DNA from: Alphaproteobacteria bacterium
GTDB lineage: Bacteria > Pseudomonadota > Alphaproteobacteria > CAAGCB01 > CAG-977
Direction of reading: 5' to 3'
NCBI GenBank assembly: GCA_024407875.1
Contig: JAKSVT010000013.1
Span: 1-56,692 of the forward strand
Length of the DNA: 56,692 nt
Shown: positions 1 to 56,692 of the stretch, one piece after another
Numbering within the stretch: position 1 is the first letter of the stretch
Layout of the letters: the number at the start of each line of letters is the position of its first letter
Notes under the pieces: model-generated
Seen by the model: the letters and a program-made list of their open reading frames with translations, nothing else
The model's database searches: none
Told to the model about the DNA's origin: nothing
Program-made: the position numbers and the translations under genes

Positions 1-3000
1 GCTACTTGTTCTTCAACAGGAACTTCTTCTTCAACATACTCGTATTCTACATTTTTTTCGGTTGCACCCTCAGGAGCTTCCACTACTTGTTCTCCTTCAG
101 GAACCTCTTCTTCGACATACTCGTATTCCACATTTTCTTCAGTTGTATCTTCTGGAACTTCCGCTACTTGCGTATCATCAATTGTTTCATATGTTAAATC
201 GTCTGTATTTATATTTTCTTCGGCTTCAGGAAGTAATTCTTCTACATTACTTTCTTCCATCGAAGTATCAGCATTACCCAACTGTTCAGCATCTGGTTCT
301 GGCAATAATTCTTCAATATTGCTTTCTTCTACTAAAGAATCAACATCATTTATTTGCTCCGCTCCAGGTTCTGGTAGTAATTCGTTTAAATTTGTATCAG
401 CTAATAATTTATCAATATCATCCAAAGACATTGGTTCTGCTGGTTTTTCTTCGATATATTGCAAATTACCATTTTCATCATATCTAAAAGGCTTTCCTTT
501 TTCATCTTTATAATATGCAGCACCGGCTTCATCAACATAATAAGGTATACCATTTTCGTCCATGTAGAACGGAGAACCATCTTCAGCTATATAATAAGGC
601 ATTCCATTTTGATCAACATAATACGGAACACCATTTCCATCTAAATAGTATGGATTTCCAGCTTCATCATAAAATGCACCAGCATTATTTTCTTCTGGTA
701 ACAATGGGGTAAATTGAACAGGATTGCCACTTTCATCATAATAAAAAGCCATACCTTGTTCATCAACATAATAAGGAGTTCCATTTAAATCAATATAGTA
801 CATATTACCATTTTCATCTGCATATGGTGTCCATGGATCAAAATAAATAGGATTTCCATATTCATCTAAATAATAATACCCACTATCAGGAGCTACATAA
901 CCATATAAATCTGGATTATCTTCACCTGTAGCATCTGGAATTGGAGCTGCTTCACTTTCTTGATAATTATAAGGGACATTACCGACAAATTCATTTTCTG
1001 AAGGAGTTTCTGGCATAGGAACTTCAGTATAACCATAACCCCATCCATCATTATTTTCTTCTTGAGTTTCAGAAGCCATTGAACCGTAAGCTTTTGCCAA
1101 TTCATCAGCTACATTTGATAAATCCATTGAAGGTATAATCGAAGGCGGTTTTACCTCTCCAGTATTTTCTTCCGTTTTCTTTTTTGATTTTTTCTTATCT
1201 TCTTTTTTAGGAATATAATCTGCAGATTGATATACCTTTGGACCTTTATCCTCTATCTCTTCAACTTCTTCAACCGGTTCTTCTACAACCTTTTTCTTTG
1301 CTTTAGTCTCTTTTTTAGGCTTTTTAACAACAACTTCCTCTTGTTCTTCAACATCCTCAGCTATTGGTTGTTGTAATCTACCAGCCAGACCATTTTGCTC
1401 AGCATATAAAGCATTTGGATCTAAAGCTGTAGGCATTGTTGGAGCTTCTTTAGACCATGTATGAACAACCTCTGTTTTTGATTGTTTATTTGTAATAGCT
1501 TCTGCTAAAGCTTCTGTTTGATTCAATTGATTTTGTGTCAAAATATCAATTGTATCCGTTAAGTTTTCTGCTTGTTTTGATGCCATAGCTTCTGCAACAA
1601 CTCTTGCTTGCTCTGCTAATGCATCTTGTTGAACACTAGTTGTACCTTCAGCAACAGCTTCTGCAACTACTCTTGCTTGTTCTGCTAATACGTCTTTTTG
1701 AACGTTTGCTTGAGCTTCCGCAATTGTTCTTGCTTGCTCTGCTAATACGTTTTGTTGAACTTGTGCTTGTGCTTCCGCAATAGCCTTCGCTTGTTCTGCC
1801 AAAGTTCCTTGTTGAACGTTTGCTTGAGCTTCTGCAATTACTCTTGCTTGTTCTGCTAATGCATCTTGTTGAACTTGAGATGTTGATTCTGCAACACTTT
1901 GTGCAACAATTCTTGCTTGTTCTGCTAATGCATCTTGTTGAATTGTTGTTGTTCCTTCAGCAACAGCCTCTGCAACTACTCTTGCTTGTTCTGCTAACAC
2001 ATCTTTTTGAACGTTTGCTTGAGCTTCTGCAATTGCTCTTGCTTGTTCTGCTAACGCTTCACGATTTGTTTCAGCCATAGCCTGTGCCATAGCTCTAGCT
2101 TGAGATGCAACATTTTCAGCAGCTTCGGTTCTATGAACTTCATTCATAGCTCTAGCAATAGCTGTAGCTTGAGCTGCAACATTTTCTTTATTAACTTCTT
2201 TTTGTGCATTAAACATTGATTGAGCAACAATATTTGCTTGTTGTTCCAATGTTTCCATACGAACTTCTTTGTTTGATTGTGTTAATGCTTCTGTAATAGC
2301 CTGCGTTTGCTTTGTAAATGCCTCAGCCATTAATGTTGCTTGGAATCTTTGAGATTCTTCTTGTCTGTGCATCATCTGAGCCATTGTTTCAGACAATACA
2401 GAACTTTGTGTTTTAGTAATAGCTTCTACAATTGCACGTGTTTGTTCTGCAGGATCTACTTTTGCACTTTCAGGTATTTGAGCTTGAACTTGAATTGTTG
2501 GAGGTTGATAATCAACGGATTGATTTTTCATACTTTCTGCAAAAGACTTACGTTGCATTTCAAACAATTCACGTTGTGTTTTGAGCAATTCTTCTTGAGC
2601 TTCTTTTTGAGCTTTTGATAAAGCTTCCATCTGCTCTCTCAAAATACGTGTTGTTTCTTCAGTATTTATTGCCGGGGCTGCCATTCCTGCAGCATTTGTA
2701 TTTTCAATAACTATTTGAGCTGGCTGTATTACAGTTTGTCCACCAGCTGGAGCTGCTACAGCGTTTCCACCAAAACCACCATTTTTTTGAATTGTTGCAA
2801 ACAAATTCATTAATGTTTCGTTTGCATGCTTTTGTGATTCAGTCAAAGCTTTTGCAATAATAGCACCTTGAGATTCAGCTGCACTTTGTTGAGATTTAAC
2901 AAGAGCATCACTTAATGCTCTAGCATTCATTTCTTGAGATTGTGCAAAAACCTTAGCCATAGTTTCAGCTTGAGTTTTTGCTTGAATTTCCGCAGATTTG

Positions 3001-3752
3001 TTCTGAGCTTCGGTAATAGCTTGGACCAAAGCTTCCATACCTTGTCCACTAGCTTGAGACCAGTCAATACTTACCTGTTGAGCAGGGCCTGAAGGAGCAA
3101 TCATAATTGGCTGTTGTGGAGCAGTCATTCCAGCTTGAGCATATTGTTGGCGCATAACATCACTAACTTGAGAATTAGGATCACCACCTTGAACAGCCTG
3201 AGCCATTTGAGTAGAATAATTATCATACTCTGACTTTGCTTGTTGTAATGCTTGCGTTAATTGAACAGTTTCATTCCTACGATTTGGATCTTGTTTAGCT
3301 TCAGCAAGAGAGCGTGCTAAAGATTCCATTTGTCTACGAGAATCTTCCTGAGCTTGGCGCATCATAGCCATTTGATTTTCGCCCATTTTTGCTGTAGCCG
3401 CACTCATAGCATCAGCTAAAGCTTTTGCCTTTGCTTTTTCTTCGTTAGAAACTTCCCATTCTTCCTCCTCGTTAACGAAATCATCACCGTATTTCTCACG
3501 TTCAAGGAATTCCAAATAGTTTCTAACTTCTCTTCCGCCAGGGACTTCAGACAATGTCATTCGAACTTCAGAATCAATTTCCAACAACATTTCTTTATAG
3601 TGATTTACAAGAGCATCACTTAAAACGTGTAACTGACGATACACGTTTACAAAGCGTTGTGCTTTAACAACCGGTTCCTCTTCATCAGAATCACCGCCAG
3701 CACCAGGAAACTTAGGTTTCCACTTTTTCATGTCCTTTTTTGGCGTTGCCAT
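1..3752 (-). CDS. Giant repeat-rich cytoplasmic protein, C-terminus cut by window edge
   Basis: The reading frame is open from the ATG at 3752 to the left edge, about 1250 codons with no stop, so the C-terminus is missing. The start follows AAAGAG about 7 bases upstream. There is no signal peptide or membrane segment, so a cytoplasmic location is inferred. Residues 1-95 look like a folded domain (RQLHVLSDALVNHYKEM and a GGREVRNYLEFLE stretch). Residues about 110-560 are Ala/Gln/Glu-rich probable coiled coil. About 562-715 are tandem repeats built on LAEQAR-x-x-AEA. About 800-840 is a Lys/Glu-rich linker. About 958-1103 carry nine-residue aromatic repeats (x-P-Y-Y-x-D-E-N-G). About 1118-1250 are acidic repeats (ELLPEP, then EYEYVEEEVP). 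I do not recognise the family. A scaffold or polar-organising role would fit the architecture but is only a guess. No neighbour on the same strand is close enough to define an operon. Confidence 0.85.
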   Translation of the reverse strand, partial: MATPKKDMKKWKPKFPGAGGDSDEEEPVVKAQRFVNVYRQLHVLSDALVNHYKEMLLEIDSEVRMTLSEVPGGREVRNYLEFLEREKYGDDFVNEEEEWEVSNEEKAKAKALADAMSAATAKMGENQMAMMRQAQEDSRRQMESLARSLAEAKQDPNRRNETVQLTQALQQAKSEYDNYSTQMAQAVQGGDPNSQVSDVMRQQYAQAGMTAPQQPIMIAPSGPAQQVSIDWSQASGQGMEALVQAITEAQNKSAEIQAKTQAETMAKVFAQSQEMNARALSDALVKSQQSAAESQGAIIAKALTESQKHANETLMNLFATIQKNGGFGGNAVAAPAGGQTVIQPAQIVIENTNAAGMAAPAINTEETTRILREQMEALSKAQKEAQEELLKTQRELFEMQRKSFAESMKNQSVDYQPPTIQVQAQIPESAKVDPAEQTRAIVEAITKTQSSVLSETMAQMMHRQEESQRFQATLMAEAFTKQTQAITEALTQSNKEVRMETLEQQANIVAQSMFNAQKEVNKENVAAQATAIARAMNEVHRTEAAENVASQARAMAQAMAETNREALAEQARAIAEAQANVQKDVLAEQARVVAEAVAEGTTTIQQDALAEQARIVAQSVAESTSQVQQDALAEQARVIAEAQANVQQGTLAEQAKAIAEAQAQVQQNVLAEQARTIAEAQANVQKDVLAEQARVVAEAVAEGTTSVQQDALAEQARVVAEAMASKQAENLTDTIDILTQNQLNQTEALAEAITNKQSKTEVVHTWSKEAPTMPTALDPNALYAEQNGLAGRLQQPIAEDVEEQEEVVVKKPKKETKAKKKVVEEPVEEVEEIEDKGPKVYQSADYIPKKEDKKKSKKKTEENTGEVKPPSIIPSMDLSNVADELAKAYGSMASETQEENNDGWGYGYTEVPMPETPSENEFVGNVPYNYQESEAAPIPDATGEDNPDLYGYVAPDSGYYYLDEYGNPIYFDPWTPYADENGNMYYIDLNGTPYYVDEQGMAFYYDESGNPVQFTPLLPEENNAGAFYDEAGNPYYLDGNGVPYYVDQNGMPYYIAEDGSPFYMDENGIPYYVDEAGAAYYKDEKGKPFRYDENGNLQYIEEKPAEPMSLDDIDKLLADTNLNELLPEPGAEQINDVDSLVEESNIEELLPEPDAEQLGNADTSMEESNVEELLPEAEENINTDDLTYETIDDTQVAEVPEDTTEENVEYEYVEEEVPEGEQVVEAPEGATEKNVEYEYVEEEVPVEEQV
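444..659 (-). repeat. Eight 27-bp coding repeats, aromatic nonapeptides
   Basis: Eight consecutive 9-residue units run from 659 down to 444. The pattern is G-x-P-Y-Y-x-D-E-N, for example GVPYYVDQN, GIPYYVDEA and GKPFRYDEN. Degenerate units continue upstream to about 890. Spacing is exactly 27 bp, so the frame is kept. The pattern resembles the aromatic octamer repeats of eukaryotic OCRE domains, but I infer similarity of style, not homology. Confidence 0.85.
1610..2080 (-). repeat. Coding tandem repeats (LAEQAR units)
   Basis: Inside the giant gene, about seven units of 19 or 23 codons repeat the pattern VQ-x-D-x-LAEQAR-x-x-AEA. Two longer units share the insert AVAEGTT and are nearly identical at DNA level, which suggests recent internal duplication. 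The heptad-compatible composition suggests a long helical rod. Confidence 0.8.
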
Positions 3753-3937
3753 TTAATGCTCTTTTTTAGATATATTGATAATTATCGTCTCTAAATATAA
3801 TAAATATCAATTAAAATTATATTAATTATGAGCCTTTCAATATCAAAAGATTTAAAGAAAATTAGCAAAAAATTCTTTACTTAATTTTTTAATTTTTTTA
3901 TAAATATTCTAAACATCGTATTTTATGGAGAAAACAA

Positions 3938-4255
3938 ATGAACGTAATAACAGATGAACAATTTGAAGCCGAAATTAAAAATTCTGACAAACCTGTTTTG
4001 ATAGATTTTTTTGCAGAATGGTGTTCACCTTGTCGCCAATTATTGCCTTTACTTGATGAAGCTGCAACAGCTCGTGCAAGTGCATTAAAAGTTGTAAAAA
4101 TGGATATTGATCAATCACCTGAAACACCAGCTAAATTTAATGTTCGTGGCATTCCAACATTAATTTTATTTAAGAATGGTGAAGCTGTAGCTACACATTC
4201 AGGTGGTATGACTAAATCAAAATTAAATGATTGGTTAGATAAATCTTTAGGTTAA
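3938..4255 (+). CDS. trxA: Thioredoxin
   Basis: A 105-residue single-domain thioredoxin, the normal length for the family. It is a cytoplasmic disulfide reductase normally kept reduced by thioredoxin reductase. The redox motif is WCSPC at residues 28-32 in place of the classical WCGPC, inside FFAEWCSPCRQ. The buried Asp is D23 and the cis-proline is P73 in GIPT. There is no signal peptide. The start is preceded by GGAGAAAACAA. The gene stands alone, is divergent from the giant gene and converges on the HNH gene, with a shared terminator between them. The Ser in the active site may shift redox potential slightly; many functional thioredoxins carry variants here. Confidence 0.95.
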   Translation: MNVITDEQFEAEIKNSDKPVLIDFFAEWCSPCRQLLPLLDEAATARASALKVVKMDIDQSPETPAKFNVRGIPTLILFKNGEAVATHSGGMTKSKLNDWLDKSLG

Positions 4256-4270
4256 TCACAAAATAATTAT

Positions 4271-4300
4271 GGGGGCTATTTTTTAGCCCCCAAAATTTTT
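4271..4300. terminator. Bidirectional terminator trxA / HNH gene
   Basis: GGGGGCTA (4271-4278) pairs with TAGCCCCC (4284-4291) around a five-T loop. A T-run follows on the plus strand and an A-rich stretch precedes it, so it can serve both convergent genes. Confidence 0.9.
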
Positions 4301-4309
4301 TATAAAAAC

Positions 4310-5044
4310 TTATCTACCTGTATCTCTTCTTCTAATAATTTCTGCAGCTTGACTAATATTAATAACAGGCTTATGTTCTTTGCCTTGTGCTCTTTGTTGT
4401 TTTAATTCTTCTGTTCTTTCTTCAATGTAAGACATATCAATTTGTTCACCAGGTTTAGTGTATTCTAATTTCATTGGAGGTCTTTTCCAAATATTTTGGC
4501 CATAGAAAGGCAACTTAATCTTTGCACCTACTGAAGTACTAATATGTTTTAATTGAGGATCAATTACATTATGATGTAATTCATCATGTGGGCCAATAGG
4601 CATAATTGTCAAATTTCTAAAATCATTATTTCCGCCACCTGCAATTGGCCAATTATGATGAACATTATAGCCATTAACAGATCTTCCTTCGCGCATTGTA
4701 GCTAATCCTGCTTCACTAATTCCCATAGCACGTAATTCATCAGCATGTTCATTAGCCAACATTTTTAAAAATTCAGGACGTGCACGCTTATTAAAATCTT
4801 CGCGCATTTCTTCTCTAGCTTTTTTTGAAGGAGATTTATATTCAACTTCAACTAAGGTATAACCATTAATCTTATCATATGGAAATACACCATGTTCAGA
4901 AAAACGTTTAATAGCTTCTCCCATATATTGTTTAGGAACACCAGAATGTTTTTCATTAGGATTGTATTGAGGCAATTCTACAGGTTCTGTTTTTTGACCA
5001 GCTGTATGATGTTTTCTTTTCTCGTGAATAAATTCTTTTGTCAT
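4310..5044 (-). CDS. HNH family endonuclease-like protein
   Basis: A 244-residue soluble protein with an HNH-type nuclease core. VHHNWPIAGGG around residues 128-138 supplies the His pair, N144 follows in DFRN, and PHDELHH (152-158) supplies the metal-side histidines. The N-terminal 120 residues are basic and helical. I choose the ATG at 5044: AGGTG sits 7 bases upstream of it, and the alternative GTG at 5053 lies inside that Shine-Dalgarno. There is no partner methylase, immunity gene or phage gene beside it, so restriction, toxin and effector roles are all open. It is the HNH arrangement common in polymorphic toxins and phage endonucleases. Nuclease activity is inferred from the motif; biological role unknown. 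Confidence 0.7.
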   Translation of the reverse strand: MTKEFIHEKRKHHTAGQKTEPVELPQYNPNEKHSGVPKQYMGEAIKRFSEHGVFPYDKINGYTLVEVEYKSPSKKAREEMREDFNKRARPEFLKMLANEHADELRAMGISEAGLATMREGRSVNGYNVHHNWPIAGGGNNDFRNLTIMPIGPHDELHHNVIDPQLKHISTSVGAKIKLPFYGQNIWKRPPMKLEYTKPGEQIDMSYIEERTEELKQQRAQGKEHKPVINISQAAEIIRRRDTGR

Positions 5045-5144
5045 AATGAGCACCTATTTTTTATCTTTTATAAGATTCACATTATCACAATTTTTTGTCA
5101 AAAACAAACATTTTTGTCTATTTTTTTCAAAAAAAATATTTTTT

Positions 5145-6005
5145 CTATCTACCAAAAAAGAAAAAGTATGAAATAAAAATCATTCCTAAAGCAAACAAAA
5201 ATTGAGTAGAAATTTTACCCTCTTTATTAACATAATGAGCTATTATTAATACGAAACTTTGCGAAACTCTAACAATAAACAAGGCTACTACAACAGGAAA
5301 GAAATATTGCATTGAAAACATTAAAACAACTTCACCTAATGCAAAAATTATTCCCGCAATATAAAAAACTTTTTTAGTAAAAAAATTTAATACAGATATT
5401 TTTTTTCCTGAAATAACTAGTGAAAATAAAAGCATTAAAAATATTGTAAAAAAATACATTACATACCAATTTGTAAATTTAATACCCAAAACATCACATA
5501 TGTTATTTAAAGTTGCAAAAACAATTGTATAAACAAAAGCTTTTTTACCATATTTAGATAGTTTTTTTCCTTCACCAAATGAGAAAAACAACAAACTTAA
5601 AATTGCTATAGAAACTAATATCTTTTGTTTTAATGGTTCAAGAGGTATATTAAAAACAACTGTTGATACTAAAGTAGCAACACCTAAGGAAATCATACCC
5701 CAAAACACAGAACAACTTGTATTTTCTTTGTTAACTATTTGATTATATTTCATAAAATAATAAAGGGAACATCCTTTTAAAATAGGAAAAATAAAGCCTA
5801 ATTTAAAAAATACTATTTTCTCATTTATAAATAAATAATCATAGAAAAATGGTAATGATAAAATGGCAAATAAAAAACACCATACCGAAGTAAAATAAGA
5901 TGAAATATCTGCACTAAATTCCTTACTGGCTTTTTTATAGACAAAAGGCCTTATAGCAAACAAAGTAAAAATTAAAATACCCACTATTAAATTTAAATAT
6001 ATCAT
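5145..6005 (-). CDS. Multi-pass membrane protein, drug/metabolite transporter-like
   Basis: About 286 residues with roughly ten hydrophobic helices, very rich in Phe, Ile and Leu. The helix pattern, with a short basic loop near the middle (FGEGKKLSKYGKK), resembles the ten-helix DMT/EamA transporters, but I see no diagnostic motif. I place the start at the ATG at 6005 (MIYLNLIVGIL) because the first helix begins there. The open frame continues to 6053, adding a basic stretch not needed for the fold, and neither site has a clear Shine-Dalgarno. It is divergent from the HAD gene at 6104. Substrate unknown. Confidence 0.6.
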   Translation of the reverse strand: MIYLNLIVGILIFTLFAIRPFVYKKASKEFSADISSYFTSVWCFLFAILSLPFFYDYLFINEKIVFFKLGFIFPILKGCSLYYFMKYNQIVNKENTSCSVFWGMISLGVATLVSTVVFNIPLEPLKQKILVSIAILSLLFFSFGEGKKLSKYGKKAFVYTIVFATLNNICDVLGIKFTNWYVMYFFTIFLMLLFSLVISGKKISVLNFFTKKVFYIAGIIFALGEVVLMFSMQYFFPVVVALFIVRVSQSFVLIIAHYVNKEGKISTQFLFALGMIFISYFFFFGR

Positions 6006-6103
6006 TGATAATTTTTTATAAAAAAAGTTATTATATATACAATTTATAAACAACTTTAACTTACTATAATATAAAATAAAACTAAAATTTTTAGGATCTA
6101 AAA

Positions 6104-6943
6104 ATGACAGAACACAAAGTTAAAATGGCAATTTGTTACGATTTTGATGGAACTTTAGCTCCAGGCAATATGCAAGAATATGGCTTCATTGAAAGCATTG
6201 GAAAAGAACCTCAAGATTTCTGGAATACGGTAAATAGCTTAGCAAAAAATCAAGGAATGGATGGCATTTCTTGCTGCATGTATTTTATGTTAAAAGAAGC
6301 AAAATACAGAGATATTGCTATTAAAAGAGAAGATTTTAATAAATTAGGCAAAAACATTACTTTGTTTAAAGGTGTTGATAAGTGGTTTTCTAGAATTAAA
6401 AAATATGCTGATTCAAAAGATATTACTTTAACACATTACATTATCTCATCAGGTTTAAAAGAAATTATTGAAGGATCATCAATTGCGAAAGAAATTGACC
6501 GTATTTATGGCTCCAAATTTATGTATGATGCTAACGGAATTGCAATTTGGCCTGGTATATCATTAAACTTTACATCTAAGACACAATATATTTCTAGAAT
6601 TAACAAAGGTTTCTTAGATGAAACAGATACTGAATCTGTAAATGATTATGTTGATCCAAAAGAAAGAAAAATTCCTTACGAAAACATTATCTATATTGGT
6701 GATGGTTTAACAGATATTCCTTCTATGTCTGCTGTTAAGAAAAACAACGGACACTCAATTGCTGTTTATGATCCAAACAAACCGAATGCAACAGAAGTAA
6801 TAGATAAGTTAGTAAAAGATAAAAGAATTCACTTCTATTCTGAAGCAGATTATTCTGAAAACTCAGCTTTAGATAAATACGTTAAAGCGGTTATTGACAA
6901 AGTAAATGCCGACAACCGCTTACATGATTTAGAAATTTTATAA
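6104..6943 (+). CDS. HAD-superfamily phosphatase
   Basis: 279 residues, cytoplasmic. HAD motif I is DFDGT at 13-17 (nucleophile D13, acid D15). A motif II-type Ser lies in the IISSG segment, and the acidic motif IV is GDGLTDIPSM near 199-208. The long insert between motifs I and II makes a helical cap like that of phosphoserine-phosphatase-type (C1) enzymes. AGGA precedes the start by 6 bases. It is convergent with the PQ-loop gene, only 6 bases apart. Substrate cannot be read from the sequence; a small phosphorylated metabolite is likely. Confidence 0.8.
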   Translation: MTEHKVKMAICYDFDGTLAPGNMQEYGFIESIGKEPQDFWNTVNSLAKNQGMDGISCCMYFMLKEAKYRDIAIKREDFNKLGKNITLFKGVDKWFSRIKKYADSKDITLTHYIISSGLKEIIEGSSIAKEIDRIYGSKFMYDANGIAIWPGISLNFTSKTQYISRINKGFLDETDTESVNDYVDPKERKIPYENIIYIGDGLTDIPSMSAVKKNNGHSIAVYDPNKPNATEVIDKLVKDKRIHFYSEADYSENSALDKYVKAVIDKVNADNRLHDLEIL

Positions 6944-6949
6944 CTTAAA

Positions 6950-7207
6950 TTAATTTTTGTTTTTATAACGAAAATACAAACAAAAATCTGTAAATACTAA
7001 GGCAAAATTGATTACGTACAACCAAAATACAAGGTCGTACCCTGTATTTGTAATCTTATTAATCATACCTGCAATATAACCTATCAAAATTAAAGATAAG
7101 AACAATAATGACTTTCCTTTAACATTCTTTGTCTTATAAGTTTTTGCAACTGCTGCAGGCCAACTTGCTCCAAAGCAAATTAACATAATTGCTTCCCAAA
7201 TACTCAT
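6950..7207 (-). CDS. Small PQ-loop / SemiSWEET-like membrane protein
   Basis: 85 residues with three predicted helices, the size of a half-transporter such as SemiSWEET. A tryptophan-proline segment in helix 1 (ASWPAAVAKTYK) followed by KGKSLLFL matches the PQ-loop style in which a Pro kinks the first helix. Such proteins work as dimers in the inner membrane. AAGGAAAA lies upstream of the start. It begins 18 bases after the pilR-like gene and is probably the last gene of the pilus transcript. Whether it has any part in the pilus is unknown. It lacks a prepilin cleavage site. Confidence 0.65.
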   Translation of the reverse strand: MSIWEAIMLICFGASWPAAVAKTYKTKNVKGKSLLFLSLILIGYIAGMINKITNTGYDLVFWLYVINFALVFTDFCLYFRYKNKN

Positions 7208-7225
7208 TTATTATTTTCCTTCTTA

Positions 7226-8308
7226 TTAACCTTGCATTGACTTTGTAATTTGGTCTTGCATTTCGAATGTACCCATAACAGACCAAGCAATAACACCAGA
7301 AACAGCTAAAATAGCAAGAGTATTTAAAACACCCGCTTTTTGTTCAATTCCTGTAACTGAATCTTCTAACCATTCATCAGCCATTTGGTCTAAAGCTTCT
7401 TGGAAGTTATCCATTTCAGAGTAAATACGTAAGTCTCCAATAATTTCTTTATCTGGGAATTGTAATCCTGTTTTTGTTAAAGCTTCACCAATGTTATCAC
7501 CGTTGTTAATGAACACTAAAGCATCATCAATACGACGTAGTAAATACGGGCTTGCATCATGTCGTAAACTTAATAGAGCACGTGAAACAGGTGTACCTGC
7601 ACGAACTAATGCTGCCAAAGCCAATAACCAAGTAACACCAACGAAAATACGATACAATGACCAAGGTGGAACGTTTTCTACAAGCACTCTAGATTTACCA
7701 CTCCATCTACTCATGGTCATACCTATAAGAGCAAACAAAGTTGGCAAAGACAAGAAAGCAAGTATATAGTATTTTCTAATCCAGTTAGATAAAATTACTA
7801 AGTTCTTAGCATTACCAGTCCATCTAGCATTAGGAGCAGCATCCATCATAGGCGGCACCATAAATGCACCAATACCATAAATAATTAATACAACCGCCAT
7901 AGACAAGAAAGCTGGATACGCCAAAGCTCCTACTAAAGGTGCAGTCATACGTTTAATACCTTCTGTAACTTTAATTAAATTTTCTAAAGCTCCCGCTAAG
8001 TTTGAAACGTCACCTACTGACAGCATCAATCTTTCTCGAGCAGGAACCCAACCTTCTAAAGAAACAGAAAAAGAATCACCGTTTTGTAAGCCACGTTCCC
8101 AATACAATAAGGCTAAAGCCATAGGTTCATCAGGTTTTTTTCCGCCATCAGTAATAATACCACGAACACGTTCAAGAGCATCCATTAATGAGAATCTGTT
8201 TCTAAGTAATGACATCAACTTACGATAAATTTTTAATCTTGTTTGACCACTACAACGGCAGATTACCATAGCATAATATTTGTTAATGTCTGCAGCATTT
8301 AATGCCAT
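7226..8308 (-). CDS. pilR: Type IVb pilus inner-membrane platform protein (PilR-like, T2SF family)
   Basis: 360 residues with two GspF/PilC-like cytoplasmic helical domains separated by membrane segments and a C-terminal helix (LAILAVSGVIAWSVMG). The family anchors the assembly ATPase and extracts pilins during assembly. The conserved pattern ERLMLSVGD-x-x-NLAGALE in the first domain and ALLSLRHDASPYLLRRIDDAL in the second supports the call. It follows the ATPase gene by 31 bases with GAAAGG upstream of the ATG, in the same order as pilQ-pilR of plasmid R64. The next gene in R64 would be the prepilin pilS; here it is a PQ-loop protein instead. Confidence 0.85.
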   Translation of the reverse strand: MALNAADINKYYAMVICRCSGQTRLKIYRKLMSLLRNRFSLMDALERVRGIITDGGKKPDEPMALALLYWERGLQNGDSFSVSLEGWVPARERLMLSVGDVSNLAGALENLIKVTEGIKRMTAPLVGALAYPAFLSMAVVLIIYGIGAFMVPPMMDAAPNARWTGNAKNLVILSNWIRKYYILAFLSLPTLFALIGMTMSRWSGKSRVLVENVPPWSLYRIFVGVTWLLALAALVRAGTPVSRALLSLRHDASPYLLRRIDDALVFINNGDNIGEALTKTGLQFPDKEIIGDLRIYSEMDNFQEALDQMADEWLEDSVTGIEQKAGVLNTLAILAVSGVIAWSVMGTFEMQDQITKSMQG

Positions 8309-8339
8309 GTCTTTATACCTTTCTTAAATTTAAAAAAAA

Positions 8340-9983
8340 TTAGTAAACTGGTCTTTCATCTAACAATCCGCACCAACGTTCAACTTCTTCACAGCTTACT
8401 AAACCTTTAAGCATACGTTCAACAGCACAATCTTTCATTGTTCTACCACCAAGATCACCTGTCCAATAGTCAATAGCTTTCTTAGTTTCACCTTTAACGA
8501 GCAAATCTAAGAATGTAGCATCTGGTAATAAAATTTCACCAACAACACAACGCCCCTTAACACCACGACCTTGACAATCAGCACAGCCAGGTCCTTTTAA
8601 GCAAGCTGTTTCCAAACCAAAGTCACCATAAGCTTTACGCAAACGTTTAACAACAGGATTATCTAAATGATCTTTTGCATGTAAAGCACAGTTAGGACAA
8701 ATTCTACCAAACAAACGTTGTGAAACCATCCCTTTCATAATTTCAGGATCAATTAGTTTAAATGGTTCTACCCCCATATCTCTTAAACGCATAATAACTG
8801 CTGGTGAAGAGTTAGCGTGTAATGTTGACCACACACCGTGGCCAGACAAAGCGCCTTTAAATGCCAATTGAGCTGCAGATAATGTACGAATTTCGCCGAT
8901 CATTAACATATCAGGGTCAGAACGTAAAGATGCTGCTAATGCTTTTGTAAACGCTTCTTCTTTTGCCTTTTCGTTTTCAGCATTAGTAACCGGCATTTGT
9001 CTAGCACCAGGAATAGGATATTCAGGAGGGTCTTCAACAGTAATTAAATTTAATTCGAAGTTACGCTCTTGTAACATAGAAATCATATTTCTTTGTAATG
9101 TTGTAGATTTACCTGAACCTGTAGGTCCTGCAACAATAATAATTCCAATAGGAACAGCACGAAGACGATAGAACATATCGGATTCACGTTGTGTATACCC
9201 CAAAGCCATCAAATCACCAGCATTATCTGGATCATCATCTGCGTACAACATACGCATAACTAGGTATCTGGTACCAAATGCAATAGGGTTAAATTGTAAA
9301 CGTACACCTAAAACGTTTCTTGGTAATCTCAATTTACCACCAGAACCACGTAATGCAGTTTCACCTAATTTTTGTGCAGCTTGATATTCGTTTGAAGCAT
9401 AGTTAGCATCGGAAATATCTGAAGAAGCGAATGCTGCACGAACAAAAGCTTCACCCCAATCTTTATCACGTTCCATAATAACTTGCATCATACCATTTTG
9501 ACGGAAAATAACTTCTGTCTTTTTGGTACCAACAACAACGTGAATATCAGAAACTTTAACACCAGCAGCTTTTTGCAAAACATCCAAATAGTCCTTTTGC
9601 ATCTGCAATTGGTCTAAATTAGCTGCAGAACCGCCTTGCTCTTCTTCTGTAGGATCAGGAGCATCTTTTGCTGCACGATCATAAATAGCTTTAATTAAGT
9701 TTGGAGGAACATATTCTGGTGGTCTTGCCACTTGGTAACCACGCTTACGTGCAAGAGTTTCAAAAGAAATCACACGTCCATCGAATTTATGTTCAGAACT
9801 TACTAAAAAGCGTCCATTTGAGAACAAAGCCAACATTGACCTTGTATCTTCTTTTGCAGGGAATTTACCTGATGGAGCTGTTAAACACTCGTTACCTGCA
9901 GAGAAAAGCTCCGCCAATATTTCGGAACTTTTCTTAGGTGCACCTGTAGGTTTAGCCGCTGCGGCAGGAGGTGTTGGAGGCAT
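8340..9983 (-). CDS. pilQ: Type IVb pilus assembly ATPase (PilQ/GspE-like)
   Basis: 547 residues, a cytoplasmic secretion ATPase that powers pilus assembly on the PilR platform. The C-terminal half has Walker A GPTGSGKST near residues 285-293, an Asp-box region (ITVEDPPEYPI), a Walker B region (DMLMIGEIR) and a His-box segment (GVWSTLHANS). Two cysteine pairs, CPNC and CADC, form the zinc-binding module typical of GspE/PilB and R64 PilQ, ending in GRCVVGEILLPD. Residues 1-60 are Ala/Pro-rich. AGGGAG lies upstream of the start. The name pilQ follows the R64 scheme, where PilQ is the ATPase and not the secretin. Confidence 0.88.
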   Translation of the reverse strand: MPPTPPAAAAKPTGAPKKSSEILAELFSAGNECLTAPSGKFPAKEDTRSMLALFSNGRFLVSSEHKFDGRVISFETLARKRGYQVARPPEYVPPNLIKAIYDRAAKDAPDPTEEEQGGSAANLDQLQMQKDYLDVLQKAAGVKVSDIHVVVGTKKTEVIFRQNGMMQVIMERDKDWGEAFVRAAFASSDISDANYASNEYQAAQKLGETALRGSGGKLRLPRNVLGVRLQFNPIAFGTRYLVMRMLYADDDPDNAGDLMALGYTQRESDMFYRLRAVPIGIIIVAGPTGSGKSTTLQRNMISMLQERNFELNLITVEDPPEYPIPGARQMPVTNAENEKAKEEAFTKALAASLRSDPDMLMIGEIRTLSAAQLAFKGALSGHGVWSTLHANSSPAVIMRLRDMGVEPFKLIDPEIMKGMVSQRLFGRICPNCALHAKDHLDNPVVKRLRKAYGDFGLETACLKGPGCADCQGRGVKGRCVVGEILLPDATFLDLLVKGETKKAIDYWTGDLGGRTMKDCAVERMLKGLVSCEEVERWCGLLDERPVY

Positions 9984-10002
9984 ATTTTTGACTCCCTAAA
10001 AA

Positions 10003-11451
10003 TTATCTAGCCAAACTTCCTGCTGTACTGCGAGGACGATTTGAGAAATTACGTTTTTTCTTTACAGGTCTTGATTTATTTTCAGTAGGAGCAAGTTCTT
10101 CAACAGGCTCTGCAACTTCAGGTTGCATTTCTTGTTTTGCAACTTCACGAACTAATTCCATACTTCCTAAACCAGCTGTTTGGAAACCAACTATTTCTTT
10201 ATTAGCACCGTTTTGAACTAAAATATAATCTTTAGAAACGGAAACTACAACGTGTCCAGATGGCAATACTTGATCTTTCTTTACATAGAATGTTGATTTA
10301 TCATTTTTATTCAATACTCTAGCAACTAAAGTTCCACCTACACCACTTACTTCCATTACAGAATATAATGATCCTGCTGGTGGAACACGTACTGCTCCTG
10401 CTTCTTCTTCAGTTGCAGCTCCGCCAGCTCCACCTCCGACTTGAGATTTAGCTAATAATGTTTCACCGGTAGCTGTCAATTGTTCTGAAGCTCTTTCAGA
10501 TGGTACACGTTTAATCTTACTTGGTCTTGCAACTTCAACTAAAGTTGGTTTTAAGTTATTTAAACGAACTAAAGAAGCGACTTCATATTTTTTCTTTAAT
10601 TCTTGACGTTTCCTTTCTTCTTCAGCTTCTTTCTTTGCAATTTCAGCTTTTGCTTCTTCTTCTTCTTTTTTCAACTTTTCAATACGACGATCTTCTTCAC
10701 GACGCAAAGCTGCTTCAATTTGCTTTTGACGAATTTCTGCTTGTTGTTTACGTTCTAATGCGTCTTGACGCTTCATATCTTGGTTTAATTCCCATTCCAA
10801 GCGCGCTTGTGTCATTTTTTCACGACGTTCAATCTCATTAAACAACATTTGACGATTTGTTGCTTTTAATGCATTCAAGCTAGAACGTAATTGTTCACGT
10901 TTTAATTGTAATTCTAAATTTGTATTTTCACGTTCAACTTCTGCCATTTCACGGAAGACATCACTTGATACTTTTCCAATAACAGCATCATTTGGTCTTT
11001 GTGAAACATGCATTTCTCCATTTCCACCTTCATTTGCAAATCCCATTGGAGGAGGAGGAACATCTGCTGTAGGCATTTCAACTTCTACTGATACAGGAGC
11101 TGGCATTGCAACAGATACTTCTTCTTGCTTTGCAGGAACTTCTGGAATATCTAAAGCTGGTTCAGTAGGCATTGGAGAAACATCAGCAACAGGAGCTTCA
11201 GCTGGAACTGGTGCAGGAGCACTAGCCTGAGCTTCAACAGCAGCTGGAACTTCTACATTTGCAGGAGCTTCAGCAACTACTGGTGCTGGTTGATTATTGT
11301 TCACAGGAGCCGGAGCAGGAGCTTCAGCTTTTGGACTTGTCAAAAAATTATCATCAAACAAATCCTGTGCTTTTACATTCTGTACCGATGATATTGCTAC
11401 TGTCATTCCCAACAACATCGGAATTAAGTTTTTATTATTTTGTCGGTTCAT
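10003..11451 (-). CDS. pilP: PilP-like type IVb pilus periplasmic protein with long coiled coil
   Basis: 482 residues from the ATG at 11451, which has GAGG nine bases upstream; the frame extends to 11487 but that start overlaps the upstream gene further and lacks a ribosome site. The order is: a signal peptide ending near VKAQ, a Pro/Ala/Glu-rich linker, a roughly 140-residue charged coiled coil (KKEEEEAKAEIAKKEAEEE style), then a compact C-terminal beta domain (SLYSVMEVSGVGGTLVARV ... YILVQNG) that fits PilP of type IVb pili. It probably links the inner-membrane platform to the secretin. It overlaps pilO2 by 17 bases. The coiled coil makes it much longer than R64 PilP (about 150 residues), so the spacer is a notable addition. 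Confidence 0.72.
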   Translation of the reverse strand: MNRQNNKNLIPMLLGMTVAISSVQNVKAQDLFDDNFLTSPKAEAPAPAPVNNNQPAPVVAEAPANVEVPAAVEAQASAPAPVPAEAPVADVSPMPTEPALDIPEVPAKQEEVSVAMPAPVSVEVEMPTADVPPPPMGFANEGGNGEMHVSQRPNDAVIGKVSSDVFREMAEVERENTNLELQLKREQLRSSLNALKATNRQMLFNEIERREKMTQARLEWELNQDMKRQDALERKQQAEIRQKQIEAALRREEDRRIEKLKKEEEEAKAEIAKKEAEEERKRQELKKKYEVASLVRLNNLKPTLVEVARPSKIKRVPSERASEQLTATGETLLAKSQVGGGAGGAATEEEAGAVRVPPAGSLYSVMEVSGVGGTLVARVLNKNDKSTFYVKKDQVLPSGHVVVSVSKDYILVQNGANKEIVGFQTAGLGSMELVREVAKQEMQPEVAEPVEELAPTENKSRPVKKKRNFSNRPRSTAGSLAR

Positions 11452-12904
11452 AGATTTGTCCCTCATAGCTCCACATGTTCTTTTCAATACTGTATGTTAT
11501 TTTCTTCAATTCTAAAGCAGGAAATTCATTAAATACTGACAACCAATCTGCCATATCAATAGACGAATCGAAAGAAAATGTCAATCGTTTATATGCTTTA
11601 TTAATAGTATTTTGAGATCCGTCAGCCTTCTTTCCTGGTATTGGAATTGTAACATTTAATACATCTTCACTTAAATTAATCTTTTGATTTATTGCTTGGA
11701 AAATATTAACTAAATATTCCCTTGATTCTGAAACTGAATACTTTGGATACTCAGATTTTAATTGAATATCACCTAAAGACACACTAACAATCGCAGATGT
11801 TCCTGAATCTGACAAAACATAGTCCATACCAGCAGTGCCATATTCTTCAAAACCACGACGCAAGAAACCTAAATGTCCTGATTTCATAGTCCAACTTGTT
11901 GATAAACCTTTTGGTGTACAGAATACATTACCAACTTCCCAACCTGGAATAACCATGGATTTAATATGCATAATTCCTGCATAACATCTATTCATAAAAT
12001 CAGAACTTACAGGTATTTTTTCCCAAGGTTTCGTTTCAACGAAACTAAATTCTTCTTCCTCAACAACCTCTTGTACTTGTCTACGTACAGGCGCCAATCT
12101 TCTTTGAACTTTTGGCGTTTCTGGTTCAGAACACATTTTTGTCAACATAATAAGTGCTAATAAAGCGCCACCGCCAATCATTGCATATTTTTTAACGTTG
12201 GACTTATAAATACTTATCAATTTTACAGATTTACTCTTAAGGAACTTTTCAATTGGAATATCTTGCGTTCCTTCAACGCCCCATTCAGCTGGACAAATTC
12301 TTCTATCCCAATCTGGAACAGACATCATATCCATAAAGGCTTTTTTAGCTTCTTCTTCTGTTTTATATAAAACATCATCTTCAGACAAAATAACGTCATT
12401 ACGTACAACTAAGAACCACCAACCAGAATTTACTTTAAATACAGCAACACTTGTTGGCAAATCTGAAAAAGATTCAGCTACAGCAGCAGCTGCTGCTGGC
12501 ATACCTTTTTTATGACCTTCAGCTGAAGAACCAACACCATACTGTGGAGTTGCTGCTCTATAAACACAGAATAAATCACCATTTTCAACAATTTGAGAAG
12601 CTGATTCTTGAACTTCTGGATATGGATCTGACAAATTTTGTAATTCCATCCAGAACAAACCTACAGCATATGTTGTATCACCTACTGTAATTGTAGAACC
12701 CCAGTTCTCCTCATTTCCTTCCTGATTTTCAGAGCCTTCTTCAGAACTTTCATCAGAAGTCGCTTCTTCACCAAAATCTTCTGCTTGTTCTTCAGTTGGA
12801 TATTCTTCTTCTGTGTATTCTTCGGCAGAATCAACTTCGCCAACAGCGTTTTCTTCGCTGTTTTCGAAATCTTCTACGGAATATTCTTCTTCTTCTTCTG
12901 CCAT
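11435..12904 (-). CDS. pilO2: Type IVb pilus protein PilO2
   Basis: 489 residues. A very acidic N-terminal tail (residues 1-65, Glu/Ser-rich) precedes a soluble domain with the PilO2 pattern: YAVGLFWMELQN, a GWWFLVVRNDVIL strand, EEEAKKAF and PDWDRRICPAEWGVEG. A single membrane helix lies at about 240-258 (GGGALLALIMLTKMC), followed by a periplasmic C-terminal half. This bitopic layout matches the alignment-subcomplex proteins that tie the cytoplasmic ATPase to the secretin. AAGGAAT precedes the ATG. It lies between the secretin and PilP genes as in R64. Confidence 0.8.
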   Translation of the reverse strand: MAEEEEEYSVEDFENSEENAVGEVDSAEEYTEEEYPTEEQAEDFGEEATSDESSEEGSENQEGNEENWGSTITVGDTTYAVGLFWMELQNLSDPYPEVQESASQIVENGDLFCVYRAATPQYGVGSSAEGHKKGMPAAAAAVAESFSDLPTSVAVFKVNSGWWFLVVRNDVILSEDDVLYKTEEEAKKAFMDMMSVPDWDRRICPAEWGVEGTQDIPIEKFLKSKSVKLISIYKSNVKKYAMIGGGALLALIMLTKMCSEPETPKVQRRLAPVRRQVQEVVEEEEFSFVETKPWEKIPVSSDFMNRCYAGIMHIKSMVIPGWEVGNVFCTPKGLSTSWTMKSGHLGFLRRGFEEYGTAGMDYVLSDSGTSAIVSVSLGDIQLKSEYPKYSVSESREYLVNIFQAINQKINLSEDVLNVTIPIPGKKADGSQNTINKAYKRLTFSFDSSIDMADWLSVFNEFPALELKKITYSIEKNMWSYEGQIYEPTK

Positions 12905-12944
12905 ATTTTTATTCCTTAAATTTATATTCTTCTACAAACCAAAA

Positions 12945-14525
12945 TTAGAAATTATTCATTCTAGTTTCTGGTTGTAATGGAGATATCATAACTTCAGGTG
13001 TAATTAATACAACTAAAACGTTACGTGTTTTATCTGCATCTCTTGTAAATCCTGATATTTCATCTGCTTTGTTTGAAGTTGATTTTACTTCCTCAAACCC
13101 TGACAACATTAAAGTATCACCTGAAACCATTGCAACTTCTTGAACAAAGCCACGTGTTTGTAATTTAGGCAATTGCATTGTAATACCAGAATCTGTTCCA
13201 CCAAATGTTCTTTCATCCATTTTTTTCAAATCTGTTAATGTCATTGTAAACATAATCAACATACGACCATGATCTAATAATCTTGGTAAGATTTCCATAG
13301 TAAAACCATAGTTAATTTTTTCTTGTGATGCAGAATATGATGTTTCATCATCATTCTTTTCACGAGATACTTCAGAAATATATGATTCGTTCGTTGAAAC
13401 TTGAATTGGTGCAATCTTATTATTCATTGTAACAACTGTAGCAGATGTTATAGTTGAAACTTTACCTTGTTCTGCAAGAGCATCCGTCATTATAGTAATA
13501 TCGTTTCCACCTCTAGTAACATGGGACATAATCATGCCTGCAAGACCAGATGATTTTTCGCCAACATTTTGAATTGCCGCTTCATTAGTATGACTTTTTG
13601 CAAATTGTTTTACAGCATTAATATTAATTCCAAAACTTTGTGAATCTGATAATTCAACATTCAATACTTTTACAGAAAGAGCAACTTGTCTTGATAATCT
13701 TTCATTCATTGAATTAATATATTGAGCAACACGTTGCAAAGTTAATGGAGGAGCTGTAATTGTCAATGTACCATTAGCTGGCAATACGTTTAATGTAGCA
13801 CCACTTGGAAGCATTGCAGAAATAGCTGTTTCAATTTGAGACCACATATCTAAAGAGATACTTGATGACATTGATGCTGATGTTGTATCACCACTTTCAC
13901 CTGATGCTGTACCAGCAATGTTTGCACTTAATTCAGATTGAACAGGCAAAGCATAGATTGTGAAAACTCTTGTTTCCATCTTATAGAATGTAATTTCTTT
14001 ATTTTGATATTTCCACCATAAAGCAAAACGTGAACCGATTTGATCTAAAAATCCAGACAACTTACCAGAATAGTTTGCTACAAACAAATCTGGAGAAGCA
14101 TTTTGTTTTGTTGTACCGTCTTGTGAATCTTCACCTTGTGTTGCAGATTTTACAGCTTCTAAAATCATATCATCAACACGAACTGTAATTCCTGTTAATG
14201 CTGTAATTTGTTCAGAAACTTGCAATAAAGAAACGGCTTTTGTTGAATATAATGTAATACCATCATCTGTTTCAAATCTTGCTGGTAATGTTTCTCCAGC
14301 AGCCATCTTTGAGCTTTTAGAACCTAACCAAATATCGTCCTTAACAGCAATTGTATCCATTTTATACAAATCTTGCTGTTTAATAGGCTCATTCATGATA
14401 GCTTTTGCTTGATCGGTTGTACGATCAACATCTTTATCTACTTGCTGTTGCAAGCAAGAGCATAGTGTCAAACCACAAAGTGCAATTGCAAAAAATTTAA
14501 AAGTTGATTTTTTATTAGTCAGCAT
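12945..14525 (-). CDS. pilN: Type IVb pilus secretin lipoprotein PilN
   Basis: 526 residues. An N-terminal lipobox LCSC puts the lipidated Cys at 24. N-domains follow, then a secretin domain in the last 200 residues (VSTITSATVVTMNNKIAPIQ ... GFTMEILPRLLDHGRM ... LQTRGFVQEVAMVSGDTLMLSGF ... LVVLITPEVM). It forms the outer-membrane pore for the pilus and belongs to the lipoprotein secretins of R64 PilN and BfpB type. The ribosome site GGAGG lies inside the end of the upstream gene and the two genes overlap by 11 bases, so translation is probably coupled. Confidence 0.9.
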   Translation of the reverse strand: MLTNKKSTFKFFAIALCGLTLCSCLQQQVDKDVDRTTDQAKAIMNEPIKQQDLYKMDTIAVKDDIWLGSKSSKMAAGETLPARFETDDGITLYSTKAVSLLQVSEQITALTGITVRVDDMILEAVKSATQGEDSQDGTTKQNASPDLFVANYSGKLSGFLDQIGSRFALWWKYQNKEITFYKMETRVFTIYALPVQSELSANIAGTASGESGDTTSASMSSSISLDMWSQIETAISAMLPSGATLNVLPANGTLTITAPPLTLQRVAQYINSMNERLSRQVALSVKVLNVELSDSQSFGININAVKQFAKSHTNEAAIQNVGEKSSGLAGMIMSHVTRGGNDITIMTDALAEQGKVSTITSATVVTMNNKIAPIQVSTNESYISEVSREKNDDETSYSASQEKINYGFTMEILPRLLDHGRMLIMFTMTLTDLKKMDERTFGGTDSGITMQLPKLQTRGFVQEVAMVSGDTLMLSGFEEVKSTSNKADEISGFTRDADKTRNVLVVLITPEVMISPLQPETRMNNF

Positions 14526-15174
14526 TTTCGTCCTCCGTGGTGGTTATTAACAACACACGATTACCCTTGTAAAAAGTTCCCCATGGAGCAGGTCTTGTTC
14601 TTGCGAATGAACGCAACAATGCGGATGAAACATCCATAAAGCGTCCTCTGAACATAGCACCGGCTTCCAAAATATATTCTCTATCAGATTCCCAAACAAC
14701 ACGCCATCCTGCTTTATCGCCCCATTGCAATAACAATTGGCGAACAGTTGAGCCCTCTGGAGCTAACCAATCATCCACTGGATCTTGTGCATCATATTCA
14801 TTATCAGCAACTTCTGCTGGTTCTTCTGTACTTGCTTGTTCTACTTGTTTTTGTAAAGAACCATTATCCGTTTCTGAGTCAAAAGAATAGAGACCATTAT
14901 CGCCAGTATGAGAAGGTCTATTTGCAGAAACATCTTCTCCTCTACGACCATATTGACGTTGATCAACGCTATTTGGAGCATTTTCGCCTAAAGTTCCACC
15001 CATAGCTGGTGTAGCAAAAGCTGGAGCAGAAGAAGCTGCACCACCAGAAACTCCAATTCCATCGTCGTAATAATGTTCGTTCACACAACCACTTGTCCCG
15101 AACAAACATACTGTTCCGAATAATATTAAACATTTATTTTTCAATAAGTTTTCTTTTAAATGTTTAAGTTTCAT
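14515..15174 (-). CDS. TcpQ/PilL-like lipoprotein, secretin partner
   Basis: 219 residues. A lipoprotein signal ends at GTSGC with Cys30, followed by a disordered Ser/Gly/Asp-rich linker. A C-terminal TcpQ-type domain (residues 130-215) contains WLAPEGSTVRQLLLQWGDKAGW and YILEAGAMFRGRFMDVSSALLRSF. TcpQ domains, also seen at the C-terminus of R64 PilL and in DotD-type proteins, bind and stabilise the secretin. It is the first gene of the tight pilus set and overlaps pilN. TGGAGAAAA lies upstream of the ATG. Confidence 0.82.
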   Translation of the reverse strand: MKLKHLKENLLKNKCLILFGTVCLFGTSGCVNEHYYDDGIGVSGGAASSAPAFATPAMGGTLGENAPNSVDQRQYGRRGEDVSANRPSHTGDNGLYSFDSETDNGSLQKQVEQASTEEPAEVADNEYDAQDPVDDWLAPEGSTVRQLLLQWGDKAGWRVVWESDREYILEAGAMFRGRFMDVSSALLRSFARTRPAPWGTFYKGNRVLLITTTEDENAD

Positions 15175-15286
15175 ATATTTTCTCCATTCTTTTTTAAGAA
15201 AAAACTATTCTGTTTATACCATTAAAGCACTAAAGTATTTAAAAATCCCTTAAAATATTTCAAATTTTTAAAATTAGCCTCAAATA

Positions 15287-17779
15287 CTACCATTGATTAT
15301 ATCTATATTTTTCTCTAACCCCTTGTGAAGTCATTTGCATTTCAGCCACTCCTTCCTCCGGAATTTTAAATACCTTTAAAACAATTTTATGTGGTGTCCT
15401 ATCTGTTAACAAAGGAACAACTTGAACATCTTCAATACCAATTCCAATTAATGTACTGCGAATCAAAGCAAAACGTTTTTCTTGTAAATCAACATCTTCA
15501 TTACTCATTCTTACTTCAATTGCTTTTTGAATATCACCTTTAATTTGTTCTCCAAACTTCTTAATTAATTTAACAGATTGAGCTGACAATTCAGAACTGC
15601 CTGGCTTAAATGTTAACCTAATTTCTGAAGGCATTGCTGAAGAATGTTGCTCAGTTGGTTCTGTATTTGTATTCATTTTACTTATACCACCAAAAGGAAG
15701 TAGCCCTTTAGAAGTGTCATTTGGAGCAACTGTTGCTTGAGAATTCTTATTAGGTTCTTTTGTTGTACTATCTGAAGGATTTTCATTCTTATTGAATATA
15801 GAGAAAATCTTATTCATTAATGTAGGATCTTTTGCATCTGTATTTTGCGAAACTTCACTACTTGTTCCAGGGAAAGCTGCTACTTTAGGTGCAGCAAAAC
15901 CTGTACCTGATGCAACATTATCAACATTTGCAACACCTGTTACAACATTAGGAGCATTTGAAGGACCTAATGGCAATAAAGTTGGAGAAGAAATAGCTTC
16001 AGGTTTCTTTTCAAGTTCAATAACCTTTGGTTGCATAGAAGTTAATTCATTAGAATTTTCCTTCTTTGTATCTTCTGCTTTTACTTCTTCTTTCTTTGGT
16101 TCTTCTTTTTTTGCTTCTGTTTCATCATTAGCAATTCTAAAAGCTTTTGCTGCATTAGGATCATCATCTCTAGATTGTTTCCATACACTAGGAGTATCAT
16201 TTTGAGATAAACTTGTCCATACAGCTGCTTGTTGTCTGTCCATCCAGTCTAATGATTTATTGTCTTCTGCAACAGATGCTATTTCTTCAACTGTAGCACT
16301 ACCTTCTTTTGGTCTATTATTTTTATAAATTACAGTATTTTTCTTTACTACAGATGTATTATCTGCAACTTCATGCAAAATTTGATCTGTTTCTTTTTGT
16401 CTTGGTTCTTGAATAGAACCTGGATCAGATACTGTTTTTATTTCTTTTGGAATATTATTTACAACAGCCTTTGAATTATTTGGTTTACCTGCAACCTTAG
16501 CAACTCTCCATAAAGATTCTGTTTTATTTTCAGGTTCAGATAAATCACCAACAGGACTTGGCAATTTCTTCAATGAAGCCAATTGTTCTGCTGTAAATTT
16601 CAAACTAGAATTTTGTGTTTCTACTTTATCATTAATAGCAATTTCTTTATTTTCTTGAACTTTTACAGCTTCATTCTTAGCAAAATCGAATCGCTCTTCA
16701 GTTCCATCAACAGGCATATCCTGAACAACAGCAACTTTTGTTTCATTTACTGTTGTATCTGATATTCTTTCCTCTTTTAATGAAGCTTGAGAAACTTCAG
16801 CTGTTTCTAAGAATTGTTTATTTTTCTGAGCAGCTTCTTCTGCTTTTAAAGATTCTCTTAATGCAGCAACATCAACCCAATATCTATTTTTAGGTTTAAT
16901 ATTTGGTCTTTTAGAATCTTTAATATATTCAGAAAATCTACCAGCAACTTCAACTTTTTCTTCTGTTTTTAAGTTACTTTTTGGATTAACTTCTGCTTTA
17001 GCTATTTCTTGAACCAAAGGTTTATCTTCCTTAGCTAATTCAGCCTTTTTATCAGCTTCATCTAAGGAAACTGCCGTTTCATTTGCAGCAACTTGGATAT
17101 TAGCATTAGTATTATCAGCTAAAGCAGCAAAAGCTATAGGGTCACTTACAGCAACTGCAATAGGTGTATCGTTCTCATCGGATAATTGGGATTCTGATGC
17201 TAAAACGCTTTCATTAATTTTATCCAATAATTCACGACCATCTTTTAATAAAGAAGCTACATTAATATTTTTGCTATTATTAAGTGAATTTTCTGTGGAT
17301 TCTATATTTTCAACTTTAGCAACTTCGATATTAACGTTTTCTTTAATTACAGGAGCCGTAGCTACAACTGTAGCTTCTAATTCATCTAAATTCTTTTCTT
17401 TTGAAGCAATTGGTGTTTTTTCTTGTTTATCTTTTTGTATAAAAACAGGAGGTCTTACAACATTATCATTCTTAGCAACAACAACTTCTTTTTCTAAATT
17501 TTCTTTATTAAATATAATAGCTGGAGCATTAGAATTACGATCTTTAAATACTACAACAGCATTTCTATTATTAATTTTTTCATTTTCATTAAATGGCTGT
17601 ACATCTACAAATGCTTGAACTAATGTATCACGTTCGACAGCACTACGATGGTTTTTCATAGCAAAAAATGATAATTTACAAAATCCTACAACGCCAGCAA
17701 ATACGCCAACTAAACATAATACTGATGTTAGGGCGAATGGCATTTTTCTCTCTTTTTTATTTATATTATTTTCTTTCAT
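15287..17779 (-). CDS. Large envelope protein with C-terminal OmpA-like domain
   Basis: 830 residues. There is a basic N-terminus, one membrane helix at about 14-36 (ALTSVLCLVGVFAGVVGF), then about 680 residues of Lys/Glu/Asn/Val-rich low-complexity sequence. The C-terminal domain (about 740-830) has IRLTFKPGSSELSAQSVKLI and the following helix-strand pattern of OmpA/MotB peptidoglycan-binding domains. The likely topology is inner-membrane anchored, with the linker crossing the periplasm to the cell wall. The gap to the TcpQ gene is 112 bases with no terminator, so it may be the first gene of the pilus transcript. It resembles MotB- or TonB-style spanning proteins in layout only. The Shine-Dalgarno is weak. 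Confidence 0.65.
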   Translation of the reverse strand: MKENNINKKERKMPFALTSVLCLVGVFAGVVGFCKLSFFAMKNHRSAVERDTLVQAFVDVQPFNENEKINNRNAVVVFKDRNSNAPAIIFNKENLEKEVVVAKNDNVVRPPVFIQKDKQEKTPIASKEKNLDELEATVVATAPVIKENVNIEVAKVENIESTENSLNNSKNINVASLLKDGRELLDKINESVLASESQLSDENDTPIAVAVSDPIAFAALADNTNANIQVAANETAVSLDEADKKAELAKEDKPLVQEIAKAEVNPKSNLKTEEKVEVAGRFSEYIKDSKRPNIKPKNRYWVDVAALRESLKAEEAAQKNKQFLETAEVSQASLKEERISDTTVNETKVAVVQDMPVDGTEERFDFAKNEAVKVQENKEIAINDKVETQNSSLKFTAEQLASLKKLPSPVGDLSEPENKTESLWRVAKVAGKPNNSKAVVNNIPKEIKTVSDPGSIQEPRQKETDQILHEVADNTSVVKKNTVIYKNNRPKEGSATVEEIASVAEDNKSLDWMDRQQAAVWTSLSQNDTPSVWKQSRDDDPNAAKAFRIANDETEAKKEEPKKEEVKAEDTKKENSNELTSMQPKVIELEKKPEAISSPTLLPLGPSNAPNVVTGVANVDNVASGTGFAAPKVAAFPGTSSEVSQNTDAKDPTLMNKIFSIFNKNENPSDSTTKEPNKNSQATVAPNDTSKGLLPFGGISKMNTNTEPTEQHSSAMPSEIRLTFKPGSSELSAQSVKLIKKFGEQIKGDIQKAIEVRMSNEDVDLQEKRFALIRSTLIGIGIEDVQVVPLLTDRTPHKIVLKVFKIPEEGVAEMQMTSQGVREKYRYNQW

Positions 17780-18079
17780 AGCGTTTTCACTTAAAAAATA
17801 ATTATATATAGAATCCCATTCATCATAATATTGCGTAACCGTTAAAACATTGTAAATTTTCCTTAGTAAAAATATTTTACTTATTTTTCAATTTGTTGTT
17901 ACTTATTTTTCAATAATGTTAATCTTTTTTTACAGTTGCCTCAAAAATACGGTTTTTCTATTATATATCAATATGTTAATGCCATTTTTTCAGTGTTAAC
18001 TTTTCAATTGACGAAATATCATTTAGGCTTTATTCTGAAAGTATAAATTTTCAAACTTTCTATTAAAGGAGATCTCGAC
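17780..18079. other. Divergent intergenic region, pilus operon / VirB2 gene
   Basis: 300 bases without a gene. It must hold promoters for both directions. The plus-strand promoter at 18008-18036 is clear; I could not pick a convincing minus-strand one among the A/T-rich runs. There is no terminator and no obvious operator repeat. Confidence 0.6.
18008..18036 (+). promoter_or_regulatory. Sigma-70-type promoter of the VirB2-like gene
   Basis: TTGACG (18008-18013), a 17-base spacer and TATTCT (18031-18036) match the consensus well. A start near 18043 would leave a leader of about 37 bases ending in AAAGGAGAT, a strong ribosome site. This suggests a well-expressed pilin. Confidence 0.7.
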
Positions 18080-18385
18080 ATGAAAATTTTATATATCGCA
18101 TTAGCTATTTTATTAGCTTCCACAGTAGATGCATCAGCTGAAGTTTTTGACTCAGTTGTTGGCAAAACTGCAAAAGTTTTCGCATCTGTTAGAACAGTAA
18201 CATTCGTTATCGGTGGCTTCGGCTTAGTAGGCGTTGCTGCTGGTGCTATTTTCGGTCAAGTAAAATGGCGTTGGGTTGCTGCTTTAGCTATCGGTTTAGC
18301 AATCTTAGCTGTAGCTGGTGGCGTTGTTGACTATGTAACAGGTACATCAACCGGTTCAGGCAACTATGCAGATACATTGAAATAA
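18080..18385 (+). CDS. VirB2/TrbC-like pilin subunit
   Basis: 101 residues. A signal peptide with a likely cut after ASA at residue 20 is followed by two hydrophobic helices (about 39-60 and 66-88) separated by a short basic loop (FGQVKWRW). This is the size and topology of VirB2/TrbC T4SS pilins, which sit in the inner membrane before polymerising. The Ala/Gly/Val-rich helices and SVRTVTFVIGGFG support the call. It has its own promoter, a strong AAAGGAGAT ribosome site and its own terminator, as expected for a subunit needed in excess over the VirB3 and VirB4 products. There is no type IV prepilin cleavage site, so it is not a PilS-type pilin. Confidence 0.75.
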   Translation: MKILYIALAILLASTVDASAEVFDSVVGKTAKVFASVRTVTFVIGGFGLVGVAAGAIFGQVKWRWVAALAIGLAILAVAGGVVDYVTGTSTGSGNYADTLK

Positions 18386-18413
18386 TTTCAACGCAAGTTG
18401 ATATTAAGAAAAG

Positions 18414-18444
18414 ATTGCCGTGGTTCGCCACGGCAATTTTTTTA
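18414..18444 (+). terminator. UUCG-capped terminator after the VirB2 gene
   Basis: ATTGCCGTGG (18414-18423) pairs perfectly with CCACGGCAAT (18428-18437) around a TTCG tetraloop, followed by seven T. It ends most transcripts before the VirB3/VirB4 genes or lowers readthrough into them. Confidence 0.93.
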
Positions 18445-18497
18445 ATGATTTTTTTATTTTTTATTGATAATATACAAAGCTAACGAGAGGAAATAAA

Positions 18498-18788
18498 ATG
18501 CGTGAACCTATTTTAAAAGCCGTTGCTATGCCGCCAAAAATCTTTTTGGCGCCCATGTTGCCTGCGCTTTTGAACATGGTTTTACAATTTCCTGCAATGT
18601 TTATTATGATGGGTATTTATCACGTAAACCCTCTTATGTTCGTTGTAACAATTGCAATTGGTCATTTTATTTTAATAATTTATGGAGCTAAAGAACCTCA
18701 CTTATCTGCTATGGTTCAAGCATTTGGTAAAGCTCCAAAGACTTCCCAGAATATGTATAAAGTAAAGGGGGCTAAATTTGCACCCTGA
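18498..18788 (+). CDS. VirB3-like T4SS inner-membrane protein
   Basis: 96 residues. A short cytoplasmic start (MREPILKAVAMPPKIF) is followed by two adjacent helices (about 20-41 and 45-66) and a cytoplasmic tail with KEPHLSAM, the position of the EPHL-type motif seen in VirB3 proteins. VirB3 works with VirB4 in T4SS assembly. GAGAGGAAAT precedes the ATG. The stop overlaps the TTG start of the VirB4-like gene by 11 bases. It is the middle gene of the VirB2-VirB3-VirB4 order found in T4SS operons. Confidence 0.72.
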   Translation: MREPILKAVAMPPKIFLAPMLPALLNMVLQFPAMFIMMGIYHVNPLMFVVTIAIGHFILIIYGAKEPHLSAMVQAFGKAPKTSQNMYKVKGAKFAP

Positions 18789-21201
18789 GAATATATTATC
18801 AGTTTTTGTATCCTCCCTAGCTACTCCTGAGGTTATTATTGCTTGCTTAGGTATTCTTGCTGCAGCAGCATTTGCGGGTGTACTCGCTACAAAATTAGGA
18901 GAAATTATTTTACCACGCCCAAAAGAAACACAGGTTTCTGACTTTCTTCCATTTGAAAGATTAAAAGATGACGGCACAACAATTGAATGTCGTGAAGGTT
19001 CTTTATTACGTATTTTTTCACTTAAAGGTATTGATTTAGCTCTAGTTCCACCTGAATTTAGAGAACAAATGTTAGAAGCTAGAAAAACATTTATTGATTC
19101 TATGGCTGAAAGCAATATTACGATTCGTGTTCTTACGATACGTGAAATGGTACCTTTGGAAGAGGAAGTCCAACATACAAACAAGATTTTGCATTTAATT
19201 GCTGATCGCTGGACAGAAAATTTAAGTCGTGTATTTAGAAACAGACATTACATTATCCTTTCTACAAAAGAACGTAAAAATCACGCAAGAGATTTAAACT
19301 CTGCAGCTCAAGCTTTAATGACCATTTTAGATGATTATGGTCCAAAAGCTTTAGTTGAGTCTAAAATGTCTGATATTGACGACAGTCCATTTACATTTTT
19401 AGCACGTTTATGTTCTCCAATTTCAACTCCAAAACCAAGAATTGGACACTTAGAAGGCGCCGAATTAAAGTCATTATTAACAGCAGATTATATTCACTTT
19501 ACAGGTGATGAAGGAATGATTCGTTTCTTCTCTGGTGAACATGAACTACGTTGTATCGTTATGGGACTTCGTTCAGCTGGAGATTATATGGACGAACAAA
19601 TGATTTCCGATATAATGTCAATAGATTGTGAAATCAATATACTTCATAACATTAACCCTATTCCAAAAGCAAAAGCTATGGCTTTACTCGCTCAACAACA
19701 ACGTATGAGTAGAGTTACAAGTTTTTCAGGTTCAACTGCTGCTCAATATGAAGAAGCAATGGAAACAATCGATAGTGCTGATGCTAATACACAAACATTA
19801 TGTCATTATGCATTAACTATATTTATTTTTGGAACATCTCCTGAAGAACTCGAATATGGACAAATGGAAATTGAACGTATTTGCCGTTTATACGGAACTA
19901 CACCTGTTAGAGAAGGATGGGTTGCACAAGCATCATTCTTCGCTCAATTCCCAACATATGAAATTTATCCTAGAACATACATGTTCTTATCTAGAGCTGT
20001 TGCAACAGCTATTAATATAGAACAAGCAACTGAAGGTATTCAGAATTCAGACTGGGGTAAAGGTCCTATTACAATCTTTAGAACCATTTCTGGAACGCCT
20101 TATCGTTGGCAATTCCACGTAAGTGCGGCAGCTAACGCCGTTGCTCACTGTATTTTACTTGGTTCAACCGGTCAAGGTAAAACAACTTTGTTAGCTTTCT
20201 TAGCTGGTCAAGCTATGAGACATCCTGATTTACGTGTATTCTTCTTTGACCGTCACTTAGGTGTTAAAGTTTTCTGTAATTCAATTCAAGGTGCTTATGT
20301 TAACTTTGATGGAGATAAAGATTCAACATCAATGAACCCATTTGCATGTAAAGATTTACCAGAAAACAGAGCTTTCTTACGTCGTTGGTTAAAAGCTATT
20401 ACTATGGTTGATGATGCAACATCTGAAAAAGAAATTGCACGTGCCGTAACAACAGCATTTGATTACTTAAGACCAGAAGAAAGAACTTTAAAGAATTTAC
20501 ATAAAAGCTGTTTCTCACCAACTGGTGCTATGCGTCGTGAATTATTCCGCTGGGTTAATGATCAACAATATGGATTAATCTTTAACTCTCCAAATGATAC
20601 ATTAGATATGACCGCACACTTTGTGGCATTTGACTTTACGCATATCTTTGAAGATGATACTTTAGCCCCTGCTGTTATTGGTTATATTATGCACCGTATT
20701 CATAGCTTATCAACACAAACCGGTGATCCAAGCTTAATCATGATCGATGAAACAGCACCTATGTTAAAGCATCCTATGTTCCGTGATCAATTTATTATTG
20801 GTTTACAAGAAGGACGTAAAAAGCGTCAAGCATATCTTTGTGCATTCCAACAACCAAACATTGTTGATGGATTAGGTCTTGGCGAAGTTGTTCGTGGTCA
20901 ATGTCAAACTATGATTTTCTTTAGAAACCCACAAGGAACTGAAGAAGACTATATGCACTGGAACTTAACTCCAAACGAAGAAGATTTCGTATTAGGAAGA
21001 AGCTTTAAAGAATTAAAATATGCAATTTTAGTAAAGCGTCCTGCAGCAGGTGAATCTGTAATTCTTGATGTTAACTTAGGTGGTTTAGGACCTTACTTAA
21101 AACTTTACTCTTCTGGTGCAAAACACGTTTTATTATCAGAACAATTAATTAAAGAATTCGGTCCAGATGCATTTATTGATAAATACTTAGACCAAGCATA
21201 A
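18778..21201 (+). CDS. VirB4-like T4SS ATPase
   Basis: 807 residues. One N-terminal membrane helix (about 16-38) is followed by the VirB4/CagE N-domain and a RecA-like ATPase domain. Walker A is GSTGQGKTT (462-470) and Walker B is SLIMIDE (652-658). GLQEGRKKRQAYLCAFQQP matches the motif after Walker B in VirB4 proteins. It energises pilus biogenesis and substrate transfer in T4SS. The start is a TTG with AAGGGGG eight bases upstream and lies inside the VirB3 gene; the next in-frame ATG would remove the membrane helix and part of the N-domain. VirB5-VirB11 and VirD4 genes do not follow. Codon use resembles that of the ribosomal and pnp genes nearby, so recent transfer is not indicated. Confidence 0.85.
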   Translation: MHPENILSVFVSSLATPEVIIACLGILAAAAFAGVLATKLGEIILPRPKETQVSDFLPFERLKDDGTTIECREGSLLRIFSLKGIDLALVPPEFREQMLEARKTFIDSMAESNITIRVLTIREMVPLEEEVQHTNKILHLIADRWTENLSRVFRNRHYIILSTKERKNHARDLNSAAQALMTILDDYGPKALVESKMSDIDDSPFTFLARLCSPISTPKPRIGHLEGAELKSLLTADYIHFTGDEGMIRFFSGEHELRCIVMGLRSAGDYMDEQMISDIMSIDCEINILHNINPIPKAKAMALLAQQQRMSRVTSFSGSTAAQYEEAMETIDSADANTQTLCHYALTIFIFGTSPEELEYGQMEIERICRLYGTTPVREGWVAQASFFAQFPTYEIYPRTYMFLSRAVATAINIEQATEGIQNSDWGKGPITIFRTISGTPYRWQFHVSAAANAVAHCILLGSTGQGKTTLLAFLAGQAMRHPDLRVFFFDRHLGVKVFCNSIQGAYVNFDGDKDSTSMNPFACKDLPENRAFLRRWLKAITMVDDATSEKEIARAVTTAFDYLRPEERTLKNLHKSCFSPTGAMRRELFRWVNDQQYGLIFNSPNDTLDMTAHFVAFDFTHIFEDDTLAPAVIGYIMHRIHSLSTQTGDPSLIMIDETAPMLKHPMFRDQFIIGLQEGRKKRQAYLCAFQQPNIVDGLGLGEVVRGQCQTMIFFRNPQGTEEDYMHWNLTPNEEDFVLGRSFKELKYAILVKRPAAGESVILDVNLGGLGPYLKLYSSGAKHVLLSEQLIKEFGPDAFIDKYLDQA

Positions 21202-21230
21202 AAAAAGAGCCAATTTAAAGGCTCTTTTTT
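21202..21230. terminator. Terminator after VirB4-like gene
   Basis: AAAAAGAGCC (21202-21211) pairs with GGCTCTTTTT (21220-21229), 8-base loop. It is symmetric A/T-flanked, so it may also serve the convergent lipoprotein gene. Confidence 0.88.
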
Positions 21231-21233
21231 ATT

Positions 21234-22145
21234 TTATCTATTTTTTTCTATCTCTTCTAAAGAACATCTGTATATTGAAAACGTACGATTTTTATGTGTT
21301 TTAATTCCTTGTCTTTCACAATAAACATCTTTTGCCTTATCAGGGTTTTCACTAAAGAATTCATTAGCCAATTGACGACGCATATCTTTATATGTTGCTT
21401 GTTCGTTTACACCTTCACCAATATAATTCTTATATTCAACATCTTGTTGTAATACAGAGCCCTCTTTCAAATAATAATTTAACCACTCCGGAAGAGAACT
21501 ATTAGCTTTAATCTCTGCACGTGCATTAGTATTTAAAGGAACTTTACTTTTATTAAATGCATAGAACAAATTTTCTTTATCTTCATACATATTCTTTACT
21601 AATTTTTGCAAAGCTGCTTTAAAACTATTTAAATATGCAGCATAAGGGCAATCACTAGAATCATATCTAAATACACCTGTATATTCTGTATCTTGAGCTA
21701 CAGCATAATAATTTTTAATTACTCGCCCTTTATTATCTACTATCTTAGCATCAATATTAGATGTACCTGTAAAACTAGATGTTGGGACACCAAACAAATT
21801 GATTACACCCAAACCACCAACAAATGATAATAACGTCCAACCATTGTGAGAATGGTCCATAGAAAATTCATGATTTAATACCAATTTGCCTTTTGGAGTT
21901 AAATCATTTTCCATAAAGTTTGTTTCAAATTCCCGAATAAATATACGCTCAGCATGTTTTTTAACAAATTTATATTTATGATTAAACTTAGATGAATAAA
22001 AAGTAGGTTCATTTGCTTTTAAAGATAATTCAAATCTAGGTAGTTTTTCCTCTACTTGTCTATGAACAGGCAATGTTTCTTGATTAAAATCAAAAGATTT
22101 ACAGCCAGCCAATAGTATCAAAGGAACCAATAAAGTTTTTTTCAT
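21234..22145 (-). CDS. Lipoprotein of unknown function
   Basis: 303 residues. A short signal with lipobox LLAGC places the lipidated Cys at residue 15, with K16 next to it. A mixed alpha/beta soluble part follows. A Gly-rich hydrophobic stretch in the middle (GWTLLSFVGGLGVINLFGVPTSSFTG) looks like a beta-hairpin or membrane-touching segment rather than a helix. Several Tyr-rich segments are present. I do not recognise the family. It is divergent from the LpoB-like gene at 22274, and the two may belong to one group of envelope lipoproteins. Confidence 0.7.
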   Translation of the reverse strand: MKKTLLVPLILLAGCKSFDFNQETLPVHRQVEEKLPRFELSLKANEPTFYSSKFNHKYKFVKKHAERIFIREFETNFMENDLTPKGKLVLNHEFSMDHSHNGWTLLSFVGGLGVINLFGVPTSSFTGTSNIDAKIVDNKGRVIKNYYAVAQDTEYTGVFRYDSSDCPYAAYLNSFKAALQKLVKNMYEDKENLFYAFNKSKVPLNTNARAEIKANSSLPEWLNYYLKEGSVLQQDVEYKNYIGEGVNEQATYKDMRRQLANEFFSENPDKAKDVYCERQGIKTHKNRTFSIYRCSLEEIEKNR

Positions 22146-22273
22146 TTTTATACCTACTCTTAAATTAATTTTTTAAAATCTTAATAGTTATCAAAAGAAA
22201 TATCAAATATAAAATATTGATTTTACTGTTTATACTGTATAAGCTGTATAAAACCAAAAATGGAATAATAGAT

Positions 22274-22831
22274 ATGAAAAAGTTTTTATTGTTAGCTTTA
22301 TTTTGTTTAGTCGGTTGTGCTGGTGGTGTTCATGAATATGAAGAACAAACCTTAATATCATCAAACACGTCTACAAAATGGGAATTAAAAGATACACAAA
22401 ACATTGTATCTGATTTAATAAATAAAATGAATTTGGATCAAAAATTACAAGCAAAACTTAACGAATATGAAAAAACACCAAATTTGTTTATTGCAAACAT
22501 TAAAAACAATACAGGAAATCCTTATTTTCCAATTTCAGATATAAATGCTGAAATATTAGAAAAATTATCTAAAACAAATTCTTTTATCTTAATTGATTCA
22601 CAATCCCGATTAGATTTAATGAAAGAATTAAAATATCAATACAATGGATTGGTAAGTAAAGATAGTCAAAAGAAAGTTGGAAAACAATCTAGCGCTGATA
22701 TTTTGTTATTTGGCGATATTAGGAGCTATGTAAATTCTAACAATAAAAAAGACTATACATTTAATATATGGCTAACAGATTTAGAAAAAGGAACTGAATT
22801 AGTCAGGTATAGATTTAAAGTCAGCAAATAA
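22274..22831 (+). CDS. LpoB-like lipoprotein (candidate penicillin-binding-protein activator)
   Basis: 185 residues from the ATG at 22274 (MKKFLLLALFCLVGC), which starts the signal peptide; the frame is open from 22217 but that extension would bury the signal. Lipobox LVGC puts Cys at 15. The soluble domain has FIANIKNNTGNPYFPISDIN, then FILIDSQSRLDLMKEL and KVGKQSSADILLFGDIRSY, the order seen in LpoB proteins that activate PBP1b from the outer membrane. Similarity is by pattern only, and the related CsgG/TolB N-terminal fold cannot be excluded. It is followed 19 bases later by another lipoprotein gene. Confidence 0.6.
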   Translation: MKKFLLLALFCLVGCAGGVHEYEEQTLISSNTSTKWELKDTQNIVSDLINKMNLDQKLQAKLNEYEKTPNLFIANIKNNTGNPYFPISDINAEILEKLSKTNSFILIDSQSRLDLMKELKYQYNGLVSKDSQKKVGKQSSADILLFGDIRSYVNSNNKKDYTFNIWLTDLEKGTELVRYRFKVSK

Positions 22832-22850
22832 TTTTTAAAAGGAATTACTC

Positions 22851-23192
22851 ATGAAAAAATTAGCTATATTAATTGCATTAATGATAAGTTTATCAGCTTG
22901 TGTTGCCCATCCAACATATGGATCTAAAGCACAATGTGAAGGTTGGTTAAAAAACGAGGGAGAAAGAGAAAGTTATATATGGGCATACACTTTACCAAAT
23001 ACAAGAAATGGTCTTTCAACAGGTTTTGATATAGGCCATGAAATTCCTTTTGTACCATTAACAGGAATTATAGGAGCTGTTGTAGGAACTGCTGTAGGTG
23101 TTGTAGAAGATGTTTTAAATATGGTTCCTGGAGCTTTATCAGTAATGATTATAAATCCTATGTATGAATGTAATAAAGATAAAGAAGATTAA
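22851..23192 (+). CDS. Small lipoprotein, unknown
   Basis: 113 residues. A lipoprotein signal with LSAC gives Cys17. The mature part has two further Cys, a Trp/Tyr-rich middle and a Gly/Val-rich hydrophobic segment (IIGAVVGTAVGVV) that could insert into a membrane. It probably shares a transcript with the LpoB-like gene (19-base gap, AAAGGAATT ribosome site) and ends at the terminator at 23194. No family recognised. Confidence 0.7.
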   Translation: MKKLAILIALMISLSACVAHPTYGSKAQCEGWLKNEGERESYIWAYTLPNTRNGLSTGFDIGHEIPFVPLTGIIGAVVGTAVGVVEDVLNMVPGALSVMIINPMYECNKDKED

Positions 23193-23193
23193 G

Positions 23194-23223
23194 AAAAAGG
23201 TCCCTAAAATTAGGGACCTTTTT
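23194..23223. terminator. Terminator between small lipoprotein gene and rpoD
   Basis: AAAAAGGTCCCTA (23194-23206) pairs with TAGGGACCTTTTT (23211-23223) around a 4-base loop. Flanking A- and T-runs allow function in both directions for these convergent genes. Confidence 0.93.
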
Positions 23224-23243
23224 AAAAATCATTACCTTTAAAA

Positions 23244-25325
23244 TCAGGTGTTATCCAAGAACAAACGTAAACGTTTTGAACGTGTAGGATGCTTTAATTT
23301 TCTCAAAGCTTTAGCTTCAATTTGACGAATACGTTCACGAGTTACAGAGAATTGTTGTCCAACTTCTTCTAATGTGTGATCTGTATTCATACCTATACCG
23401 AAACGCATACGTAAAACTTTTTCTTCACGTGGTGTTAAGCTACTTAAAACTTCATCACATGTTGCACGTAAGTTTGTTTGGATTGCTGCTTCCATAGGTT
23501 GCATTACTGTTCTATCTTCAATAAAATCACCTAAATGGCTATCTTCTTCATCACCAACAGGTGTTTCTAAAGAAATAGGTTCTTTTGCAATCTTTAATAC
23601 TTTACGTACTTTTGTAACTTCCATATTCAATTTTTTAGCCAATTCTTCAGGAGTAGGTTCTCTACCTATTTCATGAAGCATTTGACGGCTTGTACGAACC
23701 AATTTATTAATTGTTTCAATCATATGAACAGGAATACGAATTGTTCTAGCTTGGTCAGCAATTGAACGTGTGATAGCTTGTCTAATCCACCATGTAGCAT
23801 ATGTTGAAAATTTATTGCCACGACGGTATTCAAATTTATCAACAGCTTTCATTAATCCAATATTTCCTTCTTGAATCAAATCGAGCAATTGTAAACCACG
23901 ATTAATATATTTTCTTGCAATAGAAATAACTAAGCGAAGATTTGCTTCAATCATTTCTTTCTTTGCACGAGAAGCTTCTTGTTCACCCTTCTTAACCATA
24001 TTGTATACACGACGGAATTCTGTTAAAGGCATTCCAATTTCGTCATCACAAATATGTCTGATAGCTTTTTGAATTTCGCAAATTTCTTTTTCAAAACGAG
24101 CAATCAAATCTTTCCAGTTTTTATTCTTTACACCAACAGCTTGTTTTTTATACCAATTAGGATCGTAATCAGCTGTCTTGTAAACTTCTAAAAATTCTTC
24201 ACGTGGAATACGGCTTGATAATGCACAACGCAATAATTTGCCTTCTAATGAAACCAATTTCTTGTTCTTTTCAGATAATTCATCTACCAAATGAACTATT
24301 TGATTTGGGTGCAAACGAATTGATTCCATTATATTTACTATCTCTTTATGAACTGAAGTAAATTCTTTTTCAACATTAGCACTTACTTGACGGCCATGCC
24401 TAATTGCATCTTCACGTTTTTTCTGCAATTCACGTAATTGATAATGCATCCCCATAATTCTATGGAATTTTTCAATTATTTGAGGACGTAAAACAATTTC
24501 CATTTGAGCCATGGATTTGTTTGAAGCTTCTTCATCTTCGTCTTCATCATCCTCATCTTCTTCATAATTTGAGTGTTCTTCAAACAAATCTTCTTCATCA
24601 AATTCGTCTAAAGATTTGTGTTTTTTGCAATCACAATGATGCTCTTCTTCCTTATGAGCATCTTTTAATTTTTTAACACTTTCTTCTGCTTTAGCTATAA
24701 CATCAGCAGTAATTTGGCTTTGATCAACACGAGAAATAACACTTGTTGTACCATCTTCATTTTCTGCATAATTAGGTTCCAAGTCGATAATTTCTCTTAA
24801 AGAAATTTCTGAATTTTCTTTTTCTAATTCATTCAACCACTCTGCAACTTTGCTCATTGTTAATGAGCTTTCGCACAAACCAGAAATCATTAAATCATTT
24901 CCAGCTTCAATACGTTTTGTAATAGCAGTTTCACCTTCTCTAGATAATAACTGAACTGTACCCATTTCCTTAAAATAAATACGAACAGGATCATCTGAGC
25001 GAGTATTTTCGGCTTCATCTATTTTTATACTTGCTTCATCTACATCTTTTGATGAATCTGCATTTGCATCTTCGGCATCCATTTCATCATCAACAGGTTC
25101 TGCACTATCAATAATATTGATATTCATTTCTGAAATTGCAGCAGAAATATCTTCTATTTGTTCTGTTGATTCAGCAGGAACAACCTTATTAAGTTCATCA
25201 ACTGTGATGAAACCTCTACTTTTACCTTTTTCAATTAGTTTTTTTAAAGCAGAACCAAACGAATCGAGTAATGCTTCATCAGCGTTTTCATTCTCGCTGA
25301 TTTCTTTTTCTTTCTTTGTTGTCAT
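23244..25325 (-). CDS. rpoD: RNA polymerase primary sigma factor RpoD
   Basis: 693 residues, longer than E. coli sigma-70. Region 1.1 (residues 12-70), region 1.2 ([16 protein letters not shown] near 113), a large non-conserved region, region 2 ([16 protein letters not shown] and [12 protein letters not shown] for -10 recognition and melting), region 3, and region 4 with the helix-turn-helix [20 protein letters not shown] near the end. It directs housekeeping transcription. Within the non-conserved region is a His/Cys cluster (HHCDCKKH near 227) followed by a run of Asp/Glu. The gene is monocistronic and dnaG, its frequent neighbour, is not adjacent. A TTGACA lies upstream on the minus strand near 25458, without a clear -10. 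Confidence 0.97.
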
Positions 25326-25534
25326 TTAAAATAAAGGCCCTTGTTATTGAATTCAATAGACACAAGGATAAAAACTCCGTTGTCGTCACAACAGATACAT
25401 CCCGTAGTCTCAATAGGCCATATTAGTTACTATAAAAAGCTTTTATTGTCAATTAAAAGTATTTGCTATTAAGAAAAATTATGATATAAGAAACATGAAA
25501 TATATATTTTAAATCTTTGACTTAGGAACATCCC

Positions 25535-26413
25535 TTGAACAACGAATTTACTTTTGTTGCCGGTTTACGTACTATCGCACCAATGTATGATGCGTTTATA
25601 GTAGATTTGTGGGGTGTTATTTACGAAGAATCTCGCTTGTGCATAGGAGCTTTTAACGCTCTTTCTCAATTATCAGACATAAAGAAACAAGTAATCTTTT
25701 TATCAAACACTTCTCAAAGAAGTAGTATGACAGCAAAAAAGCTGGAACACATGGGCGTTAAGCGCTACCAATATAATGGCATTTTAACTAGTGGTGAAAT
25801 TATATACCACGAACTACGTTCTAGAGTAGATCCTTTTATTGCAGCTTTGGGACATAGAGTATTTCACCTTGGTCCTTCAAAATATTGGGAATGTTTCAAA
25901 GACTTAGATTATGTTTGTGTAGACAATATTGATGAAGCTAATTTTATATTAGTTACTGGAACTTTCGGAACACAAGACGAATTATCAAAATACGAAACAT
26001 TTTTTAAAGCTTGTTTATCAAGACGTTTGCCTATGGTATGTGGCTCACCAGATTCATTCATTTTAAAAGATGGGGTTCCTTATATTTCTGCTGGTGGATT
26101 AGCAGCTCATTATCAAAGCATGGGCGGTCAAGTATTTTGGCATGGTAAACCTGAAGCAAATGTATTCAATTACTGTGTTTCTGGTTTAGACGTTCAATCT
26201 AAATCACGTGTTGCTGTAATTGGTGATTCATTGGCATCTGATATCGCTGGAGCTAGAGAAGCCGGCTTAGATACAATTTTTGTAGCTGGCGGAATACATT
26301 CTAAAGAATTAGGTATTTCTCGTGGACAACAACCTACTGCAGATGCTGTAAATGATTTATTCAAGAAGTATGGAACTTCAGCAAATATTGTTATGCCTGC
26401 ATTTTTATGGTAA
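25535..26413 (+). CDS. Class IIA HAD hydrolase (TIGR01459-type)
   Basis: 292 residues with a TTG start (AGGA 8 bases upstream); starting at the later ATG (residue 17) would cut into the conserved GLRTIAPMYDAFI stretch. HAD motif I appears as DLWGV at 24-28, the variant typical of this family, in which the second Asp is replaced. LSNTSQRSS carries motif II and GDSLASDIAGAREAG the acidic motif. The fold matches 4-nitrophenylphosphatase/NagD-type cap IIA enzymes; the alphaproteobacterial subgroup has no assigned substrate. It is divergent from rpoD. Confidence 0.85.
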   Translation: MNNEFTFVAGLRTIAPMYDAFIVDLWGVIYEESRLCIGAFNALSQLSDIKKQVIFLSNTSQRSSMTAKKLEHMGVKRYQYNGILTSGEIIYHELRSRVDPFIAALGHRVFHLGPSKYWECFKDLDYVCVDNIDEANFILVTGTFGTQDELSKYETFFKACLSRRLPMVCGSPDSFILKDGVPYISAGGLAAHYQSMGGQVFWHGKPEANVFNYCVSGLDVQSKSRVAVIGDSLASDIAGAREAGLDTIFVAGGIHSKELGISRGQQPTADAVNDLFKKYGTSANIVMPAFLW

Positions 26414-26525
26414 AACCAAGTCTTTTATAATTTTTTAGAATAAAAGCAAACAATGTTTATTTTTGCATATTGATTTTAATAATGTTAATATTAGTTCTAA
26501 TGTTTACATTATTAGGAAAATAATT

Positions 26526-27437
26526 ATGAATTTTAAATTTTTATTTTTTTTATCTTTAGTTTTGTTTTCAACGCAATCTTTTGCACAAGATGATTTTTTC
26601 AAAGACACAAAAAATGATTTTTTTGCAAAAGTTAAAGAAAAAACAAATGACTTTTTTGAAAATAATTTTATCGATGAAAAAACACCTTCTATTCAAGAAA
26701 CTGATTTGAACATTAAAGATGATATTGATGATGATGATAGTTTCTTTGATGAAAAGAATGATCTTTTTAAAGATAAAACTGCAGATAATTTCTTTAGTGA
26801 TCAAAACAAATTTTTTGATAACAAAAACTTTTTTAAAGATCCAAAAGCTTTCTTTGAAGATGGGAAAGAATTAAAGAAAGAAGCTAAAAAAGAAATTGCT
26901 GAAGAAAAAAAAGAACCTGTTGAACAAACAAATCAAGAAGTCAACGAAGAAACAATAAATCGTGTAAAAGCTCTATTGCATAACATGACTACGCCATTTG
27001 AAGCTAAAAAGAAATTTACAAAATTCGTAGTCAATAATCCTTTAGATAAAATGTATATTACATCTTACTACGGTATGAGAATTCATCCAGTAACAAAAGT
27101 TCCTAAAAAACATATTGGCATTGATTTAAGAGGAAACAAAGTTCCTGTTTATGCTATTGCTGATGGTTATGTATCATACGCTGGAGTAAAAACTAATTAC
27201 GGTAATATTGTAGAAATTACACACAAAAATGGATATCAATCACGCTATGCACATTTAAACACAATATATGTAAAAAAAGGACAACCTATTACAGCTCATG
27301 ACACAATTGGATTAGTAGGTCAAACTGGTAGAGTTTCTGGTCCTCATTTACATTTTGAAATAAGACTTCCTGCTCCTAGAGGAGCCCCATTTGGTGATAC
27401 AGTAGATCCTGTTCCATATTTAATAAATGTGAAGTAA
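26526..27437 (+). CDS. M23 family metallopeptidase with Phe-rich repeats
   Basis: 303 residues from ATG 26526, which opens a clear signal peptide (LFFLSLVLFSTQSFA, cut near residue 20); an upstream frame to 26463 has no ribosome site. Residues 22-110 hold about ten copies of an acidic F-F motif (DDFFKD, NDFFAK, NDFFEN, DNFFSD, NKFFDN and others). A Lys/Glu helix follows. The C-terminal LytM domain has the zinc ligands H196 and D200 in HIGIDLRG and the HLH pair H274/H276, so it should be an active peptidoglycan endopeptidase in the periplasm. The repeats could bind a partner or assemble at the membrane surface. Confidence 0.88.
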   Translation: MNFKFLFFLSLVLFSTQSFAQDDFFKDTKNDFFAKVKEKTNDFFENNFIDEKTPSIQETDLNIKDDIDDDDSFFDEKNDLFKDKTADNFFSDQNKFFDNKNFFKDPKAFFEDGKELKKEAKKEIAEEKKEPVEQTNQEVNEETINRVKALLHNMTTPFEAKKKFTKFVVNNPLDKMYITSYYGMRIHPVTKVPKKHIGIDLRGNKVPVYAIADGYVSYAGVKTNYGNIVEITHKNGYQSRYAHLNTIYVKKGQPITAHDTIGLVGQTGRVSGPHLHFEIRLPAPRGAPFGDTVDPVPYLINVK

Positions 27438-27438
27438 T

Positions 27439-27469
27439 AAAAAAACAGCTCAAAATGAGCTGTTTTTTT
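27439..27469. terminator. Terminator after M23 peptidase gene
   Basis: CAGCTCA (27446-27452) pairs with TGAGCTG (27456-27462), extended by flanking A- and T-runs. It serves the convergent genes on both sides. Confidence 0.9.
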
Positions 27470-27476
27470 ATCTAAT

Positions 27477-28418
27477 TTAAAAATCTAATTCTTCAATTTT
27501 ATTTTTAAAATCAACTTCAAAATCTCTTAAAGCCTCATCAAATGCTTGTGCTTCATTTATACCTGCACCATCATAGGTTTCATCTAAAACATCATTAGTT
27601 GATCCATTAGAATTTAAAATATGTAATGAAATAACATATTGATATTTTACCATACCCTTAATTGAGAAAGGCAATTGAGTTTTATTAACTTCAACCGTTA
27701 AAACTCTACCTTCTGCCTGAGATTTTACGAATGTATAACCTTGTTCACGCATTACATTCTTTACAGAAGCTTCAGCTTTTTTATTCGTAGAACCAATTAA
27801 TTTTACAAATATATTTGTTTTACCAATTTTAGCTTTTGCATTTTTGAATACTTGTTCGTAAGAAATTTTAGAACTAATAGAACTTCCTGTTAAAACAATA
27901 TACTGTTGATTTAATGAAAAACGTTGTTCATATAATCTTTTAACCTTAGATGCTGAAGAAGCACTATTATCAGTTAATAATTGTTCCATTTTTTCATCAG
28001 TATCATCAATTTGTTCACGAACAATCTTTGCTGATTTGTCTTTATCTAAAACAGCAAAAGAATAATATTGTCCATCAGCTTTGAAACGTTCAACTATTTC
28101 AACAGTATTTAAAGTTGCTTGAACACTTTCTTTTAAAGCATCTTTCATAGAAGATTTAACTATATCATCCTCTTGACTTAACGTTGAAGAAAATGTTGAA
28201 TTTACTTTCGTTTCAAATATTTTTGCAATACTTGATCTAGCATCAGCATCAGCTACGCGTTCACTAGAGCCTGAACCACTAGCACAAAATTCACTATTTT
28301 GACAATTAGATTGTGGCTTATTAACCCAATTAGGAACAGAAGACACGTTAACAGAAGAACATGCTGTTAACGCGCCTAAAAGTCCTGTGGTCAATAATAA
28401 ATTGACACTCTTTTTCAT
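27477..28418 (-). CDS. LPP20-family-like lipoprotein
   Basis: 313 residues. Lipobox LTAC gives Cys20. The mature start VPNWVNKPQ followed by ASGSGSSERVADADARSSIAKIFETKV is the LPP20 pattern: a Trp-x-x-x-Pro segment, then a helix of a domain that often depends on Ala-rich packing. The C-terminal half has a second alpha/beta unit. It starts 5 bases after the upstream lipoprotein gene, so the two are cotranscribed. LPP20 proteins occur with LpoB-like and flagellar outer-membrane lipoproteins; the specific role here is unknown. Confidence 0.65.
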   Translation of the reverse strand: MKKSVNLLLTTGLLGALTACSSVNVSSVPNWVNKPQSNCQNSEFCASGSGSSERVADADARSSIAKIFETKVNSTFSSTLSQEDDIVKSSMKDALKESVQATLNTVEIVERFKADGQYYSFAVLDKDKSAKIVREQIDDTDEKMEQLLTDNSASSASKVKRLYEQRFSLNQQYIVLTGSSISSKISYEQVFKNAKAKIGKTNIFVKLIGSTNKKAEASVKNVMREQGYTFVKSQAEGRVLTVEVNKTQLPFSIKGMVKYQYVISLHILNSNGSTNDVLDETYDGAGINEAQAFDEALRDFEVDFKNKIEELDF

Positions 28419-28423
28419 TTTAA

Positions 28424-29044
28424 TTATTCACCAGCTTTAACTTCTTTAACTTCTTCATTAATAGCTTGTTCTAATTTTTTAACATCTAAATCTAAAGCTT
28501 TATAAGAGTTTGTTTTGTATTTAGAAATAGCTTCAGCTAAATTTTCATTAGACAAACGAACTACAACATTACATTTAAATCCTGTATAGTCCTTTTCTGC
28601 ACCTAATTCTTGTTTATAGCGACGTTTTTCCCAATATTTATTTATAACAGAAACTCCATGTAATCTTGTTTTTACATCTTGTGTTAAAACTTCTTTAGCT
28701 TTTGTATTTACTTTATCATCAGCTTCTACTTTTTCACCTGAAGATTCTTGGATTTCTTGATATTTATCTAAAATCTCTTGTGCAATTTCAGATGCAATTT
28801 TACCTGTTGCACGTGTTTCAGCTGCCTTTAAGCATAAACGTTGATTCAAATTTGTTGCATCATCTACAAAATAACGATGTGTTGTTTTGCTTCCTGAACC
28901 ATCATCTGCTTTATATGCATTTTCTTGAGTAATCCATTTAGGAGCTTTTTCATGTGAAGCGTTAACAACTTCATAATCTGGCTTAAATGTTGAACATGCT
29001 GATGTTAATGCAGCTAAAGCTAAGACAGAATAAATTTTTTTCAT
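28424..29044 (-). CDS. Lipoprotein, probable LPP20-like partner
   Basis: 206 residues with LTSAC giving Cys17. The mature part starts with a Trp-containing segment (APKWITQ) and a long helix with ETRATGKIASEIAQEIL, reminiscent of the LPP20-like protein downstream, so the two may be distant paralogs. A C-terminal charged helix ends the protein. It is first of a two-gene operon. Function not recognised. Confidence 0.65.
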   Translation of the reverse strand: MKKIYSVLALAALTSACSTFKPDYEVVNASHEKAPKWITQENAYKADDGSGSKTTHRYFVDDATNLNQRLCLKAAETRATGKIASEIAQEILDKYQEIQESSGEKVEADDKVNTKAKEVLTQDVKTRLHGVSVINKYWEKRRYKQELGAEKDYTGFKCNVVVRLSNENLAEAISKYKTNSYKALDLDVKKLEQAINEEVKEVKAGE

Positions 29045-29194
29045 TTATATTTTCCTTTCAATAATAAAAAATAACTTTTCATTAGTGTGGTATTTTACCA
29101 TAAAAAATAGTTTTTTTCAAAAAAAATTTAAATTTTAAAAACTTGAATTTAAAGGAAAAAAGATACTTTCGAACTCTTGATTTTCGATTATTTT

Positions 29195-29203
29195 TGATAT
29201 AAA
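29195..29203 (+). promoter_or_regulatory. Extended -10 promoter of def-fmt-truA
   Basis: TG-A-TATAAA at 29195-29203 forms an extended -10. A TTGATT lies 15 bases further upstream, shorter than ideal. The predicted start near 29210 leaves a leader of about 33 bases. Confidence 0.5.
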
Positions 29204-29242
29204 TTGCCCAGCAAAAGAAGATATAAAAAAACGGAGTTAATA

Positions 29243-29746
29243 ATGGCTATTTTACCTATTTTAGTTGTACCAAATCCTATTCTTAAGAAAAAATGTACTG
29301 AAATAAAAGATATCAATGACGAAATTAGAAAAAATTTAGATGATATGTTAGAAACAATGTACGATGCTCCTGGGATTGGTTTGGCAGGACCTCAAGTTGG
29401 TATTACAAAAAGAATGGTCGTTATTGATGTTTCAAAAGATGATGAAGCTAAACATCCATTAAAAATGATAAATCCAAAAATAGTTAATGAATCTGAAGAT
29501 GGCGTTGAATATGAAGAAGGATGTTTATCTGTTCCTGGTCAATATGCAACAGTTGAAAGAAGTGCGGAAGTTGATGTTGAATATCTAGATGAAAATGGTA
29601 AAGAACAAAAATTGCATGCTGACGGTTTATTAGCCATTTGCATTCAACATGAATTAGATCATTTAGATGGTGTTGTTTTCATTGATTATTTATCAAGACT
29701 AAAACGCAATATGATTATTAAAAAAGTTCAAAAAGGTACAAAATAA
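29243..29746 (+). CDS. def: Peptide deformylase
   Basis: 167 residues from ATG 29243, which has CGGAG 8 bases upstream; a TTG-initiated extension to 29204 has no ribosome site. All three motifs are present: GIGLAGPQVG, EGCLSVP with the metal-ligand Cys, and QHELDHLDGV with the two His ligands and catalytic Glu. It removes the N-formyl group from new proteins. It is followed by fmt at 11 bases, the classical pair of formylation and deformylation enzymes. Confidence 0.97.
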   Translation: MAILPILVVPNPILKKKCTEIKDINDEIRKNLDDMLETMYDAPGIGLAGPQVGITKRMVVIDVSKDDEAKHPLKMINPKIVNESEDGVEYEEGCLSVPGQYATVERSAEVDVEYLDENGKEQKLHADGLLAICIQHELDHLDGVVFIDYLSRLKRNMIIKKVQKGTK

Positions 29747-29757
29747 GGAGGCAACTA

Positions 29758-30669
29758 ATGAAAATTGTATTTATGGGAACTCCTGATTTTGCAGTAGAAC
29801 CTTTAAAAGCATTATTATCAAAACATGATGTCATTGCTGTTTATACCCAGCCTCCACGTCCAAGTGGCAGAGGACATCAAATTCAAAAAACTCCTGTTCA
29901 TCAATATGCTGAAGAACATGGAATTCCTGTTTATTGTCCAGCTACATTAAAACCTCAAGAAGAAAAAGATAAATTTAAAGCATTAAATGCAGATGTAGCT
30001 GTTGTTGCTGCTTATGGATTACTCTTACCAAGAGCATGTTTAGAAGCTTTTCCTCATGGATGTTTAAACATTCATGGTTCAATTTTACCAAGATGGCGTG
30101 GAGCTGCTCCTATTCAACGTTCTATTATGGCAGGTGACAAAGAAAGTGGTGTTACATTAATGCAAATGGATGTTGGAATGGACACTGGAGATATGCTTTT
30201 GGTTAAGAAAACTCCAATTACTAAAACAACAACATCTGAATCTTTATATGAAACATTATCAAAATTGGGAGCAGAATTAGTTATTGAGGGATTAGATCTT
30301 CTTGAACAAGGAAGATTAATTGCAAAAAAACAACCTGAAGAAGGTGTAACACACGCTGCTAAAATCGAAAAATCTGAAGGTCTAATTAATTGGAATTTAG
30401 ATGCAGAAGAATTAGATTGTATTCGTAGAGGATTATTTCCTTGGCCAGGAATGTGGTTTATGCATGGAGAAGAACGCATTGCTGTTTTAGATGCTGAACC
30501 TGTTGAATTAGATAATAATATTCTGGCAGGCACGGTTTGTGAAAATTTAGTAATCGCATGCAAAACCGGCGGTTTAAAACTAAAAACTTTACGAAGAGAT
30601 GGTAAAAAAGCAGTAAGCGCTGAAGATTTCTTACGCGGATATAATTTACCAATTGGAACAAAACTTTAA
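29758..30669 (+). CDS. fmt: Methionyl-tRNA formyltransferase
   Basis: 303 residues. The N-terminal formyltransferase domain has MGTPDFAV at the start and NIHGSILPRWRGAAPI with the catalytic Asn and His and the SLLP-type loop (here SILP). MDVGMDTGDML carries the catalytic Asp. The C-terminal OB-like tRNA-binding domain completes the usual length. It uses 10-formyl-THF to formylate Met-tRNA for initiation. AGGAGG precedes the start. It overlaps truA by one base. Confidence 0.97.
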   Translation: MKIVFMGTPDFAVEPLKALLSKHDVIAVYTQPPRPSGRGHQIQKTPVHQYAEEHGIPVYCPATLKPQEEKDKFKALNADVAVVAAYGLLLPRACLEAFPHGCLNIHGSILPRWRGAAPIQRSIMAGDKESGVTLMQMDVGMDTGDMLLVKKTPITKTTTSESLYETLSKLGAELVIEGLDLLEQGRLIAKKQPEEGVTHAAKIEKSEGLINWNLDAEELDCIRRGLFPWPGMWFMHGEERIAVLDAEPVELDNNILAGTVCENLVIACKTGGLKLKTLRRDGKKAVSAEDFLRGYNLPIGTKL

Positions 30670-31406
30670 TGCCTCGTTATAAAATTACAATTGAATATGA
30701 TGGAACAAATTATTCTGGTTGGCAACGACAAGAAAAAGACCCTTCTATTCAAGAAGAAATCGAAAAAGCTGCAGTAAATTTTTTGCATCATGAAATAACA
30801 TTAACAGGAGCAGGAAGAACTGACGCTGGTGTTCACGCATTAGGTCAGGTAGCTAGTTTCGATACAGATAAAGAATTTACAAATTTTGCATTATGTTCTG
30901 CTTTCAATGCATGGCTAAAACCTCAGCCTATTGTTGTAATTGATGCTCAAAAAGTTGATGATGACTTTTCTGCAAGATTTAGTGCTATTGAACGTAGTTA
31001 TATCTATAAAATTTTAAATAGAAAATTTAGACCTGCTTTAATGGAAAACAGATGCTGGCATGTTCCTCAAGAATTAGATGTTGATGCTATGAGAGATAGT
31101 GCACAAATTTTTCTTGGAAAACATGACTTTACATCTTTTAGAGCTGCAGCATGCCAAGCAAAGTCCCCTATTCGCACGTTAGATGAGTTTACAATAACAA
31201 AAGAAAATGACATGATTTTATTTCATTTAAGAGCAAAATCATTTTTACATCATCAAGTACGTAATTTAGTAGGAACATTAAAACTAGTTGGCGAACATAC
31301 TTGGACTAAACAAGATGTTCAAAATGCTTTAGATGCAAAAGATAGAAAAGCCGCAGGACCTACAGCACCTGCTTGTGGTTTATATTTCGAAAAGGTTTTA
31401 TATTAA
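30669..31406 (+). CDS. truA: tRNA pseudouridine(38-40) synthase TruA
   Basis: 245 residues, normal length. YDGTNYSGWQRQ opens the fold and GRTDAGVHALGQV carries the catalytic Asp. SFLHHQVRNLVGTL near the end is the conserved C-terminal motif. The ATG shares its first base with the fmt stop, implying coupled translation of the def-fmt-truA set. Confidence 0.97.
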   Translation: MPRYKITIEYDGTNYSGWQRQEKDPSIQEEIEKAAVNFLHHEITLTGAGRTDAGVHALGQVASFDTDKEFTNFALCSAFNAWLKPQPIVVIDAQKVDDDFSARFSAIERSYIYKILNRKFRPALMENRCWHVPQELDVDAMRDSAQIFLGKHDFTSFRAAACQAKSPIRTLDEFTITKENDMILFHLRAKSFLHHQVRNLVGTLKLVGEHTWTKQDVQNALDAKDRKAAGPTAPACGLYFEKVLY

Positions 31407-31481
31407 CAAATTTTACTTTTTATTAAACTTAATCATGTATCATCCCCGAAGTTATTTATCATAACCTAAAGGGAAAAAATC

Positions 31482-32342
31482 ATGAAAAAATTATTTGCTC
31501 TAGTATTAGGAGCTGTTTTTGGTTTTAGTAGCATCGCTCAAGCTCAAGAAGCTTCAGGAAGCACATTAAAAGCAAATTTCCGTCGTGTTGGATTAGAATA
31601 TTCTCAAAAATCTATTAACCATGCAAGAGAAAACGAAGGTGTTTCAGATTCTGAATTCACAGCAGACGATGAAGAAAAAACAAAAGGTGTTTTTGACTTT
31701 GTATTAGAAAGAAATGCTTCAGATTGGACATGGAATAACGGCGTTTACGCTGAATATGAAGAAACAAAAACTGAAGATAAAGAAGATCATCACAAAACAA
31801 AAGTAACATCTGCAGATAAAATCTTATTATCATCAGATTATAACTATAAACTTTGGAAAACTGCTGATTACTCAGTTGGTCCAACCGCAATTGTTGAATA
31901 CCAAACAAAATTCAAAGATTCTGCAGCTTCTCCTCGCTCAAAAATAATTCGTTTTAAAGCTGGCTTTAAGTTATTTGATCATGAAGTTATTAAAGAACTT
32001 TATTTAGTAGGCGTAGGTGAACATGATATGACACATCATGATCATGTTTCTAAAACAGCTTGGGAAGCTGGTTGGCGTTTAGAAAAGAAAGTTCGTGAAA
32101 ACGTAGTAGCATCAACAGATGGCTTCTATCGTCGCTACACATCTTTCAGTTCATATAACGCATATGACTACCGTTATGAATTGAAAGCAAATGCATACCT
32201 TGATGCAAACATTACAGACACAATGAGCATTGGTCCATACGCATCATATCACCGTATTCACGCACGTGGAATTTCCAAATACGGTTCAAACTTCACAGTT
32301 GGTGTAGCATTAACATTTAAAAACATTTACGACGTTAATTAA
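31482..32342 (+). CDS. Outer-membrane beta-barrel protein
   Basis: 286 residues. The signal peptide ends at AQAQ (about residue 22). The rest alternates polar and aromatic residues in strands of about ten with acidic turns (TKTEDKEDHHKTK), and ends with VGVALTFKNIYDVN. This fits a small barrel of about ten to twelve strands. Three or more His pairs lie in predicted loops (EDHHK, MTHHDH), which might bind metal. AAAGGGAAAA is the ribosome site. It belongs to no porin family I can name with confidence. mscL follows by 18 bases. Confidence 0.65.
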   Translation: MKKLFALVLGAVFGFSSIAQAQEASGSTLKANFRRVGLEYSQKSINHARENEGVSDSEFTADDEEKTKGVFDFVLERNASDWTWNNGVYAEYEETKTEDKEDHHKTKVTSADKILLSSDYNYKLWKTADYSVGPTAIVEYQTKFKDSAASPRSKIIRFKAGFKLFDHEVIKELYLVGVGEHDMTHHDHVSKTAWEAGWRLEKKVRENVVASTDGFYRRYTSFSSYNAYDYRYELKANAYLDANITDTMSIGPYASYHRIHARGISKYGSNFTVGVALTFKNIYDVN

Positions 32343-32360
32343 TTATAAGGAATATTTATT

Positions 32361-32837
32361 ATGATTAAGAATTTTATTTTAGAATTCAAAAAATTTGCTA
32401 TGCGTGGCAATGTCATGGACATGGCAGTTGGTATCATTATAGGTTCTGCTTTCACAAAGATTGTTGACTCATTAGTTAAAGATATTTTAATGCCTCCTTT
32501 AGGTATTTTAATGGGTAAAATTGACTTTGCTAACTTATACATTACATTACGCCCTGGTAATGTAGCAGGCCCTTATGCTTCATTAGATGCAGCTAAAGCA
32601 GCTGGTGCTGTAACATGGAATTTAGGCTTCTTTATTAATGCAATAATCAGCTTTGTTATTGTTGCTTTCGCAGTATTTTTATTGATTAAAGCAATGAACT
32701 TACTTCAAGCTAAATTTGAAGATAAGAAAAAAGACGAAGCCCCTGCAGCTCCAACAACAAAAGTTTGCCCATATTGCAAATCTGAAATCGCAATTGATGC
32801 TACAAAATGCCCACATTGCACTTCTGATTTAAAATAA
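32361..32837 (+). CDS. mscL: Large-conductance mechanosensitive channel with C-terminal zinc ribbon
   Basis: 158 residues. The MscL core has the N-terminal amphipathic helix ([27 protein letters not shown]), the first membrane helix, an extracellular loop and a second helix ([20 protein letters not shown]). A Lys/Ala/Pro linker leads to a zinc ribbon: [18 protein letters not shown]. The channel opens under membrane tension and releases solutes in osmotic downshock. Cytoplasmic zinc ribbons occur on MscL proteins of several bacterial groups and probably replace the helical bundle cap. Confidence 0.95.
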
Positions 32838-32854
32838 CTTTTTGATTAACTATT

Positions 32855-32893
32855 AAAAATAACGTCCTTTAAAATTTAAAGGACGTTATTTTT
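32855..32893. terminator. Terminator between mscL and rlmH
   Basis: A 19-bp stem built on AACGTCCTTT / AAAGGACGTT with flanking A- and T-runs (32855-32873 pairs with 32875-32893). It acts for both convergent genes. Confidence 0.92.
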
Positions 32894-33350
32894 ATATCTT
32901 ATGATATGGATGACCATCTAAAATAGATTTTGCTCTATATATTTGCTCTGTTAACATCGCTCTAGCTAAAAAATGAGGCCATGTCATCTGTCCAAATGCT
33001 AATAACATATTGGCTTTTTTTCTTGTTTCATCATTATGCCCAAAAGCGCCTCCAATTAAGAAAGCAACCGTACTGACACCTTCTGATTCCCATTTCCCCA
33101 TAATTTTAGCAAAATCAGGAGAAGACATTATTTTACCACGCTCATCCAAAGCTACTATTTTTGCCCCAGATGGAATAGCTGATAAAAGCATCTCCCCTTC
33201 TCTTTTCTTATGCTCATCATCTGTGCCAGCTTTTTTATCTTCAAATTCTTTTATAACAACAGGCCATTTAGTTTGTTTGACATATTTATCAATTAAAGCT
33301 GTTTCAGGACCTGGTTTTATTTTGCCAATTGCACAGATCATAATTTGCAT
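32892..33350 (-). CDS. rlmH: 23S rRNA pseudouridine-1915 N3-methyltransferase RlmH
   Basis: 152 residues of the SPOUT family. FLIGGAFGHNDE is the SAM-binding knot motif and the C-terminus QIYRAKSILDGHPYHK is the conserved catalytic tail. VALDERGK is a further family signature. It starts 6 bases after the rsfS stop; the two genes are neighbours in most alphaproteobacteria. Confidence 0.96.
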   Translation of the reverse strand: MQIMICAIGKIKPGPETALIDKYVKQTKWPVVIKEFEDKKAGTDDEHKKREGEMLLSAIPSGAKIVALDERGKIMSSPDFAKIMGKWESEGVSTVAFLIGGAFGHNDETRKKANMLLAFGQMTWPHFLARAMLTEQIYRAKSILDGHPYHKI

Positions 33351-33356
33351 AAGAAA

Positions 33357-33851
33357 TTAGCTCCACAATTCTTCAATGCGGTACATATCACGTTTTTCTT
33401 CTGTAAAGATGTGAATAATAACATCACCTGCATCTACAATCACCCAATCGCCAACATCTTCACCTTCTATTTGAGAAGAAATACCTGTTTTTTTCAAAAC
33501 TAATTGTACTTGTTCTGCTAAAGCACAAACATGACGAGGAGCTCTACCTGTAGCTACTACGATATAATCAGCTAAAGAAGATTTACCAACTAAGTCTAAT
33601 ACAACTACTTTTTCACCTTTGCCATCTTCAATAATCTTTTTGATTAAATCTGTCATAGCATTAGCTTTAGCACCACTTTTTACAACTTTTTTCTTTGTTG
33701 TAGTTTTTGCTTCGCTTTTTTTAGCAACTGCCTTAGTAGTAGCTTTTTTAGCTGTTGTTTTACAAGTTTTCTTTTCACTAGCAACTTTTTTTGTTGTTGT
33801 CTTTTTAGCTGTACTTGTTTTTACTGTTTTCTTTTTTGTTTCTTCTGCCAT
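33357..33851 (-). CDS. rsfS: Ribosomal silencing factor RsfS with histone-like N-terminal tail
   Basis: 164 residues. The C-terminal 100 residues are a standard RsfS domain (KGEKVVVLDLVGKSSLADYIVVATG, DWVIVDAGDVIIHIF, YRIEELW), which blocks subunit joining by binding L14. The first 62 residues are a Lys/Thr/Ala tail with TAKK-, TTKK- and KKAT-type repeats like histone H1. CGGAG sits 8 bases before the first ATG, while the internal ATG near residue 66 has no good site, so the tail is probably made. Normal RsfS is 105-120 residues. Confidence 0.93.
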   Translation of the reverse strand: MAEETKKKTVKTSTAKKTTTKKVASEKKTCKTTAKKATTKAVAKKSEAKTTTKKKVVKSGAKANAMTDLIKKIIEDGKGEKVVVLDLVGKSSLADYIVVATGRAPRHVCALAEQVQLVLKKTGISSQIEGEDVGDWVIVDAGDVIIHIFTEEKRDMYRIEELWS

Positions 33852-33866
33852 CTTTATTCTCCGAAA

Positions 33867-35120
33867 TTATGGTCTAATTTGACCATTACCTAAAACTTTA
33901 TATTTGAATGTTGTTAATTGCTCTAAACCAATTGGACCTCTCGCATGCAAACGTCCTGTTGCGATGCCTATTTCTGCCCCCATACCGAACTCACCACCAT
34001 CACAGAATTGTGTAGAAGCATTATGCATAACAACTGCACTATCAACTCTTGATAAAAATTCATTTGCAGCATCTTCATTTGTAGCTAAAATTGCTTCTGT
34101 ATGATGAGAACTATGTTTAGCAATATGCTCAATAGCTTCATTTATATTCTCTACAACCTTAATAGAAACTATTGGAGCTAAATATTCTGTATCCCAATCT
34201 TCGTCAATAGCAGGAATAACACGAGCATCTAAATTTTGAACTATTTCATCTCCACGAACTTCACAATTATGTTCTAATAAATCTAAAACAACTGGAGCTA
34301 AAATCTTATCTACAATTTCTCTATCTGCTAAAATTGTTTCTGTACAATTACATGTACCTGTTCTGCGTAATTTAGCATTTAAAATTACTTTTCTTGCCAT
34401 TTCTTTATCAGCTGATGCATGAATATATGTATGGCAAATTCCATTTAAATGTTTAAATAATGGGATTTTACTTTCATTAGTAATTCTTTCAATTAATGAT
34501 TTGCCTCCACGAGGAACAATTACATCAATATATTCATCCATTTGAAGCATTTCGCCAACTGCACTACGATCTGGAGTAGGAATTGATTGAATGCATTCTA
34601 CAGGTAATCCTGCAATAGCTAATCCTTGATGTAAAATTTGAGTTAATTTCATTGAAGAATTAAAACTATCTGATCCGCCTCTTAAAATTACTGCATTACC
34701 TGATTTAAAACACAACGCACCAGCATCAATTGTAACATTAGGGCGACTTTCATAAATAACACCAATTACACCTAATGGTGTTGAAGTTCTGCAAATTTTT
34801 AAACCATTTGGTCTTTCCCATGATGCTAAAACTCTATTTACAGGATCTGGTAATTCTGCAATTTGTTTTAGGCCATTAATCATTCCATCTATACGTTCTG
34901 GCGTTAACAATAATCTATCACGCATAGCATCAGAAGTGCCCGGCTTTAAATTCTTTATATCAATTTCATTAGCTGCCAAAACGGATTGTTTTTGACCATT
35001 TAAAATAGCAGCCATAGCTTTTAAAGCTGTGTTTTTTTGTTCTGTTGAAGCAACAGATAAATAACGTGCAGCTTCTTTTGCTTTTTTACATAAAGATAAA
35101 ACTTCAGATTCTTTATTCAT
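33867..35120 (-). CDS. proA: Gamma-glutamyl phosphate reductase ProA
   Basis: 417 residues, usual length. It reduces glutamyl-5-phosphate with NADPH in proline synthesis. Segments TPLGVIGVIYESRPNVTIDAG, LRGGSDSFNS and RRTGTCNCTET (with the catalytic Cys) are characteristic. It follows proB by 11 bases. The downstream gap to rsfS is only 15 bases, where nadD would be expected in many relatives. Confidence 0.97.
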   Translation of the reverse strand: MNKESEVLSLCKKAKEAARYLSVASTEQKNTALKAMAAILNGQKQSVLAANEIDIKNLKPGTSDAMRDRLLLTPERIDGMINGLKQIAELPDPVNRVLASWERPNGLKICRTSTPLGVIGVIYESRPNVTIDAGALCFKSGNAVILRGGSDSFNSSMKLTQILHQGLAIAGLPVECIQSIPTPDRSAVGEMLQMDEYIDVIVPRGGKSLIERITNESKIPLFKHLNGICHTYIHASADKEMARKVILNAKLRRTGTCNCTETILADREIVDKILAPVVLDLLEHNCEVRGDEIVQNLDARVIPAIDEDWDTEYLAPIVSIKVVENINEAIEHIAKHSSHHTEAILATNEDAANEFLSRVDSAVVMHNASTQFCDGGEFGMGAEIGIATGRLHARGPIGLEQLTTFKYKVLGNGQIRP

Positions 35121-35131
35121 ATTTTTTCCAA

Positions 35132-36249
35132 TTATTCTTCTGTGTATAAATTATCACGGTGAACTATTTCGTCAGCACCACGATATCCTAAAAGCTTTTC
35201 AATTTCAGCAGTTTTTTTGCCAATAATTTTTATAGCTTCAACTGAACTATAAGAGCATAATCCCTTACCTAATATTTTTCCATTTTCATCAGCTAAAGAT
35301 ACAGCCTCACCGTGCTCAAAATTACCTTTAACTTCTTTAATACCAGCAGGTAATAATGATTTTCCCAAAGCTAATGCTTTAACAGCTCCGCTATCTAAAA
35401 CCAAAGTTCCTCTTGGCTTAATAGACCCTGCAATCCATGCTTTTCTTGCACTAATTGGAGTTTCATCAGCTAAAAACCATGTACATTCATTTGTTTTTTC
35501 TAATCTAGAAAGAGGATATAACTCTGAGCCTAATGCTATAGCCATAATACAGCCAGCCTCAGTTGCAATTCTTGCTGCTAACAATTTAGTAGCCATACCA
35601 CCAGTACCCACACTAGATCCTGCACCATCAGCCATAGAATAAATTTCTGGGGTTAATTTTTCAACAACAGGAATTAATTTAGCATCAGGATTTGTACGAG
35701 GGTTTGCTGTATATAATCCCTTAATATCAGAAAAGATAACTAATACATCCGCACTTATCATTTGTGATATGCGAGCTGCTAATCTATCATTATCTCCTAC
35801 TTTAATTTCAGCCGTAGCTACTGTATCATTTTCATTAATAACAGGAACTACCCCCATCTCTAATAAAGTATTTAATGTATTTCTAGCATTAATATAACGT
35901 GTTCTATTTTCAGAATCTTCTAATGTTAATAAAACTTGAGCTGTTTTTAAATTACGTTCGCTTAAAACATCACTATAGATTTGACATAATTTAATTTGAC
36001 CAACAGAAGCTGCAGCTTGTTTTTGTTGTAAAGGTATTTTACCGCTTGGCAAACCTAATACATTTCTTCCTATAGCTCCTGCACCACTTGTCACAATGAC
36101 AACATTACGCCCCATATCTCTAAATGAGCGAATATCATCGGCCAAAGAATTAAGCCATGTGGATTTTACTTGACCAGTTTTTTCATTAACAATGGTTGAA
36201 GAACCAATTTTAATAACAATAGTTTTCGCTGTCTTTAAAATATTCTTCA

Positions 36250-36250
<1 letters not shown>
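35132..36250 (-). CDS. proB: Glutamate 5-kinase ProB
   Basis: 372 residues. The amino-acid kinase domain has VIKIGSSTI at the start, VTSGAGAIG and NENDTVATAEIKVGDND. The C-terminal PUA domain lies at about 275-360 (GTLVLDSGAVKALALGKSLLPAGI). It catalyses the first, proline-inhibited step of proline synthesis. The stop/start overlap with obgE is one base. Confidence 0.97.
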
Positions 36251-37281
<1,031 letters not shown>

Positions 37282-37366
37282 CTACCCACTTTTAGATATT
37301 TATAAAAACTAAAGGGGTAGGCTTAATAAACAAGCCCGCCCCCGAAATTCATTAAAACCGAAAGGT

Positions 37367-37618
37367 TTATTCTACAACAGAAACATAAACTCTGTCATCT
37401 GATTTACGTGTGAATTCTACACGACCTTCTGCTGTTGCAAAGATTGTGTGATCACGACCTAAACCTACGTTTTCACCTGTACGATACTTTGTACCGCGTT
37501 GACGAACAATGATATTTCCAGGAATAACTGGTTGTCCACCGGATTTCTTTAATCCTAAACGTTTGCTTTCAGAATCGCGTCCGTTTCTAGTGCTACCGCC
37601 TGCTTTTTTATGTGCCAT
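37367..37618 (-). CDS. rpmA: 50S ribosomal protein L27
   Basis: 83 residues. [20 protein letters not shown] is the universal N-terminus that reaches the peptidyl transferase centre, and [12 protein letters not shown] is the core motif. It is cotranscribed after rplU with a 17-base gap. Confidence 0.98.
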
Positions 37619-37635
37619 AGTTCAATCTCCTATTA

Positions 37636-37935
37636 TTAGCCAACAATCTCGTCAATTTTGACAATAGAGATGTATTGACGGTGACCGTTTTTACGACGAT
37701 ATCCTTGACGACGTTTCTTCTTGAAAACGATTACGGTATCATCACGTGTTTGTTTCAATACTGTTGCTGTAACTTTAGCACCAGCAATCATTGGGTTACC
37801 AATTTTTTCATCTAAAGCAAGCACGTTATCAAATGTCACAGTAGAACCAACCTCTGCGTTGAGTTTTTCAACTAGAATTTTGTCGTCTTTTGCGACTCTA
37901 TATTGCTTGCCGCCTGTTTTAATAACTGCGAACAT
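37636..37935 (-). CDS. rplU: 50S ribosomal protein L21
   Basis: 99 residues. [14 protein letters not shown] opens the protein and [17 protein letters not shown] is the basic rRNA-binding tail. It is the first gene of the rplU-rpmA-obgE-proB-proA-rsfS-rlmH set. AAGGTG is the ribosome site. Confidence 0.98.
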
Positions 37936-38001
37936 TTTATCACCTTACAAAAAAATAAATAAAAATTGTTTACAAAGGCATTACTGCCACAAGTAAGCAT
38001 C

Positions 38002-38031
38002 CTTATATGCTATAAACATTAAATTTGTCAA
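38002..38031 (-). promoter_or_regulatory. Promoter and leader of rplU
   Basis: On the minus strand TTGACA (38031-38026) and TATAAG (38007-38002) are 18 bases apart. The leader of about 60 bases contains a GGCA-GTAA-TGCC hairpin followed by a T-rich stretch, a possible site for feedback by L21 or for attenuation. Confidence 0.65.
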
Positions 38032-38078
38032 TAATAATTTAATATATTCGCTAATTTTTATGACATTTTTAGCGCAAA

Positions 38079-39290
38079 TTAACTTAAACGACTGTACTTT
38101 TGCTTTCTTAAAAGCATTTCTTGTATTAAACGCCCTTGCAACATTGTAATATTATTGTCCCAAGCAACGTTTAAAGCTATTAAATCGTCAACTCTACATA
38201 AGATTGTACGATTCGTTCCTATTCTTTTGATATTATCCACTAACTCGTGATTCTCTTTTAGTCTTTGAGGGAAATCATCTTGCCATGTTATCTTAACATA
38301 GTCTACACCCAATCTATTAGGATCCATATACTCTAAGTTATCTAAATTTACACCATCTAAGCATAATCTATAACCAAGTTTATGAACATAATCTCTAGCC
38401 TTTTCGAATTTTTCCAAATTTGAATAAACATCACTTGGGCGAATTTCAAAAATAACTGTTGGTTTATTTTGAGTAGAAATTGTTTCATTAAAATGTTCAA
38501 AATCTTCAGATAACAAAGAATTTACGTTTAGATTCAATGAAAAGTCTTGATAAAAAGCGCCATCAATATGTCTTGCTACTGTTTGTAAAACACGTTTATC
38601 TAATGTTTCTGACATATCAGCAAACAACCAAGGAGCTTTTGTTAAAGAAACTCCTGGTAATACAGCTTCGCCCAAATCTTGGATTGAAACATAAACTTCT
38701 TTAAATAATTTTGAAGGTATAACCCCTTCCATTACAGCACAAACGAATTGACCTCTAACCATATTTGTAAAGTCTGTATTACTTAAAGCATGTGTAATAC
38801 GAGCCAACGACTCAGGGGTTAATTCTTTCTTATTATCATTCGCAAGAGGAACTTTCGCAAATCTAATACGACCATCATCCTCTTTCTTTTCTTCTGGTTT
38901 AGATTCTAATTTATTTTCTGCAGTTCTTCTAGCATGCAATTCCATAAGTTTATAATCTTTTGGAATGCTAAACTTCTTACTTAAACTTTCCTTATCCTCA
39001 CAAGCAGGATCATTAGGAAAAGTCATACATACTCTTGTTTTTAAAACTTCAATTTTATTATCAGGAATTTTAGATGGCATAATAATAAATAAATTATCAT
39101 TATCCATTCTAAATATACGGCCATTTGGTTGCAGCTCTGTAGCCATATATTTCATTAAGAACTTAATACGTTCTTCCGTACGTTCTTCTTTATTTATATT
39201 AGATAAAAATATTTCAAACACATTGAAGTTTTTTTGTTGTTGATACAAAAAGAAAACTTCATTGATAAATGTCTCAGTTTTTGTAAACAT
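38079..39290 (-). CDS. Degenerate EAL-domain protein (copy 2)
   Basis: 403 residues. The C-terminal half follows the EAL phosphodiesterase fold: SLNLNVNSL, VIFEIRPSDV, LGYRLCLDGVNLDNL, VDYVKITW and MLQGRLI. The DD pair before the loop is DG, and the Glu in the AEGVE position is lost (LCRVDD), so c-di-GMP hydrolysis is unlikely. The N-terminal half is an unassigned domain with a Lys/Glu linker near 130. There is no membrane helix. It starts 2 bases after the stop of the paralog upstream. It may bind c-di-GMP or act as a protein-interaction module. Confidence 0.68.
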   Translation of the reverse strand: MFTKTETFINEVFFLYQQQKNFNVFEIFLSNINKEERTEERIKFLMKYMATELQPNGRIFRMDNDNLFIIMPSKIPDNKIEVLKTRVCMTFPNDPACEDKESLSKKFSIPKDYKLMELHARRTAENKLESKPEEKKEDDGRIRFAKVPLANDNKKELTPESLARITHALSNTDFTNMVRGQFVCAVMEGVIPSKLFKEVYVSIQDLGEAVLPGVSLTKAPWLFADMSETLDKRVLQTVARHIDGAFYQDFSLNLNVNSLLSEDFEHFNETISTQNKPTVIFEIRPSDVYSNLEKFEKARDYVHKLGYRLCLDGVNLDNLEYMDPNRLGVDYVKITWQDDFPQRLKENHELVDNIKRIGTNRTILCRVDDLIALNVAWDNNITMLQGRLIQEMLLRKQKYSRLS

Positions 39291-39292
39291 AA

Positions 39293-40555
39293 TTAAGCCG
39301 ATATTCCTAAATTGTTTTCAAAAATTTCATCTAATAATTCAGGATGCTCACAAGCTTCACGAATCTTACCCCAAATACGTTCTTTTCTTGCTCTGCATTC
39401 TCTCTTAGAACATGTTTCAAGAGAACATCTCTTTTTACATGCTGAAGCAACTAAATCATCTATTAAGTAGCCCTGGAATCTTGTAATATTATTTTCTAAT
39501 CCCCAAATTAACGTATTTTTCTTTTCAACACGCATCATAATAATCTTTTCAGGGTCAATTGTTGACATACCTAACTTTAACATTTCACTTTCATCATCAT
39601 TCATATCTCTAATAGGCATCAACAATTTATAAAAATCTGCATCATATTTATTTAAATCAATATAATTAAATGAGATTGGTTGAAGAGAATCAATTAAAAT
39701 CTTATTTCCTGTTCTTCTTAATAAATCTCTAGCTCTACAATAAGCCTTAGGATTTTCAATAATATCAAACAATTGAACTTCTGCAATCAATGAAACATTA
39801 TCTGGTTTTTGATCTAAAAAATTATCAAATTCAAAAGTAGATAAAGTTTCAATATTTAAATTAAGAGAAACACATTTTTTAGTATGCATAAACAAATCTT
39901 TAGCTATTGAAAGCATACGTAAATCTAAGAATCTAGAAAGGTATTGGAACAACCATTTATTTGATAGAATATCTACCTTTGGAGCAATTTGCTTTTTAAT
40001 TTCACCAATAGATGTAAAGTATTCGTAAAAAATACCTTCAACTGCTTTTCCTGATAATCTAACAGCTTCTTGTCTTCTTAAAAAATGTAAGATATTAAAG
40101 CCCATAATATTGTGCAAAATAGCATCCAAATATTCAGGAGATAAAGGTAAATCTTTTTGTTCTTTCTTTTCTACTTTATCTGTTGTCTGATGTTTATCAC
40201 GAATATTTCTAGCAATACGTAACAAACTTTCGAAATCAGATTCAAATCTAAACAATCTGATTTTTTCCGCAGACAAAAGGAATAATTTAGTAACATAGTC
40301 TTGAATACTTGCAAACAAAGAAGGAGCCATATTTTTGCATATAAAAACACAGTCTCCACTTTGAAAATCAAAATATTCCATTAACTTATCTGCAACTAAC
40401 TTTTGAATAGCTGAAATAAAGTTAGGTTTTTGGTCAACAATATCTGTATCTTTTAATGTAAAATAAATCGCAGCAACACCCATACCCGCATTACGCAAGC
40501 GAGCTAGAGCATCATAGAACTCTAATTCTGCAATGTTACTTTTACTATCTACCAA
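39293..40555 (-). CDS. Degenerate EAL-domain protein (copy 1) with C-terminal Cys cluster
   Basis: 420 residues. It has the same layout as the next gene: N-terminal unassigned domain, then an EAL-like half with SLNLNIETL, SLIAEVQLFD, NKILIDSLQPISFNY and RFQGYLID. The Asp pair is DS and the metal site looks incomplete. A C-terminal extension contains CKKRCSLETCSKREC, a four-Cys cluster that could bind zinc. The two genes probably arose by tandem duplication and diverged; only fold-level motifs are shared. It starts 17 bases after the OmpA-like lipoprotein gene, so the three form one operon. Confidence 0.66.
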   Translation of the reverse strand: MVDSKSNIAELEFYDALARLRNAGMGVAAIYFTLKDTDIVDQKPNFISAIQKLVADKLMEYFDFQSGDCVFICKNMAPSLFASIQDYVTKLFLLSAEKIRLFRFESDFESLLRIARNIRDKHQTTDKVEKKEQKDLPLSPEYLDAILHNIMGFNILHFLRRQEAVRLSGKAVEGIFYEYFTSIGEIKKQIAPKVDILSNKWLFQYLSRFLDLRMLSIAKDLFMHTKKCVSLNLNIETLSTFEFDNFLDQKPDNVSLIAEVQLFDIIENPKAYCRARDLLRRTGNKILIDSLQPISFNYIDLNKYDADFYKLLMPIRDMNDDESEMLKLGMSTIDPEKIIMMRVEKKNTLIWGLENNITRFQGYLIDDLVASACKKRCSLETCSKRECRARKERIWGKIREACEHPELLDEIFENNLGISA

Positions 40556-40572
40556 GACTCATTCCCATTTTG

Positions 40573-41730
40573 TTACTTTACAAAAATACGAACTTCGCCT
40601 TCCTTAACCTTTGCATCTTTAGCTTTTACAACAGAAATTCGATCTGAAGGCCAACCAATTTCAATTAATGTATCTTGTACTTGCTTTGCTTTATTAACAG
40701 CTTGTGATACTGAACCAGATTTTGCTGGGTATACAGCCACAATTTCAAATTTTGCATTAGGACGTTTTTCATATGTTGCTTGTGCAGCTTCATACAATTT
40801 GTCACTGTATGCAGAATGTAATTGAATAATCATCAATGCACGTTTTTGTGTTAATGTAATTGTTGGAATCATATTATCTTCCAACTCTTCTTGTGCAGCA
40901 GGAGCGATACTCTTTGCAGCATCTTGCATTCTTTCTGGACGTGTCAAACCACCAAATGGTTTACCATTACGAATTGCTGCTGCAATATTTCCGAAGTTAT
41001 CACTTTCAATTTTGAAAGCTGTGCTTTGACGATCTGCTAATGAATTGATTTCATCAGCCAAACGACGTTGAACAACTTGAAGAGTAAATGTATCATCTTC
41101 AATACGTTTTAAATTTTCATGATCTGATTCCAAAGCACCAGTTTTTGAGAAAACTTGTGTAATTGAATTTTGTAAGCCTGCTATTAAGCTTGCTTGTTTG
41201 TTAACATCAGCACCTAATGATTTCATTTCTTTAATTATAGCACCAATGTCAGTTAAGGATTGAACGGCTTTTTCTTGAGCATCTAAAAGGTCAGGGTTTC
41301 CTGGTGTTGTACCAATTTGCAAACGAGCGTTAATTTCTGCTACTGTTGCAAAATAATCAGCTGTACGAGAACGAGCGTTTTCACGCAATGCAGAAAATCT
41401 TACACGACTTTCTTCCAAAGCTGTTTTAATCATATTATAAATTTCAGCTTGACGATCAACATCTGCTGTAACTGCAGATTTACGTTCTGGTTCTGATGAA
41501 GCTATTTTTGTATCAACTACATCCTTCGCCACAACATCAGCTTCTTTCTTCGCTTCTGTAGATTTTACTTTTTCTAATTTAGTCTTTTTAGCATTACCAT
41601 TTTGAGCTGAAGCGGAATCTGTATATCCGTACTCACCAGCAAAATAATCATCATCAGCATCGTTAGCTGAAGCACAACCAAATAATGCTACTGTTAAAGC
41701 AAGCAAAGAAATTTTCTTGAAAGAAACCAT
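40573..41730 (-). CDS. Lipoprotein with C-terminal OmpA-like domain
   Basis: 385 residues. The signal ends in LFGC, with Cys19 lipidated. An Asp/Ala-rich linker precedes a long helical region (about 90-260, coiled coil with QIGTTPGNPDLLDAQEKAVQSL). The C-terminal domain (about 290-385) has the helix-strand pattern of OmpA proteins (AVNKAKQVQDTLIEIGWPSDRISVV). This would tether the outer membrane to peptidoglycan. AAAGGG is the ribosome site. It heads the operon with the two EAL-like genes; TTGACA on the minus strand near 41796 may be its -35. Confidence 0.7.
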   Translation of the reverse strand: MVSFKKISLLALTVALFGCASANDADDDYFAGEYGYTDSASAQNGNAKKTKLEKVKSTEAKKEADVVAKDVVDTKIASSEPERKSAVTADVDRQAEIYNMIKTALEESRVRFSALRENARSRTADYFATVAEINARLQIGTTPGNPDLLDAQEKAVQSLTDIGAIIKEMKSLGADVNKQASLIAGLQNSITQVFSKTGALESDHENLKRIEDDTFTLQVVQRRLADEINSLADRQSTAFKIESDNFGNIAAAIRNGKPFGGLTRPERMQDAAKSIAPAAQEELEDNMIPTITLTQKRALMIIQLHSAYSDKLYEAAQATYEKRPNAKFEIVAVYPAKSGSVSQAVNKAKQVQDTLIEIGWPSDRISVVKAKDAKVKEGEVRIFVK

Positions 41731-41857
41731 GGTTTTACCCTTTAAAAAAATGTTCGAACGTTAATATAAGACTATATTTTAGGGTATTTTGTCAATGTTT
41801 TATTAATTATTGTTTAAGATTTTTGCAAAAAAAATTAAAAATTATTCAAAAAAACTC

Positions 41858-41886
41858 TTGCACTATTAAAAAATTGGGCGTATATG
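41858..41886 (+). promoter_or_regulatory. Promoter of tRNA-Arg
   Basis: TTGCAC (41858-41863), a 17-base spacer and TATATG (41881-41886) place the start about 6 bases before the mature tRNA. Confidence 0.55.
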
Positions 41887-41898
41887 TTATCTCGTTTC

Positions 41899-41975
41899 GC
41901 GCCCATAGCTCAACTGGATAGAGCATCTGACTACGGATCAGAAGGCTGAGGATTCGAATTCTTCTGGGCGCACCA
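41899..41975 (+). tRNA. tRNA-Arg (anticodon ACG)
   Basis: 77 bases with a 7-bp acceptor stem (GCGCCCA/TGGGCGC), D arm, anticodon stem TCTGA/TCAGA around CTACGGA (anticodon ACG), 5-base variable loop, T arm with TTCGAAT loop, and an encoded CCA. A34 would be edited to inosine by TadA to read CGU, CGC and CGA. Confidence 0.97.
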
Positions 41976-41980
41976 ATTAC

Positions 41981-42009
41981 AACCGCAGATTTCTGCGGTT
42001 TTTGTTTTT
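41981..42009 (+). terminator. Terminator after tRNA-Arg
   Basis: AACCGCAGA (41981-41989) pairs with TCTGCGGTT (41992-42000) and a T-run follows. Confidence 0.88.
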
Positions 42010-42035
42010 ATAAAACCAACAAAAATCTTTAATTT

Positions 42036-42064
42036 TTGCTTCTGGTCAACTTTTTTATTATAAT
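42036..42064 (+). promoter_or_regulatory. Promoter with perfect -10 for the leader/microprotein unit
   Basis: TTGCTT (42036-42041), 17 bases and TATAAT (42059-42064). A start near 42071 would give a leader of about 430 bases before the small gene at 42500. Confidence 0.6.
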
Positions 42065-42070
42065 ATCTAG

Positions 42071-42499
42071 CTCCATTTACATTGATTTTTATACATCTTA
42101 AGCTATTTTAAAATCAACGAATTAATTATATCACATTATTATTTTTAGCTATTTTTTAACGAAAGAATTAGAAGTTGCAAAATGTTTTGTTTAACAAAAC
42201 AGGTATCCTACCTCACATTTTTAACACTTAAGTTATTGATTTTAAACAAAACACCTCTTAAGTTCCTATTTCCAATGGGTTGAGGCCATTTTGTAAAAAA
42301 TTAAATTTCTTTATTTATATTGTTTAGATTTTAATTTATTTAAGTTATCATCGAGTTTTAAATCATTTTTTCTTAACGTATTCAGTACTGACTGCATTAA
42401 TTCAAATTTGAAGTTTTTTATCAAATATGATAATAGAAAATTTGAATCATACTGTATGTGATTCGCATATCAACTTTCTTTATAAGGGAGGTGATTAGT
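42071..42499 (+). ncRNA. Long structured leader or small RNA upstream of a microprotein
   Basis: A gene-free stretch with several nested inverted repeats. CAAAATG (42178-42184) pairs with CATTTTG (42287-42293) and CCTCA (42211-42215) with TGAGG (42281-42285). TGTTTTG/CAAAACA forms a hairpin at 42183-42201. ATTCAAATTT (42400-42409) pairs with AAATTTGAAT (42438-42447) around a TATCA-AATA-TGATA hairpin. GAATCA/TGATTC repeats lie at 42444-42464. CACCTC (42252-42257) could pair with GAGGTG at the downstream ribosome site. CTTAAGTT occurs twice (42227, 42257). It matches no RNA family I know; no RNase P, tmRNA or 6S signature is seen. Transcription and function are inferred. Confidence 0.45.
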
Positions 42500-42580
42500 T
42501 TGTTCTTAATTTTAAAAATCTTAAAAATAATTTTGTTAACATTAATAATTTTATTAATTTTAATTAAAAATGCTTTTTAA
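42500..42580 (+). CDS. Unannotated 26-residue hydrophobic peptide (type I toxin-like)
   Basis: A TTG start is preceded by AAGGGAGGTGATT (42484-42496), almost a full complement to the 3' end of 16S rRNA, at good spacing. The frame encodes 26 residues, nearly all Leu and Ile with Lys at positions 6, 9 and 23, then NAF and a TAA stop. This is one membrane helix with basic ends, the form of small membrane toxins (TisB, Ldr, Fst class) and other membrane microproteins. A rho-independent terminator follows 8 bases after the stop. The long structured leader is another trait of type I toxin messages. I see no proven antisense RNA gene. Composition alone could arise by chance in AT-rich DNA; the ribosome site and terminator argue against that. 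Confidence 0.6.
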   Translation: MFLILKILKIILLTLIILLILIKNAF

Positions 42581-42588
42581 GATAAATT

Positions 42589-42622
42589 AAAGGGATACTT
42601 TTGCAGAAGTATCCCTTTTTCT
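42589..42622 (+). terminator. Terminator after the microprotein gene
   Basis: AAAGGGATACTT (42589-42600) pairs with AAGTATCCCTTT (42607-42618), 6-base loop, T-run after. Confidence 0.93.
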
Positions 42623-42771
42623 GTATTTGTTTGTTCTTAATTACATTATATTTAATAACATAATTTCATATTTTTGTCAATATCAACAAGACTTTCTATT
42701 TACAAAAAATTAGAGATATTCCTAATAATTTTAATCTAAATGAAATATAAATTAGTGGCAACACTAATTCT

Positions 42772-43944
42772 CTATTTTATGTCGTACTCTTTAGCATATT
42801 TAGAATAATTAGCCAAGGCATCTTCGGTTTGTTGTATAATTTCCTTAATTTTTGTTTCTACTATATTAAACGGCAACAACGTCTTAATTAAATCATCATT
42901 TGTGATATTTTTGCCTTTACCATTAACCATTGATGTTTGCTCACCGTTAATTCCTTCAGATGGGGTTATGTCATACGCTGGCGCTAACTTCCATTGATTA
43001 TCGCTATTCAGCATAAAAGAAAAGTTTTTAGAATGATCATCTTTATTACCTGATTTGACATTAAATACCATTAGTCTAGCCATTTTTTCTACTTCTCTAA
43101 CATCTTTTGTAAGAATTGAAGTTAGTTTTAGCAAAGAAGAATAATCTAAACTAGCAAATCTATGACTAGCATGCAAAAGTCCTGAAGCCGTATGTATATG
43201 AACCTTTTTATTACCATCTCTATCAAATCTTTTAACGCCAAAATGTCCTAAACAATTTTTTGAAGGAAACAAATAAGTTTCAGGCATTTCAATCCCAGCT
43301 TCTTTGGCAAGCAATGAATAAATATATTCCTGAACACCAATATTTTTGTTATCTAAAGATGAAGCAAATTTTATTAACCAATGAGAAAAACCTTTTTTTG
43401 ATTCATTTCCATGTATAATTGCTTGTTTATCATCTGAAACAAGTGCAACTATTTTTGGTCTTGCACCTGCTGATGAACCATTTAAAGTTGAAAGTTTATC
43501 TACTAAATCGGAGCTTTTACCCTCTAATATATGATTTGCTTCTGAACATAATGAATCTAATTCAATATCCCCAACAAATTTTATATCTTCTTCTGTAATT
43601 GGCTCATATTCTAATGCTCCCATAGAATTAAGCCCAATCATCGAAAGTCTTTGTAAAGGAGTAATTGACATTAAACTTAATCCTTTACGTTGTAATGCTC
43701 TATCAAGTAATAAACATCCCCAACCATCAGGCAGACTATCATTAAAAACACCAAATAAACCATCAAAAGTTCTTTTAGTATCTTCAAAAACTTGTGATTT
43801 TAACGGAAGCATAAAAGGCGATATATTAATGTTTTTTGATAAAAACTCTAGAGCATATTCAAAAAATATACGCTGCTTATTATCTTCTAAAACACCGACA
43901 AAATGTCTTGTACCATAACTATTTAGAAATACATTTAATCTCAT
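42772..43944 (-). CDS. hipA: HipA-family kinase toxin
   Basis: 390 residues. The N-terminal subdomain (LNVFLNSYGTRHFVGVLE, DGLFGVFNDSLPDGWG, LSMIGLNSMGALEY) and the kinase core with SSAGARPK (loop), HWLIKF, NVKSGNKDDHSKNFSFM (catalytic Asp and Asn) and LAPAYDITPS (metal Asp) are all present, so it should be an active Ser/Thr kinase. E. coli HipA phosphorylates glutamyl-tRNA synthetase; the target here is unknown. It overlaps hipB by 4 bases (ATGA). It runs toward the microprotein terminator from the other side. Confidence 0.92.
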   Translation of the reverse strand: MRLNVFLNSYGTRHFVGVLEDNKQRIFFEYALEFLSKNINISPFMLPLKSQVFEDTKRTFDGLFGVFNDSLPDGWGCLLLDRALQRKGLSLMSITPLQRLSMIGLNSMGALEYEPITEEDIKFVGDIELDSLCSEANHILEGKSSDLVDKLSTLNGSSAGARPKIVALVSDDKQAIIHGNESKKGFSHWLIKFASSLDNKNIGVQEYIYSLLAKEAGIEMPETYLFPSKNCLGHFGVKRFDRDGNKKVHIHTASGLLHASHRFASLDYSSLLKLTSILTKDVREVEKMARLMVFNVKSGNKDDHSKNFSFMLNSDNQWKLAPAYDITPSEGINGEQTSMVNGKGKNITNDDLIKTLLPFNIVETKIKEIIQQTEDALANYSKYAKEYDIK

Positions 43945-44240
43945 TTTATACCGCCTCTTTTGCGTTCTTTAGTATTCTTATTATCAAAGAGGCTTACTGG
44001 CTTATCATCAATCTTAAACAAAAGCTCAAGATCATTTATATTACCGAGAGCCAAAGCTATATCAATCAATGATTTTAAAGAAATCTCGCCAGTTCTTTCA
44101 AATCTCTTGATACTGCCCAAACTAACACCAGAACGCAAAGACAAACCTTCTTGTGTTAGATTTTGCTTTAGGCGAACAGTCTTTGCCCTTAAAGCAATAG
44201 CTTGTGCAACTTCTTGTTGTGATTGTAATATAAAAGTCAA
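43941..44240 (-). CDS. hipB: HipB-like antitoxin, XRE family regulator
   Basis: 99 residues with an XRE helix-turn-helix (RLKQNLTQEGLSLRSGVSLGSIKRFERTG, written here with the Gln in place of the common Ala). It neutralises HipA and represses the pair by binding upstream. The C-terminal tail is basic (KERKRGG). It is translated before hipA with a 4-base overlap, as is usual for this module. Confidence 0.9.
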   Translation of the reverse strand: MTFILQSQQEVAQAIALRAKTVRLKQNLTQEGLSLRSGVSLGSIKRFERTGEISLKSLIDIALALGNINDLELLFKIDDKPVSLFDNKNTKERKRGGIK

Positions 44241-44279
44241 AATATTATCTCTTTATATAAAATTAGATTCATTATAGTT

Positions 44280-44308
44280 AATATATTATCTGTTAACAAA
44301 AAAGTCAA
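44280..44308 (-). promoter_or_regulatory. hipBA promoter
   Basis: On the minus strand TTGACT (44308-44303), a 17-base spacer containing GTTAAC, and TATATT (44285-44280). HipB operators would be expected to overlap this region; ATATTATCT occurs at 44251 and TATTATCTG at 44284, a possible pair of half sites. Confidence 0.65.
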
Positions 44309-44448
44309 TACAAATACTTGTTTTCTATTTTAAATATGCAAAAACGTGTCATAAAAAAACATCTATTTTATAAAGTTGCTTTATTTTGTAACCAAATCCT
44401 ATTTCAAACGTTATATTTTTATTAAGAGACTAATGAAAGGAAAACGTT

Positions 44449-44598
44449 ATGGAAGAAAAAACAAAATTAAAAACTGATAATAAAACAAAAGAAAACGAAA
44501 TTATCGAATTAAAAGATGAAGACTTATCAACAGTTTCTGCCGGCTCTTTTGATCATGTTATAAATCCACCTGGACATATTGATAATAGCAATGATTAG
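44449..44598 (+). CDS. 49-residue peptide with leader-like Ser-Ala-Gly motif (possible RiPP or bacteriocin precursor)
   Basis: The ATG has AAAGGAAAA upstream at good spacing. The first 20 residues are Lys/Glu/Asn-rich. Then IIELKDEDLSTVSAG (18-32) resembles the ELxDxxLxxVxGG leaders of double-glycine bacteriocins and several RiPP classes, with Ala-Gly where Gly-Gly or Gly-Ala is usual. The remaining 17 residues (SFDHVINPPGHIDNSND) would be the core. No modifying enzyme, peptidase or ABC exporter is encoded nearby. It might be an orphan precursor acted on in trans or simply a small acidic protein. Confidence 0.5.
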   Translation: MEEKTKLKTDNKTKENEIIELKDEDLSTVSAGSFDHVINPPGHIDNSND

Positions 44599-44716
44599 GC
44601 GCTAACTTTTACAAAAAAATAATTTAAAATTATAATATGACTTTTAAAATAATGTTCACAATCAAACTAGTCCTCCATAAGAACTAATATAACAAGCTTA
44701 TAAAGCACTTTATGTT

Positions 44717-45247
44717 TTAGAACTTAGGAATTGCTTTCTTTTGATCAGGTGACATAGAACGATAAACAGATTTCATATTTTCTTGAGCAGTTGGAATGCC
44801 TAAATATGATGCTTTTAAATAAAAAGTATAAGACTTAACTAAGTCTTGTTTTATACCTGTGCCTGTAGCATACATCCATGCTAACAATTCAATAGCTTCA
44901 GAATTATCATTTTCTGATAATTTTTGAATTTCATCTAATTGAAATGGAGTAATACTATTTGATCTTACTGCAGATACAATCTCTTTCCAATCTTCTTGTC
45001 GAATAAATTGACTTTTATCATTGTTTGTTGTTGCAATTTCATCAACAAATTCGTGTGGGTGTTCTTTTTTAAATGTAATGTATGGATCATCAACATTTTT
45101 TTCTTGAGCTAGACGCTTAGTTAAAGCATCACCAGATTCTGTTTCAATTAAATTGCGGTACATTTGATCAGCTGTCAAACCGAATGCAAAAGCATAATCT
45201 GACAGTAATACGGACAAAACAAACGCCAAAATAAAATGGTGTTTCAA
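44717..45247 (-). CDS. Secreted Sel1-repeat protein
   Basis: 176 residues. A signal peptide (cut near AFA, residue 22) precedes an acidic helical region and at least one Sel1-like repeat: EAIELLAWMYATGTGIKQDLVKSYTFYLKAS, then a partial second one. Sel1 repeats are alpha-alpha solenoids used for protein binding in the periplasm or in host contact. It is monocistronic and divergent from dut. The partner is unknown. Confidence 0.75.
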   Translation of the reverse strand: MKHHFILAFVLSVLLSDYAFAFGLTADQMYRNLIETESGDALTKRLAQEKNVDDPYITFKKEHPHEFVDEIATTNNDKSQFIRQEDWKEIVSAVRSNSITPFQLDEIQKLSENDNSEAIELLAWMYATGTGIKQDLVKSYTFYLKASYLGIPTAQENMKSVYRSMSPDQKKAIPKF

Positions 45248-45332
45248 TTATGTACCTTTCAAACAATTTTTAATAAATTAGTTTTATTATTACTAAAAAA
45301 GATTAAAAATCAATAAAAAGGGTAATAAAAAA

Positions 45333-45782
45333 ATGAATATTTGTGAAATAAAAATCCTACAAAAAGAAAATTGTGGTGATTTACCTTTACCATTTTATGC
45401 AACGGAAGAATCTGCTGGAATGGATTTATATGCAGCAAATGAAACAGATATTACTATCAATCCTGGAGAAAGAGCATTAATACCTACAGGATTTTCTATG
45501 GCTCTACAAAAAGGTTATGAAGCTCAAATTAGATCGCGTTCTGGTTTAGCCTTAAAATCAGGCATCATTGTTTTAAATGCTCCTGGAACTATTGATTCTG
45601 ATTATCGTGGTGAAGTTGGAGTTATTTTATACAACACAAGTAAAGAAGCTTTTACTGTATCAAGAAAAATGAAAATAGCACAAATGGTTATTGCTCCTAT
45701 TGTTCAAGGAAAATGGATAAAAGTATCTTCTTTAGAAGAAACTGATCGTGGCGTTGGTGGTTTTGGTTCAACAGGAGTTTAA
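45333..45782 (+). CDS. dut: Deoxyuridine 5'-triphosphate nucleotidohydrolase
   Basis: 149 residues. Motifs in order are AGMDLYA (1), RSGLALK (2), GTIDSDYRGEV (3, with the catalytic Asp), MKIAQMV (4) and the C-terminal lid GVGGFGSTG (5). It is a homotrimer that hydrolyses dUTP to dUMP. AAAGGG is the ribosome site. The SH3 protein gene follows by 2 bases. Confidence 0.97.
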   Translation: MNICEIKILQKENCGDLPLPFYATEESAGMDLYAANETDITINPGERALIPTGFSMALQKGYEAQIRSRSGLALKSGIIVLNAPGTIDSDYRGEVGVILYNTSKEAFTVSRKMKIAQMVIAPIVQGKWIKVSSLEETDRGVGGFGSTGV

Positions 45783-45784
45783 TC

Positions 45785-46273
45785 ATGAAAAGAGTTTTAT
45801 TATTACTTTCTATAATTTTTGTAATTGCTCTTTTATATAAAGATGTAAATGCAGCATCAGGACTACCTGTTCCTCGTTTTGTTTCTTTAAGATCAAATGA
45901 GGTTAATGTTCGAACAGGTCCTGGTACGAGATACCCTCTTTCTTTTGTATACACCAAAAAAGATTTGCCTGTAGAAATAACTGAAGAATATGAGAACTGG
46001 CGTTTTATTAAGGATAACACAGGAAGAACAGGTTGGATACATACACAAATGCTATCCGGAAAAAGAACTATTCGATTTATTGAAGATGCTTCTATGTATA
46101 GAGCAGCTTTTGAAAATTCTGTAAAAATCGCTTTAGTAAAAAAAGGCAATATTGGAACAGTAACAATGTGTCCTGAAGGAAGTAAGATGTGCAAAGTTAA
46201 TTTAAAAGATTATACAGGATGGGTTGATCGAGATACACTTTGGGGATTGTATCCACAAGAACATTTTGACTAA
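45785..46273 (+). CDS. Secreted SH3-domain protein
   Basis: 162 residues. A signal helix (VLLLLSIIFVIALLYK, cut near NAA) is followed by two SH3-like segments. The first is SLRSNEVNVRTGPGTRYPLSFVYTKKDLPVEI with WRFIKDNTGRTGWIH, the bacterial SH3_3 pattern. The second is more degenerate (KGNIGTVTMC ... YTGWVDRDTLWG). Such proteins bind peptidoglycan or other envelope parts. Two Cys in CPEGSKMC could form a disulfide. It is coupled to dut and lies 18 bases before the sugar kinase gene. Confidence 0.82.
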   Translation: MKRVLLLLSIIFVIALLYKDVNAASGLPVPRFVSLRSNEVNVRTGPGTRYPLSFVYTKKDLPVEITEEYENWRFIKDNTGRTGWIHTQMLSGKRTIRFIEDASMYRAAFENSVKIALVKKGNIGTVTMCPEGSKMCKVNLKDYTGWVDRDTLWGLYPQEHFD

Positions 46274-46291
46274 AAATATAAGGAAAATGAC

Positions 46292-47197
46292 ATGATTGTT
46301 GTATATGGTTCTATGAATGCGGACTTTTTTCTAAATGTACCACATTTTCCAAAGCCTGGAGAAACAATATTAATTGACGGTTCCAAAACAAGTCCTGGAG
46401 GAAAAGGAGAAAACCAAGCCGTAAGCGCCTGTGTTGTAGGCGGCAAAGTTGCAATGATTGGAGCTGTTGGCAATGATGAAACAGCTAACATTCCTCTTCA
46501 AGCTCTAAAGGATAGAGGCGTTGATACTTCTTTTGTCATTAAAAGCAACGCACCTACTGGAATGGCTATGGTTATGCTAGATGCAAGCGCAGAAAATTCT
46601 ATTGTAGTTGCTGGTGGTGCTAATTTAACATTAAAAGCTAGTGATATACCTGAAAAATTATTAAACAAAGACAACATCTTCATTTTCCAAATGGAAACAG
46701 AAAAATCAGAAATATTTAAAGCAATAAAATTAGTAAAGAATAGTGGAGCAAAAGTTGTTTTAAATGTAGCTCCTGCATTCCCTGTTCCTGAAGATGTATT
46801 AAATAACGTTGACTATTTAATTGTAAATGAAGGCGAGGCTCAAACTTTATTACAAGAAATAGATAAAAACAATTCAAATTTAGATGCTTCAAATTCAGCA
46901 AAAGCCTTACATAAAATAACAAATAACGTTGTTATTATTACATTAGGTAAAAATGGTTCTATCTATTGTGAAAATGGGAAAGTTGAAAAAATAGATCCAT
47001 ATAAAATAAAGCCTGTTGATACAACAGGTGCTGGTGATTGCTTTGTAGGAATATTTACAGAACAAATTCATGAAGGAAAATCTGTAAAAGAAGCTTGTTC
47101 TATTGCATCAATAGGCTCTGCTTTATCGTGCTTAAAAAAAGGTGCTCAAGCAGGCGTTCCTACAATGAATGAAATTTTAAAAGCAAAAAACGCATAA
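46292..47197 (+). CDS. rbsK: PfkB-family sugar kinase, ribokinase-like
   Basis: 301 residues. GGKGENQAVSACVVGG is the sugar-binding di-glycine motif, and DTTGAGDCFVGIF holds the anion hole and catalytic Asp. GSMNADFFLNVPHFPKPGETI is typical of ribokinases. It phosphorylates a sugar or nucleoside on a 5' or equivalent hydroxyl; ribose is the best guess. No transporter is adjacent. Confidence 0.85.
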   Translation: MIVVYGSMNADFFLNVPHFPKPGETILIDGSKTSPGGKGENQAVSACVVGGKVAMIGAVGNDETANIPLQALKDRGVDTSFVIKSNAPTGMAMVMLDASAENSIVVAGGANLTLKASDIPEKLLNKDNIFIFQMETEKSEIFKAIKLVKNSGAKVVLNVAPAFPVPEDVLNNVDYLIVNEGEAQTLLQEIDKNNSNLDASNSAKALHKITNNVVIITLGKNGSIYCENGKVEKIDPYKIKPVDTTGAGDCFVGIFTEQIHEGKSVKEACSIASIGSALSCLKKGAQAGVPTMNEILKAKNA

Positions 47198-47283
47198 AAT
47201 TTCTAATATCTTTAACATTCTTTAAACATTAAGCGATAAAAAATACGTTTATTCGAAGATTTGTTTTAAGGATTTTAGTTAAT

Positions 47284-48171
47284 ATGTTTGATAAAGCTGA
47301 TTTTGGTAAAATTATTGATACACACGCTCATATTGGCTCTTGGTGTGCCGATAATGTTGATTTTACAGAAGAAACAATTTTAGATGCCGTTTGTGATCCA
47401 TTAGAAGTTGATATTAATGGGGAAACAGAAAAAAACATAGTTGAATACGTTTTAGTATCTAACATGTCTGGCATCGATTTAAATGAAGATGACACCCCAA
47501 AAATTAGTGAGAATGAAGCAAATGAAGAAATGTTGGATGTTTGCCAAGAACATCCTATTCTTAAGGCTTTAATAGTTGGTCAACCAGGATATGGTGATGC
47601 TCAAAATTTAGCAGATATGATTGAACGAAGAGGTGATGAAATATTTGGAATTAAATTACATCCAAATACATTACATCTTTATGCAAATGATGAATTATAT
47701 GAGCCATATATGCAAGTAGCTCAAGATTACCATTTACCTGTTTTATTCCATTCTCAAGACGACTATTCTGATCCTTTATATATTTATGAAACAGCATTAA
47801 AATTCCCTGATGTTCCTGTAATTATGGCACACTTAGGAATGGGTGATGACCAAAATCACTGGTATGCTTTTGGTATTTTACAAGCTGCTCTTAAAGCTGA
47901 TAATTGCAACCTATATGCAGATGTTTCTTGGTTATCACCAGGAATGATTGTTGCATTATTATTAAGAGGCGAACCTGAAACAATTGATAGATTATTATTT
48001 GGTACAGATATTCCATTAGGACCATATAGTGATCCAGAAACTTACCCTGCAAGAATTAGTGAAGTTAAGTCTGCAATTTATGAAGCTTTTCCTGAAGAAG
48101 ATGCTGAAATTTTGTGCCACAAGTTATTTTTCCAAAATGCTTGGAATTTATTCTTTGACGGCAGGCTCTAA
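47284..48171 (+). CDS. Amidohydrolase-family (PF04909-type) metal-dependent hydrolase
   Basis: 295 residues, a TIM-barrel hydrolase. The metal ligands are DTHAHIG near 12, the Lys of GIKLHP, HS in PVLFHSQDD, MAHLG and the Asp of LFGTDIPLG. The pattern fits amidohydrolase 2 enzymes, which cleave or decarboxylate small molecules. Its 3' end overlaps the convergent lipoprotein gene by 24 bases. Substrate unknown. Confidence 0.85.
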   Translation: MFDKADFGKIIDTHAHIGSWCADNVDFTEETILDAVCDPLEVDINGETEKNIVEYVLVSNMSGIDLNEDDTPKISENEANEEMLDVCQEHPILKALIVGQPGYGDAQNLADMIERRGDEIFGIKLHPNTLHLYANDELYEPYMQVAQDYHLPVLFHSQDDYSDPLYIYETALKFPDVPVIMAHLGMGDDQNHWYAFGILQAALKADNCNLYADVSWLSPGMIVALLLRGEPETIDRLLFGTDIPLGPYSDPETYPARISEVKSAIYEAFPEEDAEILCHKLFFQNAWNLFFDGRL

Positions 48172-48600
48172 TTCTTTTTCTACAATATTTTGATTAGATT
48201 TCGACTCGAAATTTATTGATTGCTCAAAGTCTGAATTTAACTTTTGAGCATCGATGTAATTTAAGTTATTTTTTTCTGCTTCTTCAAACTCATCAGTTGG
48301 TCTATTCACACACTTATAGAAAACTCTGTGTGGTGTCATCCAATTACAATTCCATTTTTCAACATGATCAAATGTTGTTTCTTGATTATTTTTTTCACAT
48401 TCATGTTGAGCCATATGCAACAATTGGCTTTGATTTGCTCTAATAGAACTATAACAAATTGCTATTGTCTCTTTTGAAGACTTACCAACTCTTGATGATA
48501 AACCAGCTTCTCTTCTTGAATCTACATAAGGAGCACAAGCATTTAGTAAAACAACTAAAGCTAAACAAATAATAACATGTACTACATTATACGTTTTCAT
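48148..48600 (-). CDS. Small lipoprotein, unknown
   Basis: 150 residues with lipobox LNAC giving Cys22. The segment YVDSRREAGLSSRVGKS followed by four Cys in the mature part suggests a small disulfide-linked fold. The C-terminal third is acidic and Asn-rich. The 3' end overlaps the amidohydrolase gene. No family recognised. Confidence 0.68.
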   Translation of the reverse strand: MKTYNVVHVIICLALVVLLNACAPYVDSRREAGLSSRVGKSSKETIAICYSSIRANQSQLLHMAQHECEKNNQETTFDHVEKWNCNWMTPHRVFYKCVNRPTDEFEEAEKNNLNYIDAQKLNSDFEQSINFESKSNQNIVEKELEPAVKE

Positions 48601-48690
48601 TATGCTTTCCTTAAAAAAAATTAGATTTAATTTATGAGCGAATTTTATTTTTTTATCAAGATTTTTTTAGGTGTTTAAATTAAATTAATT

Positions 48691-48774
48691 GCTGTTCCTC
48701 CTTTTAATGATAAATTATGGGCTGGTCGAAAGACCCAGGTCCACCGAACAGCGGGGATTTACCCCGCTATTTTT
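48691..48774 (+). ncRNA. Candidate small RNA with anti-Shine-Dalgarno loop
   Basis: A GC-rich island in AT-rich DNA. GCTGTTC (48691-48697) pairs with GAACAGC (48746-48752). Inside are CCTCCTTT, a match to ribosome-binding sites, and a CTGGTC-GAAA-GACCCAG hairpin with a GNRA loop. AGCGGGG/CCCCGCT (48750-48768) with a T-run is a terminator and shares bases with the closing stem, so the two could exclude each other. TAAATT near 48676 may be its -10. It lacks the SRP RNA loop. Transcription is inferred from the structure. Confidence 0.55.
48750..48774 (+). terminator. Terminator of the small-RNA candidate
   Basis: AGCGGGG (48750-48756), ATTTA loop, CCCCGCT (48762-48768), then a short T-run. Confidence 0.85.
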
Positions 48775-48900
48775 ATGTGAATAAAAAATTTGAATATATC
48801 AATATAAAAACGACATCCTTTTAAAGTAAATAAAAATTCAAAAAGTAAGTAGAAAATAAAATTTATTTTATCCTTTCTCACTATCAAAATAACACAAACT

Positions 48901-48990
48901 CCTTTGAAAAAATGTAAAACATCATTTGAAAGTCCTTTGAAAAAATGTAAAACATCATTTGAAAGTCCTTTGAAAAAATGTTATACAAAA
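48901..48990. repeat. 33-bp tandem repeat, about 2.6 copies
   Basis: Two exact units start with CCTTTGAAAAAATG at 48901 and 48934 and a third partial unit starts at 48967. Each full unit has ATGT-AAA-ACAT and two TTTGAAA blocks. It lies 34 bases before the ATPase gene start, so it may hold operators. Confidence 0.9.
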
Positions 48991-49023
48991 CATATTACTT
49001 TATAAAAAAGGGGTATTTATCAA

Positions 49024-50319
49024 ATGGAACGTCATGCTATAGAACAATTAATTAATTGGAAAAACAATATTAATAGAAAACCTCTCATAATACAAGGGGC
49101 ACGTCAAGTTGGCAAAACATGGCTAATGAAAGAATTTGGTAAAAAACATTTTTCAAAATATGCTTATTTTATTTTTGAAAAGAATGAAAAACTAAAAAGT
49201 ATATTTCAGGGAGACCTAAATACTCATCGAATACTTGAATCATTAGAAATTCTTGCTGGATTTAAAATCGATAAAGATACACTTATTATTTTTGATGAAA
49301 TTCAGGATTGTCCTGATGCAATTACATCTCTAAAATATTTTAATGAAGAATTACCTGAATATCCAATAATTGCCGCAGGAAGTTTACTTGGCGTTTCCAT
49401 GCATAAAGGCTTATCATTTCCTGTAGGGAAAGTTAACTTTATGACATTATATCCTTTGAGCTTCTTCGAATTTTTGGATGCAATTGGAGAGCAAATAAAA
49501 TTAGATCACTTAAAAAATAATAATTTTGAAGTTTTGAAACCTTTTCATGATGATTTAATTGCTTTATTAAAAAAATACTTTTTTGTTGGTGGAATGCCTG
49601 AAGCAGTAAATAGTTATGTGACGGAACGTGATTTTAATAAAGTAAGAACAATTCAAAAAGAAATATTAAATGCTTATGCTCATGATTTTTCAAAGCATAT
49701 TCCTATTTCCAATCAAGCAAAAGTAAAACTTATTTGGGATTCAATACCTTCTCAGCTTTCTAAAGAAAATAGAAAATTTGTGTATGGACATATTGAAAAA
49801 GGAGCAAGAGCAAAAGATTTTGAGGATGCTATAGCATGGTTAGAAGCTTGTGGTTTAATTTATAAAATTAACAAAATTAAAAAGCCTGATTTACCATTAG
49901 CAGCATATAAAGATTTGTCCGCATTTAAATTGTTTATGGTTGATTTAGGTTTGTTATCTGCAATGGCATCTCTTGATGCAAAAGCACTTATATCCGGCAA
50001 TGAATTTTTTGAAGAATTCAAAGGATCTTTAACTGAACAATATGTGTTACAACAATTAAAAATATATTCGAATAATTTGGATATATACTATTGGGCTAAA
50101 GATACAGGAACTAATGAACTTGATTTTGTTGTTCAAAAGACAAACGAAATTATACCTATTGAAGTAAAAGCTACAATTAATTTACAAGCAAAAAGTTTAA
50201 AATCTTATATAGAAGTATTTAATCCAAGTAAAGCAATACGTTATTCTGGAGCGACATATAAGAAAAACGAAGTAATTACAGATATTCCTCTATATAATGT
50301 ACCTTATATAATGAAATAA
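49024..50319 (+). CDS. DUF4143-type AAA ATPase
   Basis: 431 residues. The N-terminal AAA domain has IIQGARQVGKTWLMKEF (Walker A) and TLIIFDEIQDCP (Walker B), with AAGSLLG as sensor 1. The C-terminal DUF4143 part has FMVDLGLLSAMAS, LTEQYVLQQL and ELDFVVQ...IPIEVKA, a nuclease-like fold. The family is widespread and of uncertain role. AT richness and the 33-bp repeats upstream suggest an accessory gene. AAGGGG is the ribosome site. Confidence 0.85.
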   Translation: MERHAIEQLINWKNNINRKPLIIQGARQVGKTWLMKEFGKKHFSKYAYFIFEKNEKLKSIFQGDLNTHRILESLEILAGFKIDKDTLIIFDEIQDCPDAITSLKYFNEELPEYPIIAAGSLLGVSMHKGLSFPVGKVNFMTLYPLSFFEFLDAIGEQIKLDHLKNNNFEVLKPFHDDLIALLKKYFFVGGMPEAVNSYVTERDFNKVRTIQKEILNAYAHDFSKHIPISNQAKVKLIWDSIPSQLSKENRKFVYGHIEKGARAKDFEDAIAWLEACGLIYKINKIKKPDLPLAAYKDLSAFKLFMVDLGLLSAMASLDAKALISGNEFFEEFKGSLTEQYVLQQLKIYSNNLDIYYWAKDTGTNELDFVVQKTNEIIPIEVKATINLQAKSLKSYIEVFNPSKAIRYSGATYKKNEVITDIPLYNVPYIMK

Positions 50320-50514
50320 TAAAAATATTACACATCAACTGTTTTATTGAGATGCTCTTTTATAAAGAACAGATGAACATAATAAAAAAATTAAAAGATT
50401 AATGCTTGAACTAATAGTAAAGAAAACTAATCCATATTATTATAAAGTATTTGCTTTTTATACGTAAAGTATAATAGAATGCATGGAAATAGATTCTAAA
50501 ATACGGAGTATTCT

Positions 50515-51468
50515 ATGATTGAAAAGAAGCGCTTGTTAACACGTTGCGATTTTGATGGTGTTGTTTGTGCAGCATTATTAAAGAAAGTTGGTATTGTAGA
50601 AGAAGTGAGATTTGTTCATCCTAAAGACATGCAAGACGGAAGAGTTTCAATTTCTGAAAGCGATGTTACTGCAAACTTACCTTATGTTGATAACGTTTAT
50701 ATTGCATTTGATCACCATTCTAGTGAAGAAATGCGTTTAGATATTCCACCTAACTATGTTACTTATCCAAATGCATCATCAGCTTCCAGAGTTATTTACG
50801 AATACTATGGTGGAAAAGAAAGATTTGGTGAAGTATTTGAAAGCGTAATGATAGCTATTGATCGTGCTGATACAGCTTCTTACACAATGGATCAAATTAT
50901 GAACCCTGAGGGTTGGACATTATTGGCATTTGTATTAGATCCAAGAACAGGTTTAGGTCGTTTCCGTAATTTTAGATTAAAAACTCATGATATGATGGTT
51001 CACCTTGCTGATTTGATGGTTGAATTATCAAATGATCCAAGCAACAAAGATGACATGATTGGCAAAATATTAGCTGATGCTGATATCAAAGAACGTGTTG
51101 ACTTATATAATGAACATCATGATAAGTTCGTTGAACAATTAAAGAGATGTACAAAAATCCACAAAAATATGGCTTTAATTGATTACAGAAACGAAGAAAC
51201 AATTTATTCAGGAAACAGATTCATTGTTTATGCAGTTTTCCCAGAAATCAATATTTCAGTTCATGAAATTTGGGGAAAGAACAAGCGCAATGTTGTATTT
51301 GCAGCTGGTCGTTCTATCTTTAATAAAACATCAACAATGGATATTGGTGCTTTCATGTTAAAATTTGGTGGTGGCGGCCATGCTAGTGCAGGCACCTGCC
51401 AAGTTAAAGAAGAAGAAGCTGAAAAGGTTCGTTCTGAAATTATCATTGCAATGACTCAAGACGTCTAA
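50515..51468 (+). CDS. DHH-family phosphoesterase (copy 1)
   Basis: 317 residues. TRCDFDGVVCAALL (motif I), FDHHSSEE (DHH motif), AIDRADTASY and the DHHA1-type GGGGHASAGTCQV are present. The likely substrate is a short oligonucleotide, cyclic dinucleotide or polyphosphate, with manganese at the site. CGGAG precedes the ATG. It starts the truB cluster with its paralog; nanoRNase-like genes lie between rbfA and truB in several bacteria. Confidence 0.85.
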   Translation: MIEKKRLLTRCDFDGVVCAALLKKVGIVEEVRFVHPKDMQDGRVSISESDVTANLPYVDNVYIAFDHHSSEEMRLDIPPNYVTYPNASSASRVIYEYYGGKERFGEVFESVMIAIDRADTASYTMDQIMNPEGWTLLAFVLDPRTGLGRFRNFRLKTHDMMVHLADLMVELSNDPSNKDDMIGKILADADIKERVDLYNEHHDKFVEQLKRCTKIHKNMALIDYRNEETIYSGNRFIVYAVFPEINISVHEIWGKNKRNVVFAAGRSIFNKTSTMDIGAFMLKFGGGGHASAGTCQVKEEEAEKVRSEIIIAMTQDV

Positions 51469-51496
51469 TTAACAAACATCGGGACTATTAAAAATC

Positions 51497-52417
51497 ATGG
51501 CTGAACATTTTCGGTTAATTACTCGCAGTGATTTTGATGGATTAGTTTGCGCTGTTCTATTAAAAGAATTGGATATGATTGACGATATTAAATTTGTTCA
51601 TCCAAAAGATGTTCAAGATGGTTTAGTTGATATACATCCAAATGATATTGTAACTAACTTACCTTATAATAAAAACGCTGCTTATGTTTTTGATCATCAC
51701 ATTAGCGAATTAGCTAGAGTTGGAAGAAAAAACAATTCTTTCTTAGATCCTAATGCACCTTCTGCAGCAAGAGTTGTTTGGGATACTTTTGGTGGCAAAG
51801 ACAGATTCCGCAATGTTTCTGAAGAAATGATGGAAGCTGTTGATAAAGCAGATAGTGCAAATTATACATTGGAAGATATTTTAAACCCAAAAGGTTGGAC
51901 TTTATTGTCATTCTTAATGGATGCAAGAACAGGTTTGGGTCGTTTTCATAATTTCAGAGTTTCTAATTATCAATTAATGATGAACTTAATTGATTTTTGC
52001 CGAGAAAATGAACCTGAAGATATTTTAGATTTACCTGATGTTCAAGAACGTGTCGATTTATATTTTTCTCATCAAGATAAATTCAAAGAACAATTGAAAG
52101 AACATACAACCGTATATAAAAATTTAGCTTATATCGATTTACTAAATTCAGATATTATATACTGTGGCAATAGATTTATGGTTTATGCTTTATATCCAGA
52201 AATTGATGTTTCAATGCGTGCTATGTGGCGTGTTAACGGGCAAAGTGTTGTTTTTGCTGTTGGTAAATCAATATTTAATAAAGCAAATCCTATTAATATT
52301 GGGGAATTAATGTTGCAATATGGTGGCGGTGGTCATTCAAATGTTGGAACATGTCAAATTCCTATGGAATGCGCAGGAAAAGTCAAAGAAGATTTAGTTA
52401 AGGCTTTGACGGTATAA
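51497..52417 (+). CDS. DHH-family phosphoesterase (copy 2)
   Basis: 306 residues with the same motifs in the same order: TRSDFDGLVCAVLL, FDHHISE, AVDKADSANYT and GGGGHSNVGTCQI. It is clearly a tandem duplicate of the preceding gene; long blocks such as NPxGWTLLxFxxDxRTGLGRFxNFR are kept in both. All metal residues look intact in both, so both may be active. truB follows by 5 bases. Confidence 0.85.
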   Translation: MAEHFRLITRSDFDGLVCAVLLKELDMIDDIKFVHPKDVQDGLVDIHPNDIVTNLPYNKNAAYVFDHHISELARVGRKNNSFLDPNAPSAARVVWDTFGGKDRFRNVSEEMMEAVDKADSANYTLEDILNPKGWTLLSFLMDARTGLGRFHNFRVSNYQLMMNLIDFCRENEPEDILDLPDVQERVDLYFSHQDKFKEQLKEHTTVYKNLAYIDLLNSDIIYCGNRFMVYALYPEIDVSMRAMWRVNGQSVVFAVGKSIFNKANPINIGELMLQYGGGGHSNVGTCQIPMECAGKVKEDLVKALTV

Positions 52418-52422
52418 TAAAA

Positions 52423-53346
52423 ATGAGAAAAAGAAAAGGCTTACCTGTTTCAGGTTGGGTTGTTGTTGATAAACCTACTGGTATTGGCTCAACAAGCGTA
52501 GTTGGAATAATTCGTAAAATTTTTAATGCTCAAAAAGCTGGACATGCGGGAACTTTAGATCCTGCAGCAAGTGGTGTTCTTCCTGTTGCTTTGGGAGAAG
52601 CTACAAAAACTATTCCTTATGTTACAGATGGGGATAAAATTTATTCTTTTAGTGTAAAGTTTGGTGAAGCAACATCAACTGATGATGCTGAAGGAACTGT
52701 TATTAAAACAAGTGATATAATTCCGACAAAAGAACAAATTAAAAAAGTAATTCCTGAATTCATTGGTAAAATAAGCCAAGTTCCTCCAAAATTTTCTGCT
52801 ATACACGTAGATGGTAAAAGAGCTTACGATTTAGCAAGAAATGAAGTTGAAATTAAATTAGAACCACGAATTATTGAAATAAAAAGATTAGAATTATTAT
52901 CTGGGGATAATGATACTTACAATTTTGAAGTAGAATGCTCAAAAGGCACATATGTAAGATCTATAGCTAGAGATTTAGCTGAAAAATTAGGATCTTGCGG
53001 ACATGTTGTTGCTTTAAGAAGATTAAAGTGTGCAAATTTTTTAGCATCTAACGCTTTTATGCTGGAAAAATTAAAAGAAATGGAGCATAATGCTTTATCT
53101 AATGTTTTGCTAAGTGTTGAGACCGTGCTAGACGACATCCCTGCACTGCCAATAACACAAGAGCAAGCATCTTTGTTATCAAACGGCGGATTTTTGCCAA
53201 AACCTAATGGTTTAATGACAAAAGGAACGCACAAAGCTTTGTTCGAAAATCGTTTGGTAGCAATAGTAGAAGTTGGACAGGATGTTCGTCCTGTTCGTGT
53301 TATAAATATTATAAATATAGGAGATAACGATGTCGATAACAGCTGA
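52423..53346 (+). CDS. truB: tRNA pseudouridine-55 synthase TruB
   Basis: 307 residues. [16 protein letters not shown] opens the fold, [19 protein letters not shown] carries the catalytic Asp, and [14 protein letters not shown] follows in the core. It forms the pseudouridine of the T loop. The 3' end overlaps rpsO by 17 bases. No ribosome site stronger than the preceding gene's tail, so translational coupling is likely. Confidence 0.97.
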
Positions 53347-53599
53347 ACGTAAAGCTCAATTAATTAAAGAATTTGCAACAAAAGAAGGTGACACAGGTTC
53401 ACCAGAAGTACAAATTGCAATTTTGTCAGAAAGAATCAAAAACTTAACAGAACACTTGAAATCTCATGATAAAGATTTCCATTCTCGTCGTGGTTTATTG
53501 ATTATGGTTGGACAACGCCGTTCATTATTGGACTATGTTAAAGCAAAAGACACAGCCCGTTATGAAAGCATTGTAGAACGTTTAGGTTTACGTCACTAA
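53330..53599 (+). CDS. rpsO: 30S ribosomal protein S15
   Basis: 89 residues. MSITAERK at the start and the core HxxDxHSRRGL (here [12 protein letters not shown]) with [20 protein letters not shown] is the ribosome site inside truB. It is part of truB-rpsO-pnp. Confidence 0.98.
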
Positions 53600-53606
53600 T
53601 TAATTC

Positions 53607-53665
53607 GAAACCCCTTGATAATTTTATTAAGGGGTTTCACAAAATTTAATACCGGTAAATACCGG
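53607..53665 (+). promoter_or_regulatory. Two hairpins in the rpsO-pnp leader
   Basis: GAAACCCCTT (53607-53616) pairs with AAGGGGTTTC (53629-53638), and CCGGTA (53652-53657) with TACCGG (53660-53665). There is no long T-run after the first, so it is more likely a processing site than a full terminator. In E. coli the pnp leader is cut by RNase III and then bound by PNPase for autoregulation. Confidence 0.6.
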
Positions 53666-53717
53666 AACTTTGTTCGTATGGGACGGATAAAGTTTGGAAA
53701 TGGAAAGAGAAAAATAT

Positions 53718-55865
53718 ATGTTTAATGTATTCCGTAAGGAAATTGAATGGGGTGGACGTCCACTCTCAATTGAAACAGGTAAAATCGGCCGTCAAGCCGA
53801 TGGCTGTGTTATGGTTAAATATGGTGAAACTGTAGTTCACTGTGCAGTTTGTGCAGCAAAGTCTGTACCAGAAGGCGCTGATGAAGACTTTTTACCATTA
53901 ACAGTTAACTACATGGAAAAAGCTTATGCCGCAGGACGTATTCCTGGTGGATTTTTTAAGCGTGAAGGTAGACCAGATGAACACGAAATCTTAGCATCTC
54001 GTTTAATCGATCGTCCGATTCGTCCATTATTTGCTAAAGGATATCACAACGATACACAAGTAACATGTACAGTATTGTCACATGATATGGAAAATGATCC
54101 AGATATCGTAGCTATGATTTCTGCATCAGCTGCTTTAGCAATTTCTGGTATTCCTTTCTTAGGTCCTATTGGCGCAGCTCGTATTGGTTATAAAAATGGG
54201 GAATACATTTTAAACCCAACAATGGCTCAAAGAGAAGACACAGATCTTGACTTAGTAGTAGCTGGTACATCTGAAGGCGTTTTGATGGTTGAATCAGAAG
54301 CTCAAGAATTAACAGAAGATGTTATGTTGAATGCTGTTATGTTCGGTCATGAAAACATGCAACCTGTTATCAATATGATTAACGAATTGAAAGCTGAATG
54401 CTCTAAACCAGCATGGGAAGTAGCTCCACAAGCTCCTGAATACCAAATTGTTATGGATAAATTCAAAGCAAATTATGGTGATCAATTACGTGAAGCTTAT
54501 AAGATTAAAGATAAATTAGAACGTCAAGATGCTGTAGCTGACATTTTAGAAGCAGCTAAAATTAGCTTAGGTGATAACGAAGCTGAATTAGCAGTAGCAG
54601 CACGTGTATTCCACGAAATGGAATATCACACAGTTCGTGATGCTATCTTAGAAACAGGTGTTCGTATTGACGGTCGTGATACAAAGACAGTTCGTCCTAT
54701 CACAGCTGAAGTTGGTTTATTACCAAGAGCACATGGTTCTGCTTTGTTCACACGTGGCGAAACACAAGCTATGGTTGTAACAACATTAGGAACAGACAGT
54801 GATGAACAAATCGTTGACGCTTTAACAGGTGAACAACGTCAATCATTCATGTTGCACTACAACTTCCCTCCTTACTCTGTTGGTGAAACAGGTAAAGTTG
54901 GATCTCCAGGACGTCGTGAAATCGGTCATGGTAAATTAGCATGGCGTGCAATTCACCCAATGCTTCCTTCTAAAGAAGAATTCCCATACTCAATTCGTGT
55001 TGTTTCTGAAATTATGGAATCAAATGGTTCTTCATCAATGGCAACAGTTTGCGGTTCTTGCCTATCCTTAATGGATGCTGGTGTTCCTATGAAACACCCA
55101 GTAGCAGGTATTGCAATGGGCTTAATTAAAGAACCAGATGGCCGTTTTGCAGTATTAACAGATATCTTAGGTGATGAAGATCACTTAGGTGATATGGACT
55201 TTAAGGTAGCTGGTACAAAAGACGGTGTTACATCTTTACAAATGGATATTAAGATTACATCCATTACAAAAGAAATTATGCAAATTGCTTTGAAACAAGC
55301 TAAAGAAGGTCGTTTACACATTTTAGGTAAAATGGCTGAAGCTATTGAAGCTCCTCGTGAAGCAGTTTCAGAAATGGCACCACGTATTACACAATTACAA
55401 ATCGATAAAGAAAAGATTCGCGACGTAATTGGTACAGGTGGTAAAGTTATTCGTGAAATTACAGAAAAGACAGGCTGCAAGATTGATATTGATGAATCTG
55501 GTTTAATTAAGATTGCATCATTCTCTCAAGCACAAGGCGAAGCTGCATTAAATTGGATTAAAGGTATCGTATGTGAACCTGAAGTTGGCGTAATCTACAA
55601 AGGCAAAGTTGTAAAGATTATGGAATTTGGTGCATTCGTAAACTTCTTAGGTGCAAAAGATGGTTTAGTTCATATTAGTGAATTAGAAAACCGTCGTGTA
55701 GCTAAAGTTCAAGACGTAGTAAATGAAGGTGACTCTGTATATGTTAAATGCATTGGCATTGATAACAAGACAGGAAAAGTTAAACTTTCTATGAAGTGCG
55801 TTGATCAAGCAACAGGTCTTGAAATCAAGAAAGAAAAAGAAGAAGTTAAAGAAGATAAAGAATAA
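53718..55865 (+). CDS. pnp: Polyribonucleotide nucleotidyltransferase
   Basis: 715 residues from ATG 53718 ([16 protein letters not shown]), the conserved family start; a TTG 24 bases upstream is open but not needed. Two RNase PH domains, a helical linker, a KH domain ([15 protein letters not shown]) and an S1 domain ([26 protein letters not shown]) are in order. It degrades RNA with phosphate as part of the degradosome. The C-terminus is a Lys/Glu tail. Confidence 0.98.
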
Positions 55866-55896
55866 TTTATCAAATTTAACTTAATAAATTTTAATT

Positions 55897-55923
55897 TAGG
55901 GCTCTTTTTAGAGCCCTATTTTA
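55897..55923 (+). terminator. Terminator after pnp
   Basis: TAGGGCTCT (55897-55905) pairs with AGAGCCCTA (55910-55918) around TTTT, T-run after. Confidence 0.92.
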
Positions 55924-56204
55924 ATTTATACAAGCTCAAATAAACAAAATTTACGAACATAATTTACCAATTTTTATTTGATATTTCAATAAGTTATAAA
56001 ATTATTACATAAAAATTACAATAAAAAGGTTGACTCATTTAAAAAAAAGGCGCACGCTTAATACATAAGGTTGAAACGGGAGTATTTAAATTCCGAAGTG
56101 TTTTTATTTACGAACCCCCTTAAAGTTAATTTAGAATGAATTTGCTTTCTGGATAAAATTTCTACTTATACATTGTTAATATTAACTCATTAAGGAGAAA
56201 TAAC
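55924..56204 (+). promoter_or_regulatory. Flagellin upstream region
   Basis: 281 bases without a gene. TTGACT lies at 56030-56035 but no -10 sits at the right distance, and I found no sigma-28 or sigma-54 site. CGGGA/TTCCG near 56077-56094 could form a hairpin in the leader. AAGGAGAAA is the ribosome site. Confidence 0.4.
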
Positions 56205-56692
56205 ATGAGTAACAATAAAATTGCATTAACAAGCTCTATGCGTTCTAATTTGTTGAGCTTAAAAAACACCCAAAGTTTGTTTGATTCTACACAAAATAAG
56301 TTGTCTACAGGATACAAAGTAAATAGCGCTATGGATAATCCATCTAGCTATTTTACAGCTCAATCTTTGAATGCTCGTGCAGATGACTTAAACACATTGT
56401 TAGACTCAATTGGTCAAGCTGTTTCTACATTGGAAGTTGCTGACCAAGGTATCACATCATTGCAAGACTTAGTATCTCAAGCTAAATCTATTGCTAATAG
56501 TGCTCGTGATACATCAAACGTTTCTGCTAGTGTTAAATCAACAATTAAATTTGACGTTGATAACTTGAAGAGTCAAAAAGTTGCTGGTGAAGCTGTTAAA
56601 AATGCTGGTGCTGGTGATAAAATGACAATTCGTGTTGGTGATTCTACATCATTAACAGGTAAGACAAACGTTCAAGAAGATACTTTATTGAA
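56205..56692 (+). CDS. Flagellin, N-terminal part (cut by window edge)
   Basis: 162 codons are visible with no stop. The start SNNKIALTSSMRSNLLSLK, then LSTGYKVNSAMDNPSSYFTAQSL and AVSTLEVADQGITSLQDLV are the conserved D0/D1 flagellin helices that pack in the filament core. The following Ser/Asp/Gly region begins the variable surface domain. AAGGAGAAA lies 6 bases before the ATG. It shows that the organism can probably build a flagellum. Confidence 0.95.
   Translation, partial: MSNNKIALTSSMRSNLLSLKNTQSLFDSTQNKLSTGYKVNSAMDNPSSYFTAQSLNARADDLNTLLDSIGQAVSTLEVADQGITSLQDLVSQAKSIANSARDTSNVSASVKSTIKFDVDNLKSQKVAGEAVKNAGAGDKMTIRVGDSTSLTGKTNVQEDTLL

Follow-up and report, generated by a model that had tools for sequence, protein, structure and literature searches.

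Does the very short open reading frame at positions 42500-42580 of the forward strand encode a membrane toxin, and what would keep such a toxin silent? Type I toxin-antitoxin loci easily escape notice, both the toxin and its RNA being tiny and poorly conserved, and the peptide gene considered here is too small for gene finders. It lies in a 56,692-nucleotide stretch of alphaproteobacterial DNA, hereafter the window. The analysis points to a putative type I toxin-antitoxin module of a mobilizable element, left in the window after most of that element was lost, and to this reading, drawn from sequence, we assign a probability of roughly 60%.

Read directly, the locus runs AAGGGAGGTGATTAG TTG TTC TTA ... 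GCT TTT TAA, with the TTG start at 42500-42502 and the TAA stop at 42578-42580, and it specifies the 26-residue peptide MFLILKILKIILLTLIILLILIKNAF. Leu and Ile account for 17 of the 26 residues, in agreement with the Leu/Ile helix described in the initial annotation, while the lysines that were said to form its ends occupy positions 6, 9 and 23 and are not strictly terminal. The start is preceded by the Shine-Dalgarno (SD) sequence AAGGGAGGTGATT (42484-42496, forward strand). SD strength was computed from the 15 bases upstream of a start against the anti-SD, the usual bacterial anti-SD sequence being assumed, and the background consisted of 20-kb stretches of the same genome, 454 kb at first and 1.13 Mb later. 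The duplex at this locus reaches -19.2 kcal/mol, a value attained by 0 of 337 long ORFs (median -5.0 kcal/mol). It ranks strongest among 46,289 start triplets in the 454 kb and again among 115,082 in the 1.13 Mb, where only the two copies of the locus reach -19.2 kcal/mol and the next-strongest site stands at -16.7 kcal/mol. The TTG-started frame with a near-perfect SD, as originally proposed, is thus real.

The composition of the peptide was evaluated by shuffling. The ORF was shuffled 20,000 times with its dinucleotide composition preserved; 6.6% of the shuffles stay open, and none matched the hydrophobicity of the peptide. T occupies codon position 2 in 20 of the 26 codons, compared with 12 codons for position 1 and 8 for position 3. 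The Leu/Ile helix is therefore more than a by-product of A+T richness. These figures, together with the rank of the SD and the intact state of both copies, tell against reading the ORF as decayed or as a product of chance in A+T-rich DNA, with an SD that is there by coincidence. We consider this the least probable of the accounts weighed here and a highly improbable one, even if the region has a G+C content of only 22% and is rich in Leu, Ile and Lys codons, no homologues were found, and the element copy in the window is a truncated remnant.

Downstream of the ORF, the strong terminator announced 8 bases past the stop was recovered as a 13-bp hairpin with a T-tail (42589-42618), with a folding energy of -16.4 kcal/mol and a z-score of -5.0. 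An untargeted repeat search then gave one notable direct repeat, whose first copy, DRa (ATTAGTTTGTTCTTAATT, 42494-42511, forward strand), covers the start codon, and whose second copy, DRb (ATTTGTTTGTTCTTAATT, 42625-42642, forward strand), lies just past the hairpin. The two copies match at 17 of 18 positions and are 131 bases apart; such a match was seen in none of 3000 right-flank shuffles and in 6 of 1000 shuffles of the whole region. Taken on the reverse strand, the complement of DRb pairs with the peptide start site at -16.6 kcal/mol, and antisense pairing as good in the window formed by the ribosome-binding site and start was obtained in 6 of 5000 shuffles.

Once the repeat had been found, a leftward promoter and a hairpin covering the SD were sought as predictions of an antisense model. 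A promoter-like TTGACA-N17-TATTAA is present on the reverse strand at 42652-42680 (-35 at 42680-42675, -10 at 42657-42652). A site of this type occurs in 0.42% of local shuffles, and in the same genome one such pair is met in roughly every 20 kb of strand; over the whole region, promoter-like sites are no commoner than in shuffles, and no clear promoter was identified in the region for the rightward peptide mRNA. From the promoter, DRb and the hairpin, an antisense RNA of about 65 nt can be predicted (42580-42645, reverse strand), with the DRb complement followed by the terminator. On the forward strand, RNA folding places an 8-bp hairpin at 42444-42464, where the peptide mRNA presumably begins, followed by an SD-covering hairpin at 42465-42499, in which CTTTCTT pairs with the AAGGGAG of the SD. 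The stability of the SD-covering hairpin was equalled by 18 of 1000 shuffles of 42462-42500, and that of the 5' leader fold by 13 of 1000 shuffles of 42440-42500. Counting both strands, the 1.13 Mb contain 40,098 ORFs of 12-55 aa. When these were screened for the combination of a strong SD, a hydrophobic product, a hairpin downstream and a second occurrence of the start region, the two copies of the locus alone showed all four features; the other ORFs whose start region recurs (14-16 of 16 bases matching) have no SD, and several of them lie inside a repetitive gene.

The initial annotation had offered a membrane microprotein or a type I toxin. This is still the best-supported class for the peptide, and within it the direct repeat, the SD-covering hairpin, the inward promoter and the antisense pairing shift the balance clearly towards a type I toxin-antitoxin locus. 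The repeat, the SD-covering hairpin and the promoter had gone unmentioned in that annotation, as had the second copy and the mobile-element setting described below. If the mobile element simply encoded a translated membrane microprotein with no antitoxin, such as a transfer helper or a membrane-stress peptide, the repeat and the inward promoter would be incidental; each of the start-codon repeat, the SD-covering hairpin and the promoter at its predicted place is rare in shuffles, and we hold this account to be unlikely, while acknowledging in its favour that the SD and hydrophobicity evidence is independent of the antisense model and that the peptide gene sits beside the putative oriT described below.

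The type I toxin-antitoxin reading also places the peptide on a mobile element, and here the evidence comes from a second copy. A search of the bacterium's own genome revealed, on contig C20, a copy identical over the whole peptide unit. The block common to both contigs measures 572 bp with 99.3% identity by blastn (42154-42725 of the window, forward strand; 21395-21966 of C20), and its four differences, at 42156, 42159, 42210 and 42690, all fall outside the peptide unit. On C20 the block starts just upstream of a MobC-like gene, which points away from it, and its other limit falls inside a tyrosine integrase fragment (Pfam Phage_integrase), at the 3' end. The last bases of this integrase gene are kept in the window at 42700-42725 on the reverse strand, convergent with the peptide gene, through overlap with the fragment at L007:9942-10172 (L007 numbering refers to C20). 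Near the other end of the block, direct reading gives the inverted repeat GTTTTGTTTAACAAAAC followed by a nic-like GGTATCCT(G/A) (42184-42216, forward strand). Position 42210 is A in the window copy (TATCCTA) and G in both C20 copies (TATCCTG), and we take TATCCTG to be the nic motif of MOB-P elements. The site TATCCTGC also precedes mobC in a congener and, within the bacterium's own genome, on contig C2, where Pfam finds next to it, in a sister element, a MobA/VirD2-type relaxase and MobC. We read the inverted repeat and the TATCCTG site as a putative oriT.

The MobC-like ORF on C20 has no Pfam match of its own and is 43% identical, over part of its length, to that of the congener. It is adjoined by an IS21-type istA, with an interrupted frame, and istB (L007:6835-8877), and no relaxase was seen in the C20 stretch that was read; the C20 element is itself degraded. 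With its TATCCTA site, the mobC gone and only 26 integrase bases left, the copy in the window is best read as what is left of a C20-type, putatively mobilizable element.

Contig C20 also holds a third, partial copy (L007:10294-10457), in which the oriT half is 87-89% identical and is followed by a leader with the SD-like GGGGGGTAATTA. Having neither the peptide nor an SD-covering fold, this copy was ruled out for covariation analysis. Within L007:10294-13000, the third oriT half and its leader are followed by a gene for a 763-aa autotransporter, and over 50 bases the terminator of this gene and the one in the peptide unit are 84% identical. The peptide locus and the autotransporter locus therefore have both ends in common and differ in the gene between them. 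An autotransporter beta-domain gene on C20 marks the host as Gram-negative. The host also looks alphaproteobacterial, since the three best PDB matches to its polynucleotide phosphorylase (4aid, 4aim and 4am3) are structures of the Caulobacter enzyme.

The convergent integrase end, about 80 bp from the hairpin, and the T-rich tails of that hairpin on both strands lend themselves to a further explanation, namely a regulatory leader or a device for convergent transcription, in which the rightward RNA and the hairpin would control or end integrase transcription coming from the right and the ORF would serve to time ribosome occupancy. A leader peptide needs no membrane helix, and the peptide is more hydrophobic than any of its 20,000 shuffles; in addition, nothing comparable to the unit was present after the integrases of the related elements inspected. 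We therefore regard this explanation as very unlikely. What the same slot contains beside one related integrase speaks for a toxin-antitoxin function. In the same genome, contig C11 (L052 490-2520) carries a full-length tyrosine integrase, a relative with 70% identity, followed by a gene for a Gp49/HigB-like toxin and one for an addiction-module antidote protein, and this HigBA-like type II pair occupies the place that corresponds to the peptide unit. This suggests, from one case only, that the slot after the integrase tends to hold addiction modules.

In the window, the remnant is adjoined on the reverse strand (42772-44240) by genes for a HipA-like toxin (Pfam HipA_C and Couple_hipA) and a HipB-like HTH antitoxin. 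The neighbouring Sel1 and dUTPase genes are kept in three congeners, where the stretch with tRNA-Arg and HipBA is not beside them, so the surroundings of the peptide unit are variable. Two other features of the window were recorded on the forward strand. A 49-aa ORF at 44449-44598 contains ELKDEDLSTVSAGSFDHVINPPGHIDNSND and has the look of a bacteriocin-type leader, with no Pfam or NCBIfam match. At 48718-48765, Rfam detects a DUF3800-XI RNA motif with 64.9 bits, which sits upstream of an AAA_14/DUF4143 ATPase gene (49024-50319) and not of an evident DUF3800 gene.

Among known type I systems, the closest in organization is par of the Enterococcus plasmid pAD1 (Fst toxin, RNA I and RNA II), a comparison that was made after the DRa/DRb repeat had been sighted. 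RNA-controlled modules of this kind have otherwise been described on plasmids of Gram-positive bacteria. In par, convergent promoters and RNAs meet at a bidirectional terminator, DRa and DRb lie over the initiation site, a 5' stem-loop covers the SD, and a helix forms at the 5' end (PMC7472228). The present locus likewise has a short ORF, preceded by a strong SD, for a peptide that is hydrophobic and transmembrane in character, and it lies on a putatively transferable element. Its convergent RNAs, both predicted here from sequence, would end at a common hairpin that is a strong terminator on the forward strand, has a weaker U-tail on the reverse strand, and probably acts in both directions. 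One repeat lies over the toxin start site and the other beyond the terminator, near the predicted 5' end of the antisense RNA, and the predicted folds include both a 5' stem-loop that would sequester the SD and a 5'-end helix. The YUNR U-turn motif is absent from the RNA I terminator loop, here predicted to be UGCA, and this motif is not found in all par homologues (PMC7472228). The differences lie in the peptide and in the carrier. Unlike Fst, the peptide lacks the PXXXG(C) motif, the conserved Trp and a charged C-terminal tail, and it contains no Pro, Gly or Trp at all. Whereas the Fst subfamily is placed in Firmicutes (PMC7472228), the host here appears to be a Gram-negative alphaproteobacterium, and the carrier would be a mobilizable integrated element instead of a plasmid.

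The E. coli systems Ibs/Sib and ShoB/OhsC also possess very short, nearly all-hydrophobic peptides in a Gram-negative host, those of Ibs and ShoB being 19 and 26 aa in length (PMC8309996). In composition, the peptide is closer to these two than to Fst. Sib spans the entire ibs ORF, and the gene for OhsC is divergent, whereas the antisense RNA predicted here would overlap the terminator only and act via the repeat. With TxpA/RatA and BsrG/SR4 of Bacillus prophages, the locus shares, on prediction, a toxin mRNA and a convergent antisense RNA that overlap at their 3' ends. In these two systems the 3' overlap is long, and they are not known to pair at the start site through direct repeats, in contrast to the pairing predicted here.

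A search for the same ribosome site and peptide in relatives had been put forward as a check, and it returned only the second copy in the own genome. The DNA of the unit gave nothing but A+T-rich noise in 61 relatives, and the SD/start pattern gave nothing in the order beyond the own genome. When up to three mismatches were allowed, this pattern had three other matches among 385 genomes of the class, equal in number to the reversed-pattern control and none with a hydrophobic ORF, and the exact pattern had five matches in 84,980 species genomes, all unrelated. No homologue of the peptide was found beyond the own genome in the order or in 289 genomes of the class, and none of the peptide or the unit in viral contigs or plasmids. 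The peptide has no Pfam or NCBIfam match, and Rfam gave no par match, its below-threshold matches not being credible. We would say that the locus probably works like par, but, given the missing PXXXG, Trp and charged tail and the lack of a match in these three databases, we do not assign the peptide to the Fst family. On the sequence evidence, the locus is probably a type I toxin-antitoxin system in which a peptide unrelated to Fst is controlled in the manner of par. We see about even odds for a par-type system, with direct-repeat pairing at the toxin start and a common terminator, that carries a non-Fst toxin on an alphaproteobacterial mobilizable element; this would reflect either convergent evolution or a wide, undetected spread of the par control scheme outside Firmicutes.

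From this anatomy we infer two transcripts that would pair in cells, a translated and toxic peptide, and an addiction function. A rightward RNA (about 42440 to 42622) would encode the membrane peptide of 26 aa, and the 5' hairpin would keep the very strong ribosome site of this RNA closed. A convergent RNA of about 65 nt, starting near 42645, would carry the DRb complement and end at the common hairpin. Because DRb repeats DRa, this short RNA could pair with the start-codon region of the mRNA, as well as through the terminator, and translation would be blocked. As long as the element is present, the peptide would not be made. When the element is lost, the short RNA would be expected to decay first, upon which the peptide would be made and the inner membrane damaged, so that cells losing the element would be penalised.

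If this reading is true, the par control scheme would extend beyond the Fst peptide and beyond Gram-positive hosts. Searching by architecture, that is, for a strong SD, a short helix, a hairpin and a start-site repeat, would then find loci where homology fails. For this poorly studied bacterial group, it would add an addiction device to its integrated mobilizable elements.
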